Below the pieces are notes generated by a model. It saw only the letters and a list, made by a program, of their open reading frames with translations. It did not search any database and had not been told where the DNA came from. Below are positions 1-61,613 of a stretch of 61,613 bases of DNA, piece after piece. A program made the position numbers and the translations under genes. Each line of letters opens with the position of its first letter. Within the stretch, counting starts at the first letter, position 1. The stretch is from a virus. The stretch covers positions 1 through 61,613 of the IMG/VR virus record IMGVR_UViG_3300046694_000637; one strand, written 5' to 3'.

Positions 1-72
1 CACTGTTTTTGCTTGTTTCTGGATGCTCGTTGCTACAATGTAGCAAGCCCGAACATTCATGTAGCAAAATCC

Positions 73-1203
73 ATGGGCTCTATCACCGTTCGCAAGCGCA
101 AGGATGGATCTGCAGCGTATACCGCACAGATCCGCGTCATGCAAAAGGGCAAGACAGTTTATCAGGAAAGCCAGACGTTCGATCGCAAGACGACGGCTCA
201 GGCCTGGCTGAAGAAGCGCGAGACCGAACTCGCCCAGCCGGGCGCGATCGCCAAAGCGAACCGCGACGGAGTGACGATCAAGGAAATGATCGACCGCTAC
301 CTTGATGAATACGAGAAAATCCGGCCCTTGGGCAAGACGAAGCGCGCCACATTGCTGGCCATCGGCTTGACGTGGCTGGGCAAGGTCGAGGACAAGGACA
401 TCGACAGCCAGTTGCTCGTCAAGTACGGGCTGTACCGAATGGAAACGGACGGCATTCAGGCTGCGACCGTGGGCAATGACTTGGCGCACCTGGGCGCCGT
501 GTTGGGCGTGGCGCGACCGGCCTGGGGCTACGATATCAATCCGCTGGCCATGCCGGATGCCCGCCGAGTGCTACGCAAGATGGGCGCCGTGGCCAAGGGG
601 CGCGAACGCAACCGCCGGCCTTCGCTGGATGAGATGAAGACCATCCTCGAGTACTTTGCCGAAATGCGCGATCGCCGTCAGCAAGAGATCGACATGGTGC
701 GTGTCGTCACCTTCGCGCTGTTCTCGACGCGGCGCCAAGAGGAGATCACGCGCATCCGCTGGGATGCCATGAACGAGCAGCAGCAGACGGTGCTGATCAC
801 GGACATGAAGAATCCCGGACAGAAATACGGTAACGACGTTTGGTGCCACGTTCCCGACGAGGCCTGGCGCATCATGATGTCGATGCCCAAGGTCAGCGAA
901 TTCGTTTTTCCGTACAACGCCAAGTCAGTGTCGGCATCGTTCACGCGCGCGACCAGCTTCTTGGAGATTGAGGATCTGCACTTCCACGACCTGCGCCATG
1001 ACGGCATCAGCCGGTTGTTTGAAATGGGGTGGGATATCCCGAAAGTCGCCTCTGTATCCGGCCACCGGGATTGGAACTCGATGCGGCGCTATACGCACCT
1101 GCGGGGGAATGGCGATCCCTATAAAGGATGGCCTTTGCTGGAATGGGTAATATCGGGCCCCGTGATCGAGGCCCAGAAGCGGAAATTACGAAACCCGTCG
1201 TAG
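73..1203 (+). CDS. int: Tyrosine-family site-specific integrase
   Basis: The enzyme would recombine phage attP with the host attB, integrating and, with partner factors, excising the genome. About 376 residues, usual for phage integrases. The N-terminal part (MGSITVRKRKDGS) is an arm-type DNA-binding segment. The C-terminal catalytic domain shows an Arg in STRRQEEITRIRW (about residue 220), the HDLRH box (about 305), SGHRDW (about 330) and the nucleophile Tyr in RRYTHL (about 340). I chose the ATG at 73 because family members begin near this motif; no good ribosome site is visible and an in-frame start at 13 is possible. It is the only gene at this end on the plus strand and converges on the leftward operon, overlapping prtN by 18 bases. 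Confidence 0.93.
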   Translation: MGSITVRKRKDGSAAYTAQIRVMQKGKTVYQESQTFDRKTTAQAWLKKRETELAQPGAIAKANRDGVTIKEMIDRYLDEYEKIRPLGKTKRATLLAIGLTWLGKVEDKDIDSQLLVKYGLYRMETDGIQAATVGNDLAHLGAVLGVARPAWGYDINPLAMPDARRVLRKMGAVAKGRERNRRPSLDEMKTILEYFAEMRDRRQQEIDMVRVVTFALFSTRRQEEITRIRWDAMNEQQQTVLITDMKNPGQKYGNDVWCHVPDEAWRIMMSMPKVSEFVFPYNAKSVSASFTRATSFLEIEDLHFHDLRHDGISRLFEMGWDIPKVASVSGHRDWNSMRRYTHLRGNGDPYKGWPLLEWVISGPVIEAQKRKLRNPS

Positions 1204-1467
1204 GCCGCGACTCATCAGCTTGTCGTGCTCGGTGCGGGCTTTCTTGTGCTGGGCATCGAGGTAGGCGGCGAGGTCGTTCAGGTGCACGCCGCGTGCCGAC
1301 TTCTGGCTGCTCTCCATGCGCACCAGGGGAAGGTCGATCTCGCCGGCGGCTACCTTGAGCTTCATCTTGTCCGGCGTCAGGTGGCTGAAGTAGTCGGCGC
1401 ACACGCGCTCGAGCGGGATGATGGCCTGGCCGTTGTACTGGGCCATCAGGAGGAACTGCGTATTCAT
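1186..1467 (-). CDS. prtN: PrtN-like pyocin activator / transcriptional regulator
   Basis: 93 residues resembling PrtN, the activator of pyocin genes in Pseudomonas aeruginosa. The motifs YFSHLTPDKMKLKVAAGEI and RMESSQKSARGVHLNDLAAYLD are characteristic of the family and probably form the DNA-binding part. The start is set at MNTQFLLMAQ (1467), where the family begins; four codons further upstream are possible. It is the last gene of the long leftward operon and converges with int. In a phage it may activate phage or host (pyocin-like) promoters late after induction, or influence integrase; that role is inferred, the family call is strong. Confidence 0.85.
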   Translation of the reverse strand: MNTQFLLMAQYNGQAIIPLERVCADYFSHLTPDKMKLKVAAGEIDLPLVRMESSQKSARGVHLNDLAAYLDAQHKKARTEHDKLMSRGLRRVS

Positions 1468-1504
1468 GTGGTGCTCCATGGCCGCCCAGTGGCGGCAGAG
1501 GGGG

Positions 1505-1885
1505 TTACTTGGCGGGGAAGTACTCGGTGTCGTATTCGAGCTGCGTCACGCGCTCGATGACGATCTTCGGCAGCTGCTTGTTGAACACGTAGGCGGAGCA
1601 AGGAGACTCTTTGAAGCGCACGGCCTCTTCTGCGAACTTCTCGCTGTAGATGCGCAATAGGTGGTCCGAGGCTTTTTGGTGGTCTTCCTCGCGATAGAAG
1701 GCTTCGACGATGCAGTCATCAATGACGACCTGCCAGACCGTCCGCCGCGGCTGCTCTTCAGCCTTTTTTATTATTGCGTCGGCCTGGTAGCGGGCGTAAC
1801 GAAGTTGGTCGAGCGTCAGCTGCTTCAGCCATTCGTCTGTGCCGATGCTTTGGGTGTGGCCGTAGTCGCACTTAATTTCGGGCAT
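1505..1885 (-). CDS. Hypothetical phage protein
   Basis: 126 residues beginning MPEIKCDYGHTQS. The ATG at 1885 is preferred because GGCGGAG lies 8 bases upstream, whereas the more upstream ATG is only 2 bases from it. Residues 25-60 look helical and charged (AEEQPRRTVWQVVIDDC). No family recognised. It sits in the distal part of the leftward early operon, where lambda carries host-takeover accessory genes. Confidence 0.7.
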   Translation of the reverse strand: MPEIKCDYGHTQSIGTDEWLKQLTLDQLRYARYQADAIIKKAEEQPRRTVWQVVIDDCIVEAFYREEDHQKASDHLLRIYSEKFAEEAVRFKESPCSAYVFNKQLPKIVIERVTQLEYDTEYFPAK

Positions 1886-2020
1886 GTGCATAGCTCCGCC
1901 CGCCGCTAACCGGCAGGCATTCAAATATGGGGGATTCGTATATGGGGCATACGGCCGGGTTATGACTCGTATGCGATGCATATCCGGCGGATTGGCGCTG
2001 GATGCATTGGATTTGATGCG

Positions 2021-2215
2021 TTACGGGTACTGGCGCGTGATCCGATCGGCGATGCTGTCGAGGCGCTCGGCCATGTAATACATGTCGTTGTTGTCGCGGC
2101 GGGAGACCACCGCGCACCGCGCTACGTTGCGACCGTCGAGGATGCGCGCGGCCAAACGGATCGCGGCAGCCTCCAATCGACGCCGCAGCCAACCCTTGAG
2201 GGGTAGAATCCTCAT
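2021..2215 (-). CDS. Small basic hypothetical protein
   Basis: 64 residues, starting MRILPLKGWLRRRLEAAA. The ATG overlaps the upstream stop in an ATGA, and GGGAGG lies just before it, so the start is well supported. The N-terminal half is an Arg-rich amphipathic helix and the C-terminus is YMAERLDSIADRITRQYP. Function unknown. Translation is probably coupled to the gene before it. Confidence 0.7.
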   Translation of the reverse strand: MRILPLKGWLRRRLEAAAIRLAARILDGRNVARCAVVSRRDNNDMYYMAERLDSIADRITRQYP

Positions 2216-2547
2216 GTCGCCTCCCGCCCGCGCAGCGCGGCCAGTTGCTTGTAATAGTCGCCGGCGGCCCCGGCGTGCATGATGGCGTCTGTGGCGTTCA
2301 TCCATCCCAGGCTTCGAGCCAAGGCCCAGACCTCGTCATAGAGGTCGGCCTTCCGGGGCTCGGCTTCCTTTGCCCACCGAGCCGCCTGCGCCGCGAGGGC
2401 ATTCACGCACCGCTTGCAAGTGACCTTGCTCTGGATGGTTGTGAATTCGCCTTCCATAAGCGCCGTGCCGCAGAACACGTATTCGTCGCCATCGTCGTAG
2501 GGGCTTCCGCTGCCTGGTGGGTTGTAATGCGTTTTGCGCCTGGTCAT
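2212..2547 (-). CDS. Hypothetical protein with a putative zinc-binding Cys cluster
   Basis: 111 residues starting MTRRKTHYNPPGSG at the ATG that overlaps the upstream stop (ATGA at 2544-2547). A CGTALMEGEF...TCKRC pattern around residues 26-47 could bind zinc, as in short phage proteins of this layout that begin 'KTHYNPP'. The C-terminal half is helical. Function unknown. Confidence 0.7.
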   Translation of the reverse strand: MTRRKTHYNPPGSGSPYDDGDEYVFCGTALMEGEFTTIQSKVTCKRCVNALAAQAARWAKEAEPRKADLYDEVWALARSLGWMNATDAIMHAGAAGDYYKQLAALRGREAT

Positions 2548-3203
2548 GGGGTCACCCGCTTGAACTCGACCACCCATACCCAGGGGTTCGAGTTCCAGGA
2601 GTCGGCGCCATTGATAGACACCCATAGCTCGCGCCAGGCGTCGAACGGATCACACCAGTTGCCTGGTCCCGGTTCGCTCTTGAACGGGTGGAAGTAGTAG
2701 TCGCCGTCACCGTGATGGATGCGATAGATACCTTCGGCGACGTATCGACTTTCGAAGGCCGTCTCGCCTTCACCCGCTAGCAGTCGCTCGACGCGCACGT
2801 CGGTAATCTCCAGCAGGATTCGACTGTACCGGCGGTGCAGGTGAATGCTTGGCACCGACCTTTCTGGCAGCAGGCCATCGTAGCTGTAGCCGGTCTGCGC
2901 TTCGTCATCGTCGAACAGCGAGCAAAGGTAGACCTCTTCGCCATGGGGACCGCCGGCGGCGAAGTAGTGACCGTATTCGCAGTCGTAGCGCAGCGACTCG
3001 CGCACCCACAGCCGGTCGCCAGGCTGGCCGTAGGGGCAAAGGTCAGAGTTGCCAGGCAGCGCCAAAAACGCAGGCTCGAAACCAGCAGCCAGACAATCCA
3101 GCGCTGCCTGTTTCTTCACCTCGCGCCGCGTGACCGTCTTCCGGCCTTCTAGGATGGCGCGCACCATCGGCGCCGAGAACAGGATGGGGCGTTCTTTGGA
3201 CAT
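2544..3203 (-). CDS. ASCH/PUA-like phage protein
   Basis: 219 residues. The N-terminus (PILFSAPMVRAILEGRKTVTRR) and the later GQPGDRLWVRES and ITDVRVERL segments are the usual hallmarks of phage ASCH-domain proteins, which have a PUA-like RNA-binding fold. Molecular role unknown. The start has no competitor and lies in an untranslated gap after the tiny gene at 3260-3361. It stands near a second PUA-like gene (3552-4316), so the operon carries two proteins of this fold class. Confidence 0.72.
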   Translation of the reverse strand: MSKERPILFSAPMVRAILEGRKTVTRREVKKQAALDCLAAGFEPAFLALPGNSDLCPYGQPGDRLWVRESLRYDCEYGHYFAAGGPHGEEVYLCSLFDDDEAQTGYSYDGLLPERSVPSIHLHRRYSRILLEITDVRVERLLAGEGETAFESRYVAEGIYRIHHGDGDYYFHPFKSEPGPGNWCDPFDAWRELWVSINGADSWNSNPWVWVVEFKRVTP

Positions 3204-3259
3204 GACTTCACCTCACCGCCAAAGCGGCATACAAATTAGAAGGGGGTGTTGATCTGGAG

Positions 3260-3361
3260 TTATCGGGCGACGACTGCAGATTTTCGAATGGCGTGGCCCA
3301 TGAGCGAGCCGGCGATGCATGAGGCGGCGAACCAGGCGCCGAGGTAGGGGAGTAGGGTCAT
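3260..3361 (-). CDS. 33-residue putative membrane protein
   Basis: Starts MTLLPYLGAWFAASCIAG and ends RKSAVVAR. One hydrophobic segment (residues 3-22) is followed by a basic tail, giving a single-pass N-out topology by the positive-inside rule. The ATG overlaps the stop of the upstream gene as ATGA (3358-3361), the same coupling used by most genes of this operon; this overlap is the main reason to accept such a short frame. Function unknown. Confidence 0.6.
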   Translation of the reverse strand: MTLLPYLGAWFAASCIAGSLMGHAIRKSAVVAR

Positions 3362-3555
3362 GGCCGGGTACCGGTCTGCCCGGCAAAAAGTCGCTCAGAT
3401 ATAGCGTCCCGTTCAGCGCCGCAGAATTCTGCCTCTTCCTCTGTGAGGTCGTCGAAGCGCGGGTTTATTAGCTCCTCTTGGGCAACTACCTGGGCGAAAT
3501 ATTCGCGTACCAAGTTGCGCAACTCAGTTTTTCGGCTGCGTTTGATTCCGCTCAT
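3358..3555 (-). CDS. Small acidic hypothetical protein
   Basis: 65 residues. The N-terminus is basic and helical (SGIKRSRKTELRNLVREYF), the C-terminal half acidic (FDDLTEEEAEFCGAERD). Coupled on both sides by ATGA overlaps. No family recognised. Confidence 0.68.
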   Translation of the reverse strand: MSGIKRSRKTELRNLVREYFAQVVAQEELINPRFDDLTEEEAEFCGAERDAISERLFAGQTGTRP

Positions 3556-4316
3556 GAATTCAGCTCCTTGACTCGGTCGAGGCAGGCGTTCCAGCCAAAC
3601 TCCTCGTAGTATTCATCTACAGCCTGCACATCGTTATGAGGGTCCGCACGCTTGCGCTCCGGCAGCACCAACGCCTTCACCTCAGGCGGATGCACCGGGC
3701 ACGGCCACCGCAGTGATCCGTCGCCAGATGGGCAGGTGCATATTGCCGTCGGCTGCGACGTAGTGGCTCGTATCCCGGTGATGGTGTCCAGCAAGCGCGT
3801 ACAGTTGGCGTGCTCGTTGCGGTAGAGCGATTCCCACTTGGCGGCGTCGTGCTGCGCTTGTCCGAGGTGGCTCCAGCCTTCTGGCGCGCGCTCGTTGGCC
3901 ATGATCGTTACGCTTTCGCCCAGCTCCAGCCATTGGGGCAGCGGACCGGGCATAACCAGCAGCTCGACCAGATTCATGCCGGGGGTATAGCCATGGACAC
4001 ATGCACTGGTGTGGCAGGTAAGTTCGGCAAACTGCGCCACCGGCTCAGCCCCCTCATTGGTAAGGGCGCCATTTGAGGGCTGGGCATAGCTGAGCACGCA
4101 GATATCGTCTGGCAGGCCATAGCCGCGCTGAATGTGGGTGATGCTGCGGCGCAGTGACTGCCCCGTTGGGTTGCCGGTCTCGTCGATAAGGTTCAGCACC
4201 ACGGTCTCACCCACTTGGAAGTCGCGGTCCGCACAACTGCGCACCTCGCCGGTCTTCGCGCCGGACTGCAGGTCGAGAAACGGCCGTCGCATGATTTTCA
4301 GGCTGTGCTCACCCAT
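3552..4316 (-). CDS. DUF3850-like N-terminal domain protein
   Basis: 254 residues. Residues 1-75 (HSLKIMRRPFLDLQSGAKTGEVR...) resemble the DUF3850/ASCH-type domain, a PUA-like putative nucleic-acid binder common in phage accessory operons. The C-terminal part has a Cys/His cluster (TAICTCPSGDGS...CPVHP) often appended to phage early-region proteins. It overlaps the upstream gene by 8 bases. Biochemical role unknown. Confidence 0.7.
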   Translation of the reverse strand: MGEHSLKIMRRPFLDLQSGAKTGEVRSCADRDFQVGETVVLNLIDETGNPTGQSLRRSITHIQRGYGLPDDICVLSYAQPSNGALTNEGAEPVAQFAELTCHTSACVHGYTPGMNLVELLVMPGPLPQWLELGESVTIMANERAPEGWSHLGQAQHDAAKWESLYRNEHANCTRLLDTITGIRATTSQPTAICTCPSGDGSLRWPCPVHPPEVKALVLPERKRADPHNDVQAVDEYYEEFGWNACLDRVKELNS

Positions 4317-4788
4317 GATCCTTGCCCTCTGTGCTGGTGGTGTTGAGGCACGGGTTTATGCCTGCGAGCGTGTCTAGCTCTTCGTGGCTTAGTGGGCTGT
4401 ATTCGCCGTTGCGTACCAAGCATTTCTTGATGTGCAGAAGAAACTTCACATGCTCCGCCAACTGCTCCCGCAACTCCCCCACTTGCCGCTCAGCAGCAAG
4501 GCGCAGGGCGTGCTCGGCGTTGAAGTCGGCAATCAGCGCCACCACCGCGGCAGGGTTGGCAGCGCGGTAGTAATCTTCCGCCGCGCCAAACTCATTCCCG
4601 ATGCCGTAAAATTGAACACCGATAGCTACGTTGTCGTAGTTGCAATAATCTACCTGACGCTCAACTTCGCCCTGACCTCCGCAATGGGGGCATTCGATGT
4701 AGCCGTTTTCTGACTTTTCCTCTGCGCTGTCGAAATTCTGCGGCGTTGCGGCCTCGGCAAGGCGCTTCAATTCGTTGTACTTGCTCAC
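4309..4788 (-). CDS. Ead/Ea22-like phage protein with zinc-ribbon-like motif
   Basis: 159 residues from a GTG start that overlaps the upstream stop (GTGA). The opening MSKYNELKRLAEAATPQ, the ANPAAVVALIADF segment and the following coiled coil (HALRLAAERQVGELREQL) match the layout of Ead/Ea22-like proteins of lambdoid phages. A CPHCGGQG motif (about residues 34-41) adds a knuckle-type metal site. The function of the family is not established. A second, shorter relative lies at 23891-24310. Confidence 0.72.
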   Translation of the reverse strand: MSKYNELKRLAEAATPQNFDSAEEKSENGYIECPHCGGQGEVERQVDYCNYDNVAIGVQFYGIGNEFGAAEDYYRAANPAAVVALIADFNAEHALRLAAERQVGELREQLAEHVKFLLHIKKCLVRNGEYSPLSHEELDTLAGINPCLNTTSTEGKDHG

Positions 4789-4976
4789 GATCTCACCCCC
4801 TTCACCAACTCCAGCCGCTCCCAGGCGCCGACCGGCCCATCAGTACGAACCCCGCTGACGAACACTGGCAGAGGACTTCGCGACATCTCCAGCAGCTGCA
4901 TTGGCGTCAGGTCTTTCAAGGGCGCCATGGGTTGGCGCGTGTCGATGTGCTTCTGCATATTTTGGTGGTAGGTCAT
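4785..4976 (-). CDS. Small hypothetical protein
   Basis: 63 residues starting MTYHQNMQKHIDTRQ. The ATG overlaps the preceding stop as ATGA (4973-4976), and the gene's own stop is overlapped by the GTG of the next one. The sequence LKDLTPMQLLEMSRSPLPVFVSG is helix then strand. No family recognised. Confidence 0.65.
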   Translation of the reverse strand: MTYHQNMQKHIDTRQPMAPLKDLTPMQLLEMSRSPLPVFVSGVRTDGPVGAWERLELVKGVRS

Positions 4977-5749
4977 GCTTGCCTCGCAATAATGTCGGCC
5001 TCGGCCATCTCGCAGAAAAACGAGCAGGCCGGAAGTTTTTCGTTGCGGCGCACCGGGCCTTCGCCCAAGTCCCTCAGGGAGAAGCGGACATTGGTCGTCC
5101 GGTTGCGGTGCAGGTAGCTGCCCGGCCCGAGCTCGTCCTGCACCTTGCACAGTTCCTCGAATTGCTCGGGGAAGTCCTCCCTGATCGCGCGGTAGTAACC
5201 CTCGCCACCTTTCACGCACCCGATGCAGTTGGCGTTGTCGTAGCCCATCCGGTACATCAGCGGCAGTTCGATACCGGCACGCTGGATCATGGCCTTGCAG
5301 TCTTCCTTACCGAGCCCCCGTTCAATCAGAGGGGCGATCACTGGGCGGTCGGGGTTGCGCTCGCGGAAATCATCAAGGCGGTCTACCTCTTCGGCGGTGT
5401 AGCCGAACACCATCACGTCGCCGGGGTGCTTCCAGGTATCAAGCAGGCGCCGTTTCAGCAGCTTCGTGCACGGCGCGCCGTATTGGCTCTTCATGAAGCG
5501 CTCGCGCCGGAACACCTCGATGATGTCGGCGCCGTATTTTTCGTCGCGCAGCACGGTTACCGGCCGACCGAACCAGGCCTCGCAGTCAACTAGGAACCGC
5601 CGGTTATCTTCGTGTTCGTTCGCCAGGAAGGCGTTTAGGATTTGCACGTCATGGGTGGCGCTGTAATCTGCCAAGGCCAGTTTCGTGGCTACTGCCGACG
5701 CCGCGCCGCAGCTGAATTGGGCGACGATGCGGGAATCCGTGTCGATCAT
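4973..5749 (-). CDS. PAPS-reductase/DndC-like adenine nucleotide alpha-hydrolase
   Basis: 258 residues. The N-terminal QFSCGAASAVATKLAL is a PP-loop (normally SGGxDS) of the PAPS reductase/N-type ATP pyrophosphatase superfamily, which adenylates substrates or transfers sulfur. Cysteines cluster at APCTKLLKRR, NCIGCVKGG and CSFFC and could hold a metal or Fe-S cluster. Phage homologues are common but their reaction is not settled; DNA or RNA sulfur modification and anti-defence roles have been discussed for relatives. It is coupled by ATGA to the cytosine methyltransferase that precedes it in the operon, which suggests a shared role in nucleic-acid modification. Confidence 0.8.
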   Translation of the reverse strand: MIDTDSRIVAQFSCGAASAVATKLALADYSATHDVQILNAFLANEHEDNRRFLVDCEAWFGRPVTVLRDEKYGADIIEVFRRERFMKSQYGAPCTKLLKRRLLDTWKHPGDVMVFGYTAEEVDRLDDFRERNPDRPVIAPLIERGLGKEDCKAMIQRAGIELPLMYRMGYDNANCIGCVKGGEGYYRAIREDFPEQFEELCKVQDELGPGSYLHRNRTTNVRFSLRDLGEGPVRRNEKLPACSFFCEMAEADIIARQA

Positions 5750-7791
5750 GCTGCCTCCGCTCTAGTTGCGCTCTTACGCCATGGATCGTTTGCCCGGGCC
5801 AGCGCGGCCATGGGCGGCGGGCTGACACTGTTGCCGCACATGTGCACCTGCTCGGTCTTCGTGAACTTCCGGCCATCGGCCCCCTTGTCGATGATGTAGT
5901 CGCCGGGGAAGCCCTGGGCGCGATACAGCTCGTGCGGCTGCAGCATCCGCAGGCAGATGTCGACAATCACGTACGGGGTGCCTTTAACTATCACGGTCAC
6001 CAGGCCAAGGCGGTCCTTGGTGGTTATGGTCGGCGCCGGCTTGTCGCAGCCGCTCATGTTCTCGGTGCCGTAATAGCTGATCAGGAACGCGGCGACGCGC
6101 AGGGCGCCTTCCTCATGCTCCGGCGAGAGCTTCAGCTCAACCAGCGAGCTTTTGCCCCCACCGCCCGCCGTGATGGTGGGTGCAGGTTCATCAATGGCCT
6201 GGCCAACGCTGGCGCCGAACTGGCGCTCCATGAATGCCGTCATCAGTCCGTGGTGGGTGCCGCCGGCGCTGACGGTATGCAGTGGTTCCTCGGCACCCCG
6301 TGCGTCACAGTTGCCTCGGAAGTGCACAAGGTTCGCGGTGACCAGTTGCTGCTGACTGCCAGTGTTGGTGACCGTCGTCATGGGTTCTTCCATCGACTTG
6401 GCATCGGTGGTGTTGAAGCCGCCATTCATTTGAGCCATGAACACCGTGGATACGCCCATAGCGTGAGCGGCGCCGGCCGGGCGCTGGTAGTTGCCACCGC
6501 TGGTGATGGTCGGCAAGGGTTCGTCGAGCGCTTTGCCCGCATCGTCGAACCGGAACTTCACCAGGTGCGCCGCTGCGATCGCCGTGTCGGCCTTGGCGGT
6601 GATGGTGTAGGCCGGCTGATTACCTGGGCGCGGCTCCGTCTGCCCAGCGCGCCCGCCGACACCGACCATTACGGGGCTGATCAGGGTCAGTTCGCCACGG
6701 TTGGCGCAGGTAACGGTCGGCAGAGGTGAGCCCGGATCGTTTACGCGGTCGCTGCCCTGGTGGGTGGCCGGGGCGATGATGGGGCTGGCCATGGCGAACG
6801 ACCCGCCTCGCGGCCAGGCGGTCACGGTGCGCAGCGGCTCATTGGCTGACTGGGCCAGTTCGCCGGACCAATTCGCGATCGGCACGATGAATGGGCTAGC
6901 GCTGTCGATGACGAACTTCTTCAACCCCTTGGCAACGCGGCGAAGGGTAGCCGGGGCCAGGTCCTTCTTGCGGCCGAAGATGCTTTTGCTCGGTACCGAC
7001 CAATCGATGCAGTCAGCGGCGGTGCGCCACTTCTGCTGGCCCTTGGCTGGCTGGCGGGCGTGGGTTGCTTCGGGCCACACGATGGGCTGCCCGTCGCACC
7101 GGGCGATCATAAACAGGCGCTCACGGCTGGTCGGCGCGCCGAAGTCACAGGCTTTGATCACCCGCCACTCGACGGCATAGCCCATGCCTTCCAGCAGGGC
7201 CACGAACCGACGCCAGGTAGTGCCGCGGCGTTTCGGGTCGGGCACGAGGAACTGCTGGTGCACCGGCACAACCTCGCCCGGGGCGGCGACCTGGCCGCCC
7301 AGCTTCATCGCCCGCCCGGTCGCCTTGTCGCGCTTGGCGATCAGCGGGCCCCACTGCAGGATCTGCTTCACGTTTTCCAGGCTGATGACCCGAGGCCGCT
7401 TCTTGCCGCCCCACTTCAGGCCGATCCACGACAGGTTGCGGATCTCGCGCTTGCGCGGCTGGCCACCGGCCGCCTGGCTGTGGTGCGTGCAGTCGGGGCT
7501 CATGTGGAACCAGCCCACGGCGCGCCCGCCGCATTCCTCGTCCGGATCACCCTCGAACACGTCGGTCGTGTAGTGCCGGGCGGCTGGGTGATTGGCGGTG
7601 TGCATGCTGATCGCGGCCGGGTTGTGGTTCTTGGCCACCGTTACCGCGCGGCCCAGGCCCATCTCTAGCCCGGTACCGGCGCCGCCACCACCACAGAAGA
7701 AGTCCACCACGATCTCATCGTCTATCGGGTCGAAGCCAAGGCCGTACTGGGTTTTGAAGTCGAGCGGGTGTTTTTTCTGATGAGCGGACAT
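5746..7791 (-). CDS. dcm: DNA (cytosine-5) methyltransferase with repeated target-recognition region
   Basis: 681 residues, far longer than simple C5 methyltransferases (about 330-420). Motif I is DFFCGGGGAGTG (30-41), the catalytic Cys lies in SPDCTHHSQ (C101), motif VI is SLENVKQ (137), motif VIII SRERLFMIA (222), motif IX LQPHELYRAQGFPG (617) and motif X MCGNSVSPPP (651). Between VIII and IX lies a large region with eight copies of an EPLPTIT-like octamer. The start at 7791 has AAGGA six bases upstream. It probably protects phage DNA from restriction. Substrate sequence unknown. Divergent from the gene at 7838. Confidence 0.93.
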   Translation of the reverse strand: MSAHQKKHPLDFKTQYGLGFDPIDDEIVVDFFCGGGGAGTGLEMGLGRAVTVAKNHNPAAISMHTANHPAARHYTTDVFEGDPDEECGGRAVGWFHMSPDCTHHSQAAGGQPRKREIRNLSWIGLKWGGKKRPRVISLENVKQILQWGPLIAKRDKATGRAMKLGGQVAAPGEVVPVHQQFLVPDPKRRGTTWRRFVALLEGMGYAVEWRVIKACDFGAPTSRERLFMIARCDGQPIVWPEATHARQPAKGQQKWRTAADCIDWSVPSKSIFGRKKDLAPATLRRVAKGLKKFVIDSASPFIVPIANWSGELAQSANEPLRTVTAWPRGGSFAMASPIIAPATHQGSDRVNDPGSPLPTVTCANRGELTLISPVMVGVGGRAGQTEPRPGNQPAYTITAKADTAIAAAHLVKFRFDDAGKALDEPLPTITSGGNYQRPAGAAHAMGVSTVFMAQMNGGFNTTDAKSMEEPMTTVTNTGSQQQLVTANLVHFRGNCDARGAEEPLHTVSAGGTHHGLMTAFMERQFGASVGQAIDEPAPTITAGGGGKSSLVELKLSPEHEEGALRVAAFLISYYGTENMSGCDKPAPTITTKDRLGLVTVIVKGTPYVIVDICLRMLQPHELYRAQGFPGDYIIDKGADGRKFTKTEQVHMCGNSVSPPPMAALARANDPWRKSATRAEAA

Positions 7792-7837
7792 TGGGGATCC
7801 TTGCCGGTATAATTCCGGGGTCAAAAAGGAGTTGGTT

Positions 7838-8344
7838 ATGAGCTGGGAAAGCGTTTCGTACTGGATAGAGCAGCACCCCGGCTTGGCCTCATGGGTTCAA
7901 GCTGTAGGCTCAGTTGCCGCCATTGCGGTAGCGATTTGGATATCCGGTAGCGAGAACCGGCATAGAGCTAGAATCGAAAAAGCTACCAGTCGAGAAGCAC
8001 TTATTCGTGCGACCTCTGCTGCTGCACATGCAAAAAAGATCGCTGAAAATAATTTTGAATTTTTCAGTTGCAACCATCTGCCGCGTCGAGAGATGCCTAG
8101 ATACATCGCGGTTGTAGATGCAGCCGAAGCACGTATAACCAGTGCCTCTTCGGGACCTGGAGTTGACAGTGAGATGCAGGTCCATCTTTACGAAGTTGCC
8201 AACGCACTCGTCGACATAAAAGGACTGATTCATCAGTGCGTAGATTCGGTAGAGCCATCACCTACGGTTCAGATTGACTATCTCCGGGGTGATGTCGAGA
8301 GGATCAAGAAAGCTCTTGACGGACTGAGGTCCATACATAGATAA
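7838..8344 (+). CDS. Membrane-anchored hypothetical protein (moron-like)
   Basis: 168 residues on the opposite strand to the surrounding operon. A transmembrane segment (residues about 18-36, WVQAVGSVAAIAVAIWI) is followed by a basic stop-transfer and a cytoplasmic helical domain. AAAAGGAG six bases before the ATG at 7838 sets the start. Its orientation, divergent from the dcm gene, suggests an independent promoter and possible expression from the prophage. Possible superinfection-exclusion or conversion factor, inferred only from location and topology. Confidence 0.72.
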   Translation: MSWESVSYWIEQHPGLASWVQAVGSVAAIAVAIWISGSENRHRARIEKATSREALIRATSAAAHAKKIAENNFEFFSCNHLPRREMPRYIAVVDAAEARITSASSGPGVDSEMQVHLYEVANALVDIKGLIHQCVDSVEPSPTVQIDYLRGDVERIKKALDGLRSIHR

Positions 8345-8383
8345 GCTAATTTGCAACCTGCCGTTAAATTTCCCTTAGATACA

Positions 8384-9499
8384 TTAAAGCGACGCTGTCG
8401 CTGACATCGGCGCAGAGTCGTGAAAAACATCCATCTGCGCAGCGCCGTCCAACCAGGCGGCGTCGATTCGTGCTCGAGCAAGCGTGGCGTATTCGGGATT
8501 CAGTTCGCAGATGACTGAGCGCCGGCCTTCCTGCATGGATACCAGCGACGTGGTGCCGGCACCGCCGAATGGGTCCAGGACCAGCCCGCCGCGGGGCGCG
8601 CCGGCCAGAATGCATGGACGGATCAGGTCAGGTGGGAAGGTCGCGAAGTGGGCACCCTTGAAGCTGTGCGTCGGTACTGTCCACACGCTTCGCTTATTAC
8701 GCGTCAGCAAGTCATGGTTGCTTTCCAGTCGGTCCGGCCGATGCGTACCCTTTGATTGGCCGGGGATGGGCTGCTCGCGCTTGGAGTCTTCACGCTGAAA
8801 GCTGTCGCGTCTGCTGCGTTCGCCGCCGACTGCCTTCATCGGCCCATTAGTTTTGCCGGGCGAGCGCATGCTGCCGGCCTGCGACTCCACATTTTGCCCC
8901 CACCTGGTCAAGCTGGATTCAGCAGCAGGCTCTCTGATTGCGGCCATGTCGCAGTAATATCGGCGCGACTTGCTGAGCAGGAACAGGTATTCGTGAGCCT
9001 TCGTACAGCGGTCACGTGTCGATTCGGGCATTGGATTCGGCTTGTGCCAGATGATGTCCTGACGCAGATACCAGCCATCGTCCTGCAGCGCGAAGGCGAG
9101 ACGCCAAGGCATGCCCATCAGGTCTTTCGGCTTATATTCTGCGTGCGTTGTCGCCTTGGCCTTCCGCTGACCGGCCATGACTTGGCGCTGGCTGATCGTT
9201 GAAACCCCTACTCCCATATCATCGCGGCCGTGCGCTCCCCAACTTCCGGCATAGCTATCACCCATGTTCACCCACGCCGTTCCGTCATCGCGCAGAACTC
9301 GGCGCACTTCGCGAAAGACGTCGACCAGGCGCGCTACAAATTGCGCTGGGGTGTCTTCCAGGCCGATCTGCGCCGCCATGCCGTAATCGCGCAGCCCGAA
9401 GTAGGGCGGGCTGGTCACGCAGGTGCGGACGCTCTCGTCCGGCAGCGTCCGCATCATCTGGATGCAGTCACCGACCAGAATGCGATGCTGCTCGCTCAT
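8384..9499 (-). CDS. DNA amino-methyltransferase (N4-cytosine/N6-adenine type)
   Basis: 371 residues. The catalytic motif TSPPYFGLRDYG (about residue 29) precedes the SAM-binding motif LDPFGGAGTT (about 314), the permuted beta-class order. A serine in SPPY rather than DPPY favours N4-methylcytosine but does not prove it. The GEN-type segments LMGMPWRLAFALQ and YLRQDIIWHKPNPMPES are typical. Start at MSEQHRILVGD has GGAG six bases upstream. Together with the C5 enzyme it would give the phage two independent DNA methylation activities and no visible restriction partner. Confidence 0.9.
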   Translation of the reverse strand: MSEQHRILVGDCIQMMRTLPDESVRTCVTSPPYFGLRDYGMAAQIGLEDTPAQFVARLVDVFREVRRVLRDDGTAWVNMGDSYAGSWGAHGRDDMGVGVSTISQRQVMAGQRKAKATTHAEYKPKDLMGMPWRLAFALQDDGWYLRQDIIWHKPNPMPESTRDRCTKAHEYLFLLSKSRRYYCDMAAIREPAAESSLTRWGQNVESQAGSMRSPGKTNGPMKAVGGERSRRDSFQREDSKREQPIPGQSKGTHRPDRLESNHDLLTRNKRSVWTVPTHSFKGAHFATFPPDLIRPCILAGAPRGGLVLDPFGGAGTTSLVSMQEGRRSVICELNPEYATLARARIDAAWLDGAAQMDVFHDSAPMSATASL

Positions 9500-9608
9500 G
9501 GCAATCTCCATTGCTACGCCGCTCCCCGATATCTCGGTGAGTGGCAAATTGGGTGGGGATGGGGTTATATGTGTGGCCCGGCATGGAGCCGGATGAAGGA
9601 GCTACTCG

Positions 9609-9899
9609 ATGCTTCACAATGACGACGATGGGAAAAGTGATTTCGTTTCCGAACTGCTGAATGCCGATATGCTAGAAGGCACCTCAGCAGGAATTGCCAA
9701 ACTTTGGCTTGATAAGGGAGAGCATTCGCTGAGCCCCAAGCAACTTCATATTTTCGAAAAATACGTACTGGAAGCTCACGACCCTGGAGCTTGCATCCGC
9801 GGCTGCGATATACCCTGGTCAGAGAAGTTCGAAGCTTTGGACAATGGCGGCATGTGTAGTTACTGCGCACATATGGCCGATAAGATCATGCGGGAATGA
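9609..9899 (+). CDS. Small Cys-containing hypothetical protein
   Basis: 96 residues, plus strand inside the minus-strand operon. AAGGAG lies 7 bases before the ATG. Features are a helical N-terminus (SDFVSELLNADMLEG) and four cysteines in CIRGC and CSYC, spacing that could bind one zinc. Divergent from the methyltransferase at 9499 and convergent with the gene ending at 9886, overlapping it by 14 bases. Function unknown. Confidence 0.65.
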   Translation: MLHNDDDGKSDFVSELLNADMLEGTSAGIAKLWLDKGEHSLSPKQLHIFEKYVLEAHDPGACIRGCDIPWSEKFEALDNGGMCSYCAHMADKIMRE

Positions 9900-10389
9900 G
9901 CACCTCATCCCCCGGATCCTGCTGAATCATCAGCATGCTCTTGCGGCTGAATGCCAGCTCCAGACGGGGCGATAGCCTGACCTCGTGCTTCGGCGGGGTC
10001 AGGAATTTCACCGCCTGATGCTGGGGCAGGGCGCGAATACCGTGGATCAGCCGGTCGATGACCTGGGCCGAATCAGCCCAGCCTTCCAGTGAGGCCACCG
10101 CCCGAATCGTCCCGGGCCGCGCACCGAAGCGGATCGTTTCCGGCGCCACTTTTTCTGAGCTATCGTTTCGTGGCGCGAGCAGGATCAGCATTGCAAACCT
10201 GCCCAGCGCTTCAACGTGATGAATCATCAACGTCAGCGCCTCGCCCTGTTCCTCGATCTCTGCCCACTGCATCAGCTCGGCCAGCGCCTGCTTGGTGCCG
10301 GGCCTGACCTTGAGGCGTAGATCTTCTTCCTGGAGCGCGGCGGCCTTTGCGTGCCGGCGGATGTCGCGGTCTTTCTGAGATAGGGCCAT
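9886..10389 (-). CDS. Phage protein with two repeated ribbon-helix-helix-like units
   Basis: 167 residues. Two similar units are visible: LRLKVRPGTKQALAELMQWA...LMIHHV (about 25-60) and IRFGARPGTIRAVASLEGWA...RLIHGI (about 87-122). Each has a short strand followed by two helices, resembling a ribbon-helix-helix fold, so a single chain could form an intramolecular pair. The ATG at 10389 has GAGGAA six bases upstream; a GTG three bases earlier is the alternative. DNA binding is inferred from the pattern. Confidence 0.65.
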   Translation of the reverse strand: MALSQKDRDIRRHAKAAALQEEDLRLKVRPGTKQALAELMQWAEIEEQGEALTLMIHHVEALGRFAMLILLAPRNDSSEKVAPETIRFGARPGTIRAVASLEGWADSAQVIDRLIHGIRALPQHQAVKFLTPPKHEVRLSPRLELAFSRKSMLMIQQDPGDEVLIPA

Positions 10390-10676
10390 CACCGCTTCCT
10401 CTTCTTCTTCGCAGCGCCCCGGCCATGAGCCGTCCAGCCCGCGCCGCGAATCTCGTTTCCCATCTCAGCGATCATCGCGTCGACCTGCTCATTCACCAGC
10501 GGCACCAGGTCAAACATGAGCGCGTTCGGTACCGCCATGCTGCGGATCACCTTCTCGCCATCGGGCATCAGAAACCAGAGGCTGACCGCCCAGTTGACTG
10601 GCTTCGATGGCCGGGTGCCCTTGGGTAGTGTATGGCCCCCGTTCGGGCCGATGGTGTGAATCACTGAGCAAGTCAT
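10389..10676 (-). CDS. Hypothetical protein with basic C-terminus
   Basis: 95 residues, starting MTCSVIHTIGPNGGH and ending in a KKKRKR tail. A hydrophobic stretch (VNWAVSLWFLMPDG) lies in the middle, followed by a helix ending NEQVDAMIAEMGNE. One-base overlap with the next gene. No clear Shine-Dalgarno is visible. The cationic tail suggests nucleic-acid contact. Unrecognised. Confidence 0.6.
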   Translation of the reverse strand: MTCSVIHTIGPNGGHTLPKGTRPSKPVNWAVSLWFLMPDGEKVIRSMAVPNALMFDLVPLVNEQVDAMIAEMGNEIRGAGWTAHGRGAAKKKRKR

Positions 10677-10739
10677 TGGATAGCCCGCTGGGTGGGAGGT
10701 GGAATTGGTCTTGCCTGCGCCGCGCTCGGACCTTGCGGT

Positions 10740-11480
10740 TCAAGCTGCGCATTGGCGAGCCTGCACAGACAGCGGATAGCTGATCTGGTATTCAGCTAAC
10801 AGGCGCAACAGCACCTTCGGGTTGATCTCCAGTTGCCGAGCGCAGGTGGCGCGGGTGACGCCGATATCTCGCAAGGCCTTGATGCGCTCCAGCATCTGTT
10901 GGTCATGATGGATGGAGGCCAGCGACCGGAAGCGGATGGCAAACGTCGAAGCGATGCGGCGAACCGTCTGGCGCCCCATCTTGAGCTCGTCGGCGATTGC
11001 CTGCTGACTCATGCCCCGTTCGGCCATCTCGCGGATCTTCGGGGCCAGCTCGCGTTCTTCCTGTTGAGCCGCGGCGGATTGCCGGTTGGCGAACTTGATG
11101 CCGTGCGCGAGGGCGATGTAGTTGATCCGCCGCACGCTCAGGTGCAGATCCTTGGCCGCCGCGACAACACCGCGATCGTAATAGGCCCTTAACTTCTCGG
11201 CGATGTCGGCCTCGAAGGCTTTGGCCTTGGCTGACTTCTGGATCCTGATCTGCTTGTTGGCCTGGCTGACCTTCGAGTTGGCGTCGGCGGCGCGGTCCGT
11301 GGGGCGGTCAACGCCCGGCACCAAGGATTCGCTGTTGAAGGGCACCGGGTTGAATAGGCTGCGGGAGATTGGCACCACCTGGATTCGGCCACCGCGAGCC
11401 AGATACTCAGCCTTTGCCGCGTCGAGCATGGCCTGGGCGCCGTGGTTGTGCTGGATGGTGCTCAGTTCAAGGCTGATCAT
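10740..11480 (-). CDS. Triple helix-turn-helix DNA-binding protein
   Basis: 246 residues from the ATG at 11480, which overlaps the stop of the recombinase as ATGA. After an unstructured N-terminus and a coiled segment (about 80-100) three successive helix-turn-helix-like units follow, each ending in a similar way: KLRAYYDRGVVAAAKDLHLS, KIREMAERGMSQQAIADEL and RIKALRDIGVTRATCARQLE. The tandem arrangement suggests recognition of a repeated DNA site. Position next to the recombination genes hints at a role in replication or recombination, or as a regulator. Target unknown. Confidence 0.7.
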   Translation of the reverse strand: MISLELSTIQHNHGAQAMLDAAKAEYLARGGRIQVVPISRSLFNPVPFNSESLVPGVDRPTDRAADANSKVSQANKQIRIQKSAKAKAFEADIAEKLRAYYDRGVVAAAKDLHLSVRRINYIALAHGIKFANRQSAAAQQEERELAPKIREMAERGMSQQAIADELKMGRQTVRRIASTFAIRFRSLASIHHDQQMLERIKALRDIGVTRATCARQLEINPKVLLRLLAEYQISYPLSVQARQCAA

Positions 11481-12094
11481 GCTGCGATCCCCAATACCTG
11501 GTTCATGCGATCGTCGAGGATTTCGTAAAACGTCTTCACCCGTTCCGAGAGCTTGCGGATCATTGCTTCGTCGCGGTGGGCACGCTTCACGAACATCGGC
11601 ATGCCTGGCCAGTAGCAGACAAAGTCGATCCACTCGCGCTCCGACACCCACAGGCCGCCCTGGCACTGCGCGACGTGCTCCTTCGGGATTTCACCGCCGA
11701 GAATCACCTCGACCTGCAGCTTCGGCAGCTTGGTCTTGATCTCGATCAGCCCCTTATCGCCGATCAGCGAGTCGGGCGAATAGCCAATTGCGTGGTTCAG
11801 GATGATCCCGACCTCTTGCACGCGGACATCTTCGCGCTCTTCATACAGGCCCCGGGCGATGCCTTCGTATTCGTGGCCGCGCTCGGTGTGGCGGTTGCCC
11901 TGGAACGTGTCGGCGGCCTCGCCGGTGATGCGTTCGCCGATGAGCGTATTCATGTAGGTGAACGCCCCGGCGCCGAAGCCCGCTTCGCCTTTGCCGTTGA
12001 CCAGCAGGCAGTCGAGCTCGGAGCAGGTCACGATGCCCAGGCGCAGGTCGAGCCAAGCTTGGGTGCCCTGTGCTACATCACTGATGATTCGCAT
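11477..12094 (-). CDS. YqaJ-family viral recombinase exonuclease
   Basis: 205 residues. It opens with the YqaJ signature QGTQAWLDLRLGIVTCSE, has GNRHTERGHEYEGIA, and the PD-(D/E)XK core SPDSLIGDKGLIEIKTK with the catalytic Asp, Glu and Lys. It should digest one strand of linear double-stranded DNA and work with the Erf annealing protein encoded just upstream. GGAGG lies six bases before the ATG at 12094. It overlaps erf by 17 bases. Functional counterpart of lambda Red alpha. Confidence 0.9.
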   Translation of the reverse strand: MRIISDVAQGTQAWLDLRLGIVTCSELDCLLVNGKGEAGFGAGAFTYMNTLIGERITGEAADTFQGNRHTERGHEYEGIARGLYEEREDVRVQEVGIILNHAIGYSPDSLIGDKGLIEIKTKLPKLQVEVILGGEIPKEHVAQCQGGLWVSEREWIDFVCYWPGMPMFVKRAHRDEAMIRKLSERVKTFYEILDDRMNQVLGIAA

Positions 12095-12839
12095 TTTGTG
12101 CCTCCGCGTTTGCGGCTGATTTGGTGAGCTGGCCCAGCACGCGGTCGAAGTCCGCCTTGGCGACATCCGCCGTGGTGCCATACATTGCGGCGAAGGCGCC
12201 CTTGGCCTTCTCGCTGCACTTGTCGAGCAGCGCCTGCAGCTGGCGCGCCTGGTTGTCCGTGATGACGGGGGGCACCTCAGCGGCCTGGCCGTCGTCATCC
12301 TGATCGCGTGCATCGCCGGTCGTGATATTGAGCAGCGCGCACATGACGTAGCGTTTGCCGTAGGTGGTAGACGAACCCACTGCCTGCACCGCGTTGCGCC
12401 CCTTGCCGATATCTAGCGGCAGCAGCATGGTCGTCTGCTCTCGGTGACCCTCTCGGTGCATCAGAATGCCGGTCACGTTCACGCCGGCAGCGACGTGCTC
12501 AACCTTGAAGCTGATCGCGAAGCCGTGGGCCTGCATGATCGGCTTGAGCCTCACGTTGATATCGTCGAGGGTGGCGTAGGTTTTGTCTGTGTGCTCGTTG
12601 AGAGCGCCATGGGCAACCGTAGGTATTTCGCACTGCATCTGCGCCATTGCTGCGTTGAAGGCCGCCTCAGCGGTTTTGGCCTGCATGCGCTCATGCATTG
12701 CCAAAAGGCGTTCCATCTTCTCGATGTCGCACGTTGGATCGGCGGCGGCTCGACTGATGACCGCCATGATGTTCGTTTCGTTTGAGATTGGCGCCACCAC
12801 CTGGCGGCGCTGCTCGGGCATGATGATTTCGGTGGACAT
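12078..12839 (-). CDS. erf: ERF-family single-strand annealing protein
   Basis: 253 residues. The central domain shows the ERF pattern: EAAFNAAMAQMQ, YATLDDINVRLKPIMQAHGFAI, then STTYGKRYVMCALLNITTGDARDQDDDG, as in P22 Erf. The protein anneals complementary single strands during recombination and genome circularisation. AAGGAGG lies before the ATG. Neighbour of the YqaJ exonuclease, with which it forms a two-component recombinase. The C-terminal residues after about 190 are a flexible tail. Confidence 0.92.
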   Translation of the reverse strand: MSTEIIMPEQRRQVVAPISNETNIMAVISRAAADPTCDIEKMERLLAMHERMQAKTAEAAFNAAMAQMQCEIPTVAHGALNEHTDKTYATLDDINVRLKPIMQAHGFAISFKVEHVAAGVNVTGILMHREGHREQTTMLLPLDIGKGRNAVQAVGSSTTYGKRYVMCALLNITTGDARDQDDDGQAAEVPPVITDNQARQLQALLDKCSEKAKGAFAAMYGTTADVAKADFDRVLGQLTKSAANAEAQNANHQ

Positions 12840-12849
12840 GGCGCCCTCC

Positions 12850-13974
12850 TTAGAAGTTGATGGTGACGTTTGGCACTTCGCGGCGGGCGATCTTCAAGAC
12901 GATGGCTTTGGCCAGCTCCTCAGAGATGTTCATGCCGATCAGCGCTTCCTTCGCGGCACCCATGATCTTGATCCGGTGCGCCTTGTCGGCTTCCCGCACT
13001 TTCTCCTGCCGCAGGATCTCGTCGGCGGCAGCCTTCTGGCGAGCCAGCTCATCGAAGCGCGCTTGCTCAACTGCTTTGGCCTGGCGGGCCTCGGCGTCAA
13101 TCCGGTTCTGCTCGGCGCGCTGTTCGGCGGCGATCTTGTCGGCCTTGGCCTGCGCCGCGGCGCGCTCTGACTGTTCAGCCTGGAGCTGCAATTGCAGGCG
13201 CTGGTTCTCGGCGGCGCGCTCTTGGGCTGCGGCCTGGTCTTTCAGGGCCTGCTCGCGCTTGGCAGCGGCATCGCGTTCGGCTTGCTGCTCCTGGGCCACA
13301 CGCTGGCGTTCATGCTCGACGGCGGCCTCCTGTACCAGCCGGATGCGATCCTGCTCGGCGCGTGCTTCAGCATCGGCTCGCAGCTGTGCCAGTTCAGCCT
13401 GCTGGGCTTCTTCCACTTGGCGCTGGGCCAACTGGCCACGCAGGCTGATCAGGGCCTGGTCCTTGGCTTGCGCTGCTTCGGGCAGGAATTCCTCCCAGCC
13501 ATCGTCCAGCGCCACCAGCTCAAGATCAGCGATGACCTGCGCAATGTGCACGGCGGTAGGCTGATCGCCGAACACCGCCAGATCCTTGATGCGCTGGATG
13601 CCATCGGTGTGCTTGTCGCGCCGCGTAACGTCCGCCGCCTCCCAGTCCGTCAGCGGCTTTCGAATCTCATCGCGCAGCGCATTCGCCTCATCAACGAACT
13701 CACGAAGCTCCACCTCTACCACCTTGGATGCTTCCTTCATGCGGCGAAGATAGTCACGGCCCGGCTTTTCGACAGATGCTTTCCGCTTACTGACAGTGGC
13801 AGAAAGACTGGCGATGCGCTCGCGACCCTTGCGAGTGGTGAGGTCCGGCACTTCACCGCACACCTCGTCCCTAATCATCTGCATAAATGGCTTCAGTCCA
13901 TTCTGGACGTAGATGACCGGTGCTGATTCTTCGCTGATATGGTCGATCGTGATTACTTGTTGAGTTGCGGACAC
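12850..13974 (-). CDS. Long coiled-coil protein of the recombination operon
   Basis: 374 residues. Residues about 1-160 are a helical domain (ITIDHISEESAPVIYVQNGLK..., KPGRDYLRRMKEASKV), then about 180 residues of Ala/Glu/Gln/Arg-rich coiled coil, then a compact C-terminal end (IKIMGAAKEALIGMNISEELAKAIV). AAGGAG five bases before the GTG at 13974 favours that start over the ATG six codons earlier. Proteins of this layout are frequent just upstream of erf or recT-type genes in Pseudomonas phages. Probable accessory of DNA recombination, not proven. Confidence 0.75.
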   Translation of the reverse strand: MSATQQVITIDHISEESAPVIYVQNGLKPFMQMIRDEVCGEVPDLTTRKGRERIASLSATVSKRKASVEKPGRDYLRRMKEASKVVEVELREFVDEANALRDEIRKPLTDWEAADVTRRDKHTDGIQRIKDLAVFGDQPTAVHIAQVIADLELVALDDGWEEFLPEAAQAKDQALISLRGQLAQRQVEEAQQAELAQLRADAEARAEQDRIRLVQEAAVEHERQRVAQEQQAERDAAAKREQALKDQAAAQERAAENQRLQLQLQAEQSERAAAQAKADKIAAEQRAEQNRIDAEARQAKAVEQARFDELARQKAAADEILRQEKVREADKAHRIKIMGAAKEALIGMNISEELAKAIVLKIARREVPNVTINF

Positions 13975-14025
13975 GGGAGCTCCTTGCGCCATGCCGTTGC
14001 CGGGGCGCTGCGATTGAATGGGGGT

Positions 14026-14142
14026 TTAGTTCGTGACGCGGTCGGCGAGGGTGCTGAGCAGCATCAAGAAGGTGAAGAGCGAAAGGGCGAGTACAGACCC
14101 GCGAAGGTAAGCGATGCGCAGGGCGCGCTGGCGGGCGGTCAC
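14026..14142 (-). CDS. 38-residue putative membrane protein
   Basis: Begins with GTG (V/M) TARQRALRIAYLRGS, then a hydrophobic helix VLALSLFTFLMLLSTLA (residues 17-33) and ends DRVTN. The GTG overlaps the upstream stop as GTGA, the usual coupling here. The positively charged N-terminus predicts N-in orientation. Function unknown. Confidence 0.6.
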   Translation of the reverse strand: MTARQRALRIAYLRGSVLALSLFTFLMLLSTLADRVTN

Positions 14143-14348
14143 AACTCCACCAGCCTGCCGCGAGGATCGATACCCCAGTCGGCTTCCATGTTGGCACCGT
14201 TGTCGCGCTCAGGCTCAACATCGTCTTGCTGCTCGGCGACCTGGCAATTCGTACCACCGCAGTGCGGACATTCGGTGTGGGTCAGATTGCTGAATGGGCC
14301 GACCCAGCGGATGCCGGTCTGATTGCAGTTGCCGCAGATCATGCTCAT
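14139..14348 (-). CDS. Small zinc-ribbon protein
   Basis: 69 residues. CGNC at residues 5-8 and CPHCGGTNC at 27-35 form a classic two-knuckle zinc ribbon; the rest is an acidic tail. ATGA overlap with the preceding gene. Such short ribbons in phage operons often contact DNA or a host protein; no specific function can be given. Confidence 0.7.
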   Translation of the reverse strand: MSMICGNCNQTGIRWVGPFSNLTHTECPHCGGTNCQVAEQQDDVEPERDNGANMEADWGIDPRGRLVEL

Positions 14349-14539
14349 AGCCGAACCCTCACCGCAATTCGCCGACCCTTCTGCGTAGGAGCCAGGCGCT
14401 GCTTCAAGTCGACCACCAGCATCTCGCGAGGCTGGCCGATCACCTCATTGAAGGGCTGCCCGAATCCGATGATGGCGATGGTGCGCTCGATGCCGTCGAG
14501 CTGTTCGTCGATCAGGGTTTTAACGATGGGCTGGCTCAT
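14345..14539 (-). CDS. Small hypothetical protein
   Basis: 64 residues, starting MSQPIVKTLIDEQLDGIER. Mixed alpha/beta look with a basic C-terminus (PTQKGRRIAVRVRL). ATGA overlaps at both ends. No family recognised. Confidence 0.65.
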   Translation of the reverse strand: MSQPIVKTLIDEQLDGIERTIAIIGFGQPFNEVIGQPREMLVVDLKQRLAPTQKGRRIAVRVRL

Positions 14540-14748
14540 GCTGCTCTCCTGAGTTCAACAATGCGGTTGCCGGTCTTTCGCTCCACCGTCTCGCGGTAGG
14601 CCTCGGCATCGTTGTGAGGTAATTGGCCGAGCATCACCGCCATGTCGATCAGGCCCATGATGTAGGTCTTGTCGGCGGCGGGCGTCGGGGATCTGGCCAG
14701 TCGGCTGATTTCCAGCTGGATATAGGCGTCAGCAACGTGAGTGCTCAA
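14536..14748 (-). CDS. Small helical hypothetical protein, probable TTG start
   Basis: About 70 residues. The TTG at 14748 overlaps the upstream stop as TTGA and has CGGGAG seven bases upstream, so I prefer it to the GTG at 14757, which would sit on top of that ribosome site. The sequence is largely helical (AYIQLEISRLARSP, GLIDMAVMLGQLPHNDAEAYRETVER). Unrecognised. Confidence 0.6.
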   Translation of the reverse strand: MSTHVADAYIQLEISRLARSPTPAADKTYIMGLIDMAVMLGQLPHNDAEAYRETVERKTGNRIVELRRAA

Positions 14749-15170
14749 AACCCACACTCCCGCTCGACGCGATCGCTTTCGATCTTCGCGGCCAGGTATT
14801 CATCAGCCTTGGGCACGATCAGGCGCTCGGCGATACCAGTCAAAACATTCGGTCCTCCGACCGCCCGAACCGCGAGGCCGTAGAGGCTGCTGTCCGGCCC
14901 GTTGCGGATCACCGCGATCAGGATCTGCTCGACGCAGTTCGTTGGGTCCAGGCGGCACTGCATGTGCTCGCCCAGCGCCATTTCCAAGCGGTGCTTGCTG
15001 ACCAGCACGCGGGCCCGGCCGACTGGCGTGGGCGCCGTGACGTCGTGCCGCGCGATCAGGTCTTGCGCGCTGTCCTTCAGCCACTGCTGGCCAGCCTCGG
15101 TGCCGAGAAAGCCCTCGTCATCCGGCTCAGGGAGGCGATTGTCATATGCGATTTGTGCTGCTGCGTTCAT
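14745..15170 (-). CDS. Hypothetical phage protein
   Basis: 141 residues with GGAGG before the ATG. Helical throughout (QQWLKDSAQDLIARHD, KHRLEMALGEHMQC, VEQILIAVIRNG). The C-terminal part has AERLIVPKADEYLAAKIESDRVERECGF. No family recognised. Part of the ATGA/TTGA-coupled run. Confidence 0.7.
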   Translation of the reverse strand: MNAAAQIAYDNRLPEPDDEGFLGTEAGQQWLKDSAQDLIARHDVTAPTPVGRARVLVSKHRLEMALGEHMQCRLDPTNCVEQILIAVIRNGPDSSLYGLAVRAVGGPNVLTGIAERLIVPKADEYLAAKIESDRVERECGF

Positions 15171-15195
15171 GGTCGCCTCCTGGCGGCTGGGTGGG

Positions 15196-15351
15196 TTAGG
15201 CGGGTAGAAGCTCAGTTAGCGAAAATTCGTGCCGTGTACGTCTCCGGCGCCGAGTTCCACGGCCGTCTCCATTTCCTCCCGCCGTAATCGCGACCTCTGA
15301 CGGGTGATTGTTGCCAGGTGGGCGGTTATAGGCCGCAGTTTCGTCCGACAT
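15196..15351 (-). CDS. Possible short protein behind a start-codon hairpin
   Basis: A 51-residue frame beginning MSDETAAYNRPPGNN and ending EFSLTELLPA. Evidence for translation is weak: no good ribosome site, and composition is Gly/Arg-rich. It fills the only sizeable gap in this part of the operon. Its AUG lies in one arm of a 14-bp inverted repeat (15349-15362 with 15407-15420), so it could be expressed conditionally or not at all. Confidence 0.35.
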   Translation of the reverse strand: MSDETAAYNRPPGNNHPSEVAITAGGNGDGRGTRRRRRTRHEFSLTELLPA

Positions 15352-15420
15352 CCCGAAGCTGACCGCCTCACGAAGAGGAACGGCTACGCACTCGCGACCT
15401 TCTCGATCAGCTTCGGGATG
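15349..15420 (-). repeat. 14-bp perfect inverted repeat over a start codon
   Basis: CATCCCGAAGCTGA at 15349-15362 pairs with TCAGCTTCGGGATG at 15407-15420, separated by 44 bases. In the leftward transcript the 3' arm contains the AUG of the small frame at 15351. It may be a translational switch or a DNA-binding site. Confidence 0.7.
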
Positions 15421-15448
15421 GGCATTCGCGAGAATGCCTAAGGGTGGG

Positions 15449-15736
15449 TCAGGCGGCATCCCGGGCCGCAAGCAGATGCGCAATTGCGTGCTCTGCAGCG
15501 CCATGCCCGTTGTCGCGGTCGTACAGTCGAACTTCCAGATCATCGCCTTCCAAGCCGATCTTCATGACCCGGCCGTGCAGGTAGTCGAAGTACTGCTGCG
15601 TTTTCAGGATCTCGCGGGCCGCTTCCACCGTCATGTTCCCGTGGCCGCGAGAATCGAGAAAGCCCATGCCTTGCTGGCGCGACTCATTGAAGAGCGCCGC
15701 CAGAACCTCGGCCTTGTCCAAACCTTTGATGTTCAT
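15449..15736 (-). CDS. Conserved phage/plasmid hypothetical protein
   Basis: 95 residues beginning MNIKGLDKAEVLAALFNESRQQG with GGAGG seven bases upstream. The MNIKGLDK...GMGFLD opening is familiar from small proteins of phages and mobile elements of proteobacteria, but no function is attached to it. The rest, including FDYLHGRVMKIGLEGDDLEVRLYDRDNG, looks like a small alpha/beta fold. Confidence 0.75.
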   Translation of the reverse strand: MNIKGLDKAEVLAALFNESRQQGMGFLDSRGHGNMTVEAAREILKTQQYFDYLHGRVMKIGLEGDDLEVRLYDRDNGHGAAEHAIAHLLAARDAA

Positions 15737-15788
15737 CGTCTTGCCTCCAGGTGGTTACCAGCTCCCTGTGTAGGGAGTGGGGAAGGGG

Positions 15789-16304
15789 TTAGTGAAAGTT
15801 GACTGCGCCTTCGTCTGCCGCCAATTCGAAAGCTGTTTTCCACTCCTGATATTTCTCCCAGAAGTAGCCGCCTACCACCTCGGCCCGCTCAGCGAATTCG
15901 GCGTAGTCCTTGGCGAGCTTGGCGCTCACAACCGGACCGATAGTGCCTTCGCAGTCGCTGAAGTTGATCTGCTCAGCGAAAGGCCCTTGCGCGCCGTTCC
16001 AGCACGGAACGCTGTGGCTGTACTGGGTAGAACCATGACGCTCGTAAGCTTCCGAGGGGTATCCAGCCAGCTTTGCAAGCTCGTCTCGCCAACCGTTGTA
16101 GGTGCCGTAACCTGAACTAAGGCCAGAACACTCACCTTCGATCTTGTAGGCCATGCCTTCCTTCAGGCCTTCAAACCGGCCGGGGAAGTCCGGGTTATCG
16201 AAGAAGCTGGCCATGCCTTCCCAGTCAACCAGCTCTCCGTCCGCATCGCGCTCGGCATCCGGCGCTTCGACCAATTTGCTATACGCCGTAACGTCCAATC
16301 CCAT
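15789..16304 (-). CDS. Hypothetical protein, first gene of the leftward operon
   Basis: 171 residues beginning MGLDVTAYSKLVEA with GGAGGG upstream. Conserved-looking segments are GECSGLSSGYGTYNGWRDELAKLAGY and INFSDCEGTIGP. No family assigned. It lies where lambda carries N, but shows no Arg-rich N-terminus, so there is no reason to call it an antiterminator. Confidence 0.75.
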   Translation of the reverse strand: MGLDVTAYSKLVEAPDAERDADGELVDWEGMASFFDNPDFPGRFEGLKEGMAYKIEGECSGLSSGYGTYNGWRDELAKLAGYPSEAYERHGSTQYSHSVPCWNGAQGPFAEQINFSDCEGTIGPVVSAKLAKDYAEFAERAEVVGGYFWEKYQEWKTAFELAADEGAVNFH

Positions 16305-16584
16305 CGTGTTGCCCTCCGTTTGTTTCCAAAACGCCCGGTCGCCCAGGCGCTTCAGAAATCGTTCGGTCTCATAGGCCCCGGTCGCTCATCCGGTATCACG
16401 CTTCCCTCATCGCTTGGGGCCTGCGTGTCGCTTGAATGACAGCACTACGCCGTCATGCCTAATCGCATCAGAGCCCTGTTGGGGTGATGGCCTGCTATGC
16501 CTGCAGGCTTGGCGGTCTAGGGCTGTTAAAGAGCGCAGGCCCATTTGAGGCCCTGGCGATCCGCTGTTGCGTTTCGATGGGTGA
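16305..16584 (-). other. Untranslated leader of the leftward transcript
   Basis: No credible gene in this stretch. It lies between the PL start region and the first leftward gene. It contains G/C-rich short inverted repeats (for example CTGCNNNGCAG-type around 16490-16505), but I cannot identify a nut site with confidence. Confidence 0.5.
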
Positions 16585-16613
16585 ACTATCACGCATCGTG
16601 TTTATTTCGTCAA
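16585..16613 (-). promoter_or_regulatory. Leftward early promoter PL
   Basis: On the minus strand TTGACG (16613-16608) is followed after 17 bases by GATAGT (16590-16585): 5/6 and 4/6 matches to the sigma70 hexamers with ideal spacing. It points into the leftward operon. Two candidate repressor operators overlap it, one on the -10/spacer and one on the -35, as in lambda PL/OL. Confidence 0.75.
16588..16602. promoter_or_regulatory. Candidate operator OL1
   Basis: ATCACG-CAT-CGTGTT, a dyad with the same half-sites as the operators beside the CI gene. It covers the -10 side of PL. Confidence 0.7.
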
Positions 16614-16626
16614 CACGCAATGTGAT
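16612..16626. promoter_or_regulatory. Candidate operator OL2
   Basis: AACACG-CAA-TGTGAT, centred 24 bp from OL1 and overlapping the -35 of PL. A third, degenerate copy with a one-base shorter spacer (TGCACG-GG-CGTGTT) follows at 16634-16647, at about the spacing expected for OL3. Confidence 0.65.
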
Positions 16627-16707
16627 TTATTTTTGCACGGGCGTGTTGGAAAAATGTCCGACGTGGAGGGTTCCCATTTCCTACAGCCGCCGCTATGCTT
16701 CCGCCAT

Positions 16708-16727
16708 CACTGGATGGATATACAGTT
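16708..16727. promoter_or_regulatory. LexA-type SOS box upstream of DUF1654-like gene
   Basis: CACTGGATGGATATACAGTT fits the gamma-proteobacterial LexA consensus TACTGTATATATATACAGTA at 16 of 20 positions; the CTGT half is degenerate (CTGG). It ends 12 bases before the start of the gene at 16740, close enough to block it. Confidence 0.6.
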
Positions 16728-16739
16728 TTGGGGTGCGTT

Positions 16740-17051
16740 ATGGCGGGGCAAGATTCGGCGCGGGAGCGCCAGGGAATTTCAGGAATGCAACGCTTGAGCC
16801 TGCGCGTGTCCGAGATGATCAATCACCCGATTGCGCAGCTGCAGCGCTGGGTGACGATCCACCGTCTGGATACGGACGGCGATCAGGAGTGGGAGGAGGC
16901 GATGAGCCAGATCGCCGCGACCGACGAGCTGGAACTCGATCACAACGAAGACGGCAGCGTGACGGTGCGCTGGGAGGAGCAGGAGAAGGAAGGGATACCA
17001 GGTGTGGACGAGTGGGAGCAGCAAAGGGCGGAGGAAGAGGCGCCTTTTTGA
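16740..17051 (+). CDS. DUF1654-like Pseudomonas protein
   Basis: 103 residues from the ATG at 16740. GMQRLSLRVSEMINHP, RWVTIHRLDTDGDQEWEEAM and LDHNEDGSVTVRWE match the DUF1654 family, found almost only in Pseudomonas and its phages; its function is unknown. The C-terminus is acidic. It is transcribed opposite to the leftward operon and is preceded by a LexA-like box, so induction by DNA damage is likely. A bidirectional terminator follows. Confidence 0.82.
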   Translation: MAGQDSARERQGISGMQRLSLRVSEMINHPIAQLQRWVTIHRLDTDGDQEWEEAMSQIAATDELELDHNEDGSVTVRWEEQEKEGIPGVDEWEQQRAEEEAPF

Positions 17052-17057
17052 CGGGCA

Positions 17058-17090
17058 CAAAAAAGCCCGCGCTGATGGCGGGCTTCATTT
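17058..17090. terminator. Bidirectional intrinsic terminator
   Basis: AGCCCGC (17064) pairs with GCGGGCT (ending 17084) over a short loop. Reading leftward the stem runs into six T residues, which makes it strong for the lipoprotein gene; rightward it closes the DUF1654-like gene with a weaker T tract. Confidence 0.8.
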
Positions 17091-17095
17091 TCACG

Positions 17096-17527
17096 TCAGA
17101 GGTCGGTCGAGTACTTCTCATCGACTTTGCGCTTTTCAAGCGTATAGGCTTTCAGGTCGATCTCATTGCCGGCCAGCTTTGCGTCAAGTTGATCCATCTC
17201 GCGCCTTTTCAAGCTGGCGACATGCGCTTTAGATGCCTGGTAATTGATCGATTCGGCGGCATCATGACCACTGACTGGGTCCCAGAGAATGGAGATAGGC
17301 CACAGCAGAAGGTTCACGACGCCATAGCCATAGGCTCGACCGTAGAAGGATCCGCCACCGGGCAATAGGCCCAAACCAGCGGCGAGGCCAGGACTCTTTT
17401 CCTGGACATCGAGGTGATTAGCACGATAGCCAGCAAGCTCTGACTCCTGGGCCGAATTCAGGCCAGAAGCACAACCAGTGGTCAATGCGATGAGTGCTAC
17501 TGCTGACAAAATGCGAAAAGCGGACAT
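17096..17527 (-). CDS. Predicted lipoprotein
   Basis: 143 residues. A signal peptide (SAFRILSAVALIALTTG) ends in the lipobox LTTGC at Cys19, so the mature protein is lipid-anchored, probably to the outer membrane or inner leaflet. A Gly-rich hydrophobic segment (GLGLLPGGGSFYGRAYGYG) and LLLWPISILWDP follow, then a coiled C-terminal part. Lying between terminators in the immunity region, it is a candidate lysogen-expressed gene, for example for superinfection exclusion. That role is inferred. Confidence 0.75.
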   Translation of the reverse strand: MSAFRILSAVALIALTTGCASGLNSAQESELAGYRANHLDVQEKSPGLAAGLGLLPGGGSFYGRAYGYGVVNLLLWPISILWDPVSGHDAAESINYQASKAHVASLKRREMDQLDAKLAGNEIDLKAYTLEKRKVDEKYSTDL

Positions 17528-17710
17528 CTGAATTCCCTATATTCCATGATTCCCGGTCGGCGCCGACCGAGCGGAGGCGGATTCTACACGCTATTAATGT
17601 CCTAGTGATGGCAATGAGCCTCTTTTTTTACCAGTCCATGGCCGCGAAGCTGGTCACTCGCTTAACCCGATCATACCCCCCAAATCGGGCGCTTTCTGAC
17701 GCGCACAAAA

Positions 17711-17731
17711 AAGCCCGCTCAGTGGCGGGCT
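17711..17731 (-). terminator. Intrinsic terminator 1 after the HigBA operon
   Basis: GCCCGC/GCGGGC stem with six T residues on the leftward transcript (AAAAAA at 17707-17712 on the plus strand). It lies 56 bases past the stop of the antitoxin gene. Confidence 0.75.
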
Positions 17732-17761
17732 ACCGTGTCAGACGCGAAGGGCGGAGATGAA

Positions 17762-17783
17762 AAGCCCGGCGCTGGGCCGGGCG
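17762..17783 (-). terminator. Intrinsic terminator 2 after the HigBA operon
   Basis: GCCCGGC (17764-17770) pairs with GCCGGGC (17776-17782), followed leftward by a short T run. It stands directly behind the antitoxin stop, so with the previous stem it makes a tandem terminator. The rest of the 17528-17786 gap shows no gene. Confidence 0.75.
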
Positions 17784-17786
17784 ACG

Positions 17787-18896
17787 TCAGGCGTCAGTAC
17801 TAAATTTGAAACTGACCTTAAGATCATTCATCCAGGACACTTCAATAAGGGCGTCATGCTGGAGTCTTCCGACCACGATCCCAGGGTGGATAGCGACCTT
17901 TCTCGCAAAAGCGCGGACCGCTTCCTTCGTTTTCAAAGTAGGCAAGTGATGCTGATATTTCTCCGGGATCGCAAAATCGCCAGCCCACTTGTTTGCCTCT
18001 ATTTCCCGTGGGTCGGTAGATGAATGCTTGCCAGGATCGTCCAAGAAAACTGATTTTTTCTCGTTCGCATGCAGCAGGATGTGCGCCGACTCGTGGAATA
18101 ACGTAAACCAAAACTTATCGTTAGTCTTTCCGTAGAGCGACATCTGGATCAATGGGCGGTGAGGAGAGATCCAGCGCGCAACCCCACTGACGTGCGATCT
18201 TGGAATAGCGGGAACCAGCACAAAAACGACGCCCGCCTCAGTGAACAATTTGTCCATGATCGGCTGGAAAACCCTGGGCGGCTCAGTGGTCAGAGCACGA
18301 ATTTCGGTCAGGGCTTTCTGGAATTTTTCGCGATCGTACTTCGGCCCATCAAACTGCTCTGCCTGTTTCTCGCCAAGCCGCAGCCACGCAGAAATCGCAC
18401 CAACATCAGACTGGTCTTCACGACTGCGACGGAAGGACATTTCCATACCGCCGTAATGAGCTTGCCATTCCTCTGGAGATGCAACCCCAAAAAACCTCAG
18501 GCAAGACTCAACTAAGCCTGGCTTATTCTTGGCGTCTATACGCTGCTTTTCAATAGCGCTGCAGCTCATCAGCTCCTTGAGTGGAAGGGAATCAAGCCAG
18601 TCTACCCATCCGGCATTCTGCCGAGCTGACTCTAGTCGCGCTTTGTGCTTCTGGTAATTAGCTTCAAGAGCTAGCCAGAAATCCACCGAGCCACCAAGAA
18701 CTCGCTCAAGTCTGACAGACGCCTCAAGGGTGAGAGGCACCTTTCCGTTGATCAACTGGCTAAGGTGCTTTTCTGTGTAGCCGAGACGCTGGGCAAGCTC
18801 AGACTGAGTCCAGCTGCGCTCCTCGATCAAATCAGAAATAGAGTCTCCGGGCGGGGATACCCAATCCGGAGCGAATGGAGCGCTTTGCTCAGTCAT
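17787..18896 (-). CDS. higA: HigA-like antitoxin with ImmA/IrrE metallopeptidase domain
   Basis: 369 residues. An XRE helix-turn-helix occupies about 20-75 (SWTQSELAQRLGYTEKHLSQLINGKVPL). The C-terminal half is an ImmA/IrrE-type domain with the zinc motif HESAH (FTLFHESAHILLH) and a following EANKWAGDFAIP. This long form of HigA neutralises the RelE-like toxin encoded just upstream and represses the pair. The start MTEQSAPFAPDW at 18896 overlaps the toxin by 8 bases. Two terminators follow. Confidence 0.85.
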   Translation of the reverse strand: MTEQSAPFAPDWVSPPGDSISDLIEERSWTQSELAQRLGYTEKHLSQLINGKVPLTLEASVRLERVLGGSVDFWLALEANYQKHKARLESARQNAGWVDWLDSLPLKELMSCSAIEKQRIDAKNKPGLVESCLRFFGVASPEEWQAHYGGMEMSFRRSREDQSDVGAISAWLRLGEKQAEQFDGPKYDREKFQKALTEIRALTTEPPRVFQPIMDKLFTEAGVVFVLVPAIPRSHVSGVARWISPHRPLIQMSLYGKTNDKFWFTLFHESAHILLHANEKKSVFLDDPGKHSSTDPREIEANKWAGDFAIPEKYQHHLPTLKTKEAVRAFARKVAIHPGIVVGRLQHDALIEVSWMNDLKVSFKFSTDA

Positions 18897-19218
18897 GATA
18901 ATCCCCAATGTATTCAATGCAGACGATGGTTACTTGAGACCAGTCAATGCTCCCATCAGCATCTTGAGGACAAGGGTCGTTATCAGGCGCAAAAACGAGT
19001 CGCCACCCGCCAGCAAGATCGAGGGCGAATTGCCCATCTCGATCTCCTTTTAGCGGGTGAGGGTTTCCTGCTACCAGGTCGGTGACCTTCCCAGCCGCTT
19101 CGAGCGCGCTGAGCCTGATACGGAGCTTCTTCGAGCAATCAGCCCCCAGCTTCTTCTGGGCAACCCCCTGCTTTTCGCAAAGCTCGCGAATTTTCTTGTC
19201 CTTGAAATTGATCTCCAA
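18889..19218 (-). CDS. higB: HigB-like RelE/ParE-superfamily toxin
   Basis: 109 residues. The segment AGNPHPLKGDRDGQFALDLAGGWRLVFAPDN is the HigB/'killer protein' core, which in relatives cleaves mRNA on the ribosome. Toxin-first order and overlap with the antitoxin are the normal HigBA layout. A palindrome upstream at 19239-19259 is a likely autoregulatory operator. It sits where lambda has rex, so a phage-defence or lysogen-maintenance role is plausible. Confidence 0.82.
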   Translation of the reverse strand: MEINFKDKKIRELCEKQGVAQKKLGADCSKKLRIRLSALEAAGKVTDLVAGNPHPLKGDRDGQFALDLAGGWRLVFAPDNDPCPQDADGSIDWSQVTIVCIEYIGDYHD

Positions 19219-19238
19219 GCCTACCTCATCATAGTCGG

Positions 19239-19259
19239 TCTTTACCTGCTTGGTAAAGA
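19239..19259. promoter_or_regulatory. Palindromic operator of the HigBA operon
   Basis: TCTTTACC-TGCTT-GGTAAAGA, two perfect 8-base arms 20 bases before the toxin start. A 10-base palindrome CGTCCGGACG lies just beyond it at 19267-19276. Likely bound by the antitoxin's helix-turn-helix. Confidence 0.7.
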
Positions 19260-19319
19260 TTAGAAGCGTCCGGACGACTAAAGGTCACAGACTACGATTT
19301 GTTTTTTTGCGCTTCCAGA

Positions 19320-19553
19320 TTACTTATGAAGGCCTGAATTCCTGACCACCACCCCATCCCGAACCTCATCCGCATACCCCTTCAGCTTGTCCGCCTGGGC
19401 ATGCAGCTCCTCTATCTTGTCCATGATCGGCATCACCTCAGACGCATGCTTGTGCCCGATCATGGTGAACATCTCGCGCGCAGCTTCTTCCAGGTCGCGT
19501 GCAGCAGCCTTGAGGTCGCGGCGCAGCTCTTGGTTGGGCTTCGTGAGGCTCAT
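19320..19553 (-). CDS. Small coiled-coil protein downstream of CI
   Basis: 77 residues beginning MSLTKPNQELRRDLKAAARDLEE. The ATG overlaps the CI stop (ATGA, 19550-19553), so it is translated with the repressor from the maintenance promoter and is expected in lysogens. Helical and heptad-like through most of its length. Function unknown. Confidence 0.7.
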   Translation of the reverse strand: MSLTKPNQELRRDLKAAARDLEEAAREMFTMIGHKHASEVMPIMDKIEELHAQADKLKGYADEVRDGVVVRNSGLHK

Positions 19554-20416
19554 ACTGGCGCGCCATTCCACACGTACAGCACACGCGCCAGGATATGAGT
19601 GTCATCCACCCGTATATCCTCGGGGTCATGGAGCTTGTTGTCCGAGATCATCTTGAACAGCGACTTTCCCTTCTTCTGCAAGCGCTTCACGTACAGCATC
19701 TCGTCGTGCGAGAAGAGGTAGACCCCGTCACCTGTGAACTCCCGAATCGTGACGTCCACCAGCAGCGGGTCACGGTCCTTGATCGTCGGCGCCATCGACT
19801 GGCCCCAGCCGGTGATCATCTTGAGGTGGAAGTGCTCCTTGAAGGTCACGCCCATCTCGCGCAAGTGCCGCGGACTCACCCTGATGTCCTGGAGCATTTC
19901 CGGGTATTCGTGCGGGATCTGTCCACCGCCCATCGCCGCGCGCACGTCGTAGTGGGCAATCCACACTTCGTCGCCGACCTGGCCTGGGCGCGAGAAGTCG
20001 ACGTTGATGACGTTGTCGCCACCTTCCGGCTGCTCGGCGACTGACAGAATCTTGTTCCTTAGGTTTTCTGGGATACCTGCGGCCTTACTAAGCATATCTC
20101 GCACGATGTCCGCCGCAGTGAGCGATGGTTCCGCCTGGTCATGCCTGCGCTTAGCCTCTTCCGCACGGCGACGCATGTATGCCGTCCTATCCACAGATGA
20201 GACCGTGACGCTTTCGAACGGCACCAATTCGAAGGCGTCGATCCCTAGGGATTTGGCAATCAGTTGAAGGTCCGCAAAATTTGGCTCCCTGGTGCCCGAC
20301 TCATAGTTTCCGACGCGCGACTGTGATTTCCAGCCGCAAGCGTCCGCTAAGGCGGCCTGGGACATACCTGCAGCTTTTCTCAAGCGCTTGATGCGCTGAC
20401 CTAAAGATTCATTCAT
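19550..20416 (-). CDS. cI: CI-type repressor with S24/LexA peptidase domain
   Basis: 288 residues. XRE helix-turn-helix at 5-60 with recognition helix QSRVGNYESG. The C-terminal S24 domain has catalytic Ser207 in GWGQSMAPT and Lys244 in MLYVKRL. The expected self-cleavage bond is in RAAMGGGQ, probably Met162-Gly163 rather than the common Ala-Gly. It should hold lysogeny by binding the three operators before its gene and those at PL, and be inactivated by RecA after DNA damage. Divergent from cro. Confidence 0.92.
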   Translation of the reverse strand: MNESLGQRIKRLRKAAGMSQAALADACGWKSQSRVGNYESGTREPNFADLQLIAKSLGIDAFELVPFESVTVSSVDRTAYMRRRAEEAKRRHDQAEPSLTAADIVRDMLSKAAGIPENLRNKILSVAEQPEGGDNVINVDFSRPGQVGDEVWIAHYDVRAAMGGGQIPHEYPEMLQDIRVSPRHLREMGVTFKEHFHLKMITGWGQSMAPTIKDRDPLLVDVTIREFTGDGVYLFSHDEMLYVKRLQKKGKSLFKMISDNKLHDPEDIRVDDTHILARVLYVWNGAPV

Positions 20417-20428
20417 GCGCGGGATTTC

Positions 20429-20443
20429 ATCACGAAACGAAAT
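20429..20443. promoter_or_regulatory. Candidate operator OR3
   Basis: ATCACG-AAA-CGAAAT, with one good and one degenerate half-site. It is the operator nearest the cI start, where Cro would be expected to shut off repressor maintenance. Confidence 0.6.
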
Positions 20444-20451
20444 ACTCGGCT

Positions 20452-20466
20452 TTCACTTATTGTGAT
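20452..20466. promoter_or_regulatory. Candidate operator OR2
   Basis: TTCACTTATTGTGAT: a TCAC-N5-GTGA dyad, the same spacing as in the other operators. Its centre is 23 bp from OR3 and 22 bp from OR1. Confidence 0.65.
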
Positions 20467-20495
20467 TGCAATTAACACGATACGTGTTTTATCCT
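20466..20495 (+). promoter_or_regulatory. Candidate rightward promoter PR
   Basis: TTGCAA (20466-20471), 18 bases, then TATCCT (20490-20495), each 4/6 to consensus. OR1 occupies the spacer. The cro start follows 27 bases later. Confidence 0.5.
20474..20488. promoter_or_regulatory. Candidate operator OR1
   Basis: AACACG-ATA-CGTGTT, the most symmetrical of the set. It lies between the proposed -35 and -10 of PR. Confidence 0.7.
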
Positions 20496-20521
20496 TTGGG
20501 CAACTATGGGAGGAACACCAA

Positions 20522-20737
20522 ATGAACCAAGTCCGAATGATCCGCGAGAGGGCTGGCGTTACCCAGGCAGCGCTGCGCCGGGCTCTCGGCTGGAATCAAT
20601 CCCGTTTGGCCAACTACGAGTCCGGCCTGCGGAGCCCAGGCCTGACCGAAGCCCGCCTTATCGTCCAGGCGCTGAATGCGCTGGGTGCACGTTGCGCCCT
20701 AGACGATGCCTTCCCGCCATCCAAATCCGCCGCCTAA
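20522..20737 (+). CDS. cro: Cro-like repressor
   Basis: 71 residues from the ATG at 20522, which has GGAGGA seven bases upstream. An XRE helix-turn-helix fills the protein, and its recognition helix QSRLANYESG is almost identical to that of the CI protein, so both should read the same operators. First gene of the rightward early operon, divergent from cI: the standard lytic switch arrangement. Confidence 0.85.
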   Translation: MNQVRMIRERAGVTQAALRRALGWNQSRLANYESGLRSPGLTEARLIVQALNALGARCALDDAFPPSKSAA

Positions 20738-20765
20738 CCCATTCACCGCCACAAGGAAGCCACGC

Positions 20766-20957
20766 ATGTACGACGAGCCACGCCACCTGAAAGACCGGGA
20801 GATCAAGTCCCGCTATGACGATGAAACCTACGAGGCGCTCAAGGCCGTCGCGAAGCTCCACAAGCTTCAACTCGCTGTCTTCGTGCGCATGTGCGTTGAG
20901 GAAAAACTGGAAAGCATCATCGAGACCGATGTTACCGACAAACGCCAGTTGGCCTGA
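20766..20957 (+). CDS. Ribbon-helix-helix protein (cII position)
   Basis: 63 residues, start MYDEPRHLKDREIKSRYDDETYEALKA with AAGGA eight bases upstream. The strand-helix-helix pattern (IKSRYDDETYEALKAVAKLHKLQLAVFVRMCVEE) is that of Arc/MetJ-type regulators. It stands directly after cro, where lambda carries cII, so a role in the lysis-lysogeny decision is possible. It is not homologous to CII by eye. Confidence 0.7.
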   Translation: MYDEPRHLKDREIKSRYDDETYEALKAVAKLHKLQLAVFVRMCVEEKLESIIETDVTDKRQLA

Positions 20958-20977
20958 AGGCCCGCAAGGAGGCCTAC

Positions 20978-21226
20978 GTGCCCGAAAACACGATCTGCCA
21001 TGGGATCGATGGGCATCTGTACGAAAAGCTTGAACGGCTGGCAAAGGCGAGAGGTATGACGCCGGAGCAATTGGCTACTCAGCTTGGGACAGAACGCTTT
21101 TTCGAAAAGACCAGGCCAAAAGGTGCCGGAAAGATTCGGAACCTGCCAGTAGCAAAGCGCAGCGCGCCGCAGGACTCAAAAGGCCCTGATAAGGCAGAGG
21201 GAGGGACTGATGAAGACCCGCAATAG
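20978..21226 (+). CDS. Second small ribbon-helix-helix-like protein
   Basis: 82 residues from a GTG with AAGGAGG six bases upstream. HLYEKLERLAKARGMTPEQLATQL looks like the two helices of a ribbon-helix-helix fold; the remainder is a disordered basic/acidic tail (KSAPQDSKGPDKAEGG-like). Probable small regulator. Confidence 0.65.
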   Translation: MPENTICHGIDGHLYEKLERLAKARGMTPEQLATQLGTERFFEKTRPKGAGKIRNLPVAKRSAPQDSKGPDKAEGGTDEDPQ

Positions 21227-21253
21227 CCGAACCATAAATCGCAGGCGAAAAAA

Positions 21254-21280
21254 AACCACCAGGCCCGGTGGTTCTTTCGA
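21254..21280 (+). terminator. Stem-loop between early regulatory and replication genes
   Basis: AACCACC-AGGCCC-GGTGGTT followed by CTTTCG. Rightward it has only a weak T tract, so it may act as an attenuator (like lambda tR1) rather than a full stop. Leftward it would meet a run of T residues. Confidence 0.6.
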
Positions 21281-21311
21281 CTGCATTCGTAGCTCATCTC
21301 TGGGGTGAATA

Positions 21312-22118
21312 ATGACCGAATCCAATAAAACAGGCAAGGGCCTCACCAGCCCCGCGCCACAAAACGATAGCGATGAATTCGTGGCGCACACGATGTCGTC
21401 GCGGGAAATCTCCGAACTTACCGGGAAGCGCCACCCCGACGTCAAACGCGACATCGTTTCGATGCTTGCCGAGCTGCAAGAAGATGTGAGCACTTTTGCT
21501 CACACCTACCTGGACCGCTCGAATCGGTCACAAGTCGAATATCGGCTCGACCGTGAGCACACCGATTGCCTGCTCACAGGTTACAGCGCGCTGCTCCGTA
21601 TGCGCGTCATTCGCCGCTGGAAGGAACTCGAGAAGCAAGTGGCGGTGTCACCGAAGAAGGTCAACGGCGCCAAGGTCAACGGCGAGATTGCCATTTTCGA
21701 GTGCTTCACGCGCCTGCTCAAGCCATCGCCATCCAGCCAGATGCTAATGCTCTCGAAGATTGCCGCCAACAACGGCCTGGAATCGAGCTTCCTGCCTGGC
21801 TATGCCATCGACGCGCCGCCAGATGCTACAGGCGGTTCATCGCTGGAAACCAAACCCATCAGCGACCTGATCCGTGAGAACGGCATCACCAGCGCCGCCG
21901 CCGTATTCAATCGCCTGCTCGCCGCCCAAGGCTTCATCAAGAAGTGCCAGCGCAACAGCACTAAGCGAGGAATCGTCGACTTCTGGTCCATCACTGAAAA
22001 GGGCCTGCGCTTCGGTAAGAACCTCACCAGCCCCAACAATCCTCGCGAGACGCAGCCCCACTGGTACGTCGACCGCTTCCTTGAGCTTGCCGAGCTTATC
22101 GGCAAAGGACGTCCATGA
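21312..22118 (+). CDS. Rha-family regulatory protein
   Basis: 268 residues. The N-terminal Rha/antirepressor-like domain shows MSSREISELTGKRHPDVKRDIVSML and YRLDREHTDCLLTGYSALLRMRVIRRW. The C-terminal half (ISDLIRENGITSAAAVFNRLLAAQGFIKK..STKRGIVDFWSIT) is the phage-antirepressor KilAC-like part. Such proteins regulate phage development or counter repressors. A second Rha-type gene is at 46818-47738. GGGGTG precedes the start. Confidence 0.78.
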   Translation: MTESNKTGKGLTSPAPQNDSDEFVAHTMSSREISELTGKRHPDVKRDIVSMLAELQEDVSTFAHTYLDRSNRSQVEYRLDREHTDCLLTGYSALLRMRVIRRWKELEKQVAVSPKKVNGAKVNGEIAIFECFTRLLKPSPSSQMLMLSKIAANNGLESSFLPGYAIDAPPDATGGSSLETKPISDLIRENGITSAAAVFNRLLAAQGFIKKCQRNSTKRGIVDFWSITEKGLRFGKNLTSPNNPRETQPHWYVDRFLELAELIGKGRP

Positions 22119-22954
22119 TGGCCAGATCCCGCAACATCAAGCCGGGGCTGTTCACCAATGAGCTGATCGCAGAGCTGCCGGCATTTGACCGGCTCCTGTT
22201 CATCGGCTTGTGGTGCCTAGCTGACCGGGAAGGGCGCCTGGAGGATCGGCCCAAGCGTATCAAGATGGAGCTGTTCCCTTGTGACGACTATGCCGTCGAC
22301 GGCGGCTTATCGCATTTGGCCGGGGCTGGCTTCATCAGTCGTTACCAGATCAATGGCTCGCCCATCATCGAGATCGACAATTTCCAAAAGCATCAGAGCC
22401 CGCACGGCACCGAGAAGGACAGCATCCTCCCAGGAAAAGACGGCCGCCTGACGATCAATGAACGCAAGGCCAATGGCGTCGTGACCGGGAAAAAACGCTC
22501 GGTCCACGTACCATCCGAAGGCATTAACGGTGAATCAACGTTATCTAACGTTAACCCACCGTCCAATAACGCCCTGATTCCTGATTCACTGATTCCTATA
22601 GAACACAACACACTAGGCGTGGGCGATGAAATTTCCGTCGACCCAAAGTGCCCGACCGAAATGACGCTTGAGTGGCAGCCAGACGAAAACCTGCTGGCCA
22701 CCTACTCCAAGCGCATGGGCCTGCCAGTAGCCCTGTTCACCCATGAGGCCATCGGAGCATTCGTCTGCCACTACTCGGCAACCGGCCGCTGTGAGACGCA
22801 AGCCGCCTGGGTGAGCCTGCTGGTGAAGTGGATCAAGCGCGATATGGCCACCGGTGCCGCCGCATCGAACGTCCGCCCGTTCCCTCGGCGCCAGGCCAAC
22901 GGCCCGGACTTCGACGACACCACCTGGGCTGAAGACCTTGGGGGTGTTCTTTGA
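22115..22954 (+). CDS. O-like replication initiator with DnaT-like C-terminus
   Basis: 279 residues (ATG at 22115 in an ATGA overlap; a second ATG follows directly). The N-terminal domain ARSRNIKPGLFTNELIAELPAFDRLLFIGLWCLADREGR is typical of phage replisome-organiser winged-helix proteins. A variable linker follows, and the C-terminus (HEAIGAFVCHYSATGRCETQAAWVSLLVKWIKRD) is a DnaT-like domain. It should bind the origin, often inside its own gene (22500-22600 is the AT-richest part), and recruit the helicase loader. Confidence 0.82.
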   Translation: MMARSRNIKPGLFTNELIAELPAFDRLLFIGLWCLADREGRLEDRPKRIKMELFPCDDYAVDGGLSHLAGAGFISRYQINGSPIIEIDNFQKHQSPHGTEKDSILPGKDGRLTINERKANGVVTGKKRSVHVPSEGINGESTLSNVNPPSNNALIPDSLIPIEHNTLGVGDEISVDPKCPTEMTLEWQPDENLLATYSKRMGLPVALFTHEAIGAFVCHYSATGRCETQAAWVSLLVKWIKRDMATGAAASNVRPFPRRQANGPDFDDTTWAEDLGGVL

Positions 22955-23730
22955 CCAACAAACCAAAACCCCCGCGCAGCGCCGCCCAACTGATGAAAGT
23001 CGCAGGCGCTACGACCGACCTGCAAAGCGCTGTGGGGCGTTACCAGCCTCCAGCCGCACCGGTTATGCCAAAGACCCTGCCGCCGGGCACAGTCGACGTC
23101 GTGAACGCGCTCTTCAAGGAATTGATGGCGATCTTCCCCGCCTGGAAACAGGCCTGGCCGGACGACGAGGCCCTGCGCACCGCCAAGCGCAGCTGGATCA
23201 AGGGCTTCATGGCTGAGGGCATCAGCCAGCTCGAACAGATCCGGTTCGGCATTGAGCGCTGCCGCGCCCTGGGCACTGACTTCGCGCCCAGCGTTGGCAA
23301 GTTCGTGAAGCTGTGCCTGCCGACCCCCGAGATGCTGGGAATTCCCCCGCATGATAAGGCGTTTCGCGAGGCGCTGGAAAATGCGCACCCGAGCAGGTTC
23401 GGCGGCCGCGTCTGGTCGCACCCGGCCATCCGTCACGCCGCGTTGCAGTGCGAGATGCACAATCTTGGCGACCTGCCCCCCGAGAAGGCTGGCGAGGTGT
23501 TTGACCGGGCGTACGAGATCACCATCCGCCGTCTGGTCGCCGGCCTGCCGCTGGAAGACATTGCGATCGGCATCGGCCATGACGGCCAGAAGACCGAGCT
23601 TGAGCTCGCAAACGAGCAAGCCGACCGCCAGGCGCAGGAACGAATCATCCAGCAAGGCATACCGGTCGACGGTAAATCGGCACGCGCGCTGCTGCTCAAG
23701 AAATTCGGAAGCCGGAGGGCCGCCCAATGA
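22951..23730 (+). CDS. Replication protein P-like helicase loader
   Basis: 259 residues from a TTG that overlaps the previous stop (TTGA). The sequence VVNALFKELMAIFPAWKQAWPDDEALRTAKRSWIKGF and the GTDFAPSVGKFVKLCLPTPEMLGIP segment are those of lambda P/replication P family proteins, which deliver host DnaB to the initiator. Position after the O-like gene supports this. Confidence 0.85.
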   Translation: MTNKPKPPRSAAQLMKVAGATTDLQSAVGRYQPPAAPVMPKTLPPGTVDVVNALFKELMAIFPAWKQAWPDDEALRTAKRSWIKGFMAEGISQLEQIRFGIERCRALGTDFAPSVGKFVKLCLPTPEMLGIPPHDKAFREALENAHPSRFGGRVWSHPAIRHAALQCEMHNLGDLPPEKAGEVFDRAYEITIRRLVAGLPLEDIAIGIGHDGQKTELELANEQADRQAQERIIQQGIPVDGKSARALLLKKFGSRRAAQ

Positions 23731-23894
23731 CCCCATCCCAAACCAACACAGTCGCCCAGCTCAAGGCTGACGGCTTCGAAGTACAGAGCCTGGCCAATAT
23801 CGTCCAGCTGAAGCGTGGGGCGGATATCCGCGTCGTGCGCCAGGACGGATCGGTGGTGCGCGGGCGCAGGCATGAAGGGAAGGTAAAGCCATGA
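23727..23894 (+). CDS. 55-residue hypothetical protein
   Basis: Starts MTPSQTNTVAQLKADGFEVQS and ends RRHEGKVKP. It is joined by ATGA overlaps to both neighbours (23727-23730 and 23891-23894), strong evidence that it is translated. It looks like a small beta-rich, basic domain (IVQLKRGADIRVVRQDGSVV). Function unknown. Confidence 0.7.
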   Translation: MTPSQTNTVAQLKADGFEVQSLANIVQLKRGADIRVVRQDGSVVRGRRHEGKVKP

Positions 23895-24310
23895 CCGACT
23901 ACAGCGAATTGAAGTGCCTGGCCGAAGGGGCCAATCAAGAAAATGCAGGGTTTATGACTATGGCAAGGTTTGCCACGGCGACAAGCCCTACCGCCGTGCT
24001 GGCCCTGCTCGCCGATCTGGACGAAGCCCGCAACGGCATGAAGCACCAGGCTGCACTGTGGCTGAAGAAGGAGATCGAGCGGCTTGTCCCGTTTGAGGAG
24101 GCGTACGCCACTGCATGTAGCGTTCGTAACCGGCTGATCAAGGAAAACGAGCTTCTGGATCGGCTTATTGTCGCGAACAAGATCATCAGTGATTCGTTCC
24201 GAGATGAGCGCGACCAGCTCAGGGCCGAATTCGAGGCGCTGCGCAAAGAACGCGACAAGCTGGCCGATGAATATCGCAGCCTTCTGGAAGATCCAGGGAG
24301 CGCGCTATGA
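23891..24310 (+). CDS. Short Ead/Ea22-like protein
   Basis: 139 residues. The MTDYSELKCLAEGAN opening and SPTAVLALLADLDEARN motif match the Ead/Ea22-like protein at 4309-4788. The C-terminal two thirds is a coiled coil (RDQLRAEFEALRKERDKLADEY). Role of the family unknown. ATGA overlaps on both sides. Confidence 0.7.
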   Translation: MTDYSELKCLAEGANQENAGFMTMARFATATSPTAVLALLADLDEARNGMKHQAALWLKKEIERLVPFEEAYATACSVRNRLIKENELLDRLIVANKIISDSFRDERDQLRAEFEALRKERDKLADEYRSLLEDPGSAL

Positions 24311-24486
24311 CCGAATATAGCGAAGAGCTCCGCGAAATCTTCGAAGCCGAATACGCCGCAGCCAATGGCATGAAGCCTCTGCAGGTGAAGTTCCTGCGCG
24401 CCTGCACAGGCGGCTACCGCGACCCCGAGATCACTCAGGCAGCGCGAGCTTTCCGCCAGGCGCTGACTTTTCGGAGGGCTGCGTGA
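24307..24486 (+). CDS. 59-residue hypothetical protein
   Basis: Starts MTEYSEELREIFEAEYAAANG. Helical. The FEAEYAAANG...AGG/CTGGYRDPEITQAARAF arrangement recalls short phage proteins placed before ninB. Overlaps the preceding stop (ATGA), and its own stop is overlapped by the NinB start. Confidence 0.65.
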   Translation: MTEYSEELREIFEAEYAAANGMKPLQVKFLRACTGGYRDPEITQAARAFRQALTFRRAA

Positions 24487-24953
24487 TGGCGGATTCGATA
24501 GCAAAACCTCGCCACTTCTGGCTTTCAGGGCCCCAGCGTTTGAAAGACGCTTTCCGCCATGCCTATACCTTCGCCTTCGAGCTGTGCCCGGCCACCGCCG
24601 TGGAGATCATCGTCCGCCCAGTGAAGAGCCGCCGCACCCTGGAGCAGAACGCCAAGCTGTGGGCAATGCTCGGCGACATCTCCCGCCAGGTGGAATGGCC
24701 GGTCAACGGCGTGATGCAGAAGCTCGACGCCGAGGACTGGAAGGCGCTGATGACGGCAGCGGCCCGGCAGGAGATCCGCATGGCCCAGGGCGTCAACGGC
24801 GGCGTCGTGATGCTCGGCGTCAGCACCAAGCGCATGACCGTGGGTGAGTTGGGCGACGTGATTGAAACCATGTACGTGTTCGGCGAAGAGAAGGGCGTGC
24901 GCTGGAGCGAGCCGAAAGGGCAGATGCCCGAGACTTGGGAGGCGGCCGCATGA
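24483..24953 (+). CDS. ninB: NinB-family recombination mediator
   Basis: About 156 residues (GTG at 24483 or ATG at 24486; GGAGG suits either). The core RPVKSRRTLEQNAKLWAMLGDISRQVEWPVNG and EDWKALMTAAARQE...VMLGVSTKRMTVGELGDVIE is diagnostic for NinB (lambda Orf), a single-strand DNA-binding recombination mediator. It heads the nin-like block followed by ninG. Confidence 0.9.
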   Translation: MMADSIAKPRHFWLSGPQRLKDAFRHAYTFAFELCPATAVEIIVRPVKSRRTLEQNAKLWAMLGDISRQVEWPVNGVMQKLDAEDWKALMTAAARQEIRMAQGVNGGVVMLGVSTKRMTVGELGDVIETMYVFGEEKGVRWSEPKGQMPETWEAAA

Positions 24954-25285
24954 CTGTCGAATGGTATGTGTATTGGATAGTGATTTGTGGTCTGGCGGCA
25001 AATTTCTGGATGGCCGTCAAGATCGGGAAATTGTTTGGCCATTTGCTTTATGCGGCTGTGGCTGCCGCGTCGTTCACTCGGTTCTGCTGGGCCTGCGGAA
25101 AGGTGCATGGATTCAAGGACCGGCCATTCCCGCATTGGATTTATGCGCCCTTGGTGTGGTTCGAGTTCGTGCGCATCGAAATGGGTTCACCGGCCCGCAC
25201 CATCAATCATATGGGCGGTGCTGGGGTCTGGAATGGCATTGGCGATTGGACGGTACTCCCGGCCAAGGAGGCGGAATCATGCTGA
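24950..25285 (+). CDS. Hypothetical membrane protein inside the nin region
   Basis: 111 residues from the ATG that overlaps the NinB stop. Hydrophobic helices lie at about 5-22 (WYVYWIVICGLAANFWMA) and 29-45 (LLYAAVAAASFTRFCW), and the C-terminal half carries Trp/Phe-rich amphipathic sequence. A CWAC motif follows the second helix. Function unknown. Overlaps ninG by 7 bases. Confidence 0.65.
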   Translation: MTVEWYVYWIVICGLAANFWMAVKIGKLFGHLLYAAVAAASFTRFCWACGKVHGFKDRPFPHWIYAPLVWFEFVRIEMGSPARTINHMGGAGVWNGIGDWTVLPAKEAESC

Positions 25286-25851
25286 CCGCCAAGCAGCCCC
25301 GCCCGAAAAAGTGCCGCCAGTGCCGCGAAATATTCACCCCGGCCAAGTCCCTGCAGGTGGTGTGCACCCCTGCATGCGGCTTGGCCCTGGCCAAGGTCAA
25401 GCGGGAGCGGGAACGCAAGTCGCTGGCGACCATCGAGCGCCGGGAGATCAAGGTTCGGCGCGAGAAGCTGAAGAGCAGGGCGGATCACCTGCGGGAAACG
25501 CAGGCAGTGGTGAACGAGTTCATCCGCCTGCGAGATGCCCACCTGCCATGCGTGAGCTGCGGTCGGTTCCATGACGGCCAATGGCACGCAGGGCATTACC
25601 GGTCCGCCGGCGGCCATCCGGAATTGCGATTCGAGCCGCTCAACATCTGGCGCCAGTGTGCCCCATGCAACACCCACAAATCAGGTGACCTGGTGAATTA
25701 CCGGGTCGAGCTGATCCGCCGCATAGGGCCTGAAAAGGTCGAGTGGCTTGAAGGGCCGCACGAGCCCCAGCGCTACACCATCGAAGACTTGAAGGCGATC
25801 AAGGCCAAGTACCGGGCGTTGATTCGAGAAATGAAGGGGAGAGCGGCATGA
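25279..25851 (+). CDS. ninG: NinG/Rap recombination endonuclease
   Basis: 190 residues from the ATG at 25279 with AAGGAGG seven bases before it. Zinc site CRQCREIF..CTPAC at the N-terminus, coiled coil in the middle, and LPCVSCGRF...HAGHYRSAGGHPELRFEP...CAPCNTHKSGD at the C-terminus, the NinG signature. Lambda Rap resolves branched recombination intermediates. Follows ninB as in lambdoid nin regions. Confidence 0.92.
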   Translation: MLTAKQPRPKKCRQCREIFTPAKSLQVVCTPACGLALAKVKRERERKSLATIERREIKVRREKLKSRADHLRETQAVVNEFIRLRDAHLPCVSCGRFHDGQWHAGHYRSAGGHPELRFEPLNIWRQCAPCNTHKSGDLVNYRVELIRRIGPEKVEWLEGPHEPQRYTIEDLKAIKAKYRALIREMKGRAA

Positions 25852-26393
25852 TCTATCGAAACGTAGTGGCGGCAGTCGTTCGTGCCCTGGCGGCCGAGAC
25901 CATCAACAGCACTGGCGGGTGCGACTTCGAGCCAAAGGTCCAGGCCGCCAAGCAGAAGGGTGAGATCGTGGGCAAGGAGGCCGCTTTCCTCGTCGACTGC
26001 ATGGTGTTCAGTCGCCTGCACCGTAACCTGAGCGCGGAGCACTGGCGCGCGCTGGTGGCCAAGTACTCCACGCACACCGACCGCAAGCACGCGGCAATCA
26101 CGGAAATCACCCGGGCGTTCCGGTCGCCGGCGCCGGAGCGGTTTCGCCACTGCGCGATCGTCACTTGGGCAATGCCGCGGCTTGCCGGTGTGGAAGGGAA
26201 GCGCAGCACCAACGTCCTGCCGGCGGGCTGGTATGAGATGGATAATTGGAGCGATGAGCCGCACCCGATCAAGACTCAAGAGCGGTGGCGCCGCGATATC
26301 CGCAAGGGGCTGGAGAGTGCCGTGGACCAGGCCCTGACCGAGGCTCAGCACATTCTTGAGGATGAAGGCCTTTTGGCAGCAAATGTCGCTTGA
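25848..26393 (+). CDS. Hypothetical protein in the Q position
   Basis: 181 residues, ATGA overlap with ninG. The features RNLSAEHWRALVAKYSTHTDRKHAAI and FRHCAIVTWAMPR form a conserved-looking helical core. It is the last gene of the rightward early operon, followed by a terminator, a tRNA and the late genes, which is where lambda has the antiterminator Q. That role is inferred from place only; the sequence does not match a Q family I recognise. Confidence 0.6.
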   Translation: MIYRNVVAAVVRALAAETINSTGGCDFEPKVQAAKQKGEIVGKEAAFLVDCMVFSRLHRNLSAEHWRALVAKYSTHTDRKHAAITEITRAFRSPAPERFRHCAIVTWAMPRLAGVEGKRSTNVLPAGWYEMDNWSDEPHPIKTQERWRRDIRKGLESAVDQALTEAQHILEDEGLLAANVA

Positions 26394-26464
26394 AACTTTT
26401 GCTCCAATGAGCCAGTATCGCCCCATCCTGTCATTCCTGCGCACATCGAGGACTGACACAAGAA

Positions 26465-26489
26465 GCCCAGCCACCGCGCTGGGCTTTTT
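26465..26489 (+). terminator. Intrinsic terminator at end of early operon
   Basis: GCCCAGC (26465-26471), short loop, GCTGGGC (26478-26484), then TTTTT. The stretch 26490-26712 after it contains no convincing gene; it carries a 10-base direct repeat CGAGACCGAT at 26627 and 26641. Confidence 0.85.
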
Positions 26490-26712
26490 CGTTTCTGCGG
26501 TGCGATGAGACCACAGCCAGGGTGGCCCTAACGGGAGCACCTGGACACGGTATTGCCGGTAGTCACGTGTCACGGAAGAACACCGGCAGCCCGCGAAGTC
26601 CCAAAGTGCTACCTCGGGGATTTGCGCGAGACCGATCTGGCGAGACCGATGCAAGAGGGTGTCGGCGTTGGGGATGTCTTTGGCGGACAGGCGTGGAGAG
26701 ACACGCGCATAT

Positions 26713-26789
26713 TGCGGGGTGGAGAAGCGGCCTATCTCGCCGGGCTCATATCCCGGAGAACGCTCGTTCGAATCGAGCCCTCGCAACCA
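26713..26789 (+). tRNA. tRNA-Met(CAU), initiator type
   Basis: A full 77-nt cloverleaf with encoded CCA. Acceptor TGCGGGG/CCTCGCA (one G-U), D stem GAGA/TCTC with a 9-nt loop, anticodon stem CCGGG/CCCGG with loop CTCATAT (anticodon CAU), T stem GCTCG/CGAGC with TTCGAAT, discriminator A. Initiator hallmarks are the three G-C pairs GGG:CCC next to the anticodon loop and the A11-U24 pair; position 1-72 is U-A, where bacterial initiators usually have a C-A mismatch. Overall it is close to E. coli tRNA-fMet. It lies between two terminators, ahead of the late genes. Confidence 0.93.
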
Positions 26790-26795
26790 TATTCA

Positions 26796-26825
26796 AGCCT
26801 CGGCATCGGTCGGGGCTTTTTCATT
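26796..26825 (+). terminator. Terminator after the tRNA
   Basis: AGCCTCG pairs with CGGGGCT (one G-U) and is followed by TTTTTC, seven bases past the encoded CCA. It isolates the tRNA from the membrane-protein gene that follows, unless late transcription is antiterminated. Confidence 0.7.
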
Positions 26826-26837
26826 TTTGGAGTACCG

Positions 26838-27209
26838 ATGGACCCTACCGACCTCGGCCCAGGTACAGCCACCTGGCTGACCGGTAGCGGCACCGTCATC
26901 GTCGGCGGCCTTCTTTGGCTGCGCCGGTTTCTGGCGAAAGACGCCACGGATCGGGCCATGGATAACGCCGATATCGGCACTGTCCGACGGCTGAACGAGC
27001 TACTAGACATAGAGCGAACGAGGGCAAACGCCGCTGAGGCGCGCGCTGATCAGTTTGCCAAGGAGCGCAACGACCTCGTTGCCGCAGTTGGGAAACTGGA
27101 GGGCAAGATCGAAGCGCTCTCCAGCCAGGTAGCGAGCCTTACTGACAGAGTGGCTAGCCAGAGCGCGGAGATCTCCCGCCTGCGGTCACAGCTCGGAGGC
27201 GCAGCTTGA
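26838..27209 (+). CDS. Membrane protein with long coiled coil
   Basis: 123 residues from the ATG at 26838 with GGAG five bases upstream. One membrane segment near the N-terminus (ATWLTGSGTVIVGGLLWL) is followed by a 75-residue coiled coil (RTRANAAEARADQFAKERND...). The place, straight after the tRNA and before terminase, is where many phages keep holin or spanin genes, but the sequence does not identify it as either. Confidence 0.7.
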   Translation: MDPTDLGPGTATWLTGSGTVIVGGLLWLRRFLAKDATDRAMDNADIGTVRRLNELLDIERTRANAAEARADQFAKERNDLVAAVGKLEGKIEALSSQVASLTDRVASQSAEISRLRSQLGGAA

Positions 27210-27547
27210 TGGACAGATGTGCAGTGGAATTTATCGCTCGGCGCTGGTGGCGTCGGGTCGAGGTGTGGGTGATTGCGTTCCTGCTTGTCGCAGGGGGGGC
27301 TGTTGTTGGCTTCCAGGCCGGGCAGTGGTCGCTCTCCAGCTGGTACTCCAAGCAGGTAGCCGACGTTCGAGCCGGATATGACGAGGCGCTGGCTCAGCGT
27401 GACTTGCGCCTGAACAAGCTGTCCGAGAACACCACCAAGGCGGCCGAACAGGTTGGCCGGGCGGCTGACAAGGCATCAAAGGCGGCCGACACCGCAGACA
27501 AGGCCGCTACGAAGGCGAACGAAGCCGTGGATAAGGCGAACCAGTAG
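27209..27547 (+). CDS. Second membrane-anchored coiled-coil protein
   Basis: 112 residues. The ATG at 27209 shares a base with the preceding stop. A membrane helix at about 18-38 (VWVIAFLLVAGGAVVGFQAG) is followed by an Ala/Lys heptad-like tail (KAADKASKAADTADKAATKANEAVDKANQ-type repeats, read in part). With the previous gene it could form a membrane complex, for instance a lysis pair (spanin-like). Unproven. Confidence 0.68.
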   Translation: MDRCAVEFIARRWWRRVEVWVIAFLLVAGGAVVGFQAGQWSLSSWYSKQVADVRAGYDEALAQRDLRLNKLSENTTKAAEQVGRAADKASKAADTADKAATKANEAVDKANQ

Positions 27548-27591
27548 GCGCCACAAATTCAAACCTGCCATTTCGTGGCGCGGAGTGACTC

Positions 27592-27795
27592 ATGATCTCG
27601 AGTAACAACTTTGCGATGGATCTCTGCCGGACGCTGGAGATCGACATGAAGAACATCCGCTCGATCACGATCAAGCTTGAAGTATTCAAGCCAGTCGAGA
27701 TACAGATTGAGCGCTTCATGTCAGAAGTCGAGGGGAGTCAGCTAATAGGGAAAGTGGCCTCGTATGTGCTCATCGACAAGCCTGAGCATGACTGA
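27592..27795 (+). CDS. Small hypothetical protein
   Basis: 67 residues, GGAG six bases before the ATG. IRSITIKLEVFKPVEIQIERF is a beta-hairpin-like stretch that recalls phage proteins with alternating hydrophobic strands. Composition is less GC-rich than neighbours. No family recognised. Confidence 0.65.
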   Translation: MISSNNFAMDLCRTLEIDMKNIRSITIKLEVFKPVEIQIERFMSEVEGSQLIGKVASYVLIDKPEHD

Positions 27796-27797
27796 CC

Positions 27798-28004
27798 ATG
27801 AACATCATCGTCTCCAAGCTCCACGGCTCGGCCGAGGTTGAGTTCCTGCGTGAGGGCGTCGTCGTCCACCGCGAGCGTTTCAGCCGAAAGTCCCTGATTG
27901 GGTACCGCCAGCCGATCCGCACGACGGAGCCCTTCGATGAGCACCGGTGCCGCTTCGTGACCTCGGAGCGTGACATGCAGTTTCGGTATGAGGTGGTGGC
28001 GTGA
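27798..28004 (+). CDS. Small hypothetical protein
   Basis: 68 residues, starting MNIIVSKLHGSAEVEFLREG three bases after the previous stop; no clear Shine-Dalgarno. Beta-rich with a basic middle (HRERFSRKSLIGYRQPIR). Its stop is overlapped by the GTG of the next gene, implying translational coupling. Confidence 0.65.
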   Translation: MNIIVSKLHGSAEVEFLREGVVVHRERFSRKSLIGYRQPIRTTEPFDEHRCRFVTSERDMQFRYEVVA

Positions 28005-28444
28005 CGACGATTGCCTACAAAGACGGCGTGATCGCCTATGACTCTCGCCAGACCCGCAGCGGAACCATAGTTTCCGATGATGCAGAGAAGTCCGAACTCG
28101 TTAATGGCGTTCGATTCTTCCTGGCGGGCGCCGTATGCGATATCCCCGCCCTGATCGCTGCTTACTTCGGAACTCCATCGCCGGTTGCTGTCGAGTGCTC
28201 AGGCTATGCCCTTGATGACGGAAAGCTGGCGCTGATTGGGCATGACGACAAGACAGGCATCTGGAAGCAGGATCTAGACCCGTCGAATCCTGATGCGATT
28301 GGCTGTGGTGCCGCTTACGCCTTGGCTGCCATGGATATGGGCGCAAGTGCAGAGGATGCAGTGAGGGCGGCGATGAGGAGGGATGTCTACACCGGCGGAA
28401 AGGTTCGCGCCATCAAGATCAGCGAGCAGGACGCTCACCCTTAA
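28001..28444 (+). CDS. HslV/proteasome-like Ntn hydrolase
   Basis: 147 residues from a GTG in a GTGA overlap. After Met removal the protein begins with Thr-Thr (TTIAYKDGVIAYDSRQT), as HslV does, and shows the equivalent Asp in AYDSRQT and a Lys in DAEKSELV. The C-terminal AAYALAAMDMGASAEDAVRAAMRRDVYTGG is the conserved proteasome-beta ending. Phage relatives exist; substrate unknown. It may be a self-compartmentalised or standalone peptidase used against host or phage proteins. Confidence 0.85.
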   Translation: MTTIAYKDGVIAYDSRQTRSGTIVSDDAEKSELVNGVRFFLAGAVCDIPALIAAYFGTPSPVAVECSGYALDDGKLALIGHDDKTGIWKQDLDPSNPDAIGCGAAYALAAMDMGASAEDAVRAAMRRDVYTGGKVRAIKISEQDAHP

Positions 28445-28457
28445 AAAAAGGGTGAGC
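28433..28457 (+). terminator. Hairpin at end of the peptidase gene
   Basis: GCTCACCC and GGGTGAGC, perfect 8-base arms around TTAAAAAAA; the stop codon lies in the loop. There is no T tract after it, so it may stabilise the message rather than terminate. Confidence 0.5.
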
Positions 28458-28511
28458 AGGGCCAGCACATCAGAGGCGTGCATGGCGGCTACCAAACGAG
28501 GCAGCCCGGCT

Positions 28512-28943
28512 CTAAAGCCCGAGAAGCAAAGATGTCTCACAGTTGGTGAAATCGTATTCGTTCATCGCTGTCAGTTTGCTGCCCCACAGATTTTGCAAGC
28601 CCATCGCAATCGATTCGCTTGTCAACACTGGCACTGTTTTGTTGCCTTGTTGAATCAGTACGGTTGTTCTATGGCGGCCGTCGCTGAAGCGCGCGTTGGG
28701 GCGTATGTTGTAGTAGATAATAGGGAGCTGCAGAGGAGTCTGCGGCGACTGACCTAGAAGCCGCTGGTAAAAAAATAATTTGGTCGGTTCGGGTGCATCA
28801 AGATCTGCTCTAAAGTGATCGTCGACGAGCTTTTGCGCGCTTGCCGCATCAAGAATCAAAATGACCTCGGTGTCGGCCGGCGTGATGCCAGGTGAAACAG
28901 TGTGGAGGGGGAGCCGATAAGCGTCTGTAACTGGAACAGGCAT
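28512..28943 (-). CDS. Moron with ParB/sulfiredoxin-like motif
   Basis: 143 residues on the minus strand between plus-strand late genes. Two segments, ILILDAASAQKLVDDHF and PIIYYNIRPNARFSDGRHRTTVLIQQGNKTVPVLTSE (second one quoted in part), recall the DGRHR-type nucleotide motif of ParB/sulfiredoxin and plasmid fertility-inhibition proteins. AGGA precedes the start. The lower GC content and reversed orientation mark it as acquired cargo, probably with its own promoter in 28944-29040. Confidence 0.68.
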   Translation of the reverse strand: MPVPVTDAYRLPLHTVSPGITPADTEVILILDAASAQKLVDDHFRADLDAPEPTKLFFYQRLLGQSPQTPLQLPIIYYNIRPNARFSDGRHRTTVLIQQGNKTVPVLTSESIAMGLQNLWGSKLTAMNEYDFTNCETSLLLGL

Positions 28944-29045
28944 GCAGCGGTTTCCTATGGTTGCAATGCTTTATTTTGGTACGGATTCGTCCGCCCTGCA
29001 CACATACCTGTATCCCACCACCATTACAAGCCATAGGCCATTTCA

Positions 29046-29570
29046 ATGACAACCAAGCAACCCGACTGGGAGGCAATCAACGGCCTTTACCGGGCCGGGT
29101 TGCTTTCGGTAAGAGCAATCGCTGAGCGTCACAAGATCAGCGACACGGCGATTCGCAGCAAGGCCAAGAAGAACGGATGGACTCGCGATCTCACCGATCA
29201 GGTTCGGCAGGCAGCCAACAATAAGCTGGTTCGCACTGAGGTTCGCACAAGAGGTTCGCAGGCCGAGCCGCGAACCGATGACCAGATTATCGAGGAGGCT
29301 GCCACAGAGGTCGCTTATGTTGTGTTGGCTCACCGGGTTGATTTGGCGCAGTGGCGATCAATCTCGAACAAGCTCTGCCATGCACTGCAAGACATCGAGG
29401 TCACCGAAGACAACATCGGCGACTTCTCCCGCTCCCTCAACGCTGGCGTCGACGCTCAGCTCAAGGTCATCAAGGGCGAGCGCCAGGCCTACAACCTCGA
29501 CACCGACGACGGCGACAAGACAGTCGACGCCCTCGGATCACTGATGGACGAACTATCGAAGGACGCATGA
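29046..29570 (+). CDS. terS: Terminase small subunit
   Basis: 174 residues. An N-terminal helix-turn-helix (IAERHKISDTAIRSKAKKNGWTRD) should bind the packaging site, and the C-terminal helices oligomerise and contact the large subunit. It directly precedes the large terminase gene. The family resembles small terminases with 'YRAGLLSVRAIAERH' openings. cos/pac site not located. Confidence 0.85.
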   Translation: MTTKQPDWEAINGLYRAGLLSVRAIAERHKISDTAIRSKAKKNGWTRDLTDQVRQAANNKLVRTEVRTRGSQAEPRTDDQIIEEAATEVAYVVLAHRVDLAQWRSISNKLCHALQDIEVTEDNIGDFSRSLNAGVDAQLKVIKGERQAYNLDTDDGDKTVDALGSLMDELSKDA

Positions 29571-29571
29571 G

Positions 29572-31056
29572 ATGAAGCCCGAGCACATGAAGCTGCTCAG
29601 GGATCGGTTCTGGCGCCTGAACAACCTGTACTTCATCACCGACAAGAACGGGAAAAAAGTCCGCTTCCGCATGACGCAGGAGCAGATCGACTACTTCCAA
29701 GGCATGCATACCCGCAACATCATCCTAAAGGCGCGGCAGCTCGGGTTCACGACCCTGGTCTGTATCGTGCAACTGGACGCCGCGCTGTTCGAGTCTGCCA
29801 AGTGCGCGCTGATCGCTCACACCTTGAACGACGCCAAGCGCCTGTTCCGGGAGAAGATCAAGTACGCCTACGACAACCTCCCCAAGGAGATCCGAGCAGC
29901 CAACCCGGCGCGCAACGATGCCTCGGGAGAACTGGTATTCAGCAAGGGCGGCTCGCTGTACGTCTCCACCTCGTTCCGGGGCGGCACGCTGCGCTACCTG
30001 CATGTGTCCGAGTTCGGGAAGATCTGCGCCAAGTTCCCACACAAAGCGCGGGAGATCGTCACCGGTGCGTTCGAGGCGGTGGCCGCTGACTGCTTCGTGA
30101 CCATCGAGTCGACGGCCGAGGGCCGGGCGGGCTACTTCTTCGACTATTCGCAGAGCGCGGAGAAGCAGCAGCTATCCGGTGTCCCGTTGGGCCTGCTGGA
30201 CTGGAAGTTCTTCTTCTTCAGCTGGTGGCGCAACCCGTTCTACTCGCTAGATCCCGAAGGAGTGGTCATCCCGCAGCGGCTGACCGATTACTTCAACGAA
30301 CTGGAAGCTAAGCACGGCATCGTCACCAATCCCGGCCAGCGCGCATGGTACGCCGCCAAGGAAAAGACCCTCGGCGACGACATGAAGCGGGAGTACCCGT
30401 CCTTGCCGGTCGAGGCGTTCCAGCAATCGGTCGAAGGCGCCTACTACGCCAAGCAGTTCGCGAAGCTTTATGCCAACAAGCGCATTGGAGTGTTGCCGGA
30501 CAACAAACACCAACCGGTGATGACGTTCTGGGACATCGGCGTCGGCGACTCCACGGCCATCTGGTTCGTGCGCCAGATCGGCACCGAATACCACGTCATC
30601 GATTACTACGAGAACTCAGGCGAAGGCCTGCGGCACTACATGAAGGTGCTCAAAGACAAGGGTTACACCTACTCCGAGCACTGGGCGCCGCACGACATCG
30701 AGAACCGCGAGTTTGGCAGTGACGCCAAGAGTCGCAAGGACATAGCCAAAGAGGGCTATGTGATCGATGGCGAGAAATATTCAATTCGGTTCCAGGTTGT
30801 ACCGCGCACTGGTGTCGACGACGGCATTGAGTCGGCGCGCGAAATCCTCCCGCTCTGCGTGTTCGATGAATCGAAGTGCGAGAAGGGCATCAGCCACCTC
30901 GAAAACTACCGCAAGGACTGGGACGAGAACCGCGGCTGCTGGAAGGACAAGCCTTTCCATGACGAAACATCTCACGGCTCCGACGCCTTTCGATACTTCG
31001 CAGTCGCCAAGACCAAGCGTGTGCGTACCGCAACCACACAGAACCTGAGAATCTGA
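29572..31056 (+). CDS. terL: Terminase large subunit
   Basis: 494 residues. ATPase domain with the Walker-A-like KARQLGFTT (about 44-52) and LHVSEFGKI (Walker B region, about 143). The nuclease domain has TFWDIGVGDSTAIWF (about 318) and HGSDAFRYFAVA (near the C-terminus), with the Asp residues expected to bind metal. Powers DNA packaging and cuts concatemers. It is followed by the portal gene, as is standard. Confidence 0.93.
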   Translation: MKPEHMKLLRDRFWRLNNLYFITDKNGKKVRFRMTQEQIDYFQGMHTRNIILKARQLGFTTLVCIVQLDAALFESAKCALIAHTLNDAKRLFREKIKYAYDNLPKEIRAANPARNDASGELVFSKGGSLYVSTSFRGGTLRYLHVSEFGKICAKFPHKAREIVTGAFEAVAADCFVTIESTAEGRAGYFFDYSQSAEKQQLSGVPLGLLDWKFFFFSWWRNPFYSLDPEGVVIPQRLTDYFNELEAKHGIVTNPGQRAWYAAKEKTLGDDMKREYPSLPVEAFQQSVEGAYYAKQFAKLYANKRIGVLPDNKHQPVMTFWDIGVGDSTAIWFVRQIGTEYHVIDYYENSGEGLRHYMKVLKDKGYTYSEHWAPHDIENREFGSDAKSRKDIAKEGYVIDGEKYSIRFQVVPRTGVDDGIESAREILPLCVFDESKCEKGISHLENYRKDWDENRGCWKDKPFHDETSHGSDAFRYFAVAKTKRVRTATTQNLRI

Positions 31057-31059
31057 CGC

Positions 31060-32445
31060 ATGAGCGACGACCCAAGCAAAACACTCCCCGCCGTAGATGC
31101 AATGCGCGAGGACTGGGCCATCGTCGAGCCGCTGATGAAGGGCACCAGCGCCATGCGCCGGGCGGGCGCGAAGCTGCTGCCGAAATGGCCTAAGGAGGAA
31201 GATCGCGATTATGCGGTTCGACTCAAGCAGTCCACCCTGTTGCCGGCCTACAGCGAGACCATCAAGAACAACACCGGTCGCGTGTTCGCTGAGCCGATCG
31301 TGCTGGGCGAGGACGTTCCTGATTCGCTGAAACCCTACACCGAGAACTTCGACCTCCAGGGCAACAACCTGCAGGTGTGGGCTCAGACGTTCTTCAGCAC
31401 CGCGCTGGCCTACGGGTTGTGCCACGTGCTGATCGACTACCCGAAGACGGTGGGGGCGGACGGAGCGCCGACAGTGCGCACCAAGGCTCAAGAGATTGCC
31501 GCCGGGGTTCGGCCATACGCGATCGTGATCCGGCCTCAGCAGGTGCTGGGCTGGCGCTCTACCACGAACAACGGGCAACATGTCCTAACCCAGTTCCGCT
31601 ACATGGAGATGGTCGAGGAGGATGACGGCGAATTCGGTACGGTGCAAATCGTGCAGATTCGGGTGCTATTTCCAGGCGGCTGGGCGACCTACCGCAAGGT
31701 AAAAAACGGCGACAAGGAAAGCTGGGAACAGAACGACAAGGGCACGAACTCGCAACCCGTCATCCCACTGACCACGTATTACACCAACCGCACCGGCTAC
31801 ATGACGGCTTCACCGCCACTTCTGGAGTTGGCACACCTCAACGTCAAGCACTGGCAGTCACAGAGCGATCAGGACAACATCCTGCACGTCGCCCGAGTGC
31901 CGATGCTCGCAATCATCGGGATCGATGACGATGAGTGGGAGCTGAAGGTTGGTACCGCGTCGGCTACCAAGCTTCCGCGCGAAGGTGACATGAAGTGGGT
32001 CGAGCATACCGGCAAGTCTATCGAGGCCGGTCGCACATCGCTGAGCGATCTCGAAGACCAGATGCGCATCGCTGGCGGCAAGCTCGTACAGAAGGATGCG
32101 CAGGCCACCAAGACAGCCACACAGGCTGAGGAGGAGGCGGCACAGGAGATGAGCCCGCTTCAGACCATGGCCGAGCAGCTGGAAGACGCTCTCGACCAAG
32201 CCCTTCAGTTCTGCGCCACGTACACCGGGCAGGAAGAGGGCGGTCACGTGCAGGTCAACGGTAACTTCGACGTGGACTTCGCGCCGGAAACCACCTTGCC
32301 GCTGCTGCTGAACATGGCATCACAAGGCCGCCTGTCCGACGAGACTTTGTTCTCTGAATTCCAGCGTCGAGGCGTTATCTCCACTGACTTGGATTGGGCG
32401 GCTGAGCAGGGCCGTATCATCAACCAAAGGCCGAGCGAACTATGA
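31060..32445 (+). CDS. Portal protein (DUF4055-like)
   Basis: 461 residues. GTSAMRRAGAKLLPKWPKEEDRDYAVRL and QSTLLPAYSETIKNNTGRVF are typical of the DUF4055 group, which occupies the portal position between TerL and the minor head protein. The C-terminal region (QKDAQATKTATQAEEEAAQEMSPLQ) matches the 'tunnel/crown' helices of portals. Dodecameric gate for DNA at the head vertex. Confidence 0.88.
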   Translation: MSDDPSKTLPAVDAMREDWAIVEPLMKGTSAMRRAGAKLLPKWPKEEDRDYAVRLKQSTLLPAYSETIKNNTGRVFAEPIVLGEDVPDSLKPYTENFDLQGNNLQVWAQTFFSTALAYGLCHVLIDYPKTVGADGAPTVRTKAQEIAAGVRPYAIVIRPQQVLGWRSTTNNGQHVLTQFRYMEMVEEDDGEFGTVQIVQIRVLFPGGWATYRKVKNGDKESWEQNDKGTNSQPVIPLTTYYTNRTGYMTASPPLLELAHLNVKHWQSQSDQDNILHVARVPMLAIIGIDDDEWELKVGTASATKLPREGDMKWVEHTGKSIEAGRTSLSDLEDQMRIAGGKLVQKDAQATKTATQAEEEAAQEMSPLQTMAEQLEDALDQALQFCATYTGQEEGGHVQVNGNFDVDFAPETTLPLLLNMASQGRLSDETLFSEFQRRGVISTDLDWAAEQGRIINQRPSEL

Positions 32446-33521
32446 CCCGTCTTGAGATCCTTCTGGCAGACCTGTACACCGAACACGGTATCGATCTGAT
32501 CAGGACGACTGCGGGTATGTCGAAAGAGGTAGAAGACAAGATCACGGAACTGGCTCAGGAGCTGATCAATCTGCTCCAGGGGCGGAAGTTACCGCTTGAA
32601 AACGTCAAGCAGGTCAATGGAATCCTTGCTGACGCGGCCAAAGCCATCAAAGCTCAGTACACCGAGATCGCAGCGGCCCATGATGTTGGCCTCAAGCAGC
32701 TATCGGTCATCGAGGGCGGCTATGCGGCCTCGGCCATCAACAGCCTAGTCAGCGAGCCGGTGATGCTTGGTGTCGGAAAGAATCGCCTTTCTGCGGTTGT
32801 AGCTGAAGCCCTGATCGAAGGCGCGCCAACGAAGCAGTGGTGGGCCAAGCAGGCCGCCGATGTGACGTTCAAGTTCTCTGGAGTCATTCGCAACGGCTTT
32901 ACGTCTGGAGAGACGACCGAGCAGATGGTGCAGCAGATCATCGGGAAGAAAGCCCGCGGTGATCAGCCGGCCATTACCGGCTTCATGGACACGTCCAAGC
33001 GCAATGCCAGATCACTGGTGCACGCAAGCGTCCAGACCGTCGCGAATAACTCCCGCATGGAGGTCTACAAGGCCAATTCGGGCGACGACGGGGCCGTCAA
33101 GGGGTATCGGCACCTGAGTACGCTCGACTCGCACACGACCGACATCTGCATGGCTTACGACCAGAAGACCTGGGACCTCCAGTTCAAGCCGGTAGGGCAC
33201 AAGCTGCCGTACAAGCAGGGCTGTCCACGTCACTGGGGCTGTCGTAGCACCACGCTGCCTTGGCTCAAGTCTATGCGCGACCTTGGCGTCGACATCGATG
33301 AGGCCGCCGCAACGCGCGCATCGCTGGATGGGCAGCTTCCGGCAGATATCAATTTCGAGACCTGGCTGAAGCGCAAGTCGAAGGCATTCCAAGACGAGAA
33401 GCTCGGAATCGGCAAGGCCGATCTCTGGCGGCGCGGCGTTATCACGATGAACGATCTGCTTGATCAGCGTGGAAACCCCCTAACCCTTGAGCAACTGCAG
33501 TCGCTGTACGGAGGCGGATAA
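32442..33521 (+). CDS. Phage head morphogenesis / minor capsid protein (SPP1 gp7-like)
   Basis: 359 residues, ATGA overlap with portal. The diagnostic C-terminal block is LDSHTTDICMAYD...QGCPRHWGCRSTTLPW, the Mu gpF/SPP1 gp7 domain. A helical N-terminal part contacts portal. Present in few copies and probably ejected or bound near the portal. Confidence 0.88.
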   Translation: MTRLEILLADLYTEHGIDLIRTTAGMSKEVEDKITELAQELINLLQGRKLPLENVKQVNGILADAAKAIKAQYTEIAAAHDVGLKQLSVIEGGYAASAINSLVSEPVMLGVGKNRLSAVVAEALIEGAPTKQWWAKQAADVTFKFSGVIRNGFTSGETTEQMVQQIIGKKARGDQPAITGFMDTSKRNARSLVHASVQTVANNSRMEVYKANSGDDGAVKGYRHLSTLDSHTTDICMAYDQKTWDLQFKPVGHKLPYKQGCPRHWGCRSTTLPWLKSMRDLGVDIDEAAATRASLDGQLPADINFETWLKRKSKAFQDEKLGIGKADLWRRGVITMNDLLDQRGNPLTLEQLQSLYGGG

Positions 33522-33650
33522 TTGCTGAAGGCCCGCCGGTGGAGCGCAAACGCTGCTGTGTTTTTGGGTGGGCGCTTTGCCGGGTCCAGGTCGGTCTGTA
33601 GACTTCCATCTTCTCGCAATCCTGCGAGTTAGACGATTGGAAGGCTTCGA

Positions 33651-34013
33651 ATGCAATTTTCAATACAACACATCCAAGATCATCTGCGGTTCAGTTTTGT
33701 GGGCGGAAGTCCGCTTGTTACGGTTCAACCCTTCCTCGCGGAAGACATGTCAGCCGTTAAGGCATCTACCCTCCACGAAGCTGTCAAAATTGAATTTAAG
33801 CTTACCGACCCTTTGCTGAAAATCGGGCAGTCCGTATACATTTATTCTTTGACAAAGATCGAAGATAAGAACCGGCAGGCCTCTAATTTCGGGCAGTCCT
33901 ATACCTATGTTGCGGTGCTTGTGGCAGGTGAGGTTTGTGATTTGATCTTTATTGCCGACGCCCTTCACTTGGCAGATGTGGTTCATCGTCTGAGCCCTCT
34001 GAGCGTTATTTAA
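33651..34013 (+). CDS. Moron inserted between head genes
   Basis: 120 residues beginning MQFSIQHIQDHLRFSF with GGAAGG six bases upstream. AT-richer than its neighbours, set off by 130 bases in front and a strong terminator behind, the usual structure of a moron. Beta-rich; AFLAEDMSAVKAST and QSYTYVAVLVAGEVCDLIFIADALH are the main segments. No family recognised. A lysogen-expressed function is possible. Confidence 0.7.
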   Translation: MQFSIQHIQDHLRFSFVGGSPLVTVQPFLAEDMSAVKASTLHEAVKIEFKLTDPLLKIGQSVYIYSLTKIEDKNRQASNFGQSYTYVAVLVAGEVCDLIFIADALHLADVVHRLSPLSVI

Positions 34014-34030
34014 TCTCTTTTTTTTACAGA

Positions 34031-34056
34031 GCCCTGGCATCCGCCGGGGTTTTTTA
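34031..34056 (+). terminator. Intrinsic terminator behind the moron
   Basis: CCCTGG (34032) and CCGGGG (34044) form a 6-bp stem with one G-U, followed by TTTTTTT. It would also punctuate late transcription unless antiterminated. Confidence 0.75.
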
Positions 34057-34130
34057 TGGGCGCGATTCCGGATGGATAGCGCCGCACCTGGCCGGATGGC
34101 CGTTCACATGGGCGGATGCCCGGAGACCAT

Positions 34131-34937
34131 ATGAAACTCAAACTTGATGATCAGGGCCACGTTGTCGTTCAGGACGGCCGCCCGGTGTACGTGCACGACG
34201 ACGGCAAAGAGGTCCCGTTCGACGCTGTCGGCACCGTGAATACCATCACTCGCCTGAACGGTGAGGCCAAGTCCCACCGCGAGCGCGCCGAGACTGCCGA
34301 GGGCAAGCTGAAGCTGTTCGATGGCATCGAGGATGGTGAGGCTGCCCGCAAGGCGCTGGAAACCATCAAGAACATCGACGAGGGCAAGCTGATCCAGGCC
34401 GGCAAGGTCGATGAGATCAAGACTGCCGCGCAGAAGGCTGCTCAAGAGCAGGTTGCTGCCGCCAGCAAGGCCCACGCCGAAGAGCTGGCCAAGGCCCAGT
34501 CTGGACTTCAGCAGCGCGACCAGACCATCCATGGCTTGCTGATCGGCGGTTCGTTCAAGGGCTCCAAGCTGATCTCCGAGAAATTCGCCATTCCTGCTGA
34601 CCTGGTCGAAGCCCGCTTCGGGCAGAACTTCAAGGTCGAGGAAAACAAGGTCGTCGCCTATGACGGCGCCGGCAACAAGATCTTCTCCCGCGCGCGCCCA
34701 GGGGAGATGGCCGACTTCGAGGAAGCGCTCGAGTCGATCGTCGAGCAGTACCCCTACAAGGATCACATCCTGAAGAGCTCCGGCGGCAATGGCGGCGGCG
34801 CTCCAAGTGGCGGCGGCAACGGTAACAACAATGGCGGCAAGAGCTACAGCCGACAGCAATTCTCGTCGATGAGCCCCAGCGAGCAGGCAACGATTGGCAA
34901 GCAGGTCAGCACCGGCGAAGTAACGATCACCGACTGA
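34131..34937 (+). CDS. Scaffold-like protein
   Basis: 268 residues from the ATG at 34131, GGAG five bases upstream. The core is helical and charged (AKSHRERAETAEGKLKLF..., KTAAQKAAQEQVAAASKAHAEELAKAQ in part), and a Gly/Asn-rich linker (about 225-245) precedes a short C-terminal end. Position directly before the coat gene and this composition suit a scaffolding protein, removed after capsid assembly. Confidence 0.8.
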   Translation: MKLKLDDQGHVVVQDGRPVYVHDDGKEVPFDAVGTVNTITRLNGEAKSHRERAETAEGKLKLFDGIEDGEAARKALETIKNIDEGKLIQAGKVDEIKTAAQKAAQEQVAAASKAHAEELAKAQSGLQQRDQTIHGLLIGGSFKGSKLISEKFAIPADLVEARFGQNFKVEENKVVAYDGAGNKIFSRARPGEMADFEEALESIVEQYPYKDHILKSSGGNGGGAPSGGGNGNNNGGKSYSRQQFSSMSPSEQATIGKQVSTGEVTITD

Positions 34938-35031
34938 CCGACGCACAGATCTTCCGAGACCCGGATGGGGATCGGAGCAGGGGCCGGATAGCCCAACCAC
35001 ACCTTATCCCTATCCAAAGAAGGAATTCATC

Positions 35032-36195
35032 GTGTCCAACACCCTTACCGGCCTGATTGGCCCGCTGTACGAAGCGCTCGACATCGTGTCGCGCGAGCTG
35101 GTCGGCTTCACCAAGATCGTTACCCTCGACTCCACTGCTGAATCCGCAGCTGTGGGCCAGGAGGTGCGCTCGCCGGTGGTTCAGCCTGTCGGCCTGCAAG
35201 ACATCACCCCTGGGCAAACCGCTCCGAACGCTGGCGATCACGTCATCGGCAACGTTCCGGTGGTCATCACCAACAGCAAGTCCTACCCCATTCGCTGGAA
35301 CGGCGAAGAGCAGAAAGGCCTGAATGGCGCAGCTGGTGCTGGTACTTCCAACATCATGCGTGACCAGTTCGTGCAGGCGTTCCGCACTCTGGGCAACGCA
35401 GTCGACGCCGATCTGGCGAACGCTGCCGTTCGCGGCGCCTCCCGCGCCGTCGGCACTCCCGGCACCACCCCGTTTGGTATCCCGGGTGACCTGAGCGACT
35501 TCGCGCTGGCCCGCCAGATCCTCGAAGACAACGGTGCCCCAACCACCAACCTCGCGATGGTGCTGAACTCCGCTGCCGCCGCCAACGTGCGCGGCAAGCA
35601 GTCCGTGCTGTTCAAGGCCAACGAGGCGGGCACCGATGACCTCCTGCGCCAAGGCATCATTGGCCGCGTCGAAGGCTTCGATGTCGGCCAGTCGGCAGGC
35701 CTGAAGCAAGTCACCAAAGGCACTGGTGCCGGCTACCTGGTGAACAGCACGGGCCTGATCATCGGTTCGGTCAGCATCCCAGTCGATACCGGTACCGGCA
35801 CCATCCTGCCAGGCGACGTCATCACCTTTGCCGGTGACCCGAATAACTACGTGGTCAACGCGTACACCGCCGGCATCGTCACCATCGGCGGCCCTGGCTT
35901 GCAGACTGCGATCGCGGACAACACCGCTATCACCATTGGCAACAGCTACCGCCCAAGCGTGGCGTTTGCCCGCTCGGCACTGGTCCTGGCTGCTCGTCAG
36001 CCTGCCATGCCGGTCGGCCTGGACGGTAAAGCAGTTGATGCTGCCGACGACGTGATGACCATCACCGATCCGGTGTCCGGCTTGAACTTCCAGCTGGTCC
36101 AGTACCGTCAGTACCGCCAGATCTACTGGGAAGTGGCGCTGGCCTGGGGTGTTAAAGCGGTCAAGGGCGATCACATCGTCTCCATCCGCGGCTAA
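35032..36195 (+). CDS. Major capsid protein, P22 coat type
   Basis: 387 residues from a GTG with AAGGA seven bases upstream. The N-terminal part (TGLIGPLYEALDIVSRELVGF, LDSTAESAAVGQEVRSPVV) and the C-terminal YRQIYWEVALAWGVKAVKGDHIVSI are those of the P22 phage coat family with HK97 fold. An inserted beta domain at about 230-300 (IPVDTGTGTILPGDVITF) corresponds to the I-domain. Forms the icosahedral shell. Confidence 0.92.
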   Translation: MSNTLTGLIGPLYEALDIVSRELVGFTKIVTLDSTAESAAVGQEVRSPVVQPVGLQDITPGQTAPNAGDHVIGNVPVVITNSKSYPIRWNGEEQKGLNGAAGAGTSNIMRDQFVQAFRTLGNAVDADLANAAVRGASRAVGTPGTTPFGIPGDLSDFALARQILEDNGAPTTNLAMVLNSAAAANVRGKQSVLFKANEAGTDDLLRQGIIGRVEGFDVGQSAGLKQVTKGTGAGYLVNSTGLIIGSVSIPVDTGTGTILPGDVITFAGDPNNYVVNAYTAGIVTIGGPGLQTAIADNTAITIGNSYRPSVAFARSALVLAARQPAMPVGLDGKAVDAADDVMTITDPVSGLNFQLVQYRQYRQIYWEVALAWGVKAVKGDHIVSIRG

Positions 36196-36260
36196 TCAGC
36201 GGCACAAATCGGCGCGCGGGTCCGCCCGCCGCCCTTTGATCCATGATCGAGGAAATGAAA

Positions 36261-36680
36261 ATGACCGACAAAACCGCAGAACAGCAGGCTGCCGACGCTC
36301 AACAGGAGGCAGTCGACCTGCAGGCCAAGGCCGATGCAGTAGAGCTGACTCCAGCTGAGAAAAAGGCCGCAGCTGCCAAGCAGAAGGCGGACGATCTGGC
36401 TGCCAAAGCTCAGGAAGAAAATGGCAATGACGAGCGCACCGCTGACGAAACTCTCGCCGGCGAAGTAAACGTCATCGACCCGAAGCTTCCCGCTGGTGAC
36501 CACGCCGCCCAGGTGTTCGGCAATGTGCCGCAGAACCCAGCGCCCGCGCCGGGGCTGGACCCTGCCGTCGATACAGTGCGCATGGTCAACGACAAGCCTG
36601 ACGGCAGCCAGGCGTTCGCCGATGTGCATCCGGAAATGACCGGCGACTATGCCCGTGCGGGCTGGCGCCTGGCCGAGTAA
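36261..36680 (+). CDS. Ala/Lys-rich head-region protein
   Basis: 139 residues, start MTDKTAEQQAADAQQEAV with GAGGA before it. Low-complexity helical N-terminal half, then a Pro-rich stretch and a short folded tail (EMTGDYARAGWRL). It may decorate the capsid or contact DNA; sequence alone does not decide. Confidence 0.65.
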   Translation: MTDKTAEQQAADAQQEAVDLQAKADAVELTPAEKKAAAAKQKADDLAAKAQEENGNDERTADETLAGEVNVIDPKLPAGDHAAQVFGNVPQNPAPAPGLDPAVDTVRMVNDKPDGSQAFADVHPEMTGDYARAGWRLAE

Positions 36681-36737
36681 CCAAGTCCGCGCCGTACATG
36701 GCGGCGCGGCACCCAAACAGTTAAAGGGAGGCCTGCT

Positions 36738-37232
36738 GTGACCTTGATTATCGAAACAGGCACGGGCCTGCCTGATGCCGAGAGCTTCGCCACTGCTGCG
36801 GAGCTGGCTGATTACGCCGCGAAGTTTGGCAAGACTGTTCCGGCTGATGAGCCCAGCCAGGAAGCGCTACTGCGCCGAGCGGCGCTGCAGATGGGCGCAT
36901 TGCCTTGGAAGGGCTGCGCCGTGAACCGCGACCAGGCACTGCCATGGCCGCGCTATAACGTGTGCCGCAACGGCTGGGAACTGCCATCCAACTCCATCCC
37001 GCCATCTATCAAGGCCGGGCAGATGGCGCTGGCCGGCGAGATTCACGCTGACGACCTGCTCGACCCTGACACAAAGGTCGGTGCGATCGTCTCCGAGACC
37101 GTCGGGCCGCTGAGCACGACCTATGCTTCGGCGAAGGCGTCGGCCAGCAAGCCCGCCGCGATACGCCAGTCCTATGCGCAGTTCGTGGGGCTTGTGGAGT
37201 CGTCGGGGCAGATCAAGCTGAGTAGATCCTGA
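36738..37232 (+). CDS. Head-tail adaptor (DnaT-like ssDNA-binding family name)
   Basis: 164 residues from a GTG with AGGGAGG upstream. The ETGTGLPDAESFATAAELADYAAKFG opening, a helical middle (EALLRRAALQMGAL) and NSIPPSIKAGQMALAGEIHADDLL belong to the protein annotated in many phages as 'DnaT-like', which structurally is the head-tail connector adaptor. It stands in the correct place after coat. Confidence 0.8.
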   Translation: MTLIIETGTGLPDAESFATAAELADYAAKFGKTVPADEPSQEALLRRAALQMGALPWKGCAVNRDQALPWPRYNVCRNGWELPSNSIPPSIKAGQMALAGEIHADDLLDPDTKVGAIVSETVGPLSTTYASAKASASKPAAIRQSYAQFVGLVESSGQIKLSRS

Positions 37233-37621
37233 TGGCCGACATCTACGACCGTGCGAAGGCCACAGCAACGCGCTTGCTCTCGCCACGGTCTGCGGGCGGC
37301 AAGGGGCTGGAACTGACGCTGATCCACGTCACCCAGGGCGGATACAACCCGGCCACGGGCGCGAACACGCCTACCGAGGAGCGCTTCGACGGTTCTGGTC
37401 TGCGGCAGGACTTCAAGCAGTCCGATATCGATGGAACGCTGATCAAGCAAGGCGATTTTCAGATATTGATCTCCCCTGTACTGCTTGACGGAACTGATAT
37501 GCCGCGACCAAAGAGCCAAGATTCCATCAGCTTCGACGGCGAGACCTACAAGATTCAGAGCGTAAATCCTTGGGATTACGCCGGCCTAGCGGTCGGCTTC
37601 AGCGTGCAAGCGAGGAAGTGA
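37232..37621 (+). CDS. Head-closure / neck protein
   Basis: 129 residues, one-base overlap with the previous gene. Beta-rich: LELTLIHVTQGGYNP, KQGDFQILISPV and DSISFDGETYKIQSVNPWD. It fits the stopper class of small neck proteins by size and order. Confidence 0.75.
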   Translation: MADIYDRAKATATRLLSPRSAGGKGLELTLIHVTQGGYNPATGANTPTEERFDGSGLRQDFKQSDIDGTLIKQGDFQILISPVLLDGTDMPRPKSQDSISFDGETYKIQSVNPWDYAGLAVGFSVQARK

Positions 37622-38217
37622 TGGCGGGCAAATATGAGGGCAAGCAGGGCGCATTCTCTGCCGCCCTGCGGGAGTTTCAAGAAAAGGCGCTTCAGGCTGC
37701 CGAGGGCGTATTCCAAGGCGTGATGCTCAAGCTTTCCACCGACATCATCACCAAGTCCCCTGTAGGTGACCCTGAAAACTGGAAGGTCAACCAAGTCGCG
37801 ACTCAGTACAACGCTGCCGTTCGAGACGCCAATAGCGCCTTGCGAGACGACCCTTCGAATCTCACAAAGGCTGGCCGCCTCAAGGCTGGCCGCAAGATCA
37901 ACGATGGAATGGACATCTACAGGCCGGCTGGCTATGTGGGTGGTCGCTTTCGGGCGAACTGGCAGTTTCAATCAGGCGCGCCGGCCTCAGGCGAAATCGA
38001 CGCCGTAGACCCGAGCGGAGCCAAGACCATCGGCACCATTCAGGCGGGCACGCAGAGCCTAAAGCTTGGCGAGACGGCCTACCTAGTGAACAACCTTGAG
38101 TACGCCATACCGCTTGAGTATGGGCATTCCAAGCAATCACCAGAGGGTATGGTGGGCATCACCGTTGCGCGATATCAGCTGATCGTTGCTGCGGCAATCG
38201 ACGAGAACAAGGTATGA
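37621..38217 (+). CDS. Neck/tail-completion protein (HK97 gp10-like)
   Basis: 198 residues from the ATG at 37621 (TGATG overlap). LSTDIITKSPVGDPENWK, GGRFRANWQFQSG, YLVNNLEYAIPLEYGHSKQSPEGMV and the helical end are the HK97 gp10-type pattern. Links the tail tube to the neck. Confidence 0.82.
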   Translation: MAGKYEGKQGAFSAALREFQEKALQAAEGVFQGVMLKLSTDIITKSPVGDPENWKVNQVATQYNAAVRDANSALRDDPSNLTKAGRLKAGRKINDGMDIYRPAGYVGGRFRANWQFQSGAPASGEIDAVDPSGAKTIGTIQAGTQSLKLGETAYLVNNLEYAIPLEYGHSKQSPEGMVGITVARYQLIVAAAIDENKV

Positions 38218-38624
38218 GTCACAAGATCATCCGATCACTGTACGAGCAGCGCCTGGCAGCGTGGGCGGCTACTCAGGGCCTACGGGTTGCCTACCAGAAC
38301 GTGAGCTTTGAGCCCGCTGATGGCGAAACCTACCTTGCCGCGTTCACGCTACCAGCAGGGACCGACAGCGACACGCTCTCCGGCGATCACAAGCAATACA
38401 CGGGGCTGTTTCAAGTCAACGCGGTGACACCTGCGGGTAATGGGCCGGGCGCCGCCGAAGGCTTGGCAGAAGCCATAGCGGCGCAGTTCCCACTTTATCT
38501 TCGGCTCAGCCAAGACGAGTTCACGGCAATCGTGATGACGCCGGTAGAGCCGGGCCCCGGCATCTCGGACGATCTTACCTATACCGTTTCGGCGCGGTTT
38601 CAATACCGCGCTGACACCGAATAA
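38214..38624 (+). CDS. Tail terminator protein (DUF4128-like)
   Basis: 136 residues, ATGA overlap. LYEQRLAAWAATQGLRVAYQNVSFEPADGE and TLSGDHKQYTGLFQVNAV match the DUF4128/tail-terminator group (lambda U-like). It caps the tail tube at the neck. Confidence 0.82.
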   Translation: MSHKIIRSLYEQRLAAWAATQGLRVAYQNVSFEPADGETYLAAFTLPAGTDSDTLSGDHKQYTGLFQVNAVTPAGNGPGAAEGLAEAIAAQFPLYLRLSQDEFTAIVMTPVEPGPGISDDLTYTVSARFQYRADTE

Positions 38625-38695
38625 CCCGCCCATTGGGCAACCCATGAAACCCGCCGAGTGCGGGTTTCGTCATTTCTGCAAAGAGGATTTACCCA

Positions 38696-39343
38696 ATGGC
38701 GTACAAAATTCCAAACGGCGGCTACTTCCAGCATGCCGCGACCTACGACACTCCGCTGGCCTTCACCGCTCTGTCGAACGCAACCGAAGCGGTGGCCACC
38801 GTAACCGGCGCCACCATTGCTGTAGGCGATATCGTCCTGCTCAGCTCCGGCTGGAGCAAGCTCGACAACAAGGTCGTCCGCGTGAAGACCGCTACTGCTA
38901 CCTCGATCACGCTGGAGGCCATCGATACCAGCGATGTCACTCTGTTCCCGGCCGGCGGCGGCGTGGGCACCATGAAGAAGATCCTCACCTGGGTGCAAAT
39001 CCCACAGGTGTCCGATCTGGCCTTCTCGGGCGGCGAGCAGAACTACCTCGATGTGGTCTTCCTCGAAGACGACCAAGGCAAGCAGATCCCGACCGATAAG
39101 TCGGCCACCAGCATGACGCTGACGATTGCGGATGACCCGGCCAAGCCGTTCAACGCCATTCTGCTGAAGGCCGATGCCAGCAAGACCGTGCAGGCCGCTC
39201 GCTTGGTCCTGCCTGGTACCGACCAGATCCTGTACGGCACCTACACCTCGTTTTCCAAGCAGCCGGCCGTATCCCGCAGCAACCTGCTGACCCGCACCGT
39301 CAGCCTGGCGCTGCAATCCGAACCCACCCGCTACCTGTCGTAA
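38696..39343 (+). CDS. Major tail tube protein
   Basis: 215 residues. YKIPNGGYFQHAATYDTPLAFTALSNATEA starts a beta-sandwich followed by a second domain with TWVQIPQVSDLAFSGGEQNYLDV and a C-terminal strand (VSLALQSEPTRYLS). This is the lambda gpV-type tube subunit by sequence character, size and place. Confidence 0.85.
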   Translation: MAYKIPNGGYFQHAATYDTPLAFTALSNATEAVATVTGATIAVGDIVLLSSGWSKLDNKVVRVKTATATSITLEAIDTSDVTLFPAGGGVGTMKKILTWVQIPQVSDLAFSGGEQNYLDVVFLEDDQGKQIPTDKSATSMTLTIADDPAKPFNAILLKADASKTVQAARLVLPGTDQILYGTYTSFSKQPAVSRSNLLTRTVSLALQSEPTRYLS

Positions 39344-39352
39344 GGAATCCGC

Positions 39353-39742
39353 ATGGCCAAGTTCAAGATTGCCGAGGAGCCAACATTCTCGGCTGACGTC
39401 GGGATCCCGCGCGTAGGCGGCGGGTCGATCACCGTGCCATTCGTGTTCAAGTACAGGGATCGCGAGGCGCTCGCTGCTCTGTTTACCGAATGGCAGTCCC
39501 GGGCGAAAGCTGATCAGAAGTTGTTGGACGAGAAGGGCGACGACGTCACGGTTTCTGACGTGACCGAAGCCCAGATCGCGCGCCAGATCGAGCAGGTCAA
39601 GGCACTGGTCGTTGGCTGGGATTTCGAAGACCCAGTCAATGATGAGTCGATCCGCGCTGTCGTGGTGATGGCCACCGGCGTTACCGAAGCAATCGTGGCG
39701 TCCTACCAGAAGGCGTTCACGCCGGCACGCCAGGGAAACTGA
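39353..39742 (+). CDS. Tail assembly chaperone, short form (lambda G-like)
   Basis: 129 residues. KYRDREALAALFTEWQSRAKADQ and VEGWDF-type LVVGWDFEDPVNDESIRAVVV are typical of tail assembly chaperones. The last codons are CAG GGA AAC TGA, which form a slippery heptamer, so a fraction of ribosomes should shift -1 into the next frame to make a longer GT-like protein. Confidence 0.85.
   Translation: MAKFKIAEEPTFSADVGIPRVGGGSITVPFVFKYRDREALAALFTEWQSRAKADQKLLDEKGDDVTVSDVTEAQIARQIEQVKALVVGWDFEDPVNDESIRAVVVMATGVTEAIVASYQKAFTPARQGN
39733..39739 (+). other. -1 ribosomal frameshift site GGGAAAC
   Basis: X XXY YYZ arrangement (G GGA AAC) directly before the stop TGA of the short chaperone. After a -1 slip the reading continues CTG ATC GCG into the frame of the next gene, giving a fusion of about 232 residues. 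Lambda G/GT uses GGGAAAG at the same place. Confidence 0.85.
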
Positions 39743-39747
39743 TCGCG

Positions 39748-40050
39748 GTGGCGCAGGCGCTATATGGTGCCGCGTCACCGCCGGATCAATTGGCGCTGTT
39801 TGGGCTAGCCACCACTGATCTCGACGACACGGTAGAAGTCCTCCCAGACGTCTGGCCGGCGTTCGAGCTGCTGACTGCCATGGCTACCCAGTGGCGTGTG
39901 GGGGTGGCCGGCCCTACAGGTCTCGACTATGGCGTGCTGCCGCAGGTCGGATCTGTCATCGGCATGAAGAAGAAGCAAATCAGGAAAGTCTTCCCGGACC
40001 TTTTGGTCATGGAGGCCGAAGCGTTGCTCGTCATGAGCGAATCGAAATAG
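39748..40050 (+). CDS. Tail assembly chaperone, frameshift extension (lambda T-like, DUF1799-like)
   Basis: A 100-residue frame from GTG, continuous with the -1 reading of the slippery site, so it is probably made mainly as the C-terminal part of a fusion with the preceding gene. GPTGLDYGVLPQVGSVIGMKKKQIRKVFPDLLVMEAEALLV resembles the DUF1799-type T domain that binds the tape measure and tube proteins. No good ribosome site for independent start. Confidence 0.82.
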   Translation: MAQALYGAASPPDQLALFGLATTDLDDTVEVLPDVWPAFELLTAMATQWRVGVAGPTGLDYGVLPQVGSVIGMKKKQIRKVFPDLLVMEAEALLVMSESK

Positions 40051-40060
40051 CGGAGCGATC

Positions 40061-43000
40061 ATGTCGGGCACCATTGCGCAACTTGGCCTTGAAGTTAACT
40101 CTTCCCAGGCCGCTCAGGCGGCGATCGATCTCGACAAGCTGACTCAGGCAGGCGTCAAGGCGGAAAAGGCTGCTGAGGGGGTGGCGGACGGCTTCGACAG
40201 GGCCAATGAGGCTGCAGTCGGGCTTTCCACCGCCGAGAAGAAGCTGGCAGAGTCGACTGAGGATGCAAAGGCACGACTCGTCGCCATGGCTGAGGCGTCC
40301 CTTGAGGCCAGCCAGTACCACAAGGCGCTGACCACAGGCGTCTCCTCCAGCGCTACCGCAATGGATGGTGCCAAGAAGGCGATCCGTGACTGGGCTGCCG
40401 AGCAGGATCTGGCTAACAAACGCGGCCAGGCCATGCTGGCCAGCGAAGAGCGCCTGGCGGAATCCACCAAGAAGGCTGCCGCTGCAACAGGGATTCAGGC
40501 CGACGGCCTGCGGGCTTTACTGGGCAAGATCAACCCCGCGCAGGCCGCACTGCAAAAGCTGGACGACTTGCAGGATCAGCTGAGCCAGCATCGCAAGGCC
40601 GGGAATATTGGCACTGATGACTTCAAGGCTTACTCGGCCGACATTGAGGCTGCACGCGGAAAGCTGAAGGGATTCAACGACGAAAGCAGCAAATCAAAAG
40701 GTCCGCTCGACTCTCTGTCGCTGGGCAGCAAGGGTGCGCGCGAGAACGTCCTGCAGCTGGGTAATGCGTTAGCCGAGGGCAATATCCGGGTCGCCGCGCA
40801 CAACATCCTGGAGATTGGGACCAATGCGGGCGCCTCGGCGCTGCGCTTGGCTGCTATCGTTGGGCCATTTGCTGCGGTGGCCGCTGGAGCAGCCGCAATC
40901 GCACTGGCCTACCATGCGGGCAGCGAAGAGGCGACGGCATATAACCGCGCGTTGATCTTGACCGGGAATGCGTCCGGCACTAACGCCGCCCAGCTTGCCA
41001 ATATGGCGAAAGAGGTCAGTGCAACAGTCGGCACGACCGGCGAGGCCGCTTCCGCACTGGCCTTGCTTGCGAGCAAAGGGAAGGTGGCCAGCGGTAGCTT
41101 CGAGGAGATCGCTGAGGCGGCGATTTCGATGGAGCAAGCGACGGGCCAATCGGTCGAGTCGACCATCGCCCAGTTTGTGAAGATTGCGCAGGACCCAGTG
41201 GCTGCTGCCAAGGAGCTGAATAGCGAATATGGCTTCCTGACGGCCGGTGTCTATCAGCAGATTACTGCGCTGCAGGAGCAGGGCAATACTATTGGCGCCG
41301 CAAAGCTGCTGACCGATAGCTACGCCGCAACGATTGCCGCCCGATCCAAGGAGATCACTCAGAACCTTGGCTATGTTGAGAGGGCATGGAAGGGTATCAA
41401 GGAAGCAAGCACAGGCTTGGCTGATGGCGTTCTCAACATCGGCCGGGAGAAGACCGGACAAGAGCAGATCAAGCAGCTTGATCTGCAAATTTCCTCAATG
41501 GAAAACATCAGCGGGAAATATCGAGAGCAGGCGGGATACGACCAGAAAAAGCTGGATTTCTGGAAAGCTCAGCGCGAACTGATCCAGCAGAATCTCGACA
41601 CTACCTCGGCAATCTCCAAGGCCCAGGGTCTTTATACCGAGACTCAATCCAAGTCGATGGCGGCGCAGGATAAGCTGCATTCCTCTTACCTTGGCGGCCT
41701 CGATAAAGAGCACCAGCTGAAAGAAGAGCTTCGAAAGCTTGATCAGCAAAGGACCGATGCACTGGGAGGGGCGAATGTTGATGCCGACAAAATCAATCGG
41801 GATTATGACGTTTCCGTAAAGGCAGCTCGTGAGAAGTACAAGCCGGCGAGGTCGGCTAGCACGTCGACGGACCTTACTGGGTTCAACGATCAAAAAAATG
41901 CACTAGCCGCAGTCGTTGCTGAGTACCAGAACACTGAGAAAGAGCTGGACGCCTCTCAGAAGGCGGGTCTCATTTCCCAGGCGGACTACGTCGCCAAGCG
42001 CAGCGCCCTGATCGACGAGGAAAAGGCCAAGGTCGGTGCCGGGTACGACAGCGAGATCGCCTCGCTTGAGGCGGCCCGAGACAAATCAACCACGACCGGC
42101 GCCCAGCGCATCCAGCTGGATCAGAAGATCGCCGACGCCAAGGCGGCCCAAACTAAAGCCCTCCAAGGCTATGACTCTGAACAGGCCATTCTTGCGACAA
42201 ACGAGAAGGGGCGGCTCGACAAAGCTACAGAGGCCTCCAAGGCTTACGTTGACCAGTTGGAGCGGCAGCGCAAGGCGTTGGGTATCCAAGGCGATCGCGC
42301 CGCAGCGAACATCGGGCTAAGCGATCGGCAGCAGGGCCTGCAATCCAGCCTCGATGGGGTAACTGACCAGTTCAACTCTGAGCGAGCCAAACTGCTGAGT
42401 CAGCGACGCACTTCGCCGGACAAGTACAGCCAGGAGCAGTACGAAACCGACTTGGCAGCGCTTACCGCTGAGGAAGGCAAATACCGGGACACGGTTGTTG
42501 GTAACTACGACAAGATGACCGATGCCCAGTCGAACTGGGAGAGCGGCGCCGCTTCGGCGTACCAGAATTATCTGGAGAATGCCCAGAACGTTGCCGGCCA
42601 GACGAAGCAGGCCTTCTCAAGCCTGTTCGACGGCCTGACGGACGCGACGGTTGACTGGGCATTTGGTGCCGATGAGAGCTTCGGAGATGTTGCGGTCAGC
42701 TTCGCGAAGATGCTGGCCAAGATGGCCGTACAAGCGGCCGCGTCCAGCGTGTATTCGAGTGTGGCGAGCGGCGGCCTCGGCAGTCTACTGGGTGGTCTCT
42801 TTAGCGGTGGCGCTACTTCCGCAGGCAGCACCGCTGCAGGCTATTCCAGTAGTGCCTTGGCAGGCTGGACCGCACCCACCTTCTCTGATGGTGGCTACAC
42901 AGGTGGTGGCGGCAAGTACGACCCTGCCGGCGTGGTCCACGGTGGGGAGGTGGTGATCCGCAAGGAAGTGGTCGACCAGCCAGGCATGAAGGATTACCTG

Positions 43001-43276
43001 GTTGGGCTGAACGCGCGAGGGTATGCCAGTGGCGGATACGTCGATGTTGCACGGTCGCCAGTCGCAACGAGTCAGGCAGCTAGCCAAGTTGCCCCGCAGG
43101 TCAATGTTACCGTCAACCGAGATGGATCATCGTCGGTCGAAGCGGATAGCTCTCTCGGGAAAAACATCGGGAGTGACGTGCTAAAGCTTATCGATGCTCG
43201 GATCAAGGAGAACGAGGCGAAAAGCTCGTCCTACGGCGGCGCTATATGGCGAGCCGCAAATGGCCGGTCGCGGTGA
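40061..43276 (+). CDS. Tail tape measure protein
   Basis: 1071 residues; GGAG five bases before the ATG. Long helical N-terminal part, a hydrophobic segment at about 265-290 (LRLAAIVGPFAAVAAGAAAIALAYHAG), the tape-measure motif EVSATVGTTGEAASALALLASKGKVA, then helical arrays and a Gly-rich C-terminal end (GGYTGGGGKYDPAGVVHGGEVVI). Its length should set tail length, about 160 nm at the usual 0.15 nm per residue. Confidence 0.92.
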   Translation: MSGTIAQLGLEVNSSQAAQAAIDLDKLTQAGVKAEKAAEGVADGFDRANEAAVGLSTAEKKLAESTEDAKARLVAMAEASLEASQYHKALTTGVSSSATAMDGAKKAIRDWAAEQDLANKRGQAMLASEERLAESTKKAAAATGIQADGLRALLGKINPAQAALQKLDDLQDQLSQHRKAGNIGTDDFKAYSADIEAARGKLKGFNDESSKSKGPLDSLSLGSKGARENVLQLGNALAEGNIRVAAHNILEIGTNAGASALRLAAIVGPFAAVAAGAAAIALAYHAGSEEATAYNRALILTGNASGTNAAQLANMAKEVSATVGTTGEAASALALLASKGKVASGSFEEIAEAAISMEQATGQSVESTIAQFVKIAQDPVAAAKELNSEYGFLTAGVYQQITALQEQGNTIGAAKLLTDSYAATIAARSKEITQNLGYVERAWKGIKEASTGLADGVLNIGREKTGQEQIKQLDLQISSMENISGKYREQAGYDQKKLDFWKAQRELIQQNLDTTSAISKAQGLYTETQSKSMAAQDKLHSSYLGGLDKEHQLKEELRKLDQQRTDALGGANVDADKINRDYDVSVKAAREKYKPARSASTSTDLTGFNDQKNALAAVVAEYQNTEKELDASQKAGLISQADYVAKRSALIDEEKAKVGAGYDSEIASLEAARDKSTTTGAQRIQLDQKIADAKAAQTKALQGYDSEQAILATNEKGRLDKATEASKAYVDQLERQRKALGIQGDRAAANIGLSDRQQGLQSSLDGVTDQFNSERAKLLSQRRTSPDKYSQEQYETDLAALTAEEGKYRDTVVGNYDKMTDAQSNWESGAASAYQNYLENAQNVAGQTKQAFSSLFDGLTDATVDWAFGADESFGDVAVSFAKMLAKMAVQAAASSVYSSVASGGLGSLLGGLFSGGATSAGSTAAGYSSSALAGWTAPTFSDGGYTGGGGKYDPAGVVHGGEVVIRKEVVDQPGMKDYLVGLNARGYASGGYVDVARSPVATSQAASQVAPQVNVTVNRDGSSSVEADSSLGKNIGSDVLKLIDARIKENEAKSSSYGGAIWRAANGRSR

Positions 43277-43288
43277 CCGGCCGCCGTG

Positions 43289-43528
43289 TCATTTTACGAT
43301 GTTGATGTCCGGCGATATCTCGCTACGAAGTTGTTCTAGCGAAAGTGTCACTAGCTCTCCGACGGTCCGGGAGTTCAGATCATTAACGACAATGAACGCC
43401 TCCACCTGGCCATCAACTTGCGCATCCTCGCTCGCGGTAACCAGACCGAAAGTCACGACGATTCTGGTCTTCCCTGGCTCTGCTTCAGCAAAGCTTTGGG
43501 CTTGGATTCTGGCAAATCGTAAATTCAT
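43289..43528 (-). CDS. Reverse-strand moron after the tape measure gene
   Basis: 79 residues beginning MNLRFARIQAQSFAEAEPGKTRI. AGGAGG four bases before the ATG is a strong ribosome site. It is the only minus-strand gene in the middle of the tail operon, 13 bases from the end of the tape measure gene, so it was probably acquired. A TATGCT at 43554-43559 (minus strand) could be its -10. A beta-sheet-like protein with VEAFIVVNDLNSRTVGELVTLSLEQL. Function unknown. Confidence 0.72.
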   Translation of the reverse strand: MNLRFARIQAQSFAEAEPGKTRIVVTFGLVTASEDAQVDGQVEAFIVVNDLNSRTVGELVTLSLEQLRSEISPDINIVK

Positions 43529-43569
43529 AGAGCCTCCTGTAATGGTCGCAACAGCATAGCGGACTTCCC

Positions 43570-43908
43570 ATGGCCGACACATTCACCTGGCGCCCCGACA
43601 AGGCGGCGCCTGTCACCATCACGCAGCGCACCCGCTCGGCGCAGTTCGGCAGCGGCTACTTGCAGGAAGCCGGCGACGGCCTGAACACCGAGACGCAAAG
43701 CTGGGCACTGACCTTCACGGGCGATAAGGCGAGGATCAAGCAGATCCTAACCTTCATTCGCGCGCAGCAGGGGTACAAAGCCTTTATCTGGGCCACTCCC
43801 TTCGATGGCCCACTGTATTTCAAGTGCAAGACCTACACCCCGACACCTTTGGGCGGTACAGCATGGACGCTGGCCGCCACCTTTGAGCAGACCTTCCAGG
43901 TGACCTGA
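43570..43908 (+). CDS. Minor tail protein M (tail-tip)
   Basis: 112 residues. FTWRPDKAAPVTITQRTRSAQFGSGYLQEAGDGLNTE and QGYKAFIWATPFDGPLYFKC are the lambda gpM pattern. It attaches to the distal end of the tape measure during tip assembly. The coding start lies inside the upstream region of the reverse-strand gene. Confidence 0.88.
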   Translation: MADTFTWRPDKAAPVTITQRTRSAQFGSGYLQEAGDGLNTETQSWALTFTGDKARIKQILTFIRAQQGYKAFIWATPFDGPLYFKCKTYTPTPLGGTAWTLAATFEQTFQVT

Positions 43909-44606
43909 TGGCCGAGAGCATTTATGAGGACATCCAGAAGCTGGAGGTGGGCCTGTATGTGGAGCTGTTCGAGTTGGACCTGACGCCGTTGAGTGGTGAC
44001 ATTTATCGGTTTCACGGGTACATGCAAGTTGGCCCGATCTATTGGCAGGGATTCGAGTATTCGCCTTGGCCCATCAAGGTTGAGGGGATGAGCGTTACTG
44101 GGGAAGGCCAGCAGAGCAACCCCAGCCTGTCGGTGGGCAACGTCAGCGGCTTCATCACCGCACTGTGCAAGGCCTATCAAGACTTGGTCGACGCCAAGGT
44201 AACCCGACACCGGACGCTGGGCCGCTACATGGATGCGACCAATTTCCCGGCTGGCAACGATGAGGCAGACCCGACCGAGCATTTCGCTGACGACGTCTAC
44301 GTCATTGACCAGAAGCAGTCGGCGGACAGCGAGTTGGCCGTGTTCGTGCTCAAGTCACCCCTGATCGCGACCGATCGGCAGTTGCCCGCGCGGCAAATCC
44401 TTGCAAATTGCTGTCAGTGGCTCTCGATTGGAGGGTATCGGGGGTTCTACTGTGCATATTCAGGCTCGACGTACGCGACCGACCGGGATGTTTTGACGGA
44501 CGACCCCAGCCAAGACAAATGCTCGGGCACCCTGACCGGCTGCAAACTCCGCTTCGGCGAGAACAACCCTTTGCGCTATGGCAGCTTCCCCAGCGCCGGC
44601 AACTGA
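43908..44606 (+). CDS. Minor tail protein L (Fe-S tail-tip protein)
   Basis: 232 residues, TGATG overlap with M. A beta-rich N-terminal domain (LYVELFELDLTPLSGDIYRFHG) precedes a C-terminal domain with Cys residues in ANCCQW, GFYCAYSG and DKCSGTLTGCKLRFGE. Lambda gpL holds a 4Fe-4S cluster there; the four invariant Cys (C-x-C..C..C type) are present. Confidence 0.9.
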   Translation: MAESIYEDIQKLEVGLYVELFELDLTPLSGDIYRFHGYMQVGPIYWQGFEYSPWPIKVEGMSVTGEGQQSNPSLSVGNVSGFITALCKAYQDLVDAKVTRHRTLGRYMDATNFPAGNDEADPTEHFADDVYVIDQKQSADSELAVFVLKSPLIATDRQLPARQILANCCQWLSIGGYRGFYCAYSGSTYATDRDVLTDDPSQDKCSGTLTGCKLRFGENNPLRYGSFPSAGN

Positions 44607-44616
44607 CGAGACCCTT

Positions 44617-45387
44617 ATGGAATTCAGCCCTGACGTGATCGCCGCGGCATACGCGCACTCGGCAATGGATAATCCGCGCGAGGCCTGCGGGCTGGTGGTG
44701 GATGTGGCCGGGACCCATCTGTACGTGCCGTCCCCAAACACTGCCGATAAGCCTGAACGGGACTTCCGTATCAGTGCCGAGGCCTGGGCCGATACCGAGG
44801 ACCTTGGCCAGGTGCTTTGCGTGGTGCACAGCCATCCTGGGCAATCGGCGAAGCTGAGCGGAGCCGACCGGGTATCGATGGAGGCCACCGAGCTGCCCTG
44901 GTTGATCGTCGAAGTCCGCGAGGGCGTGCCGGTGTCGCATCTGCTGCACCTGCCGACCGGATACCATGCGCCGTTGGTTGGTCGCCCGTTCTACCACGGC
45001 GTGCTGGACTGCTACACCCTGGTGCGCGACTTCTACCAGCGCGAGATGGGCATTACCTTGCCTGACTATGCTCGCGAGGACGGATGGTGGGGCAAGGGCC
45101 AGGACCTCTATGCCGACAACTTTGAAGGCGCGGGCTTCTACGCGGTTGACCCGCAGGACCTGCAGCAGGGCGACCTGATCGTCATGCAGGTGAAGTCGGA
45201 GAAGGCCAACCACGCCGGGGTATTCCTCGCCGATGGCAAGCTCAAGACTGAGCCTGATCACCACCCGGTGCCGGGCGGCATCCTGCATCATCTGCACGGC
45301 CGGGATTCCAAGCGCGATCCGTTCGGCGGCTTCTGGCGCGAGTCGGCGCGGTTCTACATGCGGCACAAAGATTCGAAACCAACATAA
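44617..45387 (+). CDS. Tail protein K: JAMM + NlpC/P60 peptidase
   Basis: 256 residues. JAMM domain at 1-130 with the metal motif HSHPGQSAKLSGAD, then an NlpC/P60 domain with the catalytic Cys in LDCYTLVRDFY and His in NHAGVFLADG. It should cut peptidoglycan during DNA entry. No strong Shine-Dalgarno precedes the ATG. It is normally followed by gene I, but here 5.3 kb of other genes intervene. Confidence 0.9.
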   Translation: MEFSPDVIAAAYAHSAMDNPREACGLVVDVAGTHLYVPSPNTADKPERDFRISAEAWADTEDLGQVLCVVHSHPGQSAKLSGADRVSMEATELPWLIVEVREGVPVSHLLHLPTGYHAPLVGRPFYHGVLDCYTLVRDFYQREMGITLPDYAREDGWWGKGQDLYADNFEGAGFYAVDPQDLQQGDLIVMQVKSEKANHAGVFLADGKLKTEPDHHPVPGGILHHLHGRDSKRDPFGGFWRESARFYMRHKDSKPT

Positions 45388-45410
45388 GCGGCAGAGCCGC
45401 GGGAGATAGT

Positions 45411-45548
45411 ATGAATACTTCGTCTAAAGCCAAAAGTGGCTGCGATCATGCAAAGGACGGGCAGTTGCCCGATCACTGGAAAATGTCTGTGAAGCGTGAC
45501 CCAGTGACCGGACAGTTCAACGCGGCAGGGTTTATGCCTTGCCAGTAA
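45411..45548 (+). CDS. 45-residue hypothetical protein
   Basis: Starts MNTSSKAKSGCDHAKDGQLP with GGGAG five bases upstream. It continues DHWKMSVKRDPVTGQFNAAGFMPCQ. Small, polar, two Cys. Its end overlaps convergently with the gene at 45532. Probably the first gene of the accessory block. Confidence 0.55.
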   Translation: MNTSSKAKSGCDHAKDGQLPDHWKMSVKRDPVTGQFNAAGFMPCQ

Positions 45549-45777
45549 TTGTCAAAACAAGATTGTCGATGTAGCCATCATGCAGAGTGTTATCGATGCC
45601 CCCATAGGCGCAGCCCTTGAACCTCTGTAGGTCAGAGGCCAGGGCTGCTGCGATCGCGTCGTTTCCGGCAACTAGCCGACGCCCAAGCGCTGTTGCAACG
45701 TTCTGGTTGAAAAGGATCAATGTCTTCAGAACAAGCTCAACCTGCTCGAGGCGATCGTCTATCGTGTTATTGCTCAT
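45532..45777 (-). CDS. Small reverse-strand hypothetical protein
   Basis: 81 residues starting MSNNTIDDRLEQVELVLKTLILFNQNVATALGRR (read in part), with GGAG six bases upstream. Helical. The C-terminus is YGGIDNTLHDGYIDNLVLTITGKA. Possible moron. Nothing in the sequence gives a function. Confidence 0.65.
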   Translation of the reverse strand: MSNNTIDDRLEQVELVLKTLILFNQNVATALGRRLVAGNDAIAAALASDLQRFKGCAYGGIDNTLHDGYIDNLVLTITGKA

Positions 45778-45968
45778 CTAAAACTCCATGTCGTTCACGC
45801 CGGAATTGGCGCAATCCCCAGTCCATGGGCTTGCAGGCAACGGACCAGGGAGATCGGTTGCAGCATCGAAACGCTACTACGCCCCGTATCAAGATCGTTA
45901 CTGATCGTTTGGACAGGCTGGATGGGTGGACAGGATGGGCGAACCCGCGAAACTCTGCGGGCTGAGGC

Positions 45969-45979
45969 GGGGGGGGGGG
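45969..45979 (+). repeat. Poly-G tract of 11
   Basis: Eleven consecutive G (45969-45979), followed by TATTGACAGTGGCAATA, in the non-coding stretch 45778-46064. That stretch has no credible gene. Runs of this length are prone to slippage and are rare in phage DNA. Confidence 0.9.
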
Positions 45980-46064
45980 TATTGACAGTGGCAATACCTA
46001 GGCACTTATTCCTTAGGGCAGCGCTTGCGAGGCTTGGATCTCCTGGGCGAGAGAGGGGTCGCAG

Positions 46065-46433
46065 CTACTTGACCTCGTAGCTCTTAACTAGATTGCCGTC
46101 CTCGTCCATGGTCATTGCATGCTCCCCAGTTTTCTGATCATAGATGCGCTCCGCATTCCTGACCGCATCCTCCGCACTGCTCAATAAGTGCCGCAGGAAG
46201 GATAGGGCGCTTACCATATTGTTCTCGCTAAGCTCGTCGGGATTCTTTTTCGCCCATTCCGCGTAGGCCTCGATTTCAGCATTGCTTTCATCCTCCGTGA
46301 ACGTCCTCTCGATCCTAGCGACGATCTCTGCGTTCAAGCTGCGCTTTGAGCGTTTTGCGGCACGCTCCAGCTGGTCTCTGAGTTCCGCCGTCATACGGAG
46401 AGAGTAGGGCGGTAGTACGTGCCGGTCTGACAT
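46065..46433 (-). CDS. arc: Arc-type ribbon-helix-helix repressor
   Basis: 122 residues from the ATG at 46433 (GTGGA five bases upstream; an ATG at 46451 is the alternative). LPPYSLRMTAELRDQLERAAKRSKRSLNAEIVARIERTF is the classic Arc/Mnt ribbon-helix-helix domain, followed by an acidic helical extension. It is transcribed divergently from the Mnt-like gene at 46567, as arc and ant/mnt are in the P22 immI region. Confidence 0.85.
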   Translation of the reverse strand: MSDRHVLPPYSLRMTAELRDQLERAAKRSKRSLNAEIVARIERTFTEDESNAEIEAYAEWAKKNPDELSENNMVSALSFLRHLLSSAEDAVRNAERIYDQKTGEHAMTMDEDGNLVKSYEVK

Positions 46434-46445
46434 GGGGGTCCACGG

Positions 46446-46460
46446 TTTCATGATATGAAA
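46446..46460. promoter_or_regulatory. Palindrome TTTCAT-GAT-ATGAAA
   Basis: A perfect 6-3-6 dyad between the Arc and Mnt starts, 13 bases from the arc ATG. Likely Arc/Mnt operator. A 9-base direct repeat TTGACGGCA occurs nearby at 46474 and 46502. Confidence 0.6.
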
Positions 46461-46501
46461 TGGCAGTTTGTCTTTGACGGCAAAAAGATTCAAGAATCCA
46501 C

Positions 46502-46530
46502 TTGACGGCACTTCTCTACAGGATCATTAT
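46502..46530 (+). promoter_or_regulatory. Promoter of the Mnt-like/antirepressor operon
   Basis: TTGACG (46502-46507), 17 bases, CATTAT (46525-46530): 5/6 and 4/6 to consensus. The expected transcription start falls in the dyad TTGTG-ACTG-CACAA at 46532-46545, a plausible operator. Confidence 0.55.
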
Positions 46531-46566
46531 TTTGTGACTGCACAATGAATCCACAAGCGGAGAAAA

Positions 46567-46746
46567 ATGATGACGGACAGGCACCAAAAACCTCCGTACA
46601 GCCTACGGATCGACCAGAAACTTAAAGAGAAGGCCCGCAATGAGGCGCATGCCAACCATCGAAGCCTGAACGTAGAGATGGGTTTGCTGATCCAGGATGG
46701 CTTGAAATGGCGGGAAATGCAGCAGGGCAAGCAGGCCGCAGCCTGA
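46567..46746 (+). CDS. mnt: Mnt-like ribbon-helix-helix repressor
   Basis: 59 residues, beginning MMTDRHQKPPYSLRIDQKLKEK. The strand RHQKPPYSLRI and the helices that follow (LKEKARNEAHANHRSLNVEMGLLIQDG) parallel the Arc-type protein encoded divergently and P22 Mnt/Arc. CGGAG lies four bases before the start. It should repress the downstream antirepressor operon. Confidence 0.8.
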   Translation: MMTDRHQKPPYSLRIDQKLKEKARNEAHANHRSLNVEMGLLIQDGLKWREMQQGKQAAA

Positions 46747-46817
46747 AAACGAAGAAACCCCAGTGCGGGAACACTGAGGCTTCGGTAAACGAGATCAACT
46801 TCGGAGAAGAAATCGTC

Positions 46818-47738
46818 ATGAGCAAGAATATCACAGTCGTAGACATGCGCAAATTCGTTGAGGCGCGTGACGGTAAAGCCTTCACGACCACGCACCAGGT
46901 AGCTACCGCATTCGGGAAGCTGCACAACCACGTAATTGCCAAGGTTCGCAGCCTTGAATGCTCTGCTCAATTTTTAACCGACAACTTTTCGTCGGTTCAA
47001 TTCGAGCACCGTGGAAACGTGTACGAAGCCTTCGAGATGACCAAGGACGGTTTCATGTTCCTGGTCATGGGGTTTACTGGCAAGCCAGCAGCGGCGATCA
47101 AAGAGGCCTACATTGCAGCCTTCAACGAAATGGCGGCGCGCCTCAGCGTTGATGCAGAAGCCGTCGTCGGTGATCTCGTCGGCGCGGTCATCGGTAGCAC
47201 TGGTGAGGTCGTTCTGGACAGCGTAATTGATCAGAAGGCCTATCTGGTTCCCGGCGCATTACAACGCAGCTTCCGCCACACGATGAAAAGCCGCCTGCGC
47301 ACTCGCTTCAACGTGCAGCGCACCGCACTGATCCCGGCTGAGTGCCTGGCAGATGCTTGCAACTTCGTGGCGGCCTACGTTTTGGAAGGCGAGTTCATTG
47401 CTAAAGAACAGTCGTCCCCGAAAGCAGAGCAACTCAATCTTCATTTCCCTATCGGGACTCTCGTCCAGCGCCGACCAGGAATGCTTATCCAGCGTGGCAG
47501 CGGGGGAGCGTGGTTGGACGTGACCATCAACGACCTACGCGACATTCGCGGCGAGGGTACTCCGCTCGAAAATTTGATTTACGCGCTGCGGGAGTCGGGC
47601 TTTGATGTTGAGGGCTGCTGGTGGGAGCTTCGCACTTATCGCAACAAGATTTTCGAGCTCGCCCGCTTTGCGAACTGCTTCACGCATGTCCTTGAAAGCC
47701 CGCATCGCTACTCGGTCGATGTGGAGGATGCGGCATGA
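46818..47738 (+). CDS. Rha-type antirepressor
   Basis: 306 residues from the ATG at 46818. The N-terminal domain has MSKNITVVDMRKFVEARDGKAFTTTHQVA, VIAKVRSLECSAQFLTDNFSSVQF and YEAFEMTKDGFMFLVMGFTGKPAAAIKEAY, the Rha signature. The C-terminal half differs from the Rha protein at 21312 (SFRHTMKSRLRTRFNVQRTALIPAECLADACN). With the Arc/Mnt pair it makes a P22 immI-like switch; it would counter the CI repressor or another regulator. Confidence 0.82.
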   Translation: MSKNITVVDMRKFVEARDGKAFTTTHQVATAFGKLHNHVIAKVRSLECSAQFLTDNFSSVQFEHRGNVYEAFEMTKDGFMFLVMGFTGKPAAAIKEAYIAAFNEMAARLSVDAEAVVGDLVGAVIGSTGEVVLDSVIDQKAYLVPGALQRSFRHTMKSRLRTRFNVQRTALIPAECLADACNFVAAYVLEGEFIAKEQSSPKAEQLNLHFPIGTLVQRRPGMLIQRGSGGAWLDVTINDLRDIRGEGTPLENLIYALRESGFDVEGCWWELRTYRNKIFELARFANCFTHVLESPHRYSVDVEDAA

Positions 47739-48310
47739 GCCTCGAACTCCTGACGATACGTATCACCGGCACATCGCCGTTGATGATGCACAGCGACAAG
47801 TTCGCTAATCCGCTGCACCCGGCGACGAAAATTCACCGCGAACTGACAGCAAAGCGCAAAAAGACCGATGACGACCACTTGGCGATCGCCCGATCTGAGT
47901 TTTTGGCCGGCGCGTACTTCGATGCAGGGACGGGGTTCTTCGTGCCGGGCGCCAACTTAGATGCCACTTTTCTGGCCGGCGCCAAGCTGCAAAAGCTCGG
48001 GACTCACTGGAAGCGCGGCGCGGTAGTGATGACTGACCGGGCAAAGCTGCTGTTCACTGGTCCAAAGACGCCTGAGGCGCTCTGGGATGACCAGCGCTTT
48101 GTGGACTGCCGGGGTGTAAAGGTTGGCCAGGCCAAAATCATGCGGTACCGGCCTATCTTCCTAGACTGGGCGGCCGAGCTGGAGGTGGCCATCAATACGG
48201 ATGTGATCGACCTGATGGAGGCGAAAAAGGCCATCGAGGACTCCGGAAAGCTGATAGGCGTCTGCGAGTACCGTCCACGATTCGGCCGCTTCGAGGTGAC
48301 TTATGTCTGA
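47735..48310 (+). CDS. Unrecognised protein of the immI-like cassette
   Basis: 191 residues, ATGA overlap with the antirepressor gene. It opens LLTIRITGTSPLMMHSDKFANPLHP, a 'GTSPLMMH' motif seen in a group of uncharacterised phage proteins. KLGTHWKRGAVVMTDRAKLLFTGPKTPE and DCRGVKVGQAKIMRYRPIFLDWAAELEVAIN suggest an alpha/beta fold. Function unknown. Its repeated pairing with a regulator hints at a shared decision or defence role. Confidence 0.72.
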   Translation: MSLELLTIRITGTSPLMMHSDKFANPLHPATKIHRELTAKRKKTDDDHLAIARSEFLAGAYFDAGTGFFVPGANLDATFLAGAKLQKLGTHWKRGAVVMTDRAKLLFTGPKTPEALWDDQRFVDCRGVKVGQAKIMRYRPIFLDWAAELEVAINTDVIDLMEAKKAIEDSGKLIGVCEYRPRFGRFEVTYV

Positions 48311-48761
48311 GGTCGGGAAGTTTCCAGCGTACCGCCAAGCCGTCGATGACTTCCTCAAGGAATTCGCGTATGGCGACCTGGTCGGGCATGAATGGCTCGA
48401 GTCAAGGTTCGGGATGCCGACGATGGTTGAATCCAAGTCGATGACCGTCGATCAGTTCCGAGAGCGACAGTTCGAATGGCTGGCCAACGTCGAGGCGTTC
48501 AAGTCTGATCTGTTGAAACTGCATCAGGTCTGTCTGCAGTCGGTGCGGGGGAGGGGCTACCGCTGGGTTCCCCCGCACGAACAGACTGAGTTCGCTGTCA
48601 CGGAAATGGGTAAGGACGTGAAGCGTGTATTCCGCAACGCAGGCCACAAGCTGCGGAATCTGCGGATCACTGAGCTGAGCGATGACCAGCGCAGGGCGAA
48701 CGTGGATGCCTTGGGCAAGTTCAGCATCTTGCAGGGGATGGCGCGAAATACCCTCAACTAA
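48303..48761 (+). CDS. Unrecognised protein of the immI-like cassette
   Basis: 152 residues overlapping the previous gene by 8 bases. N-terminal helical part (AVDDFLKEFAYGDLVGHEWLESRFG), then a basic helical core ending RVFRNAGHKLRNLRITELSDDQRRANVDALGKFS. The RGRGYRWVPPHEQTEFAV segment is characteristic but not one I can assign. It ends directly before the RNA array, and the array's first unit begins 3 bases after its stop. Confidence 0.7.
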   Translation: MSEVGKFPAYRQAVDDFLKEFAYGDLVGHEWLESRFGMPTMVESKSMTVDQFRERQFEWLANVEAFKSDLLKLHQVCLQSVRGRGYRWVPPHEQTEFAVTEMGKDVKRVFRNAGHKLRNLRITELSDDQRRANVDALGKFSILQGMARNTLN

Positions 48762-48763
48762 TG

Positions 48764-48816
48764 CAGCGTCATGCCCTTTTGGAGAAGAGGGCATTGCGGT
48801 GCGAAAGCATCAACCG
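48764..48816 (+). repeat. RNA array unit 1
   Basis: CAGCGT, then stem 48771-48794 (ATGCCCTTTT / AAGAGGGCAT, loop GGAG), then GCGGTGC-GAAA-GCATC. The 5' half of hairpin A is missing because the upstream gene ends here. Confidence 0.75.
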
Positions 48817-48875
48817 GTGCGGCACGGCAAGGTGCGGCCAGGCAAGGCGAGGTTTGGCACGGCTGGCTAAGGCAA

Positions 48876-48935
48876 GGGCTGAAAACAGCGTAATGCCGAT
48901 TGATTTCAGTCGGCATTGCGGTGGCAGAAGCCGCT
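48876..48935 (+). repeat. RNA array unit 2
   Basis: Hairpin A at 48876-48891, stem B at 48892-48917 (AATGCCGATTG / CAGTCGGCATT, loop ATTT), then GCGGTGGC-AGAA-GCCGC. Confidence 0.8.
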
Positions 48936-48983
48936 TGTGGCGTGGCGCGACGAGTTGAGCTCAGGTCAGGCTAGGTAGGGCAG

Positions 48984-49046
48984 GGGCTGAAAACAGCGTT
49001 CAGCCACTTCTATCGAGGTGGTTGAGCGGTGGCGTAAGCCATCGAT
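48984..49046 (+). repeat. RNA array unit 3
   Basis: Hairpin A at 48984-48999, stem B at 49000-49025 (TCAGCCACTTC / GAGGTGGTTGA, loop TATC), then CGGTGGC-GTAA-GCCATCG, a 7-bp stem with a true GNRA loop. Confidence 0.8.
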
Positions 49047-49111
49047 GGGATACTTCGGCGGGCCATGGTACGACGGGTCGAGGCGGGGCCAGGTCAGGCA
49101 TGCCAAGGTAT

Positions 49112-49160
49112 GGGCTGAAAACAGCGTAATGCTCCTTCTACGAGGGAGCATTGCAGTGTT
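49112..49160 (+). repeat. RNA array unit 4
   Basis: Hairpin A at 49112-49127, stem B at 49128-49152 (AATGCTCCTTC / GAGGGAGCATT, loop TAC). The third hairpin is degenerate (GCAGTGTTGC). The terminator stem begins 22 bases later. Confidence 0.75.
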
Positions 49161-49173
49161 GCAATTTTGACTT

Positions 49174-49196
49174 ACCCCGCCCCGGCGGGGCTTTCG
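49174..49196 (+). terminator. Terminator after the RNA array
   Basis: CCCCGCC pairs with GGCGGGG, followed by CTTTCG. It would end the array transcript before the gene at 49244. Confidence 0.65.
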
Positions 49197-49243
49197 TGCT
49201 GGTGTTTTGCGCCATCGGATTCTGATGGTAGATTTGCATCCAT

Positions 49244-50110
49244 ATGAACATGGATGCTCGCGATGTGAACCTACTCCAGGCCGTGCAGGCCTACCTCCTA
49301 AATCCTCATGACACCGTCGATCCGCCAGATCGTTCCTGCTATAGGCTGACCGCTGACGATAAACGGCAGATCGAAGCGGCGATTTCGAAGTATGGTTCGG
49401 CTGCGCTGAATAACGTAACAAAGGGTGGGGCGATGCTGTATCTACGCTCCGCCATGCGGTTCTCTGGTGAAGATGAGACCTACCTAAGGACGCTCTTTGC
49501 ACCCGACACAGTTTCACCATGGTCGGGCCCAGAGAAGATCATTATCACCATCAATGATTCCGGGCGAATAGGTCCGTCAGGGCATCGCCTCCAAACCGTA
49601 AGCTCGTATTCTCCATTCGAGGATCGCTTTTCCAGACTTCCTTATGAGCGCCATCTCGACGCGAACGGGCTGGTTATCGGCTGGCAGTACTCAGCCACCA
49701 TGCAGGCTCGTAATAGCCTGGCCGTTCTACAACAGCATGGCAGGATAGAAAGCCTCGCCATTGAATCCTTGCCGATAATCGCGAGCGATCCCTGGCAGGG
49801 GATATGGGTGCCGAGAACCAAAAGCTTCAAATCCATGGGGCTGAATTTGCCAGAGCATCAAGGCTTGATGGCTTCCGAAATAGGTCCAATCCCGCAAGAC
49901 GGAGGGGATTACCTACGCTATCTCCTTTATGTCAAAACCATTGCCGCGATGGATGCACCTTATGCGCAGAAGTCAAAGCTGATGGAAGGTTTGGATATCG
50001 TTTATGGCCAGGATGGGCACTGTTTCGGCGAATACTTCCGAGCCTCTAAGCATGCCTTTTATGCTGCCATTGATGAGTTCGAGCGAGGCGTGGATGACCA
50101 GGGCGATTAG
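49244..50110 (+). CDS. Unrecognised 288-residue protein after the RNA array
   Basis: Start MNMDARDVNLLQAVQAYL at 49244 (ATG at 49250 also possible; no good ribosome site). A helical N-terminal domain (DRSCYRLTADDKRQIEAAISKYGSAALNNVTKG), then a beta-rich middle (KIIITINDSGRIGPSGHRLQTVSSY, LVIGWQYSATMQARN) and a helical C-terminus (GEYFRASKHAFYAAIDEFE). No family recognised. Its place after array and terminator resembles the toxin position of type III toxin-antitoxin loci, but it is larger than those toxins. Confidence 0.7.
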   Translation: MNMDARDVNLLQAVQAYLLNPHDTVDPPDRSCYRLTADDKRQIEAAISKYGSAALNNVTKGGAMLYLRSAMRFSGEDETYLRTLFAPDTVSPWSGPEKIIITINDSGRIGPSGHRLQTVSSYSPFEDRFSRLPYERHLDANGLVIGWQYSATMQARNSLAVLQQHGRIESLAIESLPIIASDPWQGIWVPRTKSFKSMGLNLPEHQGLMASEIGPIPQDGGDYLRYLLYVKTIAAMDAPYAQKSKLMEGLDIVYGQDGHCFGEYFRASKHAFYAAIDEFERGVDDQGD

Positions 50111-50221
50111 CATGGTGGATGTGTAGGCACGAACCACGTTGGGCCAATAGGCTTGTGAGAGGGCGTTTATTCCTTCTTCCCGTAGATGATACATTCCTCT
50201 TTTTTCAAGGGGAGGGGGCTC

Positions 50222-50695
50222 ATGAGAGCAGTAGTTTTTGCCGCAGGTTTTTTCCTATCGCTATCTGGATGCGACGGCGCCGGCCCGTGGAGCGGTCCAT
50301 ATGGAACGGATGGCGGGCTGAGCCTGAAGCAATTGTCGAAATTCTCTGACCTTAGACAAGTTTCTGGGCGCATGTATATGGGGGCGGGCGCGCCTGATAA
50401 CAGCTCAAAAGCAGACAGCTACACCTACCTCATAGGTGAGTCTTCGGGTCTTTGCGGTGTGTCTGGACACTTTTCTGATCTGCGGAATCACCCGGACAAT
50501 TATCCCGATCGGCTGATTGAAAAGTTTGGATTGGATCACGCGTCGGAAAGGGCTCCCGAGAAGATAGCGTGGCAAAAGTCCGATGCAAGCCTCGGAAGCA
50601 GAGTTGAAACTGTAGAAATTTCGTACACCGATAAAGACGGCAAGCAAGATGCTGAGGTCTTTTATTATTTTGATCGTATGGCTAGCTGCCATTAA
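50222..50695 (+). CDS. Predicted lipoprotein
   Basis: 157 residues from the ATG at 50222 with GGAGG five bases upstream. Signal peptide MRAVVFAAGFFLSLSGC ends in the lipobox LSGC (Cys17). The mature part has two Cys in LCGVSG and ASCH and a YTYLIGESSG beta-strand. Probably attached to the inner or outer membrane. In this place, before tail gene I, phages often carry superinfection-exclusion (Cor-like) lipoproteins. Role inferred. Confidence 0.75.
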   Translation: MRAVVFAAGFFLSLSGCDGAGPWSGPYGTDGGLSLKQLSKFSDLRQVSGRMYMGAGAPDNSSKADSYTYLIGESSGLCGVSGHFSDLRNHPDNYPDRLIEKFGLDHASERAPEKIAWQKSDASLGSRVETVEISYTDKDGKQDAEVFYYFDRMASCH

Positions 50696-50712
50696 TCATG
50701 GTTTCCAACCAA

Positions 50713-50734
50713 ACCCGCCCCGGCGGGTTTTTTT
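50713..50734 (+). terminator. Terminator after the accessory block
   Basis: ACCCGC-CCCG-GCGGGT followed by seven T residues. It closes the accessory block before tail gene I. Confidence 0.85.
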
Positions 50735-50750
50735 ACGCCCGGAGAAAGCC

Positions 50751-51377
50751 ATGTCACATCGAATCCGCACCATCCGCCTCTATGGCAAGCTCGGCATACG
50801 GTTCGGGCGCGTGCATCACCTGGCCGTAAATTCTGCGGCCGAGGCGGTGCGCGCCCTGGGCGTCCTTCATGAAGGCTTCAATCGGTTCATGGCGGAATCG
50901 AAGGACATGGGGCTGGCCTTCGCGGTCTTCTATGGGAAGCGCAACCTGGGAAAGGACGAGCTGGGCGATCCGCCCAGCCACAACGACATCCGAATCGCTC
51001 CCGTTGTACAGGGCAGTAAAGGCGGTGGGCTTCAGGTGGTGCTTGGCATTGCGCTGATTGCGGCGGCCAGTTTTTTTACCGGCGGCTTGGCTGCCGGCGC
51101 AGCTGGCGCTGGCACACTATTCGGGACGGCCTCGGCAGCCTGGACGGTCGCAGGTACAGTGGGCATCTCGCTTGCCCTGGGCGGCGTGGCTCAGATGATC
51201 GCCGGCACGCCTAAGGGGCTGAGCTCTTCAGAGGCCGCCGACAACCAGCCCAGTTACAATTTTTCAGGTGTAAAAAACACCACCACCCAAGGCAACCCGG
51301 TCCCGCTTTGCTACGGCGAGATGACCGTAGGATCCGCTCTCGCATCCCTCAGCGTCATCGCTGAAGACGAACAATAG
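50751..51377 (+). CDS. Tail assembly protein I
   Basis: 208 residues, CGGAG before the ATG at 50751. RTIRLYGKLGIRFGRVHHLAVNSAAEAVRALGV starts the lambda gpI beta-grasp-like domain. A hydrophobic stretch follows (LQVVLGIALIAAASFFTGGLAAGAAGAG read in part), then QPSYNFSGVKNTTTQGNPVPLCYGEM, the conserved C-terminal motif. Needed for tail-tip assembly and absent from the final virion in lambda. Confidence 0.9.
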   Translation: MSHRIRTIRLYGKLGIRFGRVHHLAVNSAAEAVRALGVLHEGFNRFMAESKDMGLAFAVFYGKRNLGKDELGDPPSHNDIRIAPVVQGSKGGGLQVVLGIALIAAASFFTGGLAAGAAGAGTLFGTASAAWTVAGTVGISLALGGVAQMIAGTPKGLSSSEAADNQPSYNFSGVKNTTTQGNPVPLCYGEMTVGSALASLSVIAEDEQ

Positions 51378-51384
51378 GTGACCC

Positions 51385-54300
51385 ATGTCTGCACTCGCGA
51401 TTCGCGGCTCCAAAGGCAGCGAAAGCAGCCACACGCCTGTAGAAAGTCCAGACAGCCTGATCAACACCAGCTATGCGAACATCCTGGATGCGATCAGCGA
51501 GGGCCCCATCGTTGGCCTGAAGAACGGCGCCCAGTCGATCTACTTCGACCAGACTCCACTGGGCAACCCGGACGGCAGCCTGAACTTCACAGGCGTGACC
51601 TGGGAGCAGCGGACTGGCGAGGCGGATCAGGACTACATCGCGGGCTTCCCGGCCGTCGAGGCCGAGACCGCTGTCGGCATCGCGCTGACCGCCGCGCAAG
51701 CCTGGACCCAAGCCATCAGCAACACCCAGCTTTCCGCCGTACGCATCCGCCTGGGCCTGTCGGTGCTCTACAAGACCGAGACCGACGGCGATACCGTGGG
51801 CTCGATCGTAAATTACGCCATCGACCTGTCGACCAATAACGGCGACTACGTGACCGTGATCAGTCAGGCGTTCGACGGCAAAACCACGGATGGCTACCAG
51901 CGCAGCCACCGCATCGACTTGCCTATATCCTCGGGCGGCTGGCGCGTCCGCGTACGCCGCCTGACCCCAGACAGCCAGACCAACATCCAGGCCACCACCT
52001 CGATCGTCGGTTACACCGAGGTCATCGACGCCAAGCTGCAGTACCCCTACACCGCGCTGGTTGGAACCAAGATCGATGCCAGCCAGTTCTCGTCGATCCC
52101 GGAGCGGGCCTTCCGCATCCGTGGACGCATCATTCAGGTGCCCGCCAACTACGAGCCGTCGACTCGAGCCTACTCCAGCACATGGGACGGCACGTTCAAG
52201 CTGGCCTGGACCGATAACCCTGCGTGGGTCTATCGCGACCTGATCCTCAACGATCGCTATGGCCTGGGTCAGGTGATCAAGGACGCCCAGGTCGACAAGT
52301 GGGGCCTGTACCAGATCGCGCAGTACTGTGACGCGCTGGTCGACGATGGGCAGGGCGGTACCGAGCCTCGGTTCACCTGCAACCTGTACCTCCAGAGCCG
52401 CGCCAACGCACTCCAGGTGCTGCAGGATCTGGCCAGCGTCTTCCGGGGCATGAGCTACTACGCCGGCACCGAGGTCATGGTCTCGGCCGATATGCCGAGC
52501 GACCCGGTCTACACCTACACGAATGCCAACGTCATCAGCGGCAAATTCAGCCGCGCGGCATCGAGCGGCACCACCCGTTACAGCGTGTGCAAGGTGTCAT
52601 GGTCGGATACCGAGAACTTCGGCAACGTGCGCACCGAGTACGTCACCCGCCAGGAGGCGCTGGCGCGCTACGGTGTGCGGGAAACCGAGATCACGGCCTT
52701 CGCGTGCACCTCGCAGGGCCAGGCCCAGCGCCTTGGCCAGTACACCCTGCTGACGAACCAACTGGAAACCGACACAATCAGCTTCAGCGTGGGCCTCGAC
52801 GGCACCATCGCGCGCCCCGGGCAATTGATCCGCGTTGCTGACGAGTTCTTTGGCGGCAAGCCCATGGCCGGCCGCATCAAGTCGGCGACCACCACAGCTG
52901 TGACGCTGGACAACGACATCGTTGCAGCTGCTGGCGATACCCTGGTGGTGATCCTGCCAACCGGTACCGCCGAGACTCGAGTTATCCAGGGCTTCACCGG
53001 CCGCGTGGTCACAGTGAGCCAGGCATTCAGCGTGGCACCGACCGCCCAGTCGATCTACGCGATCGAAACAGCCGAACTGGTGGCTGAGACTTACCGCATC
53101 CTGACCGTGGCCGAGAACTTCGGCGACGACAAGCTGCAGTACGACGTCGTCGCGGTTCAGCACAACGCGAGCAAATTCGCAGCAATCGACAACGGCGCGC
53201 AGATCGTTCGGCCGCCGACCTCGGTACTGCCGAGCGCAGTGCAGGCGATCCCAACGAATGTTGCGCTGGCCACCTATGACGCGGTGAAGCAGGGCGTCAA
53301 CGTCGCGACCATGCGTATCACATGGGATGCCCCGGCCGGCGCCGTCTATTACAACGTCTGGTGGCGCCGCGGCTCTAGCGATTGGATCAATGCCGGGGTG
53401 ACCTACACCGCATCGCTCGAAGTCGCCGGGATTTACACCGACACCTACACCGCGCGCGTCTCGGCGGTTGGCGTGACCGGCAACAGCTCGTTGTGGGCGT
53501 ATTCGCCTGCGACCGACCTGCAAGGCAAGACCGGCACGCCGCCGGCGGTGACCACGCTCACGGCTTCGAGCCAGTTGTTCGGCATCGCCCTGGCCTGGAC
53601 CTTTCCGGCCGGAGCCGAGGACACCCAGCGGACCGAGATCTGGTACGGCACCACGCCAAGCCTTGCCGCCTCGTCGAAGCTCAGCGACCTGGCCTACCCG
53701 CAGCGCGACTATGTGCTGCAGAACCTGCAGGCCGGGGCCACGTTCTACTTCTGGGCGCGCCTGGTCGACAAGATCGGTAACCTCGGGCCGTTCTACCCGA
53801 CGGGCAATGGCGTGCAGGGCATCGCGAGCACGGATGCCACGCTGATCCTCGCCCAGATCGCCGGCGAGATTGGCAAAACGGAGCTGGGTCAGGACCTGCT
53901 CGACGAGATCAACCTGATTCCCGGCCTGCAGGATCAAATCGACGACCTGTCGAACCCGCTGATGTATGTGGCGACCGACGCCTACGCGAGCGGGGCAGTT
54001 GTGTATCAGGGCGACCGGCTGTATCAGGCCATCGCCGCAGTGCCAGCGGCCGAGGACGGCAGCAACGCGCCACCCAGCGCGACCTACTGGAAGGACGTCG
54101 GCCAAATCCTCAACACCGCGAACGCCTTGGCGCTCCAGGTGCAGGAGAACACGGCCGATATCACCGAACTCGACGGCGTCGTCACGGCCCAGGCCTCAAG
54201 CGTGCAAGTGTTGCGTGCCGCATACAGGGACGATGATGGGGAAGGCGACCTGCAAGGCGCGCTGAAGCTTTGGGACACCCAGGCGACCTACTCGAAAGAG

Positions 54301-54855
54301 GTGGTGGTGAGGGCAACTCAGGATCAGGCGCTGGTGCAGGTAACGGATACCTTGCAGGCGTCTGTTGGCGCGAACACCGCAGCCGTGCAGACCACCAGCC
54401 AGGCAGTAGCCGACCTAAGCGGCAAGGCATCGGCCATGTGGTCGGTAAAGCTACAGGTCAACTCGCAGGGGCAGTACGTTGCTGCCGGGATTGGTCTGGG
54501 CATCGAGAACACCGCTGCCGGGCTGCAGAGTCAGTTCCTGGTCTCGGCAGATCGGTTCGCGGTGGTCAACAATGTGGATGGAACACTTACCAGCCCATTC
54601 GCGGTGCAGGGCGGCCAGGTGTTCATAAACTCCGCGATCATCCAGGACGCATCGATCAGCTTCCTGAAGGTCGGTGACAACGTGCAGTCCACGAACTATG
54701 TGGCAGGATCCACGGGCTGGAAGCTCTGGAAGGATGGCACGTTCGAGATCAACGGAAACTCCGGCGGCGGACGCCAGACCATCACCAATGCCGGTGGCAA
54801 GGTCTTTGATGCTGCTGGCATGAAGCGATATCAGTGGGGAGACCTGTCTGTATGA
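51385..54855 (+). CDS. Host-specificity tail-tip protein J
   Basis: 1156 residues. N-terminal hub (SHTPVESPDSLINTSYANILDAISEGPIVG), DWSDN-type modules (FKLAWTDNPAWVYRDLILNDRYGLG), two FN3-like domains near 620-830 (ATMRITWDAPAGAVYYNVWWRRGS, VTTLTASSQLFGIALAWTFP), and a helical/coiled region with DUF1983-like repeats (NTAAVQTTSQAVADLSGKASAMWSVKLQVNSQGQYVAAGIGLG read in part). Forms the central tail tip and is expected to bind the host receptor through its C-terminal end. Confidence 0.93.
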   Translation: MSALAIRGSKGSESSHTPVESPDSLINTSYANILDAISEGPIVGLKNGAQSIYFDQTPLGNPDGSLNFTGVTWEQRTGEADQDYIAGFPAVEAETAVGIALTAAQAWTQAISNTQLSAVRIRLGLSVLYKTETDGDTVGSIVNYAIDLSTNNGDYVTVISQAFDGKTTDGYQRSHRIDLPISSGGWRVRVRRLTPDSQTNIQATTSIVGYTEVIDAKLQYPYTALVGTKIDASQFSSIPERAFRIRGRIIQVPANYEPSTRAYSSTWDGTFKLAWTDNPAWVYRDLILNDRYGLGQVIKDAQVDKWGLYQIAQYCDALVDDGQGGTEPRFTCNLYLQSRANALQVLQDLASVFRGMSYYAGTEVMVSADMPSDPVYTYTNANVISGKFSRAASSGTTRYSVCKVSWSDTENFGNVRTEYVTRQEALARYGVRETEITAFACTSQGQAQRLGQYTLLTNQLETDTISFSVGLDGTIARPGQLIRVADEFFGGKPMAGRIKSATTTAVTLDNDIVAAAGDTLVVILPTGTAETRVIQGFTGRVVTVSQAFSVAPTAQSIYAIETAELVAETYRILTVAENFGDDKLQYDVVAVQHNASKFAAIDNGAQIVRPPTSVLPSAVQAIPTNVALATYDAVKQGVNVATMRITWDAPAGAVYYNVWWRRGSSDWINAGVTYTASLEVAGIYTDTYTARVSAVGVTGNSSLWAYSPATDLQGKTGTPPAVTTLTASSQLFGIALAWTFPAGAEDTQRTEIWYGTTPSLAASSKLSDLAYPQRDYVLQNLQAGATFYFWARLVDKIGNLGPFYPTGNGVQGIASTDATLILAQIAGEIGKTELGQDLLDEINLIPGLQDQIDDLSNPLMYVATDAYASGAVVYQGDRLYQAIAAVPAAEDGSNAPPSATYWKDVGQILNTANALALQVQENTADITELDGVVTAQASSVQVLRAAYRDDDGEGDLQGALKLWDTQATYSKEVVVRATQDQALVQVTDTLQASVGANTAAVQTTSQAVADLSGKASAMWSVKLQVNSQGQYVAAGIGLGIENTAAGLQSQFLVSADRFAVVNNVDGTLTSPFAVQGGQVFINSAIIQDASISFLKVGDNVQSTNYVAGSTGWKLWKDGTFEINGNSGGGRQTITNAGGKVFDAAGMKRYQWGDLSV

Positions 54856-55175
54856 GTTTCGGTGTTCGAATATGGGACGCCAATGGCGTCCTAGTGATGG
54901 ATGAAACCTCTTTCACCATGCGGGTCGTGCTATCCCAGGTTGTCAGCATCACACCTGGCACCCAGACCTATCAGACGTTTTCGGTCCCAGGGCTGACCGC
55001 TTCCAACGGTGCTGCAATAGTGCTCCCCGTGGGCACCTTCACGACGTCGAACACCCAGTATGAAACAGAGGTGATAAACGATGCAGTGCGCGTCTACAAC
55101 TACATCCGGGGCTTTGCCGGCACTGCCACATCGGCGGTGGCGTCTATGCGCCTGATCGTCATGAGGTTCTCGTAA
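54852..55175 (+). CDS. Tail-tip accessory protein, paralogue 1
   Basis: 107 residues, ATGA overlap with J. Beta-rich: MSFGVRIWDANGVLVMDETSFTMRVVLSQV. It shares an opening pattern (MxFGV..., VLD/VMDE) with the next gene, so the two may be a duplicated pair of tip or fibre-associated subunits. Confidence 0.7.
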   Translation: MSFGVRIWDANGVLVMDETSFTMRVVLSQVVSITPGTQTYQTFSVPGLTASNGAAIVLPVGTFTTSNTQYETEVINDAVRVYNYIRGFAGTATSAVASMRLIVMRFS

Positions 55176-55861
55176 TGACTTTTGGCGTGCAGTTCACCAA
55201 CGGCAGCAATACGGTTGTGCTCGACTCGGAATATGCTCGGTTGTCCGTGTTGTGCTCGGGGCGCTACACCCCGAACTCGGATTCCGGACGGGGCACTACC
55301 GTTACCTTTCCGGCGCCGATCACCACTCAGGAGCCCCCGCTGGTCTTCATCAAACCGGATGCGACCGGTCTCGGCGGCCTCACGCTATTCAGGGCAACCG
55401 GCAGCGCCGGAAACTGGACTGGCTTCTACTTTTACGGCCAGGGCATCGGATCGACAGCGTCGACACCGAACGGCGAGTACTTCGCGGCAGCGTTTGCGGC
55501 AACCGCGACAGCGACTTTCGGGATGCGTACTTGGGATGCATCCGGGAAGTTATTGTACGACTCCGGCACTCCGTCCGCGTTGTTCACCCGGTCATTCCAG
55601 ACCTGGACATACGAACGGACTGATAACGATCCGCAGGGACTCTATCGTAATTGGTACAAGGTTATCGATGGATTGCCGGCCACGAATGAATTTGTTCTGG
55701 CGAGCAACTTCAGTATGTACTTGGTTGGCGGGAACTCAACGGGACGCCAGGTATCCTTGTTTTGGGATTTTAGTGCCAACACCTTGCGTGCAATGACGGG
55801 CGCTTTATCCAACCCGTATAACTTCTGGCTGTCCACGATCTTCGCTAAGAAAGTCGTATAG
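55175..55861 (+). CDS. Tail-tip accessory protein, paralogue 2
   Basis: 228 residues, TAATG overlap. MTFGVQFTNGSNTVVLDSEYARLSVL resembles the start of the preceding protein. The rest is Gly/aromatic-rich beta sheet (NWTGFYFYGQGIGS, ATFGMRTWDASGKLLYDSG). Probably a tail fibre or adhesin component. A strong terminator follows. Confidence 0.7.
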   Translation: MTFGVQFTNGSNTVVLDSEYARLSVLCSGRYTPNSDSGRGTTVTFPAPITTQEPPLVFIKPDATGLGGLTLFRATGSAGNWTGFYFYGQGIGSTASTPNGEYFAAAFAATATATFGMRTWDASGKLLYDSGTPSALFTRSFQTWTYERTDNDPQGLYRNWYKVIDGLPATNEFVLASNFSMYLVGGNSTGRQVSLFWDFSANTLRAMTGALSNPYNFWLSTIFAKKVV

Positions 55862-55877
55862 CCCATGAAATACTCCC

Positions 55878-55901
55878 AGCCCGTCGCGCGCGGGCTTTTT
55901 T
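55878..55901 (+). terminator. Intrinsic terminator before the tail-fibre gene
   Basis: AGCCCG-TCGCGCG-CGGGCT followed by five T residues. Confidence 0.85.
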
Positions 55902-55918
55902 ACGTCTGGAGATAATGC

Positions 55919-56806
55919 ATGCCTTGGCTGCGATCTGGCTCTGTGAGCTGCACGCTCAATTCTACAACGGTGACCGGCACCGGCACTGGCTTCGTGGCGA
56001 ATGCCCGGGTGGGCGATGCTTTCCTCGGCCCGGACGGCCGCTGGTATGAGGTCGCCAACATCGCGAGCGATACCGCACTTTCCATCCTGCCGGCGTATCA
56101 GGGGGCGACGGTCAGCGGTGGGGCCTATGCGCTGGCACCCATGCAGGGCTACGTGAAGGATTCGGCCGATCAGCTGCGCACGCTGGTGAACAAGTTCGGC
56201 ACGCTGGCTGCTGCTGCGTCGATTAATGCGCTGGCGGGCGTTACCGGCACCGCCGGGAAATTCCCCTACTTCACCGCTGGGGATCAGATGGCCTTGGCCA
56301 CGCTGACTGACTATGCCAAGAGCGGCCAGAACAGCGACATCAAGGCGCTACTTGGGCTGACTACACCGCTCAGCGTGGCGCAAGGGGGTAGCGGAGGAAC
56401 AAGTCAGCCATACGTTCGTGCGAACATCCTGGGCGCCGTATCGCAGGCTTCCGGAGTGCCCACTGGGGCGATTATCGAGCGGGGCAGTAACGCTAACGGC
56501 GAGTACGTGAAGTTTGCAGACGGCACGATGATCTGCACCGGCGTCGGAGTCAATCAGACGACCACTACCCAAGTCGCCGCAAACATCCCTCTCTACTTCT
56601 CCCCGACCAACCCATATCAAACCTACCCAGCCGCTTTTGCTGCTGCGCCGAAGGTTGCGTTTTCGGTGAACTCTGTTGTGAATACATTCTGCTGGGTCGC
56701 ATCTGATGCGACTCCAGGGACTGCAAGCTGCACTTCAAGGCTTATGAGCGTTACCGGCAACGCTGGTGCTCAAGTTGCCTATATTGCAATTGGACGGTGG
56801 TTTTAA
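55919..56806 (+). CDS. Tail fibre protein
   Basis: 295 residues. The opening PWLRSGSVSCTLNSTTVTGTGTGFVANARVGDAFLGPDGRWYEVANI is the common N-terminal part of Pseudomonas tail fibres (virion-binding domain), then a helical stalk, and a C-terminal tip domain with FADGTMICTGVG and CWVASDATPG. The tip is the variable, host-range part. Confidence 0.85.
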   Translation: MPWLRSGSVSCTLNSTTVTGTGTGFVANARVGDAFLGPDGRWYEVANIASDTALSILPAYQGATVSGGAYALAPMQGYVKDSADQLRTLVNKFGTLAAAASINALAGVTGTAGKFPYFTAGDQMALATLTDYAKSGQNSDIKALLGLTTPLSVAQGGSGGTSQPYVRANILGAVSQASGVPTGAIIERGSNANGEYVKFADGTMICTGVGVNQTTTTQVAANIPLYFSPTNPYQTYPAAFAAAPKVAFSVNSVVNTFCWVASDATPGTASCTSRLMSVTGNAGAQVAYIAIGRWF

Positions 56807-57135
56807 TGAAAATCAATCTTTCGCCGATGCGCCGCGACGATACGCTTGAACTGTCCGTGGCTGGCGCGGTGCTGACCGTCAACGGCGAGCCCTTCGACTT
56901 CGCTCAGATGGCCGACGGCGACACACTCCCGGCCAGCGCAATCAATTCTCAATGGTTCGCCGGCGACGTGCATAAGGCCGATGGCGACCTTGAGCTGACG
57001 CTGATCCTCCCGCTGCCTGTGAACTACAGCCAGGCGCAGGCCTTCCCGGTACCGCTGCTGATCACCGCCGATGGCCCGGTGGCGCTGCCACAACCGCTGC
57101 CAATCCCTGAGCCTGCCGTGGAGCCCGAAGCATGA
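56806..57135 (+). CDS. Putative tail fibre assembly protein
   Basis: 109 residues, TAATG overlap. MKINLSPMRRDDTLELSVAGAVLTVNGEPFDFAQMADGDTLPASAI and a Pro-rich C-terminus are the pattern of small proteins that sit after fibre genes in Pseudomonas phages. A chaperone or fibre accessory role is inferred from place. Confidence 0.7.
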   Translation: MKINLSPMRRDDTLELSVAGAVLTVNGEPFDFAQMADGDTLPASAINSQWFAGDVHKADGDLELTLILPLPVNYSQAQAFPVPLLITADGPVALPQPLPIPEPAVEPEA

Positions 57136-57521
57136 GCGGAAATATCAACTGGTCGAGCCTGAGTACTGCGGCAACCAAAGCGGCGGGGGCCAAGCAGGCC
57201 ACCATCGAAGCCATTGCCTCCGCACGCTACGACCATGAAACGGCCGGCACCACCGTCAGCGGCGTGGCCGTCTTCACCGATCGCACCACGCAAATGAAAC
57301 TGACCGGGGCTGCTATCCGCGCCGAGCGCGACCCGAGCTACAGCGTCGATTGGAAGCAGTCGGACGGCACTTATGTAGAGCTGAACGCCACGCAGCTGAT
57401 CGCCATTGCCGATGCTGTCGGCGATTACGTGCAGGCCTGCTACAGCCGCGAGGCCGTGTTGCTCGCCGCCCTGGCTGACGGAGCCTATACCGACACCATG
57501 CTGGCCGATGGCTGGCCGTAG
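57132..57521 (+). CDS. DUF4376-like tail-associated protein
   Basis: 129 residues, ATGA overlap. YDHETAGTTVSGVAVFTDRTTQMKLTGAA and SYSVDWKQSDGTYVELNATQLIAIADAVGDYVQACYSREA form the DUF4376 domain, usually attached to or next to fibre assembly proteins. Confidence 0.8.
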   Translation: MSGNINWSSLSTAATKAAGAKQATIEAIASARYDHETAGTTVSGVAVFTDRTTQMKLTGAAIRAERDPSYSVDWKQSDGTYVELNATQLIAIADAVGDYVQACYSREAVLLAALADGAYTDTMLADGWP

Positions 57522-57546
57522 TCGCTGACATAGCAGAACCCACATG

Positions 57547-57567
57547 CCCGCCTCGAGCGGGTTTTTT
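57547..57567 (+). terminator. Terminator before the endolysin
   Basis: CCCGC-CTCGA-GCGGG then TTTTTT; CCCGG and a fresh ribosome site of the endolysin gene follow. Confidence 0.8.
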
Positions 57568-57584
57568 ATTGCCCGGAGTAAAGC

Positions 57585-58010
57585 ATGACCGTTACTGACA
57601 AAGACCGCGACGTGCTCGCGCGCACCATCTACGGCGAAGCCCGGGGCGAAGGGGTGGCTGGCATGATTGCCGTCGGCTGGACGATCCGCAACCGCGTGAA
57701 CGACGGCAAGGATAAGTCGTGGTGGGGCGAGGGCTACGCCGGCGTGTGCCAGGCGCCTTACCAGTTCAGCTGCTGGAACAAGAACGACCCGAACTATCCG
57801 TACCTGAGCGGCGCCAAGCCTATCCCGAAAGCCGAGCTCGCCAAGTGCCAGGCCGCGACTACTGCGGTGATCGACGGCACCATGGCCGATCCCACTGGCG
57901 GCGCGACTCATTACTACGCCGCCACCATGCCGCGCCCGCCTGGCTGGACTGGTGCCGCGAAGAAGACCGTGGTCATCGGCCAGCACATTTTCTTCAAGGA
58001 CGTGCCATGA
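57585..58010 (+). CDS. SleB-type cell-wall hydrolase (endolysin)
   Basis: 141 residues. VLARTIYGEARGEGVAGMIAVGWTIRNRV is the hydrolase-2 (SleB) core, with the catalytic Glu in YGEARGEG. CQAPYQFSCWNKNDPNYPYL and GATHYYAATMPRPPGW complete the fold. No signal peptide, so a holin or similar must export it. It lies 30 kb from the membrane-protein genes at 26.8 kb. Confidence 0.88.
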   Translation: MTVTDKDRDVLARTIYGEARGEGVAGMIAVGWTIRNRVNDGKDKSWWGEGYAGVCQAPYQFSCWNKNDPNYPYLSGAKPIPKAELAKCQAATTAVIDGTMADPTGGATHYYAATMPRPPGWTGAAKKTVVIGQHIFFKDVP

Positions 58011-58378
58011 CTATCAAAACCATAGGCCGCTGCGTTGGCCAGGCTGCGGATGGCTCGATCTGGTTCTTCTGCCCGGGTTGCGCCGGACCGCACAGCATCA
58101 AGGTCAACTCGCCGGACACGCCCGGACCAAATTGGGCCTACAACGGCAATGCCGACGCGCCGACATTCGCGCCCAGCGTTCTATGCCGGGGCGTCCAGCA
58201 CCTGACAGAAGATGAGCACGCGAAGCTGATGGTCGGCGGGCAGGTCGAGCCGAGACCACTGGTGTGTCATTCATTCGTGACTGACGGGCGGATTCAGTAT
58301 TTGGGCGACTCCACGCATAGCCTCGCCGGCCAGACCGTCGACCTGCCGAATTGGGAGGAGGCATGGGCGCGCTGGTAA
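58007..58378 (+). CDS. DUF6527-like phage protein
   Basis: 123 residues, ATGA overlap with the endolysin. FFCPGCAGPHSIKV, WAYNGNADAPTFAPSVLCRG and CHSFVTDGRIQYLGDSTHSLAGQTVDLPNW are the conserved blocks of this family (often mis-annotated as 'ammonia monooxygenase'). Cys/His spacing suggests zinc. Role unknown; the gene commonly travels with endolysins. Confidence 0.85.
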   Translation: MTIKTIGRCVGQAADGSIWFFCPGCAGPHSIKVNSPDTPGPNWAYNGNADAPTFAPSVLCRGVQHLTEDEHAKLMVGGQVEPRPLVCHSFVTDGRIQYLGDSTHSLAGQTVDLPNWEEAWARW

Positions 58379-58857
58379 CCGGGTTGCTCTACGTCGGCGC
58401 GAGCCCGGGTCAGTTCTCGATGGTCCCGCCGCTGCTTCCCTACAAGGTTGGCGAGTGGGCGTTGCTCGATGACCTGGTCTACACGGACAAGGCCAGCAAG
58501 CAGCATTTCTGCCCGAAACACTTCATCACCGACCTCGCATCGATTCCCTGGCTCGCCGAGCCGATCTTCAACTCAATCGATTCCCGCATCCCTGGCGTCA
58601 TGCATGACTGGCTCTACTGCTCCCAGTCGCTGCCCCGCGCCGAGTGCGACGCACTGCTCAAGGAAATGCTGCTGGTCACCGGCTGCGATCCCGTGCGAGC
58701 AAATCTGATCTATGCCGGCGTCCGCGTAGGCGGCTCAAGCCGGTACCGGGCCTGCACCGGCGGCCCCAAGCGCGAGGACTTCGCCTGGGAATACATGACC
58801 CCGCAGGAAGTGCTGCTCTATGAGTCTGCTTACAAGCTGGGCGGCGTTCACGGCTGA
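58363..58857 (+). CDS. DUF1353 family protein
   Basis: 164 residues from the ATG at 58363. HFITDLASIPWLAEPIFNSIDSRIPGVMHDWLYCSQSLPRAECDALLKEML (read in part) contains the DLASIP and HDWLY motifs of DUF1353. The family is frequent in phage lysis and tail regions and has no confirmed function. Overlaps the preceding gene by 16 bases. Confidence 0.85.
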   Translation: MGALVTGLLYVGASPGQFSMVPPLLPYKVGEWALLDDLVYTDKASKQHFCPKHFITDLASIPWLAEPIFNSIDSRIPGVMHDWLYCSQSLPRAECDALLKEMLLVTGCDPVRANLIYAGVRVGGSSRYRACTGGPKREDFAWEYMTPQEVLLYESAYKLGGVHG

Positions 58858-58987
58858 CAACGGCCTGCCCGATCTCTACTGCCGGTTCAACGTCGACGCC
58901 TGGGGCACGCCCGTGGCGGTCACCGGCAAGGCCTGGTTCGCCACCGGCGCCGGCCAGTTCCTGATTTCCCTCAACTGGGCGTTCTAG
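58820..58987 (+). CDS. 55-residue protein overlapping the DUF1353 gene
   Basis: Starts MSLLTSWAAFTADNGLPDLYC and ends QFLISLNWAF. It begins 38 bases inside the end of the previous gene with GGAAG nine bases upstream, and fills the whole gap before the next gene in a good coding composition. Beta-rich, aromatic. Function unknown. Confidence 0.55.
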   Translation: MSLLTSWAAFTADNGLPDLYCRFNVDAWGTPVAVTGKAWFATGAGQFLISLNWAF

Positions 58988-59021
58988 CCCGAATCCGCTG
59001 TACCCAACTGGAGAAACACCC

Positions 59022-59207
59022 ATGAGCATCATCAGCAAAATCAGCGAAGCCCTGACCATCCTGAACACCGTTGTAGCCTTCGCCGAGAAGGTGAAGACCA
59101 TCTTCGGCGTGACCGACAGCGACGACCTGACCGCCAAGCTGGCCGAGGCCGAAGCAGTCCTGACCGCCACCCAGGAAGCGCTGGGCGCCGCCGCACCGAC
59201 TGCCTGA
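59022..59207 (+). CDS. Small Ala-rich helical protein
   Basis: 61 residues with GGAG before the ATG. Two helices (ISEALTILNTVVAFAEKVKTIFG and AEAEAVLTATQEALGAAAPTA). Amphipathic N-terminal helix; may associate with the membrane. Such genes are usual at the end of Pseudomonas phage lysis blocks. Function unknown. Confidence 0.65.
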   Translation: MSIISKISEALTILNTVVAFAEKVKTIFGVTDSDDLTAKLAEAEAVLTATQEALGAAAPTA

Positions 59208-59268
59208 TCCATCAACTTGCCGGCCCTTCGGGGTCGGCGCTTACGGCATTTGCCGATCTGGGGGATAA

Positions 59269-59484
59269 ATGATCACAGCAACCTTCACACTGGAAAATAG
59301 CTACGGACGCAAACTGGTGGTCCTCAAGGCCAATGGCGGCTCGCTCGCCGTGCAGAAACTGGTCGGCACCGACTGGGTAACCACTGATACGTTCAGCGCC
59401 GACGGCGGCTACCCGATGGACCTGTTCAATTCTGCAACCCGGTTCGTGCCTTCGAATGGCGCCGCATTCGAGATTTCGCAATGA
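59269..59484 (+). CDS. Small beta-rich protein before the SGNH hydrolase
   Basis: 71 residues, GGGGGA before the ATG. ATFTLENSYGRKLVVLKANGGSLAVQKLV is strand-rich, and the C-terminal stretch resembles coat-like adhesins. It overlaps the start of the next gene (ATGA) and may cap or support the tail-end hydrolase. Confidence 0.68.
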   Translation: MITATFTLENSYGRKLVVLKANGGSLAVQKLVGTDWVTTDTFSADGGYPMDLFNSATRFVPSNGAAFEISQ

Positions 59485-60716
59485 GCCTGCTTGTCGGCGG
59501 CCAAGCCGCAGTATCCAAGCTCCGCACCAACACCCTGACCTGCAATCTGTTCGGCCGGCTCACAGCCTATAGCCCTGGCGCTGACTATACCTGCAACGTC
59601 CAGATGGAGTTGATGACTGGGTACCTGGGTATCCGCATTGGCATCCCAAACATCAGCGCGAACGCCGTCCCGAACGTGAAGTGTGCGATCAGTGCAGGGA
59701 CGGGCTTCAACGCGAGCGCGGCGGCGATCGACGTAATTCCTGCCGGTGGCTCGCTGATCAACCTGACGTTTGGCGGCGCCGCCTCGGTCACCCTCACGCC
59801 TCGGGTCAGCACCAACGTCCCATCGTTTACCTGGTCGGACCTGATTCCGGTCAAGTCGCTCACTCGAGCAGATGGAGGGATCCTTCCGACCATCACGGTG
59901 CGGGCTGAATATCCATCAGGCTCAGACGTGAGCGTGCCGCAGAACGGGAGCTACAACTGGCGCGGCACGACCTCGAAGCGGCAGATGCGCTCGTCGACGC
60001 AGGCGGTGCTTGGCGTCACCACACCATCGGCCTATACCAGCAACGTGTGCGTTGATTTGTTCACGATGATCCCCGCTGTGCAGTACGTCACCCTCAACGC
60101 GGGGCAGCAGGTCCTGAGTACAGGCGACTCCATTGAGGAAGGCTACGGCCAGGGAGCGGGGCAGTACTGCCTCGGGGCTGTCGGGCGCGCGTGCCTGCTG
60201 CTGTCGACGCCCACCAACCCCATTGAGCACTTCAACGCCGGGCAATCTGGCCAGGCGCCGCTGGTCTACAGCCAGTGCATCAGCTCCTACACGCCGCAGA
60301 TCAGCCCAACAGCGGTGATCTACTCACCGTACTCGATCAATGACGTTCCAGCGGGCGGGATGAATGCCACTGCCTACGCCAACCTCTATACCGGGCTGAA
60401 TCGTGTGCTGGCGGCGAAGCTGACGTCCAGTCAGGCGTCCAAGCTTTTGCTGTTGGAGGCGCTGCCGTGCAATCCGGTGTTCCGGGCGACGGCGGCCGGC
60501 GATCAGTTGCGCCGCGACCTCAACGCCTGGATGACGACTTTGACGGGTACCACTTGCATCGCGGGTTACGCGGCGGCTTACAACGGCACCGCTGGGCAGG
60601 ACGGAAACGGGCAAACGCTGGTGCAGGCCAATCTGACAATCGATGGGGCGCACGGCACGGAGCTGGGGTATGACACGCTGGCGATACCGGTCAGGCAGTA
60701 CATCGCCGCGCTGTAG
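59481..60716 (+). CDS. SGNH/GDSL hydrolase tail protein
   Basis: 411 residues. Beta-rich N-terminal half (SAISAGTGFNASAAA-like strands, FTWSDLIPVKSLTRAD), then a catalytic domain with block I in STGDSIEEGYGQG (about residue 214), the Asn-type block SPYSINDVPAGG (about 274) and block V Asp/His in TIDGAHGTELG (about 392). Enzymes of this class on tails deacetylate or de-esterify surface polysaccharides to expose the receptor. Confidence 0.85.
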   Translation: MSLLVGGQAAVSKLRTNTLTCNLFGRLTAYSPGADYTCNVQMELMTGYLGIRIGIPNISANAVPNVKCAISAGTGFNASAAAIDVIPAGGSLINLTFGGAASVTLTPRVSTNVPSFTWSDLIPVKSLTRADGGILPTITVRAEYPSGSDVSVPQNGSYNWRGTTSKRQMRSSTQAVLGVTTPSAYTSNVCVDLFTMIPAVQYVTLNAGQQVLSTGDSIEEGYGQGAGQYCLGAVGRACLLLSTPTNPIEHFNAGQSGQAPLVYSQCISSYTPQISPTAVIYSPYSINDVPAGGMNATAYANLYTGLNRVLAAKLTSSQASKLLLLEALPCNPVFRATAAGDQLRRDLNAWMTTLTGTTCIAGYAAAYNGTAGQDGNGQTLVQANLTIDGAHGTELGYDTLAIPVRQYIAAL

Positions 60717-60717
60717 G

Positions 60718-60960
60718 CTATTTTCCCGCCTGCGCCATATCCCTCAGCCGCTGTTCCGTGGCCTCGTCGAACAGGATGTACAACGCCTCGATCCGCGCAG
60801 CTTCCAGAGTGCGCGCTGTTTCCAACCCAAGGACGAAGCCCTCAGCAAGAGCACCGGCCTTTACGGTGTAGTTCGGGGTTGCCGCTTCCTCGATCGCGGC
60901 AAGCAGGCGCTGGCTCACGGCGAGGATGGCAGGGGGAAGGATCATGTTTTCGAAGGCCAT
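60718..60960 (-). CDS. Small helical protein of the SOS-linked operon
   Basis: 80 residues from MAFENMILPPAILAV (GGAG six bases before the ATG). Helical, with ALAEGFVLGLETARTLEAARIEALYILFDEATEQRLRDM read in part. It starts 13 bases after the stop of the gene at 60974 and would be made from the same SOS-controlled transcript. Function unknown. Confidence 0.65.
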   Translation of the reverse strand: MAFENMILPPAILAVSQRLLAAIEEAATPNYTVKAGALAEGFVLGLETARTLEAARIEALYILFDEATEQRLRDMAQAGK

Positions 60961-60973
60961 AGCCAACTCCTTG

Positions 60974-61303
60974 TCAGTGGTCTGCGGGCGGTTTCGCCGC
61001 TTCATTGGCAGCGAGTCTGGCCTGCCAGCTCCGGTACCCGACCAATGTGTTCTCGACTGTCGAAAGCCTCAGGTAGGCATCAGACAGCATCCTCTTGGTG
61101 CAGGCCAGTTCGTGCTTCACGCTGTCCCGCTCCGCCGACACCTGGGCGTTGATGGTCACCAGCTTGGCGATATTGGCCCGGCACTGGCGCAGGTCCACCT
61201 GGAGCTCCTCGATCTCGGTCGCGAGCAGCACGCACTGCTGCTGGTACATTTCCAGAGGGGAAGGGATGCCCAGGCACCCGAAGTCGCTGTCGTCGATTTC
61301 CAT
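60974..61303 (-). CDS. Coiled-coil protein under a LexA-type box
   Basis: 109 residues from MEIDDSDFGCLGIPS. A long coiled coil (ATEIEELQVDLRQCRANIAKLVTINAQVSAERDSVKHEL read in part) precedes a short C-terminal tail. The start follows the SOS box at 61320-61339 by 17 bases. SOS-inducible expression is therefore likely. Role unknown. Confidence 0.65.
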   Translation of the reverse strand: MEIDDSDFGCLGIPSPLEMYQQQCVLLATEIEELQVDLRQCRANIAKLVTINAQVSAERDSVKHELACTKRMLSDAYLRLSTVENTLVGYRSWQARLAANEAAKPPADH

Positions 61304-61319
61304 GCTACTGCTCGATCTA

Positions 61320-61339
61320 TACTGTATGGGCGTACAGTA
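61320..61339. promoter_or_regulatory. LexA-type SOS box
   Basis: TACTGTATGGGCGTACAGTA has perfect TACTGTA and TACAGTA halves, matching the LexA consensus at 16-17 of 20 positions with correct spacing. It lies 17 bases before the minus-strand gene at 61303. Confidence 0.85.
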
Positions 61340-61358
61340 TTCGAGTGGCCGTGGTTTC

Positions 61359-61613
61359 TCAAGTCGGCTTGGATGGGCGGTGCTCAGACTCCCGGACGGT
61401 ATCCTCCGGCAGATCGTCTTGGATGGCCTTGAGCATTTCCAACAGCTCCATGTACGGCCGCTGGCCCGGGCCACGCCGTGGGCAGATCGACGCGTGCTCG
61501 AAGTCCTTGTCACGCTGCGACATGAACTGGGCTGCCCAGCACTCCGAGCAGTTGATCATGTCGGTGGTGATGAGCCACTTGTCGTTCCATGTGAGGTATC
61601 GCGGGTCTGGCAT
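61359..61613 (-). CDS. Hypothetical protein at the window edge
   Basis: At least 84 residues. The ATG sits at the last base of the window, so the gene may start there or continue beyond. Cys in NCSECW and ICPRRG suggest zinc. The C-terminal helix is ELLEMLKAIQDDLPEDTVRE. Function unknown. Confidence 0.6.
   Translation of the reverse strand: MPDPRYLTWNDKWLITTDMINCSECWAAQFMSQRDKDFEHASICPRRGPGQRPYMELLEMLKAIQDDLPEDTVRESEHRPSKPT

Follow-up and report, generated by a model that had tools for sequence, protein, structure and literature searches.

Evidence for a type II VIPR locus with three predicted guide RNAs in a lambda-like Pseudomonas phage

The tandem array of RNA hairpins at 48764-49196 of the window (the whole 61,613-nt stretch of viral DNA analysed, IMG/VR record IMGVR_UViG_3300046694_000637) very probably belongs to a type II VIPR system, composed of vipr, vap, one guideless 5' stem and three vrRNAs; we put the probability of this reading at about 0.92. 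VIPR is an RNA-guided phage-versus-phage weapon reported in 2026 (PMC13142463; bioRxiv 2026.04.26.720920). As described in the main text of that report, it consists of the Vipr protein, vap and vrRNAs, each with 9-16 YNNGG repeats and a structured 3' tail, in which the NN pairs read double-stranded DNA with one base skipped, and competing phages are repressed (PMC13142463). A P. fulva prophage clade is included among the systems, some guides target other VIPR systems, and VIPR is proposed as an ancestor of the CRISPR RAMP effectors (PMC13142463).

Each sequence-level feature of the published description for which the window was compared is present in it, and the locus appears to be an undamaged representative of a kind of system reported very recently. 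The reading draws on protein homology, fold, locus architecture and synteny, the anatomy of guides and tails, covariation, code statistics, target matches with controls, and mismatch to self. VIPR itself is already known; beyond the main text of the paper go the decoded targets, the self-mismatch and the array anatomy, with its guideless leader stem and a GNRA hairpin mostly where a guide follows.

The vipr and vap genes

Just upstream of the array lie two conserved genes that the earlier note, made from the letters of the window, had missed. The first, vipr (47735-48310, plus strand), encodes a Cas7-like RAMP protein of 191 aa belonging to PHROG 4652, a family with no assigned function. Neither its product nor that of vap had a match in Pfam, NCBIfam or PADLOC; the identity of vipr comes from a PDB sequence search, where a profile built from 19 relatives had 36pp, "SUSP1 Vipr protein", as its sole match (E 8.9e-54). 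An AlphaFold2 model (pLDDT 79) has structural matches among Cas7-type CRISPR subunits, Csm3 included, at modest TM-scores (0.4-0.5). The second gene, vap (48303-48761, plus strand; 152 aa, PHROG 5926), has a homologue next to SUSP1 vipr (tblastn, E 6e-6) and lies directly 3' of vipr in all genuine relatives; weak fold matches suggest that Vap may have a winged-helix fold, and it is a probable DNA-binding protein, as predicted of Vap in type II systems. Both genes are intact and conserved, and the vipr-vap cassette stands directly 5' of the array in every genuine relative among the array loci from the IMG/VR scan.

Relatives of Vipr with 40-79% identity were also encountered in contigs of Pusillimonas, Comamonas, Acidovorax, Dokdonella, a Nitrococcus MAG and a Bacteroidales MAG (L092-L101), and the family therefore extends past Pseudomonas phages. 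A P. aeruginosa phage, Pseudomonas phage vB_Pae_LESphi2 (L237, OQ594955.1), has a VIPR locus at 2097-3576, with a vipr 45% identical to ours, vap and, in front of vipr and near the CI repressor, several GGY/NN vrRNA units; its VIPR genes are annotated only as hypothetical proteins.

Structure of the RNA tails

The earlier note had described four consecutive units that share a GCTG-AAAA-CAGC hairpin and an 11-bp stem, and had taken them for a structured RNA under selection. All four units are present, and the idea is borne out by homologous arrays with compensatory pairing in many phages. The GCTG-AAAA-CAGC hairpin (hairpin A) is complete in units 2-4, and unit 1 keeps the CAGC alone, directly behind the upstream gene's stop codon. 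The sequence of the 11-bp stem (stem B) varies by unit while its pairing is kept, as covariation across 39 divergent tails, drawn from related phages, confirmed; pairs 9 and 10, which had been called fixed, are U-G in 38/39 tails and U-A in all 39, respectively. The small GNRA-type hairpin (hairpin C) follows units 1-3, as described, and is absent after unit 4.

In these 39 tails, 96.2% of the cells in the two helices pair, compared with 72.6% in shuffles; both partners have changed in 137 cells, against 41.5 after shuffling, and covariation scores 0.609, against 0.156. For all three quantities, 0 of 500 shuffles reached the observed value, and sliding the partner by 1-3 columns destroyed the signal, with pairing falling to 37-57%. 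A twelfth pair (columns 15-45) covaries too, and RNAalifold recovers the identical two helices. A search of Rfam placed the array above the gathering threshold of no family; the sole match in the window, elsewhere, is Proteo-phage-1 RNA (RF03044, 70.9 bits), which adjoins a tRNA-Met gene (26511-26591 and 26713-26789).

The last three units correspond to the tails of three vrRNAs on the plus strand. The tail of vrRNA1 (48876-48934) has hairpin A at 48878-48889, stem B at 48890-48919 and hairpin C at 48921-48934; that of vrRNA2 (48984-49043) has them at 48986-48997, 48998-49027 and 49028-49043, respectively; and that of vrRNA3 (49112-49154), at the end of the array, has hairpin A at 49114-49125 and stem B at 49126-49154, without hairpin C. 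The first unit (48764-48811, plus strand) is an orphan 5' element, with stem B at 48768-48797, hairpin C at 48798-48811, the 3' half of hairpin A and no guide. A stem B and hairpin C without a guide, right after the vap stop codon, is found in about 50 of the 68 arrays listed. Hairpin C, with its GNRA-like loop, is present in 84/91 tails that are followed by a guide and in 7/23 true last tails (Fisher p 3e-9), most of the exceptions coming from one divergent group. We infer from this distribution that the hairpin C element upstream of each guide helps to set the 5' end of the guide, and that the leader stem and its hairpin C serve 5' processing. Neither the guideless leader stem nor the GNRA hairpins between vrRNAs are found in the main text of the VIPR paper, which reports a tail pseudoknot for the SUSP1 clade only (PMC13142463).

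Guide tracts and the 1-nt-skip code

The hairpins are half of each unit, and the variable information lies in the other half, which the earlier note had also passed over: tracts of 45-60 bases with a period of 5 (GGYNN) between the units. On the plus strand, the guide tract of vrRNA1 (48816-48875) has 12 pentamers, with NN = GC AC AA GC CA AA GA TT AC TG AA (AA); that of vrRNA2 (about 48937-48983) has 9-10, with NN = GT GT GC GA GA CA CA TA AG (AG); and that of vrRNA3 (49057-49111) has 11, with NN = GG AT AC GG GA GG CA CA AT AA (AT). Several pentamers here are off consensus (GACGA, GTTGA, GCTCA, GCCAA), as is common across the family. A first literature search on pentanucleotide repeats found nothing relevant.

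Scanning IMG/VR for GGGCTGAAAACAGCG gave 84 stretches. Those bearing tracts lie just 3' of vipr-vap homologues, except for L005 and L009, where the motif occurs by chance, and for some records that end within the cassette. We extracted 130 distinct guide tracts from the collected loci, in which the first three pentamer positions are mostly G, G and Y and positions 4-5 vary. In 101/130 guides, the tail-proximal NN is AT, AA or AG; it is therefore probably part of the tail rather than of the guide.

The code was examined with the ten NN pairs next to the tail-proximal NN, for 117 guides scanned against all collected sequence. With a 1-nt skip, 33/117 guides had a best match of at least 18/20, as against 1 with a 0-nt skip, 0 with a 2-nt skip and 1 with the pairs in shuffled order, counts that are not fully independent because the guides are partly related. 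A 3-nt skip was unusable as a control because the guide itself is found. Loci L198-L235 of this collection were included for their resemblance to guides 2 and 3, a selection that concerns just those two of the 117.

Predicted targets

Leaving out the tail-proximal NN, guide 1 reads in frame on the vipr codons A T K A H K E L T G K, with 21/22 matches in many relatives. When the exact first 18 read bases were sought in all of IMG/VR, 14 records were returned, of which 10 were vipr at the same codons; the other four were unrelated phage genes and were put down to chance. Under the published 1-nt-skip code, the target of guide 1 can be read as conserved codons in the vipr of other VIPR phages.

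Long exact patterns of guides 2 and 3 had no matches in viral contigs, because the tail-proximal NN mismatches the targets, as do one or two other bases; shorter patterns, chosen after candidate sites had been seen, were therefore used for both. For guide 3, a pattern with one base left open after inspection of the candidate sites hit 21 IMG/VR records, all 21 inside homologues of tail gene L, at 19/20. In 200 Pseudomonas genomes, with up to 3 mismatches, the guide 3 pattern gave 18 matches, two of them in gene L, and the reversed pattern gave 0. Its target can be read as tail gene L of related Pseudomonas phages.

Guide 2 is the least certain of the three and is probably directed at the end of tail gene I, whose 3' end (VVAEDQQ-stop) it matches at 16-17/18 in rival phages. 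Its short pattern had 16 matches, two of which fell in gene I, and the contig with the better of these also has the gene L site for guide 3. In the Pseudomonas prophages L238 and L239, the best sites for guides 2 and 3 are in genes I and L. A higher-scoring match for guide 2 (18/18 over nine NN pairs) in an HlyD-type membrane-fusion gene of one Pseudomonas genome was considered chance, because it is antisense and the host gene recurs in many genomes with more mismatches.

Self and rival alleles

The window's own copies of the three predicted targets fit less well. Its vipr reads A T K I H R E L T A K at 47822, or 15/22 against guide 1; its gene L at 44091 has 17/20 against guide 3; and its gene I at 51354 has 14/18 against guide 2, lower than the rival copies. 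More generally, for all 11 guides that match a rival vipr, I, J or L at 18/20 or better and whose own copy lies in the collected sequence, the own copy is the lower-scoring one. The third codon base being skipped, most changes that would spare the phage alter the protein. A guide of another locus (L037) reads the same vipr codons as guide 1 in another allele, and the vipr of that locus has the lysine-to-arginine change of the window. Self-sparing is inferred here and is putative, the own gene L being only 3/20 bases off guide 3.

Guides of other phages match the window in turn. A guide of L032 matches its gene L at 43914 (18/20), and guides of L032, L091, L132 and L090 match a single site in its gene J at 52291 (16-17/20), where the window departs from the rival consensus.

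A tentative joint reading, to which we would give somewhat less than even odds, is that P. fulva-type arrays have a 5' processing arrangement absent from the main text of the VIPR paper and that these phages contest one another allele by allele at fixed codons. In the second part of this reading, guides would be tuned to rival vipr, L and J, and the own copy would be spared by changes at the codon positions that are read, such as lysine to arginine in the own Vipr.

Comparison with known systems and alternative explanations

The locus resembles type II VIPR of Escherichia phage SUSP1 and of the Pseudomonas fulva prophage in its homologous Vipr and Vap, encoded in the same order, its GGY/NN guide tracts with a structured 3' tail, and its 1-nt-skip reading of rival-phage genes, other VIPR systems included (PMC13142463). 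It differs from SUSP1 in that its Vipr is about 40% identical to SUSP1 Vipr and in the sequence of its tails, and from type II VIPR as set out in the main text of that paper in having no vrRNA seen upstream of vipr, a guideless stem at the start of the array, and GNRA hairpins between vrRNAs. With the class 1 CRISPR-Cas effectors (Cas7/Csm3 backbone) it shares the RAMP fold and an RNA that combines a variable guide with a fixed, structured portion. Unlike in those systems, the guide is a 5-base periodic tract with gapped reading, the tail stems vary between units rather than forming near-identical repeats, and neither a CRISPR array nor any other cas gene was seen beside vipr, the flanks being a Rha regulator and tail proteins.

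One alternative is that the locus is VIPR by ancestry but decaying and inactive in this phage, with degenerate GGY motifs, imperfect targets and a truncated first unit. Several pentamers are indeed off consensus, the first unit has no guide, and every guide has at least one mismatch to its best target (21/22, 19/20 and 16-17/18 for guides 1, 3 and 2). However, off-consensus pentamers occur family-wide and most relatives also have a guideless first unit, all stems pair, Vipr and Vap are undamaged, and guide 3 fits its 21 viral records at 19/20, so that we consider decay improbable.

Far less probable are two explanations in which the array would carry no guides. In type III toxin-antitoxin systems (ToxIN and relatives), which occur in phages or plasmids, a tandem array of structured RNA repeats neutralises the protein toxin encoded next to it, and here too tandem structured RNA adjoins a protein gene with no assigned function. 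The earlier note had linked the array to this gene, which encodes 288 residues; by tblastn, none of the other array loci carries it, while every genuine array follows vipr-vap, and we rejected it as the partner. Searches with its product in Pfam, NCBIfam and PADLOC turned up no toxin, no conserved toxin gene adjoins the repeats, the conserved partner is a RAMP protein, and the variable tracts predict targets, which together leave a toxin-antitoxin array with hardly any probability. The same small weight goes to a reading without guide function, as a passive regulatory or decoy RNA (a sponge) or as G-rich repeats that form a recombination hot spot. Structured repeats within a tail operon and G-rich periodic tracts are in keeping with it, but it leaves unexplained the 1-nt-skip target signal, the in-frame reading on rival genes and the strict association with a RAMP gene. 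A decoy or sponge, an antitoxin RNA or a simple regulator, as the earlier note had proposed, is accordingly not the best reading of these hairpins, which are better taken as the tails of VIPR guide RNAs.

The 288-residue gene (49244-50110; PHROG 22882/21762, with no assigned function) is unrelated cargo between the array and tail gene I, where a second gene (50186-50695) encodes a 169-residue protein with no family match. Ahead of this cargo, where a terminator had been proposed, there is at 49175-49195 (plus strand) a GC-rich hairpin, followed by a short T run that amounts to just CTTTCG, and the terminator scan does not list it. It is a possible but weak terminator.

Proposed mechanism and implications

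RNP formation, vrRNA processing, DNA binding and repression by this locus would follow the published SUSP1 and P. fulva systems, by analogy. Lying between the tail genes of a lambda-like Pseudomonas phage, the locus would give a transcript of vipr, vap and array that is cut into three vrRNAs, each a GGY/NN pentamer tract followed by a folded tail of hairpin A and an 11-12 bp stem. Vipr would coat the GGY positions and present the NN pairs, which would read double-stranded DNA as xNN, each pair meeting codon positions 1 and 2 in these targets. By the published mechanism, the complex would block transcription of the target and Vap would strengthen the block. The targets would thereby be the vipr of rival VIPR phages for guide 1 and, in related phages, tail gene L for guide 3 and probably the end of tail gene I for guide 2.

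VIPR was reached here by a blind reading of raw sequence, and the 1-nt-skip code was recovered from guides extracted in this study, which supports the published report. The decoded targets, the self-mismatch and the processing-like leader stem provide testable predictions of how phages may fight one another without hitting themselves.
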